Assembly (NCBI GenBank): GCA_021325115.1
Contig: JAJPHU010000332.1
Span: forward strand, 1-34,950
From: Planctomycetota bacterium
GTDB taxonomy: Bacteria > Planctomycetota > Planctomycetia > Gemmatales > Gemmataceae
Length of the DNA: 34,950 nucleotides
Direction: 5' to 3'
Part shown: positions 1-34,950 of the stretch, piece after piece
How positions within the stretch are numbered: position 1 is the stretch's first letter
Layout: the number at the start of each line of letters is the position of its first letter
Translations under genes and position numbers: made by a program
Notes under the pieces: model-generated
Seen by the model: the letters and a program-made list of their open reading frames with translations, nothing else
Told to the model about the DNA's origin: nothing
Databases searched by the model: none

Positions 1-121
1 AGGAGCGGAACCCGCGTGTGAGCGAAACGATGGTATATGTGGCGATGATTCATCTAATGCTCCGGCGGCTACGACCCGCGTGAACGATAAGGAAACCCCC
101 ATTTGCAAACACGCTCTTACT

Positions 122-3100
122 CTATGGTTTGGTCCGCCAGTACGAATCCCTTCCCCGGACGCGACCCAAGAATTGAGCGAAGCTATCGAACAGCGAGTAG
201 GTCACGGGCGTCACCAACAGCGCCAGTAGCAGACTGAGCATCTGGCCGCCGATGACGACCTTGGCCATGCTCGCCCGCGCTCCCGCCCCCGGCCCCTGGC
301 CCAAAGCGATGGGAACCATCGCCGCGATCAGCATTACTGTCGTCATCAGGATGGGTCGCAAGCGTGTATGGTTCGCTTCCAGAATGGCGGCTTCGCGCTC
401 CATGCCAGCGCGGCGCAGCTCATTCGACTTGTCCACTTGCAGGATACCGTTCTTCTTGACGATGCCGATGAGCATGAACAGGCCGAACATCGCATACAGG
501 TCCATCGGCTGGCGGAACAGCAACAGCGATAACAAACCAAAGGGGATGGTCACGGGCAGAGCAGCCAGGATGCTGACCGGGTGCAGCCAGTTCTCGAACT
601 GGGCCGCCAGAATCAGGTACATGAACAGGATGCTGAGTACAAAGGCGATCAGGAAGTTGTAGCCGGTTTCGCCCAGCATCTTGGCCTGACCGCCAAACAC
701 GGCCTCATACTGCGGCGGCAGGTTCATTTCCTGGATAATGGCCCGCGCATGTTGCACGGCATCGTTGAGGGAAACCTTATCGGGGTTGGCCAGCAGCGTG
801 ACTGCGCGCTGGCGGTTGAAACGATCAATCTGGCTGGGGCCGCGTGCCTCGTTCAAGCGCGCCAGGCTGGCGAGTTGGATCGGCCCGGCGGAAGGCGAGG
901 GGATTGTTAACCTGTCCAACCCCTGTGACGTGGCCCGAAACGGTCTGTCAGCCCGCAGCCATACGTCATACTGCTCTGTCCCTTCTTTGTAGCGCGATAC
1001 AGGTTGGCCGCCTACCAGGACGCTCAGCGTGTTGGCGATGGTTTGCACAGGAATGCCCAGATCGCTGGCCCGCTCGCGGTCGATAGCCACCTGGACCTCC
1101 GGTTTGCGGAGTGATAACGTAGAGTCCACGTCCACCAGGCCCGGAATTTGTCGAAGTTTTTCTTTCAGCGTGTTGGAATATTCTTCCAGTTTGCCCAGGT
1201 CGGGCCCGAGAAGATTGAGCTGGAAAATGCGGCTATCCTGTCCGGTCCCGCCAATGGCGGATACGTCGGAGACGGCACAGCGCAGGTCCGGATATTCCGC
1301 AAGGATGTTGCGGGCGCGTTCCATCACCTCGAACTGCGTATAGCCGCGCTTCTCCAGATCCTTGAGTCGCAAGTAGATGGAGCCGCGCGTCACGTCGCCT
1401 TGGCCCTTGCCGGCAGAACCGTTGTTCTCGCCAATCACCGTGAAACGCTTCACCACACCCGGCAGAGCGGCCAAGCGCTGCTCGATTTCCCCGATCACCT
1501 GATCCGTTCGCTCCAGGGTGTAGCCTTCGGGCGTGATGTAGTGGACCTCGAACTCGCTCTGGTCGTCGCGCGGCACCAAGTTGACGCCCATTATGGCGGC
1601 GATAGGGCCGGTCGAAAAGACTACCAGCACGCACAAGACTACCATGAGGAAGCGGTGCCGCATCGCCCAGCGCAGTGCCAAACCGTAAAAGCCGTCCACC
1701 CCCCGGTAGACCCAACCCGACTTCGACCTGGCATGGCCCGTCTCAGATGGATCGAGTTTGAGGAAGCGCGAACAGAGCATCGGTGTCAGGGTAAATGACA
1801 CAAATAAACTCATGAGAATGGCGAAGGCCACAGTCAGCCCGAAGCTGCTGAAAAAGCGGCCGACCATACCGCCCATAAAAGCGACTGGCAAAAAAATCAC
1901 TACCAGTGACAAGCTCGTCGCCATCACGGCCAGGCCGATCTCCTGGGTGCCGTCGCGCGCGGCAGTCAGGGCATCCTTGCCGAACTCCTCCATGTGGCGA
2001 AAGATGTTCTCATGCACCACCACGGCATCATCAATGACGATGCCGATAGCCAGGATCAGGGCCAACATAGTGATGTTGTTGAGTGTAAAGCCCATGTACC
2101 ACATGAACAGGAACGTCGGCACGATAGAGGTGGGAATTGCCAGCGTGGCGATCACGGTGGTCCGCCAATCGCGGATGAACAGCAGGATGGTCAACGATAC
2201 CAGCACGCCGGCCAGCAGCAAGTGAAACTTAACCTCCTCCATCGACAAGCGAACGAAACGCGATTGGTCCTGCGTAATGTCGATGCGGATGTCGGCCGGC
2301 AGCGTTTTGCTGATCTTGGCCAGACGGTCCTGAACAGCGTCGGAAATCTGCACGGTGTTGGTGCCGGACTGTTTCTGCACAAACAGACTGACGGCGGCTT
2401 GCCCATCCAGGCGCGTCAGGCCGCGCGGCTCCTCGATGGAATCTTCGGCCCGGCCGATGTCCTGGATACGAATCGGGTAGCCCTTGCGGTTGGCGACAAT
2501 GAGGTCATTGAATTGCGGCGCGGCCTGGATGCGGCCCAGCGTTCGGAGGACCAACTCCCGCGATCCTTGCTGGACAATGCCGCCCGGTACTTCCAGGTTT
2601 TGCGTCAACAGCGCTTGGCGAACGTCCTCGACAGACAGGCCAAAGGCCGACAGACGATCCGTGTTGACGATGATGTTGATGGCGCGGTTTCGGCCTCCGG
2701 ACAGGCTCACCGAGCCGACTCCGGAGACCGTTTGCAGAGGCTCCTGGATCTGGTGCTTGGCGATTTCGGTGATCTCACGCACGTCACGCCGCCCGGAAAT
2801 TACAATCGTCATGATCGGTGAAGCATCCAGGTCGAACTTGTTGACCACGGGCGGGTCCATGCCCTGCGGCAAGTCTTTGATGATGGCCGACACCTTGTCG
2901 CGCACTTCCTGGGCGGCCACATCGCCGTTCTTCTCCAGCACAAACTGCACCGTGACGGTACTGACGCCTTCGCGTGTCGTTGAGCGCAGCTCATCCACGC
3001 CGGAGACCGAGTTGACGGCTTCCTCAATGGGTTTGGTGACTGTCGTTTCCAGTTCCTCGGCGCTGGCGCCCGGCAGATGAGCCATCACAGTCACCACCGG

Positions 3101-3226
3101 GAAATCCACCTTGGGGAACAGGTCCACGCCCAACTTGAAATAAGAGACTAAACCCAGCACCACCGGGGCAGAAACGAGTACCCAGGTAAAGATCGGCCGA
3201 CGAATACAAATTTCAGATATATTCAC
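122..3226 (-). CDS. RND efflux permease (HAE1/AcrB-type), first system
   Basis: This is an inner-membrane, proton-driven RND pump that would export hydrophobic compounds through a periplasmic adaptor and an outer-membrane channel. Its 1034 aa is normal for HAE1 pumps. Visible hallmarks are the N-terminal ICIRRPIFTWVL helix, the TM4 proton-relay pair in IVIDDAVVVHEN (D399/D400), and the TM10 lysine in the GIVKKNGIL stretch. Two large periplasmic loops lie between TM1-2 and TM7-8. The start is GTG at 3226-3224, preceded by AGAGGA on the minus strand, and the conserved N-terminus begins right after it. It is the last gene of marR-hlyD-RND; no outer-membrane factor gene lies beside it. The substrate cannot be read from sequence. 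The family call is firm. Confidence 0.95.
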   Translation of the reverse strand: MNISEICIRRPIFTWVLVSAPVVLGLVSYFKLGVDLFPKVDFPVVTVMAHLPGASAEELETTVTKPIEEAVNSVSGVDELRSTTREGVSTVTVQFVLEKNGDVAAQEVRDKVSAIIKDLPQGMDPPVVNKFDLDASPIMTIVISGRRDVREITEIAKHQIQEPLQTVSGVGSVSLSGGRNRAINIIVNTDRLSAFGLSVEDVRQALLTQNLEVPGGIVQQGSRELVLRTLGRIQAAPQFNDLIVANRKGYPIRIQDIGRAEDSIEEPRGLTRLDGQAAVSLFVQKQSGTNTVQISDAVQDRLAKISKTLPADIRIDITQDQSRFVRLSMEEVKFHLLLAGVLVSLTILLFIRDWRTTVIATLAIPTSIVPTFLFMWYMGFTLNNITMLALILAIGIVIDDAVVVHENIFRHMEEFGKDALTAARDGTQEIGLAVMATSLSLVVIFLPVAFMGGMVGRFFSSFGLTVAFAILMSLFVSFTLTPMLCSRFLKLDPSETGHARSKSGWVYRGVDGFYGLALRWAMRHRFLMVVLCVLVVFSTGPIAAIMGVNLVPRDDQSEFEVHYITPEGYTLERTDQVIGEIEQRLAALPGVVKRFTVIGENNGSAGKGQGDVTRGSIYLRLKDLEKRGYTQFEVMERARNILAEYPDLRCAVSDVSAIGGTGQDSRIFQLNLLGPDLGKLEEYSNTLKEKLRQIPGLVDVDSTLSLRKPEVQVAIDRERASDLGIPVQTIANTLSVLVGGQPVSRYKEGTEQYDVWLRADRPFRATSQGLDRLTIPSPSAGPIQLASLARLNEARGPSQIDRFNRQRAVTLLANPDKVSLNDAVQHARAIIQEMNLPPQYEAVFGGQAKMLGETGYNFLIAFVLSILFMYLILAAQFENWLHPVSILAALPVTIPFGLLSLLLFRQPMDLYAMFGLFMLIGIVKKNGILQVDKSNELRRAGMEREAAILEANHTRLRPILMTTVMLIAAMVPIALGQGPGAGARASMAKVVIGGQMLSLLLALLVTPVTYSLFDSFAQFLGRVRGRDSYWRTKP

Positions 3227-3265
3227 CAGATATATCCTCTATATCGGTGCAAGAAGCGGACGGTC

Positions 3266-3296
3266 AATCGGTTAGCTGCAATACGGCTAATCGATT
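3266..3296. repeat. Intercistronic hairpin between hlyD and the RND gene
   Basis: The arms AATCGGTTAGCT (3266-3277) and GGCTAATCGATT (3285-3296) can pair over about 12 bp, with two G-U wobbles and a 7-nt loop. The hairpin lies in the 88-bp gap between the adaptor and pump genes. It could stabilise or attenuate the mRNA between cistrons. There is no T-run, so it is not an obvious terminator. Its GGTTAGC core resembles the arms of the larger hairpin at 13155-13212. Confidence 0.5.
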
Positions 3297-3314
3297 AATC
3301 GTCTGTCTCATGCA

Positions 3315-4721
3315 TCACTTCAAGGGACAGCGCACGGCAACGGGAGTGCCATCCGCGAGGGCCGTCTGGCCGCTGGTGATAACCTGCGCGCCGCGAGGCA
3401 GGGCCGTGCCAGGGAGGATCTCAACCCACTCTGTGTTCTGCATTCCCAGCGCTACCCGCACTTCTTTGGCACGTCCATTTTCGATCACGAAGACTTTCGT
3501 GACACCCGCAAAAGTGGTCAGTGCTTCAAGCGACACGGTGGCGACTTCACTGTCGTGTCGGGTAAAGATCGCGGCTTTGGCGAAACTGCCCGGTTTGAGC
3601 TTGCCCTCGGGGTTGGGCACCTCGATTTCCACCTGAAAAGTTCGGTTAACCGGATCGACAGTGGGATTGATGCGCACTACGAGGCCAATAAAAGGCTGAG
3701 AGTGTGCGGCCGTGGCCACCTCAACGCGTTGACCGCGTTGGATCTCGTTGCTGTAGCGCTCGGGGACCAAGACGCGCAGTTTCAACATCCGATTGATCAC
3801 CAGCCTGTATACTTCCGTGCCACTGCGCACGAAACTCCCTTCCGAGACCGAACGTTGCGACACCACATACGTCACATCCCCCTCCATGCCAGGCACTCGC
3901 TGCAAGGGCACCGGAACTTTGATGGTCATGTCCTGGAGTTGCTGGCGGGCGATGGCCAGCCCATCGCGCTTCATCTCCGCAGTTGCCACCAAAGAGCGGG
4001 CCATCAAGATTTGCTGGCGATATTCGGCCTCGGCAGCGCGGTAGTCGGCGGTCTTGTCGGTTAATTCCTCAGTCGTGACAGCGCCATTGCGCGCCAGGGT
4101 GCAGATGCGGTCGTAACGGAGCTTCGCATTGTGCAATCGCTCGCGCGCCTGCATCACGGCCGGCAGGCGCTCCACGTCGAATTTCGGTCCTACTGGCAAT
4201 TCGTCAACACCGAGCTTCGCCAAATCGACGCGGAGGGATTTCTCGGCCTGACTCAGAAGCAATTCGTAGTCGGTGGGATCGAACTCTACGAGCAGGTCTC
4301 CTGGCTTGACGCAATCGGAGACATCGTGGTGAATCTTGCGCACCCGGCCGTCTACCTTGGCGGCAATCGCTACCTCTTCATAGCCGTAGAGTGTCCCGAT
4401 CACCTCGACGCGGCGTTGCACAGATCGGTATGTTATGGGCTCCACGGTCACCAGGACTGTGTCCGGATCGCGCGGACTTGTTCCGGTCTCCGGGGGCAAC
4501 GTTTCCTTCTCTGGACGGCCCAGACGTTCGCCGAGAAACGCCCCGCTTCCCCCTAAGATAAAGAGGACCACCAAAGCCCCGAACAGCTTGCCCCGCCAAG
4601 TAGGTTTCGGTACTGCCCGATCGATTCGTGTAGGGGCCGTGCTCAGAGGGCGAGTCGGCGTCGTCGCTGAGGGAAAAGCGGTTTCTTGAGTGAGAGTCGG
4701 CGGAGACAACGTTTTATCCAT
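3315..4721 (-). CDS. Periplasmic adaptor (HlyD/AcrA membrane fusion protein)
   Basis: The 468-aa membrane fusion protein would link the RND pump at 122-3226 to an outer-membrane channel. A Pro/Thr-rich cytoplasmic N-terminus is followed by one membrane anchor at about residues 45-62 (LFGALVVLFILGGSGAFLG). A lipoyl-like half-motif (AAKVDGRVRKIHHDVSDCVK), an alpha-helical hairpin at about 180-250, and beta-barrel and membrane-proximal segments follow. It begins 24 nt after the marR stop, with AAAGGAAAC ahead of the ATG, so the genes are co-transcribed. The anchor is an uncleaved TM helix rather than a lipobox, unlike the second adaptor at 6677-7780. Family assignment is firm; substrate unknown. 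Confidence 0.93.
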   Translation of the reverse strand: MDKTLSPPTLTQETAFPSATTPTRPLSTAPTRIDRAVPKPTWRGKLFGALVVLFILGGSGAFLGERLGRPEKETLPPETGTSPRDPDTVLVTVEPITYRSVQRRVEVIGTLYGYEEVAIAAKVDGRVRKIHHDVSDCVKPGDLLVEFDPTDYELLLSQAEKSLRVDLAKLGVDELPVGPKFDVERLPAVMQARERLHNAKLRYDRICTLARNGAVTTEELTDKTADYRAAEAEYRQQILMARSLVATAEMKRDGLAIARQQLQDMTIKVPVPLQRVPGMEGDVTYVVSQRSVSEGSFVRSGTEVYRLVINRMLKLRVLVPERYSNEIQRGQRVEVATAAHSQPFIGLVVRINPTVDPVNRTFQVEIEVPNPEGKLKPGSFAKAAIFTRHDSEVATVSLEALTTFAGVTKVFVIENGRAKEVRVALGMQNTEWVEILPGTALPRGAQVITSGQTALADGTPVAVRCPLK

Positions 4722-4745
4722 GTTTCCTTTCCCTTTGGAAATGGC

Positions 4746-5213
4746 TCAAGCCGTGGAAACCATCTGACGTATCGGAGAGCGCCCCGCGCGAGCGATCTTG
4801 CGGAACAGCACCATAAAGATTTCCTGTTCCTCTTCGGTGAGCGCGCCAAGCATCGTGCGGAACAACTGCAAATGCATTTCTTTCAAAGACTGATAGACCT
4901 CGCGGCCTGCATCTGTTAATTCCACACGGACGACTCGCCGGTCTTCCTCCGATCGATGGCGATGCACCAGTTCCTTTTGCTCCAGACTGTCGGCGATGCT
5001 GGTCATGGAATTAACAGCGACGGCGAGGTATTCCGCCAATTCACGCATCATTCGCGGTCCTTTGTTGCCGAGGAACTCAACCACGCGCAACTCCTGCATG
5101 TTCAGATCCGCGTGAGGTCCGTTGGCAGCCGCCGCATTGACACCCTGGAACTGTTTCAAAATGTCCTGAACCAACTCTTGCAAATCGGCAGCACGGCGAT
5201 TGCGAGCGGACAT
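4746..5213 (-). CDS. MarR family transcriptional regulator
   Basis: This 155-aa winged-helix protein is the first gene of the operon and the natural candidate for its repressor. The central DNA-binding region includes MRELAEYLAVAVNSMTSIAD (recognition helix) and the wing VHRHRSEEDRRVVRVELT, whose DRR signature is typical of MarR proteins. Long helices at both ends would form the dimer. The ATG at 5213 has AAGGAG six bases upstream. Autorepression with release by a pump substrate is the usual pattern for this arrangement, but that is inference; I did not find a convincing operator palindrome. Confidence 0.93.
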   Translation of the reverse strand: MSARNRRAADLQELVQDILKQFQGVNAAAANGPHADLNMQELRVVEFLGNKGPRMMRELAEYLAVAVNSMTSIADSLEQKELVHRHRSEEDRRVVRVELTDAGREVYQSLKEMHLQLFRTMLGALTEEEQEIFMVLFRKIARAGRSPIRQMVSTA

Positions 5214-5251
5214 AGTGCGCTCCTTGAAATATTCGATTTTAGAACAATCTG

Positions 5252-5279
5252 ACTATAGAAGGATATACGCGACTGTCAA
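5252..5279 (-). promoter_or_regulatory. Sigma70-type promoter of the marR-hlyD-RND operon
   Basis: On the minus strand a perfect -35 TTGACA (5279-5274) is separated by 16 bp from TATAGT (5257-5252). This lies about 40 bp upstream of the marR start. An imperfect GATT/AATC inverted repeat lies just downstream of the -10 and could be part of a MarR operator, but that is weak. Confidence 0.7.
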
Positions 5280-5358
5280 GGGCATTCCTGTCTCCTCCTG
5301 AACCTTGGCCTTCCCCTGGGGGCAGCAGCGCGATATACATCCGCCGTGGAGGTGGAGC

Positions 5359-6012
5359 ATGAGGCGGATCGGCTTGATCGCCGTGTTGGCGTTGCTGGTC
5401 TCGGCCTGTGCGCCGGCGCTCTCCGAGCGTGTCCGCCAGTACAACGACCTCGGCGTCCAGAATTTCCAGAAGGGCGAATTCGACCGCGCCCGCGCCGATT
5501 TCCAGGCTGCTCTCGCTCTCCGGCCTAACAATTCTGCGCTACTTTACAACCTCGGCCAATGTTACGACCACCTCGGCCAAAGTGAACAAGCGGAGAAATA
5601 CTATCGTCTTTGTCTGCAACAGCAGCCTAACGACGCCGACTGCCGCCATGCCCTGAACTTGCTACTCGTGCAGAATGGCCGTCTGGCCGAAGCCCGGCAG
5701 ATGGTGCAGGACTGGCTGGCGCGCGAACCAAAACTGTCTGCCGCCTATGCTGAAGACGGCTGGCTGTTCCAGCGTCAGGGCGATCCGATCAGCGCCATCA
5801 AACGTTATCAACAGGCCATCTATTACGATCCGCATAATACCCTGGCGCTCATCGAAATGGGCCGAATTTACGAAGAAGAGTTGAATCTGCCCAGTCGGGC
5901 CTTGAAACTCTATCTGACGGCTCTGGATTACGATCCGCGCCAGCCGGACCTGGTCAAGCACGTCAATCAGTTGCGTACGCGCGGGGTCGGCCCTCCGCAC
6001 CCGGAATCATAA
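5359..6012 (+). CDS. TPR-repeat lipoprotein
   Basis: This 217-aa predicted lipoprotein has a signal peptide ending in the lipobox LVSAC with Cys17. At least four tetratricopeptide repeats follow; examples are YNDLGVQNFQKGEFDRARAD, YNLGQCYDHLGQSEQAEKYY and ISAIKRYQQAIYYDPHN. TPR proteins of this type scaffold protein contacts in the periplasm or at the outer membrane. The partner is unknown. I chose the ATG at 5359 because GGAGG lies just upstream and it gives a proper signal peptide; an upstream in-frame ATG at 5305 would put 18 residues ahead of it. It is divergent from marR and followed 26 nt later by the DUF952 gene, so the two may be co-transcribed. Confidence 0.85.
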   Translation: MRRIGLIAVLALLVSACAPALSERVRQYNDLGVQNFQKGEFDRARADFQAALALRPNNSALLYNLGQCYDHLGQSEQAEKYYRLCLQQQPNDADCRHALNLLLVQNGRLAEARQMVQDWLAREPKLSAAYAEDGWLFQRQGDPISAIKRYQQAIYYDPHNTLALIEMGRIYEEELNLPSRALKLYLTALDYDPRQPDLVKHVNQLRTRGVGPPHPES

Positions 6013-6038
6013 AACGATACGGAAAGGGAGGACGCACC

Positions 6039-6368
6039 ATGCGACCGATTTATCATTTGGTTCCTCGCTGCGTCTGGGAGGAGAACCCCGATCAGCCGTA
6101 CTGTCCCGATTCGCTGGCGCGTGAGGGATTCATTCACTGCTCCTTTGCTGAGCAAGTGGCGTGGGCAGCGAATCGTTTCTATGCCGAGATCGTGGATTTG
6201 CTGCTTCTGCACATCGATACGGAGCGCTTGACCAGTCCTTTGCGCGAGGAAGCCTGCGATACGGGAGAAATCTTCCCGCACATCTACGGCCCTCTGAATC
6301 GAGAGGCCGTGGTGGCAGCGGAAGTGCTGACACGCGGACCGGATGGCTGGCAATATATAGGGGGATGA
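6039..6368 (+). CDS. DUF952 family protein
   Basis: This 109-aa cytosolic protein matches the DUF952 pattern: IYHLVPR near the start, then EGFIHCSFAEQV, then LLLHIDTERL and FPHIYGPLNREAVV. The family has a small fold reminiscent of ADP-ribosyl-transferring enzymes, but its biochemical function is not established to my knowledge. The start has AAGGGAGG upstream. The stop codon lies inside the left boundary of an IS3 remnant, so the last few residues (about WQYIGG) may have been altered by the rearrangement. The body of the domain looks complete. Confidence 0.85.
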   Translation: MRPIYHLVPRCVWEENPDQPYCPDSLAREGFIHCSFAEQVAWAANRFYAEIVDLLLLHIDTERLTSPLREEACDTGEIFPHIYGPLNREAVVAAEVLTRGPDGWQYIGG

Positions 6369-6542
6369 GACGGTGGCGGAGTTTGGAACGGGGCCTGGCG
6401 GCGTATTTTGCTTTTACAACCACGAGCGGCCCCACCAGGCGTTGGGCTACCGAACTCCTGCCGAGGTACATGTCGGAGAGGGCCGAAAGCCGTCAAGGAG
6501 TAGGTAAAAATCGGGTGTTTTTGGTCTTGACAACGGAGTCCA
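6358..6542 (+). mobile_element. IS3-family right-end remnant, copy 1
   Basis: This stretch is nearly identical to 14566-14748 and carries the last about 48 codons of an IS3 OrfB transposase plus the right inverted-repeat end (GGTCTTGACAACGGAGTCCA, ending at 6542). The reading frame is 6364-6507. Compared with copy 2 it has one inserted T in the gcggagtttgg stretch and a compensating loss in gtattttgc, so a short internal segment is frame-shifted and the gene is dead. After the lesions the frame again reads FYNHERPHQALGYRTPAEVH. Everything upstream (orfA, left end, DDE core) is missing. The 5' break falls at the stop codon of the DUF952 gene. Confidence 0.88.
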
Positions 6543-6676
6543 CTTCAGAGTTACAAAGGAAAGATCGAACGTCCGAGAATTCAGCCTCTGGTGGGTTGTG
6601 AGCGCCTACACGGATTTCTCATCAGGTAAGTGATCCAGCATGCGACCGAAAAGGCAATCAGCGAGCGAAAAATCCT

Positions 6677-7780
6677 ATGAAAGTCTCACCGACCTTGGCC
6701 ATCATCCTGACGCTAATGTCCTTCTCCCTGCCCGCTTGCCACATGGATACGGAGGGAAAGGAACAGTCCCACCAAGAGCACCATAAGATCGTGGTCACCA
6801 GCCCCAAGGCAAAGGACGTCGTCATCACCCAGCCCTATGTCTGCCAGATCCGCTCGAAGCAACATATCGAGGTCCGTGCCTTGGTAGATGGATATCTCGA
6901 GGAGATCTTGATCCAGGAGGGCCAGGCAGTGAAAAAGGGCGACGTGATGTTCAAGATCAATCCTATTCTTTACCAGGCAAAGTACGAAGCCGCGAAGGCC
7001 GAATACGAGCGCGCGGAATTGGAATACAATTACACGAAGAGTCTGAGCGAGAAGAATGCGGTCTCTCAGAACGAGGTGGCACTGTACAAGGCCAAGGTCT
7101 TGGCGAAGAAAGCGGAAATGGTAAAGGCCGAGGCCGAATTGAAGTTTACCGACATCAGAGCGCCGTTCGACGGCATCGTCGATCGCCAGCACGAGCAGCG
7201 GGGCAGTCTGATCAAGGAGAGGGACATCCTCACGACCTTGTCCGATAACAGCGTGATGTGGGTTTATTTCAACGTGCCCGAAGTTCGCTACCTCGAATAC
7301 ATGGCCCACGTCCGTCAGGCTGAGGAAGCCCCTCGAATCGAACTCAAACTGGCTGACGGCAGCAAGTTCCCATATCTCGCTACCACCATCACCATCGAGG
7401 CCCAGTTCAACAACGAGACCGGGAACATCCCCTTCCGCGCGGATTTTCCGAACCCACGCGGCCTGCTGCGTCACGGTCAGACCGGCACCGTGTTGATCCA
7501 CCAGAGGTTGAAAAACGCCATCGCCATCCCTCAGCGGGCCACCTTCGAGATTTTGGACAAGCAATACGTTTGGGTCGTCGGCGCAGAGGACGTGGTGCAT
7601 CAGCGCCTGATCACCATCGAGCACGAATTGGAGGACATTTTTGTCATCAAGAGCGGACTGGACGTGAAAGACAAGATCGTTCTGGAAGGGGTCCGGGAGG
7701 TCCGCGACGGCGACAAGGTGGAATACGAGTTTCGTCTTCCGGAAGAGATCCTCGACAAGCAAAAAAATCACGCGGAATAG
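6677..7780 (+). CDS. Periplasmic adaptor lipoprotein (MexE/AcrA-type), second system
   Basis: This 367-aa adaptor is for the RND pump that follows. The signal peptide ends in a lipobox LPAC with Cys21, so the mature protein is probably lipid-anchored. A lipoyl-like half-motif (VRALVDGYLEEILIQEGQAV), a helical hairpin rich in Lys/Glu/Ala (about 95-150), the second half-motif (DIRAPFDGIVD) and a beta-barrel domain follow in order. It is separated by 60 nt from the RND gene and forms an adaptor-pump-channel operon. The ribosome-binding site is weak. An IS3 right end finishes 134 bp upstream. No regulator gene lies adjacent. Family assignment is firm. Confidence 0.93.
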   Translation: MKVSPTLAIILTLMSFSLPACHMDTEGKEQSHQEHHKIVVTSPKAKDVVITQPYVCQIRSKQHIEVRALVDGYLEEILIQEGQAVKKGDVMFKINPILYQAKYEAAKAEYERAELEYNYTKSLSEKNAVSQNEVALYKAKVLAKKAEMVKAEAELKFTDIRAPFDGIVDRQHEQRGSLIKERDILTTLSDNSVMWVYFNVPEVRYLEYMAHVRQAEEAPRIELKLADGSKFPYLATTITIEAQFNNETGNIPFRADFPNPRGLLRHGQTGTVLIHQRLKNAIAIPQRATFEILDKQYVWVVGAEDVVHQRLITIEHELEDIFVIKSGLDVKDKIVLEGVREVRDGDKVEYEFRLPEEILDKQKNHAE

Positions 7781-7840
7781 CAAGCGCTTACCGACACTTG
7801 CCGATACGGAACTCGACAAGATTATCTCAGGACATGTTAC

Positions 7841-10800
7841 ATGTTCGCAAAGATTCTCTCCAGACCGGCGTTGGCGATCGTCATCTCAATCCTCCTCTTG
7901 TTCCTGGGGATGCTGGGGATCAAGACCCTTCCGATCGAACAGTTCCCCTCCATCGCGCCGCCGACGGTGATGGTCTCTATTTCTTATCCCGGCGCCAGCG
8001 CCAATGTCCTGGTCGATTCGGTCCTGGTTCCGTTGGAGATGTCCATTAACGGCGTCCAGGACATGCGTTACATGACCTCCGCTGCCACCAGTGCCGGTGA
8101 GGCAGCGATCATAATTTACTTCGAGCCGGGCACCGATCCCAATATCAACGTCGTGAACGTGCAAAACCGGGTCAACCCTGTGCTGTTCCAGCTCCCGCCC
8201 TTGGTGGTGCGGGAAGGGATCATCGTCAGCCAAGTCGTGCCGAGTATGCTGATGTACGTGAACATTTACAGTACGGATCCCAACGCCGACCAGAAAGAGC
8301 TTTTCAACTTTGCCCAGGTCTACGTCATGCCCCGGCTTCGACGGATCCATGGCATGGGTCTGCCCCGGAACCTCGGCAACCGCATCTTCGCCATGCGGGT
8401 CTGGCTGGATATCGATCGCATGCGCGCCTACAAGGTAGGCGTCGAGGACGTCATGAAAGCCCTGTCAGAACAGAGCATAATTGGTTCTCCCGGACGCCTC
8501 GGCCAAGCTACGGGCAAGACGTCGCAATCGCGCGAATATGTCCTGACCTATATCGGGCGCTATGACAAGCCGGAGCAGTATGCCAACATCATTTTGAGGG
8601 CCAATGCCGAGGGAGAGATCCTGCGGCTTAAGGACGTCGCCCAAGTCGAATTGGGGCCTCAATTCTTCGATATTTACTCGGACATCAACGGACATCCCGC
8701 GGCATCCATCATTCTCAAGCAGTCTCCCGGCTCCAACGCCGCCGAGGTCATTGAGGACATCAAGAAAGAACTGGAACAGATCAAGAAAGAATCATTCCCT
8801 CCCGGCATGGATTACGAACTCGCTTACGACGTTTCCAAATTTCTGGAGGCCTCTATCGAAAAAGTGCTGCACACCCTGCTCGAGGCGTTCCTCTTGGTGT
8901 CGTTGGTGGTCTACATGTTCCTGGGAGATTTACGGTCCACGCTGATCCCTACCCTCGCGGTCCCAGTATCCCTGATTGGGACCTTCTTTTTCCTGAAGTT
9001 GTTCGGTCTGTCGATCAACCTGATCACGCTCTTCGCGATGGTGCTGGCGATCGGCGTCGTGGTAGACGACGCGATCGTGGTAGTCGAGGCGGTGCATGCC
9101 AAGATGGCCGAGAAGCACTTATCGCCCTACCAGGCGACCAAGGAGGTCATACAGGAGATCAGCGGCGCGATCATCGCCATCACGCTGGTGATGACGGCTG
9201 TCTTCGTTCCGGTGACTTTTATACCCGGGCCGGTCGGCCAGTTCTATCGCCAGTTCGGCATCACGATGGCCACGTCCATCATCCTCTCCGGTCTGGTGGC
9301 CCTGACACTGACGCCGGTGCTCTGTGCCATGATCCTCAAGCCTCACAACCACGCCCATGCCCCAACCGACGGCCAGACGAACCATGTGAAAAAATGGCGC
9401 GGATTAGGGGGCTTTCTGCTTTACGCGGTTGGCGGGTTGCTGGTCTTGGGGGGAGTAACGTATCTGGCCTACCATCTGTGGGGGCCGATGGGCTTTCTCT
9501 TCATTCTTCTGCCTTTCGTGCGGAAGCCTTTTGACTGCGCGGTCGAGAAGATCACGGGCGGTTATGCCGCCATCCTGCGGCGTATCGTTACCCACCGCAC
9601 ACTGACCCTGGCCGTCGTCGGAGGCTTTGCCGCCGGCATTGTTGTGGTCAATACCCAGCTGGCGACGGGTTTTATCCCAGGCGAGGACCAAGGCATCATC
9701 TATGCTGTCCTGCAGACGCCTCCAGGCTCCACGCTCGAATACACCAACGCCAAGTCCCACGAGCTTGAGGCGATCGCCAAAGAGATCGAAGAAGTAACCT
9801 CTGTTACCTCGTTGGCCGGTTACGAAGTTCTGACCGAAGGCCGAGGCTCGAACGCGGGAACCTGTCTCATCAATCTGAAAAACTGGATCGAACGCAAGCG
9901 AACCGCACGCCAGATCATTCAAGAACTCGAGGAAAAAAGCCGCCGGATGAGCAACGTGAAACTCGAATTCTTTGAACCGCCCGCGGTCCCCGGCTTTGGC
10001 ACCGCCGGCGGCATCTCCATACTCGTGCTCGACAAAACCTTCTCTGCCGACTACAAGCGACTCGGCGAAGTAACCGACACGTTCATGGATGCCCTGCGCC
10101 GACGCAAGGAAGTGACGAACTTGTTCACCTTTTACGCCGCCAACTACCCGCAGTACGAACTGATCATCAACAACGACGTGGCCATGCAGAAGGGTGTGTC
10201 AATCAAGGCAGCGATGGAAAACCTCAACATCTTTATCGGCAGCACCTGGGAGCAAGGGTTCATTCGCTTCAACCAGTTCTTCAAGGTCTTCGTCCAAGCC
10301 AAGCCGGAGTTCCGGCGCTTCCCCGAGGACTTTGACAACATATTCGTCAAGAATGATAAGGGAGAAATGGTCCCCTACTCCGCGTTCATGACACTCAAGA
10401 AGCAGCAGGGCTTGAACGAGATCAACCGCTACAACCTGTATACCTCCGCCGCTATTCAATGTGCACCTGCTCCGGGCTACAGTACCGGCCAAGCCATCCA
10501 GGCGATCAAGGAGGTCGCCGCCCAGACGCTGCCTCACGGTTATGACGTCGGCTGGGCCGGACTCTCTTACGACGAGTCCAGAAGGGGGAACGAGGCAATT
10601 TATATCTTCCTCATCGTCGTCGCCTTCGTCTATCTCGTACTGGTCGGGCAGTACGAGAGCTTTATCCTGCCGCTGGCCGTGATCCTGTCGCTGCCGATTG
10701 GTGTCTTCGGGACTTTTTTCTTCCTGCAGGCCATGGGGTTGGCCAACGACGTCTTCGCTCAGATCGGCCTGATCATGCTGGTCGGCCTGCTCGGCAAGAA

Positions 10801-11155
10801 TGCGATCCTGATCGTCGAGTTCGCGGTGCAACGGCGCCAAGAGGGGGTGCCTCTCCACAAGGCCGCTGTCGAAGGAGGGAAATTGCGTTTCCGGCCGATT
10901 CAGATGACCTCGTTCGCCTTCATCGCCGGTCTTCTCCCGCTGGTCTTTGCCACCGGCGCCGGGGCTATCGGAAACCGTACCATTGGCACCACGGGAGTCG
11001 GCGGGATGCTCGCGGGCACCGTGATCGGTGTTTTGGTAATTCCTGGCCTTTATTACTTGTTCGGCAAGATTGCCGATGGGCGCAAACTCCTCCAGGACGA
11101 GACGGATAAACCTCTCAGTGAGACCCTCGAACCTTCCCTAATAAAGTGGCCCTGA
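7841..11155 (+). CDS. RND efflux permease (HAE1/MexF-like), second system, enlarged
   Basis: This 1104-aa proton-driven efflux pump has TM4 carrying VVVDDAIVVVEAV (D409/D410) and TM10 carrying LLGKNAILIVEF with the conserved lysine. It is about 60-70 residues longer than typical HAE1 pumps. The extra length sits between the two halves (about residues 505-560). It is a His-rich loop (KPHNHAHAP) followed by two additional hydrophobic stretches (LLYAVGGLLVLGGVTYLAYH and MGFLFILLPF), suggesting 14 rather than 12 membrane segments. The gene lies between its adaptor and a NodT-type channel. Its C-terminal tail is echoed by a relic at 11353-11439. Substrate unknown. Confidence 0.94.
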   Translation: MFAKILSRPALAIVISILLLFLGMLGIKTLPIEQFPSIAPPTVMVSISYPGASANVLVDSVLVPLEMSINGVQDMRYMTSAATSAGEAAIIIYFEPGTDPNINVVNVQNRVNPVLFQLPPLVVREGIIVSQVVPSMLMYVNIYSTDPNADQKELFNFAQVYVMPRLRRIHGMGLPRNLGNRIFAMRVWLDIDRMRAYKVGVEDVMKALSEQSIIGSPGRLGQATGKTSQSREYVLTYIGRYDKPEQYANIILRANAEGEILRLKDVAQVELGPQFFDIYSDINGHPAASIILKQSPGSNAAEVIEDIKKELEQIKKESFPPGMDYELAYDVSKFLEASIEKVLHTLLEAFLLVSLVVYMFLGDLRSTLIPTLAVPVSLIGTFFFLKLFGLSINLITLFAMVLAIGVVVDDAIVVVEAVHAKMAEKHLSPYQATKEVIQEISGAIIAITLVMTAVFVPVTFIPGPVGQFYRQFGITMATSIILSGLVALTLTPVLCAMILKPHNHAHAPTDGQTNHVKKWRGLGGFLLYAVGGLLVLGGVTYLAYHLWGPMGFLFILLPFVRKPFDCAVEKITGGYAAILRRIVTHRTLTLAVVGGFAAGIVVVNTQLATGFIPGEDQGIIYAVLQTPPGSTLEYTNAKSHELEAIAKEIEEVTSVTSLAGYEVLTEGRGSNAGTCLINLKNWIERKRTARQIIQELEEKSRRMSNVKLEFFEPPAVPGFGTAGGISILVLDKTFSADYKRLGEVTDTFMDALRRRKEVTNLFTFYAANYPQYELIINNDVAMQKGVSIKAAMENLNIFIGSTWEQGFIRFNQFFKVFVQAKPEFRRFPEDFDNIFVKNDKGEMVPYSAFMTLKKQQGLNEINRYNLYTSAAIQCAPAPGYSTGQAIQAIKEVAAQTLPHGYDVGWAGLSYDESRRGNEAIYIFLIVVAFVYLVLVGQYESFILPLAVILSLPIGVFGTFFFLQAMGLANDVFAQIGLIMLVGLLGKNAILIVEFAVQRRQEGVPLHKAAVEGGKLRFRPIQMTSFAFIAGLLPLVFATGAGAIGNRTIGTTGVGGMLAGTVIGVLVIPGLYYLFGKIADGRKLLQDETDKPLSETLEPSLIKWP

Positions 11156-11352
11156 TGAGGGCGTCGTGTGAGCCGGGGAGGTTTCGGCGGAGGGCAAGGT
11201 CTGGCTCTGTGCTTTGTACCGGGGCAGCCGCTGCCGCGTAGATAGGGAAGATTGCACCTGGAAGAATTGCTATTTGCAATGGAAGGGCCGGATGCTATCA
11301 ACGCCGGTACTCAGGATTGCCATATATCTCTTCCGACGCACCGGCAAGTTTC

Positions 11353-11439
11353 TTGTTCGGCACGATTACCGATGGGCGTAAATTCCCCAAGGACAAGATG
11401 GATGAACCGCACAGGGAGATCCTTGAACACAAAGCATGA
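11353..11439 (+). pseudogene. Relic of a second RND pump C-terminus
   Basis: The frame starting TTG at 11353 reads LFGTITDGRKFPKDKMDEPH and ends in a TGA at 11437-11439. It aligns without gaps to the tail of the preceding RND pump (LFGKIADGRKLLQDETDKPL, from nt 11057), with about half the 28 residues identical and clear nucleotide similarity. No pump-like coding lies upstream of it. The simplest reading is that a tandem paralogous RND gene once stood between the present pump and the channel gene and was deleted except for its tail. The stretch overlaps the start region of the channel gene in another frame. Confidence 0.7.
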
Positions 11440-13087
11440 GAAGCACGTGGTGGCGAGAGCGATCGCGTGCAGCATGCTGCTGTTGGTTCTACCGTCTTGT
11501 GGAATCCCCAAACTCCGCCAAGCCATGCCGGGACCAGACCTGCCGGCAAGCTATGCAGCCAGCTTCAATGGTCCCCCCAGCCTGGAAAACTCCTCTCAGG
11601 TTCCGATAGAAGATTTTTTCAATGATCCGAAGCTTACAAGCTTGATCTGCCAGGCTCTGGCCGGCGGCAACCTGGAACTGCGGATTCTGAATGAGGACAT
11701 TCAGATCGCCCGTAATGAGGTCCTGGGACGGTCCGGGGCGTACCTTCCTTTCGTCAGTCTCGGTCTCGCCGCGGGGATGGAGAGATTCAGCCGATTCACA
11801 CCTGAGGGAACCGCTGAAGAACAACTTGAGTATCTCCCCGGCAAGCACTTTCCTGGCTTGCCAGGAAATTTCCTTGCAGCCTTTTATGCCTCCTGGGAGG
11901 TGGACATCTGGAGGATGCTGAGGAACCTCAGGGACGCGGCAAAGCTGCGCTTCCTGGCCACCAATGAAGGGCGGAACTACGTCATAACTCGTCTAGTCGC
12001 AGAGATTGCCGAGAATTATTACATGCTCATGGCGCTGGACAAACGAATTGAGAACCTGGATAACATCATCGCGCTTCAGCAGCAAAGCCTCGAGATCGCC
12101 AGGGCCAGGATGGAAGCAGCCCGCAGCACTGCGCTGCCTGTCCAGCGTTTCCAGGCCGAGATTCGCAAGAACCAGAGCCAAAGACTGATCGCTCAGCAGG
12201 AGATCATCCAGGTCGAGAACCGTATCAACTTCCTCGTCGGCCGCTACCCCCAGCCGGTTGAACGCAATACGGGGGATTTCATCGATCTGAACTTGCATGC
12301 ATTGAGCCTGGGAGTGCCCGCGCAGCTGCTTCTAAACCGGCCCGACATCCGCCAAGCCGAGCGCGAGTTGGCGGCTGCCGGACTTGACGTGAAGGCTGCT
12401 CGAGCCCGCTTCTTTCCTCAGTTGGCCATCGCCGGTCCTACAGGTCCAGCAGGACCATATAGCCCCATTGGCTGGCAGGCCTTCAACCCCAAATATCTGT
12501 TCTGGACCCCGGATGCCTTGCTTGTCAGTATCGCTGGGGATCTGATCACGCCGTTGATCAACAAGAGAGCGATTCGGGCCGATTACAAAACCGCCAACGC
12601 CCGGCAATTGCAGGCCGTCTACAACTACCAACGTGTCATTCTCAACGCTTTCACCGAGGTTGTCAACCGCGTGACCAAGGTGCAGAACTACAGCAGGAGC
12701 ATCGAGGTTCGGAAGCAGCAAGTGACAGCGCTTGTGGCCGCAGTCGAAGTCGCCAACGATCTTTTTCGGAATGCCCGGATCGAATACATTGACGTGCTCT
12801 TCGCCCAGCGCGACCTCTGGGATGCGCGATTGGAATTGATCGAAACCAAGCAGCAGCAACTGTCGGCCATCGTCAACGTCTATCAAGCCCTCGGCGGCGG
12901 TTTGTTGGGGTGCGGTCGCGCACCTAGACATCCTCAACCTGGTCCCAGCCTCACCCAATCCCCGCAAGGCGGAAGCGATCCGTCCACGACGGAACAGCTC
13001 CCCGTCCCCCGCAAACAGCCTGAACAGCCCCCCGAGCCCAGCAAGCTGCCGACGAGCCTCCCTGCTTCGGGCGCAAAACTGGAGTAG
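11402..13087 (+). CDS. Outer-membrane efflux lipoprotein (NodT/OprM-type)
   Basis: This TolC-like outer-membrane channel would complete the second tripartite system. A lipobox LPSC is followed by the usual N-terminal region. Two repeated coiled-coil halves come next: the first contains IAENYYMLMALDKRIENLDN, the second RQAERELAAAGLDVKAARAR, with LLLNRPDIRQAERELAAAG the classic NodT signature. From 11402 the protein has 561 aa, ending in a Pro/Gln-rich tail of about 60 residues that is unusual for the family. The start is uncertain. ATG at 11402 has AAGGAC upstream, but GTG at 11447 gives a shorter, cleaner signal peptide and lies just after the relic RND stop. Confidence 0.9.
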   Translation: MNRTGRSLNTKHEKHVVARAIACSMLLLVLPSCGIPKLRQAMPGPDLPASYAASFNGPPSLENSSQVPIEDFFNDPKLTSLICQALAGGNLELRILNEDIQIARNEVLGRSGAYLPFVSLGLAAGMERFSRFTPEGTAEEQLEYLPGKHFPGLPGNFLAAFYASWEVDIWRMLRNLRDAAKLRFLATNEGRNYVITRLVAEIAENYYMLMALDKRIENLDNIIALQQQSLEIARARMEAARSTALPVQRFQAEIRKNQSQRLIAQQEIIQVENRINFLVGRYPQPVERNTGDFIDLNLHALSLGVPAQLLLNRPDIRQAERELAAAGLDVKAARARFFPQLAIAGPTGPAGPYSPIGWQAFNPKYLFWTPDALLVSIAGDLITPLINKRAIRADYKTANARQLQAVYNYQRVILNAFTEVVNRVTKVQNYSRSIEVRKQQVTALVAAVEVANDLFRNARIEYIDVLFAQRDLWDARLELIETKQQQLSAIVNVYQALGGGLLGCGRAPRHPQPGPSLTQSPQGGSDPSTTEQLPVPRKQPEQPPEPSKLPTSLPASGAKLE

Positions 13088-13154
13088 CAAAGTGGTGATC
13101 GTGGTGGAGCTACTGGTCCGCAGAATTGGGGCTGGCACTATGGGCAGATCTGTC

Positions 13155-13212
13155 GGTTAGCCGCGACACACAGCAGAGCGCGAACCTGCTCTGCTGCGCG
13201 TTGCGGCTAACC
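13155..13212. terminator. Long hairpin, probable bidirectional terminator
   Basis: The arms 13155-13179 and 13188-13212 pair along about 25 bp with two mismatches. The outer part is GGTTAGCCGC/GCGGCTAACC and the inner part CAGCAGAGC/GCTCTGCTG. The 8-nt loop is short. It lies exactly between two convergent genes, the outer-membrane channel ending at 13087 and the lipoprotein gene ending at 13233, which suits a bidirectional terminator. There is no clear T-run, so mRNA-end stabilisation or an inserted palindromic element are alternatives. Confidence 0.6.
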
Positions 13213-13232
13213 AAGGAACAGTATACCAGCCC

Positions 13233-13628
13233 TTACGGAGAAGTCTGAGGCCGACCCGCGGCCGTTGTCTGGGTCACAGGTGAGGGAGGCGCCTGTCTCA
13301 AAGGCGGGGTAGGGATTGGCTGATTAATGTAGGAATACGTCGCCGTATAAGGCCACGTCACGATATCGCCGATAAGACTGAACGGCAGGTCTGCGGCCCA
13401 GAATAGCCTTAAGGCCGCTTGTCGATATTGCTCCGACTTGGAGTATGGCTTGCAGTAACATTCTTCATTTGCTGTCTTCTTAATGCACGACACATCTTGT
13501 CTCACTCCGCCGAAAGGGCTTGTCCCTCCCTCGTCGGGCCCCTGCCTGGCCAGGTTTGCAGCGGTTCCGCATCCCGCGATTGGCGGGCCACAGAGCAACA
13601 AAACAACGCAGATTGTGCGAAAGGCCAT
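13233..13628 (-). CDS. YceK/YidQ-like lipoprotein
   Basis: This 131-aa predicted outer-membrane lipoprotein has a signal peptide ending IAGC with Cys20. The family-like pattern follows: GCGT near the start, SPFGGVRQDV in the middle, and DLPFSLIGDIVTWPYTAT toward the end. It has an unusual Cys-containing insert (CIKKTANEECYCKPYSK). A Pro/Thr-rich tail closes the protein. Function of the family is not established. The ATG at 13628 has a GGCGGTGAG stretch directly upstream; a frame extended upstream to 13751 lacks a signal-peptide logic. It is convergent with the efflux operon, separated from it by the hairpin at 13155. Confidence 0.75.
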   Translation of the reverse strand: MAFRTICVVLLLCGPPIAGCGTAANLARQGPDEGGTSPFGGVRQDVSCIKKTANEECYCKPYSKSEQYRQAALRLFWAADLPFSLIGDIVTWPYTATYSYINQPIPTPPLRQAPPSPVTQTTAAGRPQTSP

Positions 13629-13864
13629 CTCACCGCCCTCTGGAAAGAGCCTGAGGATAACAACCGGGCACGACCAGGCAAGACCAAATGACTGTTCCGT
13701 CGGGCCGTTTGTCCACGGCCTGGATGCGTCCCTTCTGTTCGCCCCGAACAACGCATCTCGGATGTAAAGACACCTTCTGGCGAGGATTCCCGCTCTATAT
13801 ATTCAGTTAGAATAAGAGATGAGTACGCTTCCGGGGCGGCCCAGACTCAGAAGGAGACATGTGT

Positions 13865-14713
13865 ATGGCCGTGGAAATCAAAGTGCCTGCCGTTGGCGAG
13901 TCGATCACGGATGGAACGATTGCGCGTTGGTTGAAAGCCAACGGCGCGGTAGTGAAAGCCAATGAGCCGGTGTGCGAAGTAGAGACCGACAAAGCGACGA
14001 CGGAAGTGATGGCCCCGGCCGGCGGGCAGCTGAGCATCGCCGTTGCGGAAGGGCAGAAAGTTGCTATCGGCGCCGTCATTGACCGGATTGAAGAGGGCGT
14101 GGCGGCTTCGTCTCCTCCTGCCTCTCCGCCTGCACCCGCAGCCAAGCGCGACAGCGACACGCGCACGCCGGCAACTAAACCGCCAGCGGCCTCGGGGCCG
14201 ATTTTGTCGCCGGTGGAGCGGCCCGGACAAATGTGGTCGGCCGACATCACTTACCTGCCCCTGCCGAGCGGGTTCATGTATCTGGCGGCGACACTGGACT
14301 GGTACAGCCGGTTAGTGGTGGCCTGGCGGTTGTCGAACACACTGGACGGGGCGTTCTGCCAGGAGATGCTGGGGGCGGCCCTGTCCAGCGGCAGGCCGGA
14401 GGTGTTCAACACCGACCAGGGAGTGCAGTTTACGGCGGTGGCATGGACGAGCCGGCTGGAGTCGGCCGGGGTGGCGGTGAGCATGGATGGGCGGGGCCGC
14501 TGCCTGGGCAACGTGTTTGTGGAGCGTCTGTGGCGGACGGTGAAGTACGAGGACGTATACTTGCAGGGGTATGAGACGGTGGCGGAGTTGGAACGGGGCT
14601 TGGCGGCGTACTTTTGCTTTTACAACCACGAGCGGCCCCACCAGGCGTTGGGCTACCGAACTCCTGCCGAGGTACATACCGGAGAGGGCCGAAAGCCGTC
14701 AAGGAGTAGGTAA
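13865..14713 (+). CDS. Chimera: 2-oxoglutarate dehydrogenase E2 lipoyl domain fused to IS3 transposase core
   Basis: This 282-aa ORF has two unrelated halves. Residues 1-77 are a lipoyl domain of the succinyltransferase (SucB/OdhB) type, with MAVEIKVPAVGES at the start and the lipoylation site ETDKATTEV (Lys43). An Ala/Pro linker follows up to GPILSP (about 116), the first residues of the E3-binding domain. From VERPGQMWSADITYLPL onward it is IS3 OrfB, with a complete DD(35)E set D127, D184 and E220. The E2 catalytic domain is absent here. I chose ATG 13865 because AAGGAG is 8 nt upstream; ATG 13859 is only 2 nt from it. The join is in frame. It is more likely a rearrangement scar than an evolved fusion, but the protein could be made. 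Confidence 0.85.
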   Translation: MAVEIKVPAVGESITDGTIARWLKANGAVVKANEPVCEVETDKATTEVMAPAGGQLSIAVAEGQKVAIGAVIDRIEEGVAASSPPASPPAPAAKRDSDTRTPATKPPAASGPILSPVERPGQMWSADITYLPLPSGFMYLAATLDWYSRLVVAWRLSNTLDGAFCQEMLGAALSSGRPEVFNTDQGVQFTAVAWTSRLESAGVAVSMDGRGRCLGNVFVERLWRTVKYEDVYLQGYETVAELERGLAAYFCFYNHERPHQALGYRTPAEVHTGEGRKPSRSR

Positions 14714-14748
14714 AAATCGGGTGTTTTTGGTCTTGACAACGGGGTCCA
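14213..14748 (+). mobile_element. IS3-family element, 5'-truncated, copy 2
   Basis: The C-terminal about 165 codons of an OrfB-type transposase (whole catalytic core) are followed by the right end, whose outer 20 bp on the opposite strand read TGGACCCCGTTGTCAAGACC. The left inverted repeat, orfA and the first part of orfB are missing; their place is taken by E2 gene sequence. The boundary lies within about 14208-14216. The last about 180 bp are nearly identical to copy 1 at 6358-6542, in the same orientation. The right end stops 27 bp short of the AI-2E gene stop codon. Confidence 0.85.
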
Positions 14749-14774
14749 CTTTAATACCCTGCCCGTCTGCTGCG

Positions 14775-16517
14775 CTAGCAAGAGATGCCCTTGGGGGCCG
14801 CATTGGCTGCTACTTGTACCAGGGGGATGATCTGATCGCGGCTGGCCGATAAGCTGGTAGCCAGCAGATCCATGCCGGCGTCACGCAGCCGCTTCTCCAG
14901 ATGCTCGATCTTCTCGCTATCGGCCCAGCGGCCCACAACGATCTTGACGCCGGGCGCCTCCCGGCGGATGCGTTTGCACAGATAGCGGGTCTGGGACAGG
15001 CCGCCCGGCGGCAGCGAGCCGAGACACACGACAGCGGGAGGCTCCCGCTGGAGATGATCGAGCAATTCAGCGGTCAGTTTTTTCGCCGATAGGACTTCCA
15101 GCGTGTAGCCGCGCAAGCGCAGCATTTGGCCGAGCATCACCAGGGCCAGCTCGTCGCCCTCATCGCGTACCGGCCAGCCGACGGCCTGCCCCTTGCGCGT
15201 CTCCGCCGTCTGCGGGAACTGCTCGGCCAAAGCGCTCGCCAAGTCTTCCTCGATGTCGCGGATGCTTTGGAGGACGTATTCATAATTGTCCGGATCCAAC
15301 TCGCCTCGGTCGTAATCGCGGCGGGCATGAAGCAGGGCCGGTAGCAAAATCTCTTCGTAGACGGACTCCGGCGGGTGGTTGTTTCTGTGGTCCTCGACGA
15401 GATCGGCAGCCTCATCAAGATCGTGGGCCACCAGACGTTGGTAGAACGTCACGTCGCGGCTGAGGACCGGCTCGTCGCCCAGCAGTACTTCGAAGAACTT
15501 CAGTTCCGGCACGTATTTGCCCAGGACGACAAGGATGACGGTCAAGGGAGTGGACAGAATCAAGCCCACCGGGCCCCACAGCCAGATCCAGAAAGCAGCG
15601 GCCAGCAGCAAAGCCAACGGCGAGACGCCGGTACTATGGCCGAATAGCAACGGCTCGACCACGTTGGCGGTGAGCAGCTCCAGAAGGACGAAGAAAGCGA
15701 AGACAATCAGCGGCAGCAGCCAGCCTGGCAGGGTAGCGACGGCAAAACTGGTAAGCAAGACAGCGACCAACCAGGTGCCCAGGTAAGGGACAAAACGCAG
15801 GACCAGGGCCACAGAACCCCATAGCAAAGCATAACGCCACAAGATGTGATGTCCCGTCACCCAACCCAGCGCCAGCAAGCCGGTCGCCAGCACGACGCCG
15901 AAGAACGTATTGATAAACAGCAGCATGTACAGGTAGCGGCTGACCCGCTGGGCGCCTTCATCAACAGCCTGAGTGGTAGCGATAAGGTGCCCATGCCCGA
16001 TCAAGCGAACAAAACGGTTGCGCAAGTTCTCGCGCTGGCTGAGCATGAAAACGACCAAAACCAGGACGAGAAAAGCGTCGGCGAGTCCTTCTGCGGTTTG
16101 ACTGGCTGCTTCGCCCAGGTGCGACCAGGCGGCTTGTTTGATCTCTCCGAACAACTCCTGGATTCGTTGCGAAACATCTTCTTCCTCTCCCCCCAGTAGT
16201 GGCTTGAGTTTTTTGATTAGCTCTCCCTGGTAGTTGGGCAGATGCTCGGCAAAAGTATTGATCTGCCGCGAGCTGACGTAACCGATCCCACTCAAGAGGA
16301 GCAGGGCCAAGGTCACCACCATTAACACAGAAGGCAAACGCCCCAGGCCGCGCCGCTGCAAGGCGGACACGGCCGGTGTCAGGATAAAAGCCAGCAATAC
16401 CGCCAGGGCCAGCGGAATCAACACCTGCCGCGCCCAGTACAGGCAAGCGGTGACAAGGACCAAGCCGAGCAGCAAGAATAGCGGTTCACGAGGCTTCGTC
16501 GATGAAGAATCAGCCAC
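14775..16517 (-). CDS. AI-2E family transporter with extra C-terminal domain
   Basis: This is a 580-aa membrane protein. The first about 350 residues are an AI-2E/PerM/YdiK-type permease with some eight hydrophobic helices; LLAAAFWIWLWGPVGLILST is the typical C-terminal signature. Family members export small molecules or antiport Na+/H+, so the substrate is open. Beyond about residue 370 lies a soluble extension of roughly 210 residues: a helical linker, then an alternating beta-alpha segment (LALVMLGQMLRLRGYTLEVL, VVCLGSLPP, GVKIVVGRW) resembling a Rossmann-like or B12-binding-type fold without an obvious DXHXXG motif. I chose GTG 16517 because GGGAGG precedes it; an ATG at 16544 has no such site. 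Confidence 0.85.
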   Translation of the reverse strand: MADSSSTKPREPLFLLLGLVLVTACLYWARQVLIPLALAVLLAFILTPAVSALQRRGLGRLPSVLMVVTLALLLLSGIGYVSSRQINTFAEHLPNYQGELIKKLKPLLGGEEEDVSQRIQELFGEIKQAAWSHLGEAASQTAEGLADAFLVLVLVVFMLSQRENLRNRFVRLIGHGHLIATTQAVDEGAQRVSRYLYMLLFINTFFGVVLATGLLALGWVTGHHILWRYALLWGSVALVLRFVPYLGTWLVAVLLTSFAVATLPGWLLPLIVFAFFVLLELLTANVVEPLLFGHSTGVSPLALLLAAAFWIWLWGPVGLILSTPLTVILVVLGKYVPELKFFEVLLGDEPVLSRDVTFYQRLVAHDLDEAADLVEDHRNNHPPESVYEEILLPALLHARRDYDRGELDPDNYEYVLQSIRDIEEDLASALAEQFPQTAETRKGQAVGWPVRDEGDELALVMLGQMLRLRGYTLEVLSAKKLTAELLDHLQREPPAVVCLGSLPPGGLSQTRYLCKRIRREAPGVKIVVGRWADSEKIEHLEKRLRDAGMDLLATSLSASRDQIIPLVQVAANAAPKGISC

Positions 16518-16554
16518 GTCTTCGGTCCTCCCTAGCGCCGACATACATTACTTT

Positions 16555-16725
16555 TTATGGAGGCGGTGTTCGCAGTGCGCCGCCGAGGAAAGTCAGAACG
16601 GCCAGCACGATGAACACGAAGAAGGCAATCTTCGCGGCCAAGAAGGCCATGCCGCTAATCAGCCCGAAGCCGAACAAAGCAGCAATTAAGGCGATCACGA
16701 GAAACAGGATAGCAAAGCGTAACAT
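16555..16725 (-). CDS. DUF1328 small membrane protein, copy 1
   Basis: This 56-aa protein has two hydrophobic helices (MLRFAILFLVIALIAALFGF and AKIAFFVFIVLAVLTFLGG) and matches the DUF1328/YtjA pattern. The function is unknown; family members are often stress-associated. GAAGGAGATT lies upstream of the ATG, a strong site. It is followed after 37 nt by the AI-2E gene and preceded by a paralogue, so the three genes probably form one transcript. Confidence 0.88.
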   Translation of the reverse strand: MLRFAILFLVIALIAALFGFGLISGMAFLAAKIAFFVFIVLAVLTFLGGALRTPPP

Positions 16726-16816
16726 AGAAAAATCTCCTTCTAATTTCCCTTTTGACGCAAAATTCGCGTTCTTCGGGAATGATCGAAAACTTGTCCCTGT
16801 GGTCATACAGGCATGG

Positions 16817-16993
16817 TCATACAGGTGGCGGCGTCCGCCATGCTCCGCCGCCGAGAAAGGACAGAAGGGCAAGAACGATAAACACAACGGCGCAAATCTT
16901 GGCGGCTGTCAGGGCCGTGCCTTCCAGGCCGAAAAATCCCAAGGCGCTTGCTATAAGGGCGATAATCAGAAACAGGATAGCCCAACGTAACAT
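16817..16993 (-). CDS. DUF1328 small membrane protein, copy 2
   Basis: This 58-aa paralogue of the neighbouring gene shares the MLR(W/F)AILFL start, the AKI core and the RTPPP tail. AGGAGG lies just upstream of the ATG. The gap to copy 1 is 91 bp and contains a direct repeat, GGTCATACAG, twice at 16801-16824, overlapping the stop codon. The pair looks like a local tandem duplication that has diverged. Confidence 0.88.
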
Positions 16994-17158
16994 CGGGGAA
17001 CCTCCTTTCGGATGGATTGGGGTGAGATGCTGGGGCTCTCCAGAGGCCCCGATCATCTTGCCAAAGAAACGGCACATTCCGTGCCGGAAATGCCAGGGAA
17101 CAGCCAGCAAGGGTTTTTTGTTTGCGCTTGTCCGTATTGGGATGACATTGCTACACTG

Positions 17159-17290
17159 AATAAACTGCCAAGACACCGAGGACGCCAAGGAATGGAAGAA
17201 AGCAGAGAAACAAGGCAAAAAGTTACTTTCGACTCTTTTTTTGGCCTACTCTTTCTTCTCTGGGCGTTCTTGGCACCTTGGCGGTTTATT
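17159..17290. repeat. Hairpin-forming intergenic repeat
   Basis: The left end AATAAACTGCCAAGACACCG (17159-17178) is matched as an inverted repeat by the right end, whose reverse complement reads AATAAACCGCCAAGGTGCCA (17290-17271). The arms are about 25 bp and imperfect, with an A/G-rich then T-rich interior that could also pair. It ends 26 bp before the lipA start. It is non-coding and has the form of a MITE-like or REP-like mobile palindrome. Confidence 0.7.
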
Positions 17291-17316
17291 TCTGTGGTTG
17301 ATGAAAGGCGTCGTGA

Positions 17317-18192
17317 ATGTTGTCCTTGCCGACCATTGATCCTTCCTCTCCCGTTCGTCGTTTGCCTTCATGGCTGAAGCGCCGGCTACCGCGCGGTAAT
17401 GGGAATTTTTTTACTCAGGAATTGCTGCGCGAGTTGCGGCTGGAGACCGTTTGCGAGAATGCCCGCTGTCCCAATCGTCCGGAGTGTTATTCACGCCGCA
17501 CCGCCACGTTTATGATTCTCGGCAACATCTGTACGCGTCCCTGCGGCTTCTGTTCGGTCTCCAAAGGCCGGCCCGAAGATCTCGAAGACGATGAGCCGGC
17601 CCGTGTTGCCGAGGCGGCGCATCGACTGGGATTGCGGCACGTCGTCATTACTTCGGTGACGCGTGACGACCTGCCTGACGGCGGCGCTGACCATTTCCGC
17701 CGCTGCATCTTGGCCGTGCGCGAACGGACGGGAGCCGTGGTCGAGGTACTGACGCCGGACTTTCTCGGCGATCTGTCGGCCGTCGATCGCGTGTTAGAAG
17801 CGGCACCGGAAGTCTTCAACCACAACATGGAGACGGTGCCGCGATTGTACAAAAAAGTCCGCGGCCGTGCCTCGTATCAGCGCAGCCTCGATGTGCTGGC
17901 CCACGTCAAACGACGCTCGCCGAACATCGTCACCAAGAGCGGCCTGATGCTCGGACTCGGCGAGACGACCGAGGAGCTATTCGACGTACTGGCTGATCTC
18001 CGCACGCATGGCTGCGATACGTTGACACTGGGTCAGTATCTCGCGCCAACGTTGAAACATATTCCGGTGGCGCGATACGTTCCCCCGGCCGAGTTCGAAG
18101 AGTTGGCAGCACGAGCGCGGCTGCTGGGATTTCACAACGTGGTAGCGGGGCCGTTCGTGCGCTCCAGCTACCACGCCGATGAAATGGTGTAA
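17317..18192 (+). CDS. lipA: Lipoyl synthase
   Basis: This radical-SAM enzyme inserts two sulfurs into protein-bound octanoyl groups to make lipoate for 2-oxoacid dehydrogenases and glycine cleavage. It has the auxiliary cluster ligands C46, C51 and C57 in CENARCPNRPEC and the radical-SAM ligands C72, C76 and C79 in CTRPCGFC. It also has HNMETV for substrate positioning and the C-terminal RSSYHADE whose serine binds the auxiliary cluster. The 291 aa is normal. The presence of LipA implies that lipoylated enzymes exist in this organism, although the E2 fragment at 13865 is broken. AAAGG lies upstream of the ATG. No lipB lies adjacent. Confidence 0.97.
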   Translation: MLSLPTIDPSSPVRRLPSWLKRRLPRGNGNFFTQELLRELRLETVCENARCPNRPECYSRRTATFMILGNICTRPCGFCSVSKGRPEDLEDDEPARVAEAAHRLGLRHVVITSVTRDDLPDGGADHFRRCILAVRERTGAVVEVLTPDFLGDLSAVDRVLEAAPEVFNHNMETVPRLYKKVRGRASYQRSLDVLAHVKRRSPNIVTKSGLMLGLGETTEELFDVLADLRTHGCDTLTLGQYLAPTLKHIPVARYVPPAEFEELAARARLLGFHNVVAGPFVRSSYHADEMV

Positions 18193-18301
18193 GTCGTCCT
18201 GTCGCGTTCGCGTTACCCAGAGATCAAGAAATCAAAGGCGCATTGGCGTAGTTTAGGAGTAAACGATTCTCCGGAGGAGGTCGGCATTTTACTGGGCGCT
18301 C

Positions 18302-19309
18302 TCAGGCGGCGCGGCGCTTCTCCGGCGCATCGAGATTGAGCGTCGCCCGCACCGTGTATGCCGATTTGCCTTGACTCTCGAAATAGGTGCGCGTCAGTAC
18401 TTCGCCGAGCAGGCCCAACGAGATAAACTGTATGCCGACCAACTCCAGCATCACGCTCAAAAGTAGCAACGGATTGCCGGTCATGAACACCGGTGGATTG
18501 AGGAGATACTTCATCGCCATTGTCGCTAATAAGCTGATGCCGCCCAGGCCCATTGAAACCAGTCCGGCCAAGCCCAGAACGTGCATCGGCCGCGTCAAGT
18601 AACTGTGCAAGAACTTAACCGTGATGAGGTCGAGCAGGACGCGGATGGTGCGTGTTAGACCGTACTTGGTTTTGCCAGCGATGCGGGGATGATGGCGGAC
18701 GGGAATTTGCACGATGCGAGCGCCATGCATCTGGGCCAGCACCGGCACAAAGCGATGCAATTCGCCGTACAGCGGCAGTGCCTCGGCCAGATCGCGGCGG
18801 AGGGCGCGGAGCGTACAACCCATGTCGCGGATGCGAACGCCGGTAACGCAGCGGATCAGCCAGTTACCGATCGAGCTGGGCAGTTTGCGGATGAGGAAAT
18901 GGTCCTGACGGTTGGCACGCAGACCGAAGACAGCATCGTGGCCCTCCTCAAGCTTGTTCAATAACAGAGGGATGTCGGCAGGATCGTTTTGCAGATCGCC
19001 ATCCATGGTGACCAGTACATCGCCGGAGGCGCGGTCGATGCCGGCACGGAGAGCGAGCGTCTGGCCGAAATTGCGGCGCAGACAGATGACTTTGACACGC
19101 GGATCGACCGACGCCAATTCTTGTAGTACGGCAAAGGAGCCATCTTTGCTGCCATCATCGACAAAAAGCATCTCGTAATTCGCCAAACGGGCAGGACGGC
19201 TATCCTTGGCCACGCACAATGGATCGAGAGCGCGGCACAGCTGCTCATGCAGCGGCCGAAGGTTTGCGCATTCGTCCTTGATCGGGATCACCACCGACAG
19301 GGTCCGCAT
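18302..19309 (-). CDS. Family 2 glycosyltransferase (polyprenyl-phosphate type)
   Basis: This 335-aa membrane-bound glycosyltransferase resembles DPM1/GtrB/ArnC-type enzymes that move a sugar from a nucleotide donor to polyprenyl phosphate. Visible features are the N-terminal VVIPIKDECANLRPL, the motif FVDDGSKDGSF, and the donor/metal site MDGDLQNDPADIP. R-X-X-R-like membrane-interface segments come next, then two C-terminal TM helices (LGLAGLVSMGLGGISLLATM and LLLLSVMLELVGIQFISLGL). It overlaps the upstream flippase gene by 65 nt, so the two are surely co-transcribed and probably coupled. The sugar and acceptor are not readable from the sequence. Confidence 0.92.
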   Translation of the reverse strand: MRTLSVVIPIKDECANLRPLHEQLCRALDPLCVAKDSRPARLANYEMLFVDDGSKDGSFAVLQELASVDPRVKVICLRRNFGQTLALRAGIDRASGDVLVTMDGDLQNDPADIPLLLNKLEEGHDAVFGLRANRQDHFLIRKLPSSIGNWLIRCVTGVRIRDMGCTLRALRRDLAEALPLYGELHRFVPVLAQMHGARIVQIPVRHHPRIAGKTKYGLTRTIRVLLDLITVKFLHSYLTRPMHVLGLAGLVSMGLGGISLLATMAMKYLLNPPVFMTGNPLLLLSVMLELVGIQFISLGLLGEVLTRTYFESQGKSAYTVRATLNLDAPEKRRAA

Positions 19310-20267
19310 TTCCAGAGGCCTCCATTGAAAACCGGGGAGAGCGGCCGAACAGATAGACCATGCCGCCCATCAGGCTCGCTGCGGCGTAGACGGCAAAGAG
19401 GAGCAGCGACAGCGTGACCGCCGATGCCGAACTGATGTGCAGCGGGGCCAGTAACAGCACGGTGCCGGCTTCGCGCAGCCCCATACCGTTGAGACTGATG
19501 GGCAACAAGGTCAGGATCGATACCAGGGGAATCAGCACCCCATAATAGAGCGGCGGTATGGGCAAACCAAGTCCCTCACCCACCAGCCACGCCAATACGA
19601 TGTTGGCCAGCTGCACCACCAGCGATAGCAACGTCACGCCCAGGAGACAACGACGCTCGCGCAGGCATAGAGCGGCCCCGTCCCACAGCAGTGCCAGACG
19701 CGGAGACAGCGGCAGCCATTGCCGCAGCCAGGGCAAAAGCGGCAAAACAGCGAGGCCGAGCAAACAGGCCGTTCCCATAGCGGCGAGGAAAGCGATGATC
19801 CAGCCGGGCAGAGGCATCGGACAGCACAGGGCCGCCCCCCACGCTACCGCAATCAATACGGCCAAGCCGTTAACGCGATCGGCCAGCACGCTGAGAAAAG
19901 CAGCCGAGAGCGGCGAACGGCCGATGTTAACTGGCCAGTTAACATCGGCTGCTCGCCGCTGTTGAGCCAAATACCAGGCCCGCACCACATCGCCGCCCAC
20001 CGAGGTCGGCAGCACAAGATTGAAAAACATGCCGACGAAATAATAAGCGAGATAATCGCGCCAGCGGCCGCCCAGACCGAGCACAAGTCCCAACATTTGC
20101 CAACGTACTGCGCTAACGCCCTGCGTGAGCAGATACAGTCCCAGGGCCAAGAGCCAGTACGTCACATCCAGTTGCACGAATGCCGACGCTACCTGACGCC
20201 AATCGACACGCCAAATCAGCAGCCCCACCAAAATGGAACTGCCCAGCAGCCGCCCGTACTTCTTCAC
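19245..20267 (-). CDS. Flippase-like membrane protein (UPF0104/LPG synthase TM region)
   Basis: This 340-aa integral membrane protein has about eight TM helices and belongs to the lysylphosphatidylglycerol synthase TM (UPF0104) superfamily, probably moving lipid-linked material. Typical segments are FNLVLPTSVGGDVVRAWYL, FLSVLADRVNGLAVL and SLNGMGLREAGTVLLL. The start is GTG, sharing GTGA with the phosphatase stop. Residues 107-116 (ADVNWPVNIG) are encoded by a perfect 30-bp palindrome and sit between two conserved family blocks, as an extra loop of about 14-16 residues. The protein is flanked by phosphatase and glycosyltransferase partners. Exact substrate unknown. Confidence 0.88.
   Translation of the reverse strand: MKKYGRLLGSSILVGLLIWRVDWRQVASAFVQLDVTYWLLALGLYLLTQGVSAVRWQMLGLVLGLGGRWRDYLAYYFVGMFFNLVLPTSVGGDVVRAWYLAQQRRAADVNWPVNIGRSPLSAAFLSVLADRVNGLAVLIAVAWGAALCCPMPLPGWIIAFLAAMGTACLLGLAVLPLLPWLRQWLPLSPRLALLWDGAALCLRERRCLLGVTLLSLVVQLANIVLAWLVGEGLGLPIPPLYYGVLIPLVSILTLLPISLNGMGLREAGTVLLLAPLHISSASAVTLSLLLFAVYAAASLMGGMVYLFGRSPRFSMEASGNADPVGGDPDQGRMRKPSAAA
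19909..19960. repeat. Palindromic element inside the flippase gene
   Basis: A perfect 30-bp palindrome at 19920-19949 has the half-site GCCGATGTTAACTGG. It is flanked by a further inverted pair AGCGGCGA (19909-19916) and TCGCCGCT (19953-19960). The core occupies exactly ten codons in frame. A neutral coding sequence would not be expected to contain such a palindrome. It looks like a protein-tolerated palindromic insertion, comparable in idea to Rickettsia palindromic elements. Confidence 0.8.
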
Positions 20268-21280
20268 GGCACCTCCACTGTGCAGATCAACGGTTGCGAG
20301 CCGGTTTGCAGGAAAAAAGCGTGTTGCTCTTCTTCCATGTCCAGCCGCAACTCGTAACGTCCCGGATGCGGCAGGCCGGGCAAAACCACTGTCAAGTCGA
20401 TGAATTCTCCCGGAGGCACAACAGCGTGAAACAAGCCGGATTTACCAGTGGCAATTCGCTGATCCTGATCGTTAGTCAACACAAAAATGAGGTGCGTGCC
20501 GGTATTGGGACTCGGATGCAACCGCCACGATTCGATCGACGTATTGTGGCAGCGTACGCGCAAAGCGGTCGGCAAAGATCCATGTGCATGCAAAGGCTGC
20601 TGGCATGGTTGGAGCAGTTCCAGGCGGCAGCGGCACTCGCCTGGACAGTAATCTTCCGCGATCCAGCGGCGGAGGACGGTCGGCGAATGCCTCAGGCCGC
20701 GGCGCGTTAACCATTGCTGATAGAGATCAAAAAAGCGATCGATGTACACAGTCCGGCCCAAGGGCAGATGGCCGTAGCGGAAGCCAAGCTGTTGGCGTGC
20801 TTCCTCCAGCGACGTATCCGTACGCAAAAGCAGGGCGATAGCCGAGGCCATGCCGGTGCGATCGGAGCCTTTGTGACAGTGGAAGAGGATAGGGTAATCG
20901 CTGCGGTCGATGACTTCGACGAGCTGGCGCAGAGTGAGGCTTGATGGCAACCGGCAGGCCGAGAAGCCGAGATCTTCCAGCGAGACATCGTTGCGCAGGG
21001 CGACGCGGCCCTCGTCGAGATACCAGGCTTCGGGATCGCAACAGCCGCGCAGATTGACGATCGTGCGGATCTGCTTGTCGCGGAGGAATCGGTCCAGAGT
21101 GGCGGCGGACAACTGGGCGGAGCGATAAACCTCGCCAGGGATGACTGTGTGAAAATTGCTTCCAAACAGCACGTAAAAGGCGTGCCCGGTCAAGGCCAGG
21201 AACGCTCCGGCCAGGCAGCCATATCCCAGCGCGTAAAGCAGCGAACGCCATCCGTCGCTTACGCTTCTGGCTCGTCTCAT
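20264..21280 (-). CDS. Membrane-anchored tyrosine/dual-specificity phosphatase-like protein
   Basis: This 338-aa protein has an N-terminal membrane helix (about 12-40), then a cysteine-phosphatase domain with the P-loop HCHKGSDRTGM, that is C135-X5-R141, and a preceding RTIVNLRG strand. Most of it would face the periplasm. Substrates of such enzymes include phosphoproteins, phosphoinositides and lipid phosphates. From about residue 230 a beta-rich region resembles an immunoglobulin-like or sugar-binding sandwich (RVRCHNTSIESWRL, PPGEFIDLTVVLP, GRYELRLDM). AAGGAGG precedes the ATG. It is the first gene of a three-gene operon with the flippase and glycosyltransferase, so a polyprenyl-phosphate or glycolipid-phosphate substrate is plausible but inferred. 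Confidence 0.85.
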   Translation of the reverse strand: MRRARSVSDGWRSLLYALGYGCLAGAFLALTGHAFYVLFGSNFHTVIPGEVYRSAQLSAATLDRFLRDKQIRTIVNLRGCCDPEAWYLDEGRVALRNDVSLEDLGFSACRLPSSLTLRQLVEVIDRSDYPILFHCHKGSDRTGMASAIALLLRTDTSLEEARQQLGFRYGHLPLGRTVYIDRFFDLYQQWLTRRGLRHSPTVLRRWIAEDYCPGECRCRLELLQPCQQPLHAHGSLPTALRVRCHNTSIESWRLHPSPNTGTHLIFVLTNDQDQRIATGKSGLFHAVVPPGEFIDLTVVLPGLPHPGRYELRLDMEEEQHAFFLQTGSQPLICTVEVP

Positions 21281-21897
21281 CCGCCGCCGTGGCCTCCTTA
21301 TCCGGCCCGCTTCCGTTGCGGGCGAAGGACCGCATCATGCCAAATATCGGACAGCGCGGCTAGATCGTTTAAAAAGAAGCCAGGTTGCCCGGATGCCCCT
21401 TTCGATTTGGGCGTAGAGGAGGGCTTACGTGCGAGCGGTTGTTTCCCTCCCTCCTGGTGGGGGAGGGTTGGGACCTTTTCCCTCCTCCCTTGTGGAGGAG
21501 AGTGTATAGCCTGCGGACGCCTTACCCCCACCCCAGCCCTCCCCCACAAGGAAGGAGGGAGTAGAAAAATCTACTCGGCGCCTGGCGCAACCCCGCTCGC
21601 CAAAATCGAGAGAGACACCCAGGTTGCCCAGCCTGAAACCACAAACGATCCTGCGGAACGATCCGGGTGTGCCGTCTTGTCGATGTCGCTTTCTGGGACG
21701 ATAATCATCTTTGGGACAGAGGCGTGTGTCACCCCCCTACTGGATAGCACAACCCCGTTTTTCGGTACGAATCCCGGTTTGCTGAGTGTGGACCCACTTG
21801 AAGCCAACTGTCCTCCGCAAGTACAAATGCTATCCTAAACTAAAAGGGGGTATCTGGGCTGCTTTTTCTGGCTGGGCGTCGCGGTGGCGTTCGGAGC
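21281..21897. other. Intergenic region with no supported gene
   Basis: About 600 bp separate the divergent phosphatase operon and CBS-korAB genes. It contains the inverted repeat at 21444-21560. Open frames exist here on both strands but none has a family signature, a ribosome-binding site or a credible composition. It presumably carries divergent promoters; I see none with good -35 and -10 boxes. Confidence 0.6.
21444..21560. repeat. REP-like imperfect inverted repeat
   Basis: A 29-bp left arm (21444-21472, core TGGTGGGGGAGGGTTGGG) pairs with a 29-bp right arm (21532-21560, core CCCAGCCCTCCCCCACAAGG) with few mismatches. The 59-bp centre contains another CTCCTCCC...GGAGGAG short palindrome. 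Purine and pyrimidine strands are strongly asymmetric. Such GGGGGAGGG palindromes tend to occur as dispersed copies. Confidence 0.7.
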
Positions 21898-22416
21898 GTG
21901 AAAGTGGCCTGGGAAGGAACGGCGGTAGAGGCAATCCTCTCCATGGCGGAACTGGCGCGAAATCTCAAGACCGAAAGTGTCTCTCGCTTACAGCCAACGC
22001 CGCCGTGGCGGATTGCCCCGGAACAGAGCGTCGCGGAGGCCGTCGCCCTCATGCGGCAACAGCGTGTCGGCTGCGTCCTGGTGGGCCGTGCGGATGAGGA
22101 ACTGATCGGACTCTTCACCGAGCGCGACCTGCTGCGGCGTGTGCTGGCCGCGGGCCTGCCTCTGAGCGTGCCGGTAGCTCTGTGTATGAGCCGCGACCCG
22201 GTGGTCGTTCATCCCAAAGATCCCATTGGTTTTGCCGTTCGTCTGATGGAGGAGGGAGGTTATCGACACCTGCCCGTGGTCGATGCGGCGGGCCGGCCGC
22301 TGGGTGTGTTATCGGTCAAACGCATCGTCCACTACCTGGCGGAGCATTTTCCTTCTACAATATATAATCAGCCTCCCGATCCCAACGTTGTGCCCCGTCA
22401 ACCGGAAGGGGCCTGA
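21898..22416 (+). CDS. CBS-domain pair protein (upstream of korA)
   Basis: This 172-aa protein is almost entirely a tandem CBS pair (Bateman module). The first repeat includes VAEAVALMRQQRVGCVLV and LIGLFTERDLLRRV, the second DPIGFAVRLMEEGGYRHLPV and LGVLSVKRIVHYL. Bateman modules bind adenosine nucleotides or SAM and report energy status. No enzymatic domain is attached. The gene ends 36 nt before korA, so they are probably co-transcribed. The start is uncertain: GTG 21898 or ATG 21943 (MAELARNL); neither has a strong ribosome-binding site. Its second repeat resembles that of the CBS protein downstream of korB. Confidence 0.88.
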   Translation: MKVAWEGTAVEAILSMAELARNLKTESVSRLQPTPPWRIAPEQSVAEAVALMRQQRVGCVLVGRADEELIGLFTERDLLRRVLAAGLPLSVPVALCMSRDPVVVHPKDPIGFAVRLMEEGGYRHLPVVDAAGRPLGVLSVKRIVHYLAEHFPSTIYNQPPDPNVVPRQPEGA

Positions 22417-22452
22417 GACGAGAGGCTGGCTCGCCCGGAGGTTATTTTTTTC

Positions 22453-24372
<1,920 letters not shown>

Positions 24373-24383
24373 AACAGACTCGA

Positions 24384-24455
24384 TTCCCGGCGAGCGGGAC
24401 GTGCCAACGTTCCGGTTCTTTGTACCGGGACATTAACACGTCCCACTCACCGGAA
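24384..24455. repeat. Inverted repeat between korA and korB
   Basis: The arms around GAGCGGGACGTG (24392-24403) and CACGTCCCACTC (24437-24448) extend outward to TTCCCGG and CCGGAA, giving about 19 bp with one bulge and a few mismatches. It sits in the 103-bp gap between the two subunit genes, so any transcript would carry a strong hairpin there. It could tune the subunit ratio or stabilise one cistron. There is no T-run. Confidence 0.6.
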
Positions 24456-24475
24456 CACACCTGTGAGGTTTTTCC

Positions 24476-25498
24476 ATGTCTACGATGACCGTTCTAAACA
24501 TGCTGACGCCCAAGGATTTGGCCAGCGACCAAGAAGTACGCTGGTGTCCCGGCTGTGGCGATTATTCGATCTTGGCCCAGATGAAGAAAGCGCTGGCCGG
24601 TCTGGGCATCCCACGCGAGAAGTTTGTCTTCATCTCCGGCATTGGTTGCTCTAGTCGTTTTCCCTATTACATGAATACCTATGGCTTTCACTCCATCCAC
24701 GGCCGCGCTCCCGCCATCGCTACCGGCTTAAAGTTGGTCCGGCCGGACCTGAGCGTGTGGGTCATCACCGGCGATGGTGACGGCCTATCCATCGGCGGCA
24801 ACCATCTCATCCATGCCATCCGCCGCAATATGGACCTGAAAATTATCCTCTTCAATAACGAGATTTATGGTCTGACAAAGGGCCAATATTCACCGACGTC
24901 GCGTCTTGGCACGCGCACCAAGTCAAGTCCGCTTGGCTCTATCGATACACCGTTGCGTCCGTTGTCGCTGGCCCTGGGCGCCGATGCCACCTTTGTGGCC
25001 CGCACACTGGACGTAGATATCAACCATCTGACCGAGACGCTCAAGCGCGCCGCCGCTCACAAGGGCACCGCTTTCGTCGAAGTATATCAGAACTGCAAGA
25101 TTTTCAACGACGGCGTTTTCGAGTACGCCACCGACAAGAGCACCAAGGCCGACAACGTGCTGTACCTCCAGCACGGCCGGCCGCTTGTCTTCGGCAAAGA
25201 CCGCAACAAGGGCATCCGCCTGAACGGTCTTAATCCGGAAGTGGTCGAGTTGGGTAACGGCATCGCCCTGGATGATCTCTTGGTCCACGACGAGAAAGCC
25301 GAGGAGCCGAGCCTGGCCTATTTGCTCAGCCGCATGGTTTATCCGGACTTCCCGGAGTGCATCGGCGTCTTCCGCTGCGTCGAACGACCGACCTACGAGG
25401 ACGTTCTTAACAAACAAATAGACGATGTCCTCGCCAAGCGCGGCGCCGGCAAACTCGAAGAGCTGTTCGCCAGCGATGAAACCTGGGTCGTGGAGTAG
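24476..25498 (+). CDS. korB: 2-oxoacid:ferredoxin oxidoreductase beta subunit
   Basis: This 340-aa TPP-binding subunit is the partner of KorA. Cluster ligands are seen in CPGCGDY (C24, C27) and GIGCSSR (C58), with the further conserved cysteine in EVYQNCKIFND. The TPP/Mg site is GDGDGLSIGGNH (99-110) with NNEIYGLT (127-134) and GQYSPTS. A TPP-bound intermediate would pass electrons through the 4Fe-4S cluster to ferredoxin. The length is typical. No separate ferredoxin-like delta subunit is seen nearby. A perfect 15-bp hairpin begins right after its stop codon. Confidence 0.95.
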   Translation: MSTMTVLNMLTPKDLASDQEVRWCPGCGDYSILAQMKKALAGLGIPREKFVFISGIGCSSRFPYYMNTYGFHSIHGRAPAIATGLKLVRPDLSVWVITGDGDGLSIGGNHLIHAIRRNMDLKIILFNNEIYGLTKGQYSPTSRLGTRTKSSPLGSIDTPLRPLSLALGADATFVARTLDVDINHLTETLKRAAAHKGTAFVEVYQNCKIFNDGVFEYATDKSTKADNVLYLQHGRPLVFGKDRNKGIRLNGLNPEVVELGNGIALDDLLVHDEKAEEPSLAYLLSRMVYPDFPECIGVFRCVERPTYEDVLNKQIDDVLAKRGAGKLEELFASDETWVVE

Positions 25499-25554
25499 TT
25501 TTCGGTTTTCGGTTCAAGTGTGAATACAGAAACTTGGAGACCGAAAACCGAAAA
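25499..25554. repeat. Perfect inverted repeat after korB
   Basis: TTTTCGGTTTTCGGT (25499-25513) and ACCGAAAACCGAAAA (25540-25554) are exact reverse complements separated by 26 bp. The left arm starts immediately after the korB stop, and the right arm ends 12 nt before the downstream ATG. Each arm is itself a tandem of TTTTCGG. It could attenuate transcription or mask translation of the CBS gene. Confidence 0.75.
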
Positions 25555-25566
25555 GCGGAAACGGTT

Positions 25567-26088
25567 ATGATTTGTCCTCACTGTGCCTACGATAATCTGC
25601 CTGGCAGCGAGCACTGCGAGAACTGTCTGGCCGATTTGACGCAACTGGATCAGCCGGTGGCACAGGACCGCGTCGAGCGCAGCTTGATGGAAGACACCGT
25701 GAGCCAGTTACAGCCGCGGCAAGCCATCACGCTGAGGCCGACAGCGACGGTGAAACAGGCCATCGAGGTCATGCTGCGCCAGGACATCGGCGCCGTGTTG
25801 ATCGTCGACGACGCCGGCAAACTGCTGGGCATTTTCAGCGAGCGCGATCTACTGACGAAAGTGGCTGATCCCGTAGTGGACCATACGACGCGGCCGGTGA
25901 GCGAGTTTATGACGCCCCATCCGACAACAGTGCGGCCGGGCGATACGCTCGCTTTTGTGCTGCATCAGATGGATGTCGGCGGCTACCGCCATCTGCCGGT
26001 GCTCAAGGACGGCCTGCCGCTCGGCATGATCTCGGTGCGCGATATGTTGCGGCACATAACCCGCTTGTGTAAGACGTGCGGTAAGTGA
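25567..26088 (+). CDS. Zinc-ribbon plus CBS-pair protein (downstream of korB)
   Basis: This 173-aa protein begins with a Cys4 ribbon (CPHCAYDNLPGSEHCENC, Cys3/6 and Cys18/21), then a tandem CBS pair: VKQAIEVMLRQDIGAVLIVD with LLGIFSERDLLTKV, and LAFVLHQMDVGGYRHLPV with GMISVRDMLRHI. The ribbon suggests binding to protein or RNA, with the CBS pair as nucleotide sensor. The ATG at 25567 is favoured because it gives the ribbon at the N-terminus; an in-frame ATG at 25534 would start inside the hairpin. It resembles the CBS protein upstream of korA in its second repeat. Its role is unknown, possibly regulating KorAB. Confidence 0.87.
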   Translation: MICPHCAYDNLPGSEHCENCLADLTQLDQPVAQDRVERSLMEDTVSQLQPRQAITLRPTATVKQAIEVMLRQDIGAVLIVDDAGKLLGIFSERDLLTKVADPVVDHTTRPVSEFMTPHPTTVRPGDTLAFVLHQMDVGGYRHLPVLKDGLPLGMISVRDMLRHITRLCKTCGK

Positions 26089-26193
26089 TGTTCCTTCAGG
26101 CCGCCGCGCCCGTAAGGGCATCCCCCGCGAACGGGATGGCCTGGGAAAAGACTTATCCAGCAAAAACTGCCTTCCCTCTCTGCAGCGAGTGTT

Positions 26194-26199
26194 TATAAT
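26194..26199 (+). promoter_or_regulatory. Possible -10 box of the secG operon
   Basis: TATAAT occurs 45 bp upstream of the secG start, in an AT-rich patch between a CBS gene and secG. No good -35 lies at the usual distance, so this is tentative. Confidence 0.35.
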
Positions 26200-26244
26200 A
26201 ATGGTTTATTCGCGATCGAGGAATTCTTTGGGGAGAGTGCGCAC

Positions 26245-26586
26245 ATGGAACTATGGATGGGGTTTGCGGAGGGAGGCATTCGCGAGTGGCTGCCCCCGTT
26301 TTTGAATATCGTGCTGTTGCTGATCGGTCTATTTCTGATCCTGCTCGTCTTGATCCAGAAGGGCAAGGGCGGCGGCTTGGCCGGAGCGTTCGGTGGTGCC
26401 GGCGGCTCCAGCGCCTTTGGCTCGCGCGCCGGCGATACCTTCACACGCATCACCATCTACGTCGCCGCTGTGTGGATCTTGCTCATCATGATCCTCATCA
26501 AGCTCGTCCAGCCCACCACAACTACCCCATCCAGCGCAGAGATCCAAGCTCCCCCGCCGGTCGAACAACAAGGACAAGGCGAGTAA
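26245..26586 (+). CDS. secG: Preprotein translocase subunit SecG
   Basis: This 113-aa membrane protein has two TM helices: [20 protein letters not shown] and [19 protein letters not shown]. Between them lies the conserved cytosolic loop [20 protein letters not shown], with [11 protein letters not shown] following. SecG joins SecY and SecE and assists SecA-driven protein export. The C-terminus is Pro/Gln-rich. It is the first gene of a housekeeping group secG-yicC-gmk-rpoZ. Confidence 0.93.
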
Positions 26587-26596
26587 GGAGGTGCGC

Positions 26597-27487
26597 GTGC
26601 TGTGCAGCATGACGGGCTACGGCGAGGCCAGCTATCAAGCCGACGATCTCCATCTCTCGATTGAGCTACGGTCGGTCAACAACCGCTATTTGAAGGTCAG
26701 CCTCCGGGCCGATGAACCGTATAACCTCTTGGAAGCCGAGGTCGAGAAAGTCATTCGCCGCGTCATCCGCCGCGGTACCATCCAGGTTCACCTTCGCTGC
26801 CAGCGTCCCTTTTCGCCACAGGATTTTCCGATCAATACAGCAGCCTTGCAAAGTTATGTTCGCCAAGTGCGCGAATTGTCCAGCGCGCTTGGATTGGGCG
26901 ATCAATGGCCGATGTTGTTGACCCAGGTGCTCGCTCTGCCGGGCGTCGTGTCGGACGAGCCGATTGCCGCCTTGCATATGGAAGAAGAATGGCCGATCCT
27001 TGAACGGGTGCTGGAACAAGCTCTGGAGCGTTTGCAAGTGATGCGGCAGGAAGAAGGCCGAGCCATGGCTCAGGAGTTGCTACAAATGCGCGATCAGATC
27101 GCGCTGCAACTCGATCAGGTCCGCGCCCATATTCCGCGCGTGGCCGTCCTCTACCGCGATCGTCTTTATGATCGCGTACGCAACCTCCTGGGCGAACTGG
27201 ATGTGCAGATTGATCGTAGTGACCTTATCAAGGAAGTGGCTATTTTCGTCGAACGCAGCGACATTGCCGAAGAGGTGGTGCGCCTGGCCAGCCATCTGGA
27301 GCAGTTTCAGGAGATTGTCAACGAGCCGGAAAGCGCCGGCCGCAAGCTAGAGTTTCTGACGCAGGAGATGTTCCGCGAGGCCAACACTATCGGCTCCAAA
27401 GCTGGCGATGTGGAAATCTCCCGCCACGTTGTCGAGATCAAAACTACACTGGAGAAGATCCGCGAATTGGTGCAAAACGTGGAATAA
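26597..27487 (+). CDS. yicC: YicC family endoribonuclease
   Basis: This is a YicC-type protein, a family shown in E. coli and B. subtilis to act as an endoribonuclease on structured RNAs. It has the N-terminal SMTGYGEA motif and SVNNRYLKVSLR, and the C-terminal DUF1732 region GRKLEFLTQEMFREANTIGS and HVVEIKTTLEKIRELVQNVE. I chose GTG 26597 because AAGGAG ends 6 nt before it; GTG 26591 would overlap that site, and ATG 26609 would remove the residues before SMTGYG. It lies 10 nt after secG. Confidence 0.92.
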   Translation: MLCSMTGYGEASYQADDLHLSIELRSVNNRYLKVSLRADEPYNLLEAEVEKVIRRVIRRGTIQVHLRCQRPFSPQDFPINTAALQSYVRQVRELSSALGLGDQWPMLLTQVLALPGVVSDEPIAALHMEEEWPILERVLEQALERLQVMRQEEGRAMAQELLQMRDQIALQLDQVRAHIPRVAVLYRDRLYDRVRNLLGELDVQIDRSDLIKEVAIFVERSDIAEEVVRLASHLEQFQEIVNEPESAGRKLEFLTQEMFREANTIGSKAGDVEISRHVVEIKTTLEKIRELVQNVE

Positions 27488-27491
27488 CGAT

Positions 27492-27573
27492 TGTTTCAAA
27501 TCTGAGCGCGGGGCGTAAGTCCTCCTGAGCGAAGTCTCAGAGAGCTGACCCCTGCTCGGGGGATTTTGAAACA
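27492..27573. repeat. Inverted repeat between yicC and gmk
   Basis: TGTTTCAAATC (27492-27502) is mirrored by GATTTTGAAACA (27562-27573) with a one-base difference, enclosing a smaller CTGAG...CTCAG stem. It fills nearly all of the 96-bp gap before gmk. It may be an RNA hairpin between cistrons. Confidence 0.5.
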
Positions 27574-27583
27574 GGCGGGGACT

Positions 27584-28156
27584 ATGGCCAAAGCGCCGTT
27601 AATCATTCTGGCCGGCCCAAGCGGCAGCGGCAAGTCCACTATCATTAGCCGCCTGCTCCATGAGAGGGGGCTGCCACTGCGGCTGTCGGTATCGGCGACG
27701 ACGCGGCCGCCACGGCCTTACGAACAGAACGGTGTTCACTATTATTTCTGGACGCGCGAACAGTTCGAGAAACAACAGCAAGCCGGGGCCTTCCTCGAAT
27801 GGGCGATGGTGCATGGCCACTACTACGGCACCCTGCGAAGCGAAGTGGACGAGTATCGGGCACAGGGGATCGGCGTCCTTTTGGATATCGACGTACAAGG
27901 AGCCGCTCAGGTGCGTGCCCAATATCCTGATTGTCTGTCTTTTTTCATACGGACTTCTTCTTGGGAGGAATACGAGCGACGTTTGCAAAAACGCGGCGAA
28001 AGTCCGGAGAGCATCGCCCAGCGTCTGGCCACGGCCCGGCGCGAACTGGAGCGCATGCACGAATTCGACCATGTCATCATCAACGAGGATCTGGATCTGG
28101 CAGTCGCCCAGGTCCGCAGAGAGATCGAAAAGGCTTTTCAGAAAGGGAGCGCCTAA
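27584..28156 (+). CDS. gmk: Guanylate kinase
   Basis: This 190-aa enzyme phosphorylates GMP to GDP using ATP. The P-loop GPSGSGKS is at residues 11-18. [19 protein letters not shown] is the GMP-binding segment, with [14 protein letters not shown] next. [11 protein letters not shown] is a conserved strand. R-rich lid residues and the C-terminal NEDLDLA stretch complete the family. The ATG at 27584 places the P-loop at the usual distance; an upstream ATG at 27566 lacks a site and adds six residues. Its stop overlaps the rpoZ start as TAATG. Confidence 0.95.
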
Positions 28157-28437
28157 TGCTGGATGAATTGAAAGAAGAAGCGATCATCAACAAAGTGGGG
28201 GGCCGTTTCAAGCTCTCGACGCTGATTCAAAAGCGGATGGTGGCGTTGAACACCGGTGCTCGACCGCTGGTCGAAGTGCGCGGTGGCGATAAGCTGGCCA
28301 TCGTGATTCAAGAAATTTTACAAGACAAAATCTATCTGGATACATCAGGACAGGTCCAGACGCGTAGCTTTACAGCCAGCGACGCCGCCCGCCGCGCCAT
28401 GCTCGGCGACATCTCCGCCGATCTGGGAGGCGAATAA
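28156..28437 (+). CDS. rpoZ: RNA polymerase omega subunit
   Basis: This 93-aa small subunit helps assemble RNA polymerase. Typical segments are [34 protein letters not shown] and [14 protein letters not shown]. It overlaps the gmk stop by one base (TAATG), with AAAGGGAG upstream. The gmk-rpoZ pair is widely conserved, which supports the call. Confidence 0.92.
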
Positions 28438-28449
28438 ACAAAACAAACG

Positions 28450-28593
28450 AACCACAGAAGTCACAGAGAACACAGAGAAAAGTCACCAAGGAAGATAGCG
28501 ACGAAAAGAGCACAGAGCAACGCCTTCCTTTGTGTAATTTTTCCTTGTTCCTTTTCTGAGTTCTTTCTCCGTGTTCGCTGTGACTCTGTGGTT
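28450..28593. repeat. AACCACAGA hairpin repeat, copy 1
   Basis: The left arm AACCACAGAAGTCACAGAGA (28450-28469) is matched by the right end, whose reverse complement reads AACCACAGAGTCACAGCGAA (28593-28574). The arms are about 30 bp, extending through ACACAGAGAAA. The interior is variable. A second copy is at 32069-32223. Both lie just downstream of a gene. Confidence 0.75.
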
Positions 28594-28615
28594 AATTTTT
28601 GGAGAACGTGCAGCT

Positions 28616-30010
28616 ATGGCCGAAACAACCGACCGTCCGCAGGTTCCGGGACAAGTTCCGCCGGATGCCGTGATGTCTGAGGAGGAACGAGGGGAGCGCG
28701 TGCCAGCGTCCGCGGAGAGCTATCAAGCGCTCTCACTGTTGGCGCTGGCCGCCTTTGGACTCGCCGTCGTCTACGTCCTGCTCGTGCTGGCTGGCGGCGC
28801 CGTCGCCCTGTTGGCCCGCATCCCTTGGTTGATGCCGTACTGGACTTTTTTGCTCCCTATCGCTGTCCTGGTCCTTTGCTGGGCGGCGCGGATGCGCATC
28901 CTCAACTCCGAAGGGACCCTCAGCGGCCTGGCCTTTACTACCTGGGGTTCCCGCCTCGCCATCTTGTTCGGCATTACCTATGCCGCTTATTATGTCGCCA
29001 CTTTTCTCGCCGTGCGCGGCCAAGCCATCGAGAAAGCCAATGAATTCTTCCAGAAAATTAAAGAAGATCGCCTCGATGAGGCTTTCCTGATGTCGCAGGA
29101 GACCTCCACCAGGGGCATGAGCCGCAGCGACATGCGCGATATGCTGGAATCGCGTTTCAATCAACCTGCGGCCATGCGGGGAGAGGCAGGGCCTTTCTCA
29201 CGCTTCTGTCATGAGCGCTTCGTTCGCCTTATCGAGATGGATCCCGACCAGACCACCATTGTCCCCACGGGCGTGGCTTCTTGGGAATACGGTAAGGGCG
29301 GTTATCGGATGTCCCTCACCTACCACATCGCCAATTCGCTGGTGGAGTATGACATGATCGTCGAGACATTTGGCCGCGATCCCAAACCAGGCGAGTCGAA
29401 AGGCCGACAATGGCAAGTTCTTCTCATGCGTAGCGAAACTTCTATCCTTAAGGATTCGCTCCGCAAGAAGCAGCGAGGCGAAGATTTCGATCAGAAGACG
29501 AGAATGGCCCAAAAATTCGCCGAGGATTGGGTAGCCAAAGTCAATGATTGGAATGCGCTCACGCCCGACGAGCGGGAATCTTGTTCCAAACTGATCCGCC
29601 TTGACGACAAGACGTTCTGGGCAGGCAAACAGCAACGTGCCGATATTATTCGGCGCATCCGCGCTACCTTCGAACCGAGCGACAAAAGGACCAAGACCTC
29701 GTTTAGCCTGATGATCCTGCCGGGCGCTCTCCCTCTGTTGCGTGAGAGCAACGACCGGACAACGGTATGGATTGACGTGACACTGCGTTACTCTGAAGAA
29801 GGCGGTTTCCTACCGCTGTATGTGGTGAATGGCCGGCTCGCCGTCTCTGCCCAGAGCAGTGCTGCGGCCAAGGACGTGTCAGCCTGGCGGGTCGATGCCC
29901 TGGAGGTGGAGAGCGGTCGAACTGCGCCGGAAAGGCAGCGGATGCAGCGAGGCCTCGCCAAACCGGCCTCTGCGGAAGGCGGACTCGACAAGGGACAAAC
30001 GTCGCCGTAA
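28616..30010 (+). CDS. Large membrane-anchored protein of unknown function
   Basis: This 464-aa protein has three hydrophobic segments near the N-terminus: LLALAAFGLAVVYVLLVLAG, LMPYWTFLLPIAVLVLCWAA and LAILFGITYAAYYVATFLAV. A long soluble region of about 330 residues follows, with charged motifs such as ANEFFQKIKEDRLDEAF (a TPR- or DUF4878-like start) and mixed alpha/beta predicted character. I do not recognise a catalytic motif. GGAG lies upstream of the ATG at 28616; an upstream frame to 28571 would run through the repeat end. It follows rpoZ but is separated by the hairpin repeat, so it may be transcribed separately. It may be planctomycete-specific, which is only an impression. Confidence 0.75.
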   Translation: MAETTDRPQVPGQVPPDAVMSEEERGERVPASAESYQALSLLALAAFGLAVVYVLLVLAGGAVALLARIPWLMPYWTFLLPIAVLVLCWAARMRILNSEGTLSGLAFTTWGSRLAILFGITYAAYYVATFLAVRGQAIEKANEFFQKIKEDRLDEAFLMSQETSTRGMSRSDMRDMLESRFNQPAAMRGEAGPFSRFCHERFVRLIEMDPDQTTIVPTGVASWEYGKGGYRMSLTYHIANSLVEYDMIVETFGRDPKPGESKGRQWQVLLMRSETSILKDSLRKKQRGEDFDQKTRMAQKFAEDWVAKVNDWNALTPDERESCSKLIRLDDKTFWAGKQQRADIIRRIRATFEPSDKRTKTSFSLMILPGALPLLRESNDRTTVWIDVTLRYSEEGGFLPLYVVNGRLAVSAQSSAAAKDVSAWRVDALEVESGRTAPERQRMQRGLAKPASAEGGLDKGQTSP

Positions 30011-30073
30011 ACTGATTAGGTGGTTAGGGGATTAGGGAGCTGGCTTGGCAGCCGCCTGATCACCTTTTCCCGT

Positions 30074-30183
30074 GGCCAAGTGGCGGAATTGGCAGACGCG
30101 CTGGACTTCTTCATCGTTCGATGATAGGTGCAGCAAAATCCAGTGCCCGCAAGGGCGTGTGGGTTCGAGTCCCACCTTGGCCA
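30074..30183 (+). tRNA. tRNA-Leu with a 26-nt insertion in the anticodon loop
   Basis: All tRNA stems are intact. The acceptor GGCCAAG (30074-30080) pairs with CTTGGCC (30176-30182), with discriminator A. The D-stem is GCG/CGC with loop GAATTGGCAGA. The anticodon stem is CTGGA (30101-30105) with TCCAG (30139-30143). A class II variable arm GCCC-GCAA-GGGC and a T-arm GTGGG-TTCGAGT-CCCAC follow. The D-arm and long variable arm point to leucine. The anticodon loop is 33 nt instead of 7. Removing 26 nt leaves CTTAAAA (anticodon UAA) or CTCAAAA (anticodon CAA). No CCA is encoded. Intact stems argue against a decayed pseudogene. Confidence 0.85.
30109..30134 (+). other. Candidate mini-intron in tRNA-Leu
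   Basis: These coordinates follow the UAA reading (cut after U34); for CAA the segment is 30108-30133. It can fold as TCATC (30111-30115) with GATGA (30120-30124) around a GTTC loop, extended by CT/AG with one bulged T. It is far too small for a group I intron and does not form a strict archaeal bulge-helix-bulge. Flanks GGACTT and AAAATCC match the place where cyanobacterial tRNA-Leu(UAA) carries its group I intron. Confidence 0.55.
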
Positions 30184-30769
30184 GCTTAACTCGTTGTCTA
30201 TCTAACGGATTTGCAAAGAGAGGAGATGACTAACGCCCTCCGGCACAGGGGGCGGCGTCCTCGCCTGTCCTTTGCTGTCCGTCGCTGACTGCACCGGATT
30301 TTGCAGCGCTTTTCTTTATCCGCTTCTCTTTATCGCTTTCTCGAAATTGGTGTCGGTGGTTTGCAGTGTAGTGGCAAGGCAGCGATGCGTTCGCTGTTGC
30401 CGACTACCACTGCGGCAGAGTTTTGTCGAGGAGGTGGGATGGAGGGAATCCGCAGATTTTATCGACAACGGTACGAGAAGGTGTGGGTCATCGTCCCTCT
30501 TTTCTAGCAATGCCATTGCTTCGGAAAACGACCTCACGCTAAAATGGAAAAAATGGGCTGTCTGGCGAAAAAATAAGGAATAAGATTTGCGGGGAAAGGA
30601 GAGTTTGATGCATTGGGGAAAAATGGGAGAAGGGAAAAGGAATTCGCGCGGCCAGGGCCGTTAGGGGCCGGCCGTATCGGAGCAAGCGGGACATGCCGTC
30701 CTCCGCGTTGAGATCGGGGAGTTGAGCGTCCGGTGCTCCTCCCAAGTGTCTTTCGGGGGAGAAGAGGCT
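30184..30769. other. Intergenic region with no supported gene
   Basis: About 590 bp between the tRNA and fabF. An open frame at 30272-30583 on the plus strand gives a Cys-rich, low-similarity peptide with no ribosome-binding site, so I do not call it. The last 200 bp are purine-rich (GGGGAAAGGAG, GGGAGAAGGGAAAAGG). No repeat copy or RNA gene was recognised. Confidence 0.55.
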
Positions 30770-32059
30770 ATGCGTCGAGTAGTTGTGACCGGGGTGGGCG
30801 TGGTGGCTCCTAATGGTTTAGGCAAGGAAGCGTTTTGGTCGGCCTGCGTCAACGGCAAGAGCGGCGTTCGTTTGATCCGTAGTTTCGACGCCTCATCGCT
30901 GCCGGTGCGTGTGGCCGGTGAAGTGCCGGAATTCGATCTGTCGCCATTTTTGCCTAGCGCCCATCGCAAAAGTCTGAAAATCATGGGGCGCGGGGCGCGT
31001 TTCGGTGTGGCGGCGGCCGGCCTGGCAGTGCAGGACAGCGGCCTGGATCTGTCGCGCGAAAATCCAGAGCGTGTCGGCGTCGTCATGGGCGCCGGTCTGG
31101 TGCCGATGGATCTGCCGGAAGTGGCGCCTTTGGTGGCGGAGACGCTCAACGGCGATGGCCAGCTGCATCTCGATCGCCTCGGCCACGCCGGCAAGGATGC
31201 GCTGTTTCCCTTGTGGATCTTGAAATATTTGCCGAATATGACGGCAGCCCACATTTCCCTGATCCACGGTGCCCAGGGACCCAACAGTACGATTGTGACG
31301 GCATGCGCAGCGGGGACGCAAGCCGTAGGCGAAGGATTTCGCTTAATTGCACGAGAAGATGCGGACATCGTACTGGCCGGCGGCGCCGATAGCCGGCTTG
31401 ACCCCCTCTTGATCTTGGCCTATTCGGCCCTGGGAGCCCTCAGCCCAGCGCAGCGTTTGCCAGAGGAAGTGTCGCGGCCCTTCGACGGCCAGCGCGACGG
31501 CTTTGTGTTGGGCGAAGGAGCGGGCGTGTTGGTGTTGGAAGAATTGGAACATGCCAAACGGCGCGGCGCGGTCATTTATGCGGAGGTGCTCGGCCTGGGC
31601 ACCAGTTTCGACGCCTACGCCGTCACCAAACCGGACCCGGAGGCGCGGGGGGCGGCCCGTGCCATCCGTTGGGCCTTGCGCGAGGCACGCGTGGATGCCA
31701 GCGATATTGACTATATCAATGCGCACGGCACCAGCACGCGCCTGAACGATCTCATGGAGACAGTGGCTGTCAAACGCGTTTTCGGTTCCCGAGCGCGGCG
31801 TTTGCCGCTGTCGTCCATCAAGTCGATGGTAGGCCATCTCATCGGAGCCGCTGGTGCTGTGGAGGCGGCCGCACTGGCTCTGACCCTGCATGATGGCGTG
31901 CTGCCGCCGACCATCAATCAGACTCATCCCGATCCCAGCTGCGATCTCGATTACGTTCCCAACCACGCCCGTGAAGTGTCGGTCAAGACAGCGCTGTCCA
32001 CCAGTTTCGGCTTCGGCGGCCAGAATGCCGCTCTGGTCATGCGCCGCTTTGCCGGATGA
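30770..32059 (+). CDS. fabF: Beta-ketoacyl-ACP synthase II-type enzyme
   Basis: This 429-aa condensing enzyme elongates acyl-ACP with malonyl-ACP in fatty acid or polyketide synthesis. The catalytic triad is complete: Cys179 in VTACAAGTQ, His319 in NAHGTSTRLND, and Lys351/His356 in KSMVGHLIGAAG. The length and the N-terminal VVVTGVGVVAPNG fit KAS II. AGAGG is close to the ATG at 30770. No acyl carrier protein or fabG lies beside it, so it could serve a specialised pathway rather than the main one. The symbol is used in the family sense. Confidence 0.88.
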   Translation: MRRVVVTGVGVVAPNGLGKEAFWSACVNGKSGVRLIRSFDASSLPVRVAGEVPEFDLSPFLPSAHRKSLKIMGRGARFGVAAAGLAVQDSGLDLSRENPERVGVVMGAGLVPMDLPEVAPLVAETLNGDGQLHLDRLGHAGKDALFPLWILKYLPNMTAAHISLIHGAQGPNSTIVTACAAGTQAVGEGFRLIAREDADIVLAGGADSRLDPLLILAYSALGALSPAQRLPEEVSRPFDGQRDGFVLGEGAGVLVLEELEHAKRRGAVIYAEVLGLGTSFDAYAVTKPDPEARGAARAIRWALREARVDASDIDYINAHGTSTRLNDLMETVAVKRVFGSRARRLPLSSIKSMVGHLIGAAGAVEAAALALTLHDGVLPPTINQTHPDPSCDLDYVPNHAREVSVKTALSTSFGFGGQNAALVMRRFAG

Positions 32060-32068
32060 AGAAGAACG

Positions 32069-32223
32069 AACCACAGAGTCACAGAGAACCCAGCGAAAAG
32101 CAGAAAAAAGACCGAAAGACCCAATGTCCGGCAACCTAACTCGGTAGCTTCTGGGCCTGCATCCTCCTCATTTCTTTGGGTTTTTGCTGCGTTTTTCTCA
32201 GTGGCCTCTGCGACTTTGTGGTT
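32069..32223. repeat. AACCACAGA hairpin repeat, copy 2
   Basis: The left arm AACCACAGAGTCACAGAGAA (32069-32088) is an imperfect inverted match of the right end, whose reverse complement reads AACCACAAAGTCGCAGAGGC (32223-32204). The left arm is nearly the same as that of copy 1 (28450). It fills the space between convergent genes and touches the stop codon of the membrane protein at 32223. Confidence 0.75.
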
Positions 32224-32789
32224 TAGTGATTTTCGAGGTGCTCACGCTCGATCGCCTCGGCATTGCTCGGCAACCCATGCGCGGCGCGGATGCGATCGAC
32301 TTCGCGCATCACTTCATCGATGATGCCAGCATTGATCGAGACATTGCGATACTCAATGATGAACGCCCATAAATTGACAAGCAGCGTTGTCGCAGCCAGA
32401 CTGGCGTGGACGCCCCAGGGCCATTCTTGGCGTTGCGCAGCGGCTCCGGCCGCAGCTGTTGCGATCGCCACCAGCATGGCCGCGAGCGCTAGCGGAAAGG
32501 TGCGTCGCTTCAAATCCCGCGTCAAACGCGGCAAGGGCGCATCCGGCAGCCGATAGGCTAAAGCCACTTCCTTGACCCAGCGCCCTGTGCCCAAAAAATA
32601 AATGAAGATCAGGCAATGCACTCCGAGTGTCACCAACACAGCAAACAGACCGAGCAGGAAATGGACCATGTACGTCGGATCGTCCGCGCGCGTCACACTG
32701 CCACGCCAACGCGACAACCAGCCGACCGCGAAAGCCGACAGTAACACCAAAAAATGAAACGCCACCAGTCGCGCCAAGATTCGAGACAT
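32223..32789 (-). CDS. Four-helix membrane protein of unknown function
   Basis: This 188-aa protein has four hydrophobic segments: LARLVAFHFLVLLSAFAVGW, VHFLLGLFAVLVTLGVHCLI, FPLALAAMLVAIATAAAGAA and LAATTLLVNLWAFIIEYRNV. A short soluble tail follows (DEVMREVDRIRAAHGLPSNA). Histidines in helices 1 and 2 (AFHFL, MVHFLLG, GVHCL) could hint at metal or haem contact, but nothing is decisive. I do not recognise a family. It is convergent with fabF. Confidence 0.7.
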   Translation of the reverse strand: MSRILARLVAFHFLVLLSAFAVGWLSRWRGSVTRADDPTYMVHFLLGLFAVLVTLGVHCLIFIYFLGTGRWVKEVALAYRLPDAPLPRLTRDLKRRTFPLALAAMLVAIATAAAGAAAQRQEWPWGVHASLAATTLLVNLWAFIIEYRNVSINAGIIDEVMREVDRIRAAHGLPSNAEAIEREHLENH

Positions 32790-32834
32790 GCGGTTATCTT
32801 ATTCGTTTTTTGTCTGTAGTCGCTAGGGGACAAC

Positions 32835-32862
32835 GGATAGCGGATAGCCGATAGCCGACAGC
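32835..32862. repeat. Heptamer tandem repeat
   Basis: Four consecutive 7-bp units, GGATAGC, GGATAGC, CGATAGC and CGACAGC, stand in the gap between two divergent genes. It is short, with no clear function; it could be a slippage tract. Confidence 0.6.
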
Positions 32863-33018
32863 CGTGCGTATTGTAACGAACCGCGCCGGTCTCGACTGGC
32901 CATCGAAGGGGAAGGATTTTTACCGCTCCCTTGAGCGGGGCGCTATAATAGAGAGCACGAGGCCAAGCCGCGACCGTCCGAGAGCGGAAAGCGGCGAAGG
33001 CAAACGTGCGAGGCAGGC

Positions 33019-33417
33019 ATGGTGGCTCTTGAGGCAATTGTTCCTTCCTTTGTGCGGATCGATGAGCGAACCCTGCAATTGCTGCTGACGAGTCTTTGCC
33101 TCGTCGCTGCGTTGCTCGTGGCCGCTATCGTTGTTGCCCTGGTCAATCGCTGGCGGCGGCAACACGATGTCACGGAAGATTTATCGCCCAATGCAGAGTT
33201 GGCTCACTATCGTTCGTTGTACGAGGCAGGAACGATCAGCCAGGAAGAATTCGAGCGCCTTCGGGCCGTGTTGAGCGCTCGTATGAGGCAAGAGCTGGGC
33301 GTGAGTCAACCACCCCCGGCCGGCAGGATCGGCGAGAAGCCGGTCGAGCCTCCGCCGCCAGAGACCGGCATCCAACGGCCGCCCGACGGACCCGATACGG
33401 GCATCCGTCCGGCCTAG
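33019..33417 (+). CDS. Small membrane protein with SHOCT-like motif
   Basis: This 132-aa protein has one N-terminal TM helix (LLLTSLCLVAALLVAAIVVA). A short helical motif, ELAHYRSLYEAGTISQEEFE, ending in RLRAVLSARM, matches the SHOCT pattern of a short C-terminal oligomerisation-type helix pair. A Pro-rich tail follows. A TATAAT at 32944-32949 upstream could be a -10 but has no good -35. The start ATG at 33019 has AGGCAG upstream, a weak site. Function unknown. It precedes clpX by 223 bp. Confidence 0.7.
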   Translation: MVALEAIVPSFVRIDERTLQLLLTSLCLVAALLVAAIVVALVNRWRRQHDVTEDLSPNAELAHYRSLYEAGTISQEEFERLRAVLSARMRQELGVSQPPPAGRIGEKPVEPPPPETGIQRPPDGPDTGIRPA

Positions 33418-33640
33418 GCTGCGGCGAAAGTCCTTGCGGATCTTTCTGCCACCCCGTAAAATTCGGAACAAGAAGCATTCTGGACCCAATGACGAGGCAG
33501 CCACTTCAACGGACCACAGCGCCATCACGACAAACGACTAAGTTTTCTGGCTCTTTCGCGCTGGCCCTGAGTGGATACCCCGGTTGCTGTCACTAAATCC
33601 CGACCCCTGGACAGGTGGGGGCGTACAAAAAGGAGACTGC

Positions 33641-34939
33641 ATGGCGACCAAAGACTCGGGCACAAGTGGGAGCGGCAAGCGGCCCACGGGGAACAGCGGA
33701 CGCAATCGCAACGCTTACTGTTCCTTCTGCCGGAAAAGTTACCGCGATGTCGGCCCTCTGGTTGAAGGGCCGGGCGACGTGTACATCTGCGGCGAGTGCA
33801 TCGAGCTGTGCCAGTCCATCATCGATCAAGAAAAACGCCGGCGCGGTGGCTCCAAGGCGCTGTTCACCCACATTCCCACGCCGCGTGCCATCAAAGAAAA
33901 ACTCGATCAATACGTCATTGGCCAACAGCGGGCCAAGAAAGTGCTGTCCGTAGCTGTCCACAATCACTACAAGCGCCTTAGCCTCGGCGACCAAGGCCAC
34001 AGCGAAGTTGAGGTGGATAAAAGCAACATTCTCCTCATCGGCCCAACCGGCAGCGGCAAGACGCTGTTGGCTCGCACCCTGGCCAAGATCCTCGACGTGC
34101 CGTTCGCTATCGGCGACGCCACCACGCTGACCGAGGCCGGCTACGTCGGTGAGGACGTGGAAAACCTGCTTCTGAAACTGCTTCACTCTGCCGACTTCGA
34201 CATCGAGGCAGCCCAGCGCGGCATCGTCTACATTGATGAAGTGGACAAGATCGCCAAGACGCATCAGAACGTCAGCATCACCCGCGATGTATCTGGTGAG
34301 GGCGTGCAGCAAGCATTGTTGAAGATGCTCGAAGGTACCATCAGCAACGTGCCCCCGCAGGGCGGACGCAAGCATCCCGAACAGCAGTACATCCAAGTTG
34401 ATACTTCCAATATCTTGTTCATCTGCGGCGGTACCTTCGTGGGACTTGAAAACGTCATCGCTCGCCGCACCGGCCGCAAAACCATCGGCTTCGGCGCGCA
34501 ACACGAGTCCCGCGAGCAAAGCCTGGGCGAATTGCTGTCGAAAGTAACCAGCGACGACCTGATTGAATTCGGCATGATTCCCGAATTCATTGGCCGTCTG
34601 CCGGTCCTGGCCCCGCTCGATCCGCTCGACGAGGATGCTCTCATCCGCATCCTCACCGAGCCAAGGAATGCCTTGGTACGGCAGTATCAGAAGCTCTTCG
34701 AGATGGAAGGCGCGGAGTTAGAGTTTGATTCCAGTGCCTTGAAGGAAATCGCCCGCCGCGCCAAGGAGCGCGATACAGGCGCCCGCGGCCTGCGCAGTAT
34801 CGTCGAGGAGATCATGCTCGACATCCAGTTCGAGTTGCCTGACATCGAACCCAAGGCAAAGTACGTGGTGACAGACGCCGTGGTCCGCGGCGAGACCCCG
34901 CTGTTTGAGAAAAAAACGGTCGATAAGAAGATTGCCTAA
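33641..34939 (+). CDS. clpX: ATP-dependent Clp protease ATP-binding subunit ClpX
   Basis: This 432-aa AAA+ unfoldase recognises tagged proteins and feeds them to ClpP. The N-terminal Cys4 zinc domain is C27, C30, C50 and C53. Walker A GPTGSGKT is at 134-141, the pore loop GYVG at 167-170, and Walker B IVYIDE at 195-200. The IGF loop (RKTIGFGA), needed for docking on ClpP, is intact. The C-terminal domain includes [26 protein letters not shown] is 6 nt before the ATG at 33641. A longer frame from 33584 has no support. No clpP lies in the window. The gene is complete, ending just before the window edge. Confidence 0.97.
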
Positions 34940-34950
34940 CACGGCCCAAA

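Follow-up and report, generated by a model that had tools for sequence, protein, structure and literature searches.

Can a bacterial leucine tRNA whose anticodon loop is interrupted by 26 nt still take part in translation and, if it does, how is the interruption dealt with? The question arises from a gene at 30074–30183 (forward strand) of the window, the 34,950-nt stretch of planctomycete DNA that we analysed. The Rfam tRNA model (RF00005) matched this gene end to end (49 bits, E = 1.1e-7), the sole Rfam match in the whole window, and aligned the acceptor, D, anticodon, variable and T arms with the extra length in the anticodon loop. The alignment describes a class II cloverleaf with every stem paired; the anticodon stem, formed by CTGGA (5′ side, 30101–30105) and TCCAG (3′ side, 30139–30143), encloses a loop of 33 nt (30106–30138). 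The gene measures 110 nt with the insert and 84 nt without it, and encodes no CCA. The class II tRNA-Leu with a 33-nt anticodon loop proposed in a preliminary description of this DNA is confirmed by the covariance-model search suggested there, which matched a tRNA over 30074–30183, and by the same 110-nt gene in a second species (below). ARAGORN at default settings reported no tRNA in the window, so standard annotation overlooks such genes.

The position of the insert follows from the anticodon. Both UAA and CAA had been offered, with flanks read as those of the group I intron site of cyanobacterial tRNA-Leu(UAA), U34/A35. Only CAA holds: syntenic intron-less orthologues have the loop CTCAAAA, and both insert-bearing genomes contain separate tRNA-Leu(UAA) genes, which rules out a UAA anticodon interrupted at the cyanobacterial site. 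The only register that gives back CTCAAAA, and thereby a CAA anticodon in a 7-nt loop once the 26 nt are removed, puts the insert (TCTTCATCGTTCGATGATAGGTGCAG, a candidate mini-intron) at 30108–30133 (+), between U33 and C34 and not at the cyanobacterial site. Alignment with the 84-nt orthologues accordingly divides the gene into a 5′ exon (30074–30107 (+), last base U33 at 30107) and a 3′ exon (30134–30183 (+)) that opens with the anticodon bases C34, A35 and A36.

We compared the source genome (G000; a soil planctomycete, 383 contigs, 93.7% complete) with three congeners (G001, G002 and G003). Our synteny anchor is a hypothetical protein gene (479 amino acids; 28571–30010 (+) in the window) that immediately precedes the tRNA gene in all four. 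Aligning the locus across relatives, as had been suggested, placed the same 110-nt gene with its insert at the syntenic position in G002, a second species of the genus (91% complete assembly; public record JAJPIY010000004.1, Planctomycetota Centralia_MAG_388), and an ordinary 84-nt tRNA-Leu with the loop CTCAAAA in G001 and G003. Presence in a second species, in two independent assemblies, rules out a sequencing error. Relatives with an ordinary 7-nt loop, which the preliminary description would have read as a sign of error or of a pseudogene, do exist in these two congeners; however, their gene is orthologous and intact, and the insert was therefore gained or lost rather than introduced by error.

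Insert-bearing sequences number two in the genomes sampled. A leucine pattern (GGAYT, 20 to 50 nt, then AAAATCC, in a leucine D-arm context) matched G000 and G002 and no other genome among the 95 of the family or the 398 of the class, and its class I tRNA version matched none of 392 phylum genomes. Among the matches listed in the scan of genome contigs, most were ordinary tRNAs whose variable arm contains AAAATCC; further chromosomal cases may exist beyond the matches listed. Matches with 30-nt double palindromes, from Kiritimatiellae and at locus L177, were rejected as not comparable, being truncated tRNA-Leu 5′ halves before an intact gene. At L105 (4396–4650) and L177, tRNA-Leu 5′ halves ending in such a palindrome precede an intact tRNA-Leu, with two in tandem at L105; we read both loci as element-associated duplication. 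The insert is not clearly a dispersed repeat either. The tRNA itself is the only exact match to the insert core in G000 or G002, and near copies (up to three mismatches) numbered 16 forward and 6 reverse in G000, this gene included, against 6 and 2 in the reversed control, with no excess over the reversed control in G002. Elsewhere in the window, the translation of an open reading frame at 13859–14713 passes from a lipoyl-domain E2 protein at its start into an integrase-type transposase, and the end of a similar transposase lies near 6.2–6.5 kb (6039–6601); read only from their translations, both would be insertion sequences cutting a host gene.

Between the two carriers, all 84 tRNA positions are identical, as are 23 of the 26 insert positions. 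The three insert differences (T3, T11 and C12 in G000, A at each in G002) fall in the loop of a small hairpin or at one edge pair. The upstream gene shows 72% protein identity and 64% identity at four-fold sites, and rtcB 93% and 66%; at a neutral identity of about 0.65 taken from four-fold sites, the probability of 84 identical positions in 84 is about 1e-16, and that of at least 23 in 26 about 0.005–0.01. The flanks (63 nt upstream, 100 nt downstream) aligned no better than shuffled sequence. Four exon positions differ from the intron-less gene of G001, all outside the anticodon arm. There is good support for a real, conserved gene under selection, and, judged from these sequence comparisons, the whole tRNA gene is under strong purifying selection since the species split. 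Neither a pseudogene nor a tRNA released from decoding would be likely to retain the letters of the anticodon loop. Because arm and loop letters that would be useless unless rejoined have stayed unchanged, we infer that the precursor RNA loses the insert; with both tRNA halves kept intact by selection, the cell probably excises it in a way for which no bacterial example is known.

Self-splicing is excluded by the size of the insert. As the preliminary description had correctly argued, 26 nt are far too short for a group I intron; the catalytic core P3–P8 (about 100 nt or more) is absent from the insert, and only a tRNA reaches the Rfam cut-offs in the window. Archaeal splicing is rejected as well: no splicing endonuclease of the archaeal/eukaryotic type (EndA, PF01974) was detected in G000–G003, with positive archaeal controls. 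The RNA ligase RtcB (PF01139) is encoded in all four congeners, with no stops in the matched stretch, and is equally present in G001 and G003, which have no insert. The suggested search for RtcB or endonuclease homologues thus yielded the former in every genome but no EndA homologue, and a role for RtcB as the ligase of the spliced halves is a guess from its presence in the genome.

The predicted folds offer a structure on which processing could act. A small hairpin does exist within the insert, although not at the coordinates first given (30109–30127): the simple hairpin, TCATC-GTTC-GATGA, occupies 30111–30124 (+), and its G002 version has 6 bp and a GTAA loop. In the minimum-free-energy fold of the precursor, in both species, the 5′ half of the anticodon arm is predicted to pair with the 3′ half of the insert and to replace the anticodon stem. 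This alternative long hairpin (30100–30134 (+)) would join GCUG.ACUU (30100–30103 and 30105–30108) to AGGU.CAGC (30126–30129 and 30131–30134), with the small hairpin on top and U33 opposite G at the 5′ junction. Shuffles of the insert alone reached both the energy and the pairing in 0.2% of cases for G000 and 0% for G002, so that, by this model, the pairing between insert and 5′ exon is non-random. The stated lack of a strict bulge-helix-bulge was borne out by minimum-energy and constrained folds: neither kind of fold showed a 4-bp helix between two 3-nt bulges at the splice sites.

We lean towards a working tRNA-Leu(CAA) with a genuine 26-nt mini-intron at a group I site, which would be excised by a host endoribonuclease and sealed by RtcB. 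On this proposal, drawn from sequence and predicted folds, the insert would draw the 5′ half of the anticodon arm into a hairpin exposing both junctions, the endoribonuclease would cut at U33/U and G/C34, and the genome-encoded RtcB would join the tRNA halves. Because mobile group I introns use U33/C34 in relatives, the insert may derive from such an intron by loss of its core, an origin that we consider plausible, or be an unrelated insertion at the same site.

The leucine tRNA set shows what is at stake in decoding. The count of isoacceptors called for in the preliminary description revealed no second intact tRNA with the same anticodon in either carrier: covariance and pattern searches of G000 and G002 found no other tRNA-Leu(CAA), in assemblies that are 91–94% complete, so that a second CAA gene could be missing from them. 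The other leucine tRNAs are UAA, UAG and CAG in G002 and, in G000, UAG, a UAA gene interrupted by a full group I intron and an odd CAG-like gene of 74 nt. Odd tRNAs with low scores, in pairs and possibly from mobile elements, occur at L041 (G000:C383), L040 (G000:C58) and L092 (G001:C253); among them is a class I tRNA of 74 nt whose anticodon is CAG. UUG accounts for 21% of leucine codons in G000, 23% in G002 and 26% in G001, and UUG/(UUA+UUG) is 0.87–0.88 in all three, with no depletion. This share and its constancy indicate that UUG decoding matters; as wobble would in principle allow tRNA-Leu(UAA) to read UUG, the CAA gene need not be essential.

Such wobble leaves room for a gene that is used unspliced, its expanded-loop product being charged and either acting as a regulatory RNA or donating leucine outside the ribosome. 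The usual determinants of leucyl-tRNA synthetase (LeuRS) are the acceptor stem, the D arm and the long variable arm, all fully conserved between the carriers, and since LeuRS does not need the anticodon, an expanded-loop tRNA would be charged. We regard this as unlikely: a role outside decoding does not predict an anticodon stem and seven loop letters unchanged relative to intron-less congeners, and UUG is heavily used, its share of UUA+UUG being undiminished.

A different route of removal would be splicing in trans, with the insert a core-less group I remnant at U33/C34 that a group I ribozyme elsewhere in the cell excises. Known bacterial tRNA group I introns interrupt cyanobacterial tRNA-Leu(UAA), proteobacterial tRNA-Arg(CCU), tRNA-Ile(CAU) and fMet. 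Searches of the relatives with RF00028 and a family-specific core model (R1), with host tRNAs identified by reading the intron flanks rather than by tool assignment, showed that tRNA genes of many family members contain group I introns: at U34/A35 of tRNA-Leu(UAA) in G000, G021 and others, and, at full length, exactly at U33/C34, the insertion site seen here, in CAU tRNAs (Ile2-like and fMet types) of many family members. G000 itself has full group I introns in tRNA-Leu(UAA) and, at 36/37, in tRNA-Arg(CCU) (L304, region G000:C39:9422-9564; L222, G000:C346:1378-1618). In G003, the tRNA-Leu(UAA) intron (L321, G003:C195) gives two partial core matches about 300 nt apart and seems to hold an HNH-like endonuclease coding stretch. 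The insert also follows a U that can face G (P1-like ACU/GGU), as U33 does in the predicted fold, and, like a group I intron, terminates in G, features that are weak alone. Against splicing in trans, neither RF00028 nor the family-specific model found a group I core in G002, and the 3′ part of the insert resembles group I 3′ ends by eye but not significantly (shuffle fractions 0.18–0.73), so derivation from such an end by similarity was rejected. We know of no precedent for trans splicing of a 26-nt intron by a group I ribozyme, which also counts against it, and we rate it as quite unlikely.

Viral genomes hold tRNA inserts of similar size. The leucine pattern matched 20 times in IMG/VR viral contigs, mostly in complete tRNA-Leu genes with inserts of 20–50 nt; in the cases parsed, the arms are intact, excision leaves CTTAAAA or CTCAAAA, and one insert is 26 nt long. 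In L325–L342 the ends of the 20–50-nt anticodon-loop inserts are often complementary, and some insert ends pair with the anticodon itself (for example, L327 and L337). The class I pattern matched more than 120 IMG/VR stretches, in which two recurrent insert architectures are visible. The first (L386, L375, L403, L412, L417, L429, L431, L456 and others) consists of inserts of 40–50 nt; those parsed by eye interrupt the anticodon stem on its 5′ strand (about 28/29) and have in common a hairpin with a conserved ACAGCAA motif after it. The motif pattern occurred in 24 of 77 unique viral inserts against 4.8 in shuffles, and some viral contigs have such inserts in several tRNAs. These inserts match no Rfam family and look like an undescribed class of tRNA intron. 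The second has the core YTCANGGYRAAGGRCCNAAANGC within an extended anticodon arm (L352, L368, L379, L388, L397, L404, L406, L408, L416 and L421), and its simple core pattern occurred in 14 of 77 inserts against 2.3 expected. For 20 viral class I loci searched against Rfam, only tRNA families reached the cut-offs, save one GOLLD RNA; the viral contig that encodes this RNA (L379, 2958–3395) also has a tRNA array that includes a tRNA with an insert. Three viral intron-bearing tRNAs gave no match to annotated phage records.

The literature holds a related case. Devoto et al. (2019; PMC6784885) reported introns in the tRNAs of Lak megaphages, which their abstract terms ‘enigmatic’; at least one of them may, according to that report, be a tRNA within a tRNA. 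Bacterial tRNA introns are described in two reviews or tool papers as self-splicing group I (or II) (PMC4033280, PMC8450103), and we found no chromosomal bacterial counterpart of the insert in the open-access literature. The earlier claim of no described bacterial precedent was too strong in view of the Lak phage introns (PMC6784885) and the viral tRNA-Leu inserts.

These parallels, both in IMG/VR and in the published Lak introns, would fit an intron of phage type acquired from a virus and removed by the same machinery as the viral inserts. We consider such an acquisition improbable: the insert does not obviously resemble the viral ones when inspected by eye, its host tRNA is a native syntenic gene and not a phage gene, and class I tRNAs with inserts of this kind were absent from the 392 phylum genomes. 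Very improbable and already disfavoured is a pseudogene, killed by an insert that would block decoding if kept and that was gained or lost within one genus and is absent from the other family members tested, with UUG now read by tRNA-Leu(UAA): neutral sites are only about 65% identical and the flanks cannot be aligned where the exons agree at 84 of 84 positions.

If the mini-intron of tRNA-Leu(CAA) is excised, its conservation in a chromosomal tRNA would require an enzyme-based tRNA splicing step in a bacterium, for a tRNA devoted to a codon that specifies one leucine in five. RtcB, widespread in bacteria, could in this way have a housekeeping substrate, and the gene provides a cellular example for the unexplained phage tRNA introns. 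More tentatively, bacteria and their viruses may possess a tRNA splicing route for introns of 20–50 nt that uses neither an intron ribozyme core nor EndA, of which the planctomycete tRNA-Leu(CAA), carrying much UUG decoding, would be a chromosomal case.

Compared with known systems, the gene shares locus and anticodon arm with the ordinary tRNA-Leu(CAA) of G001 and G003 (four nucleotide differences in 84), which lacks the insert. Like archaeal and eukaryotic tRNA introns (bulge-helix-bulge, EndA/TSEN), the insert is short, lies in the anticodon loop and has RtcB available; unlike them, it is not at 37/38 and has neither a strict bulge-helix-bulge nor an EndA homologue. With bacterial tRNA group I introns it has in common the anticodon-loop position, the identical U33/C34 junction in relatives, the preceding U and the terminal G, whereas its 26 nt (against more than 200) include no catalytic core and cannot self-splice. 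The Lak introns belong to Prevotella phage genomes rather than to a bacterial chromosome, and we liken them to the insert by gene organization and not by insert sequence; they lie in otherwise normal bacterial-type tRNA genes and are highly conserved in sequence (PMC6784885). As in those phages, an insert within a tRNA gene whose excision would restore a normal tRNA is found in the planctomycete, and a short, ribozyme-free tRNA intron of the kind hinted at in phages appears to occupy a group I site in a bacterial chromosome.
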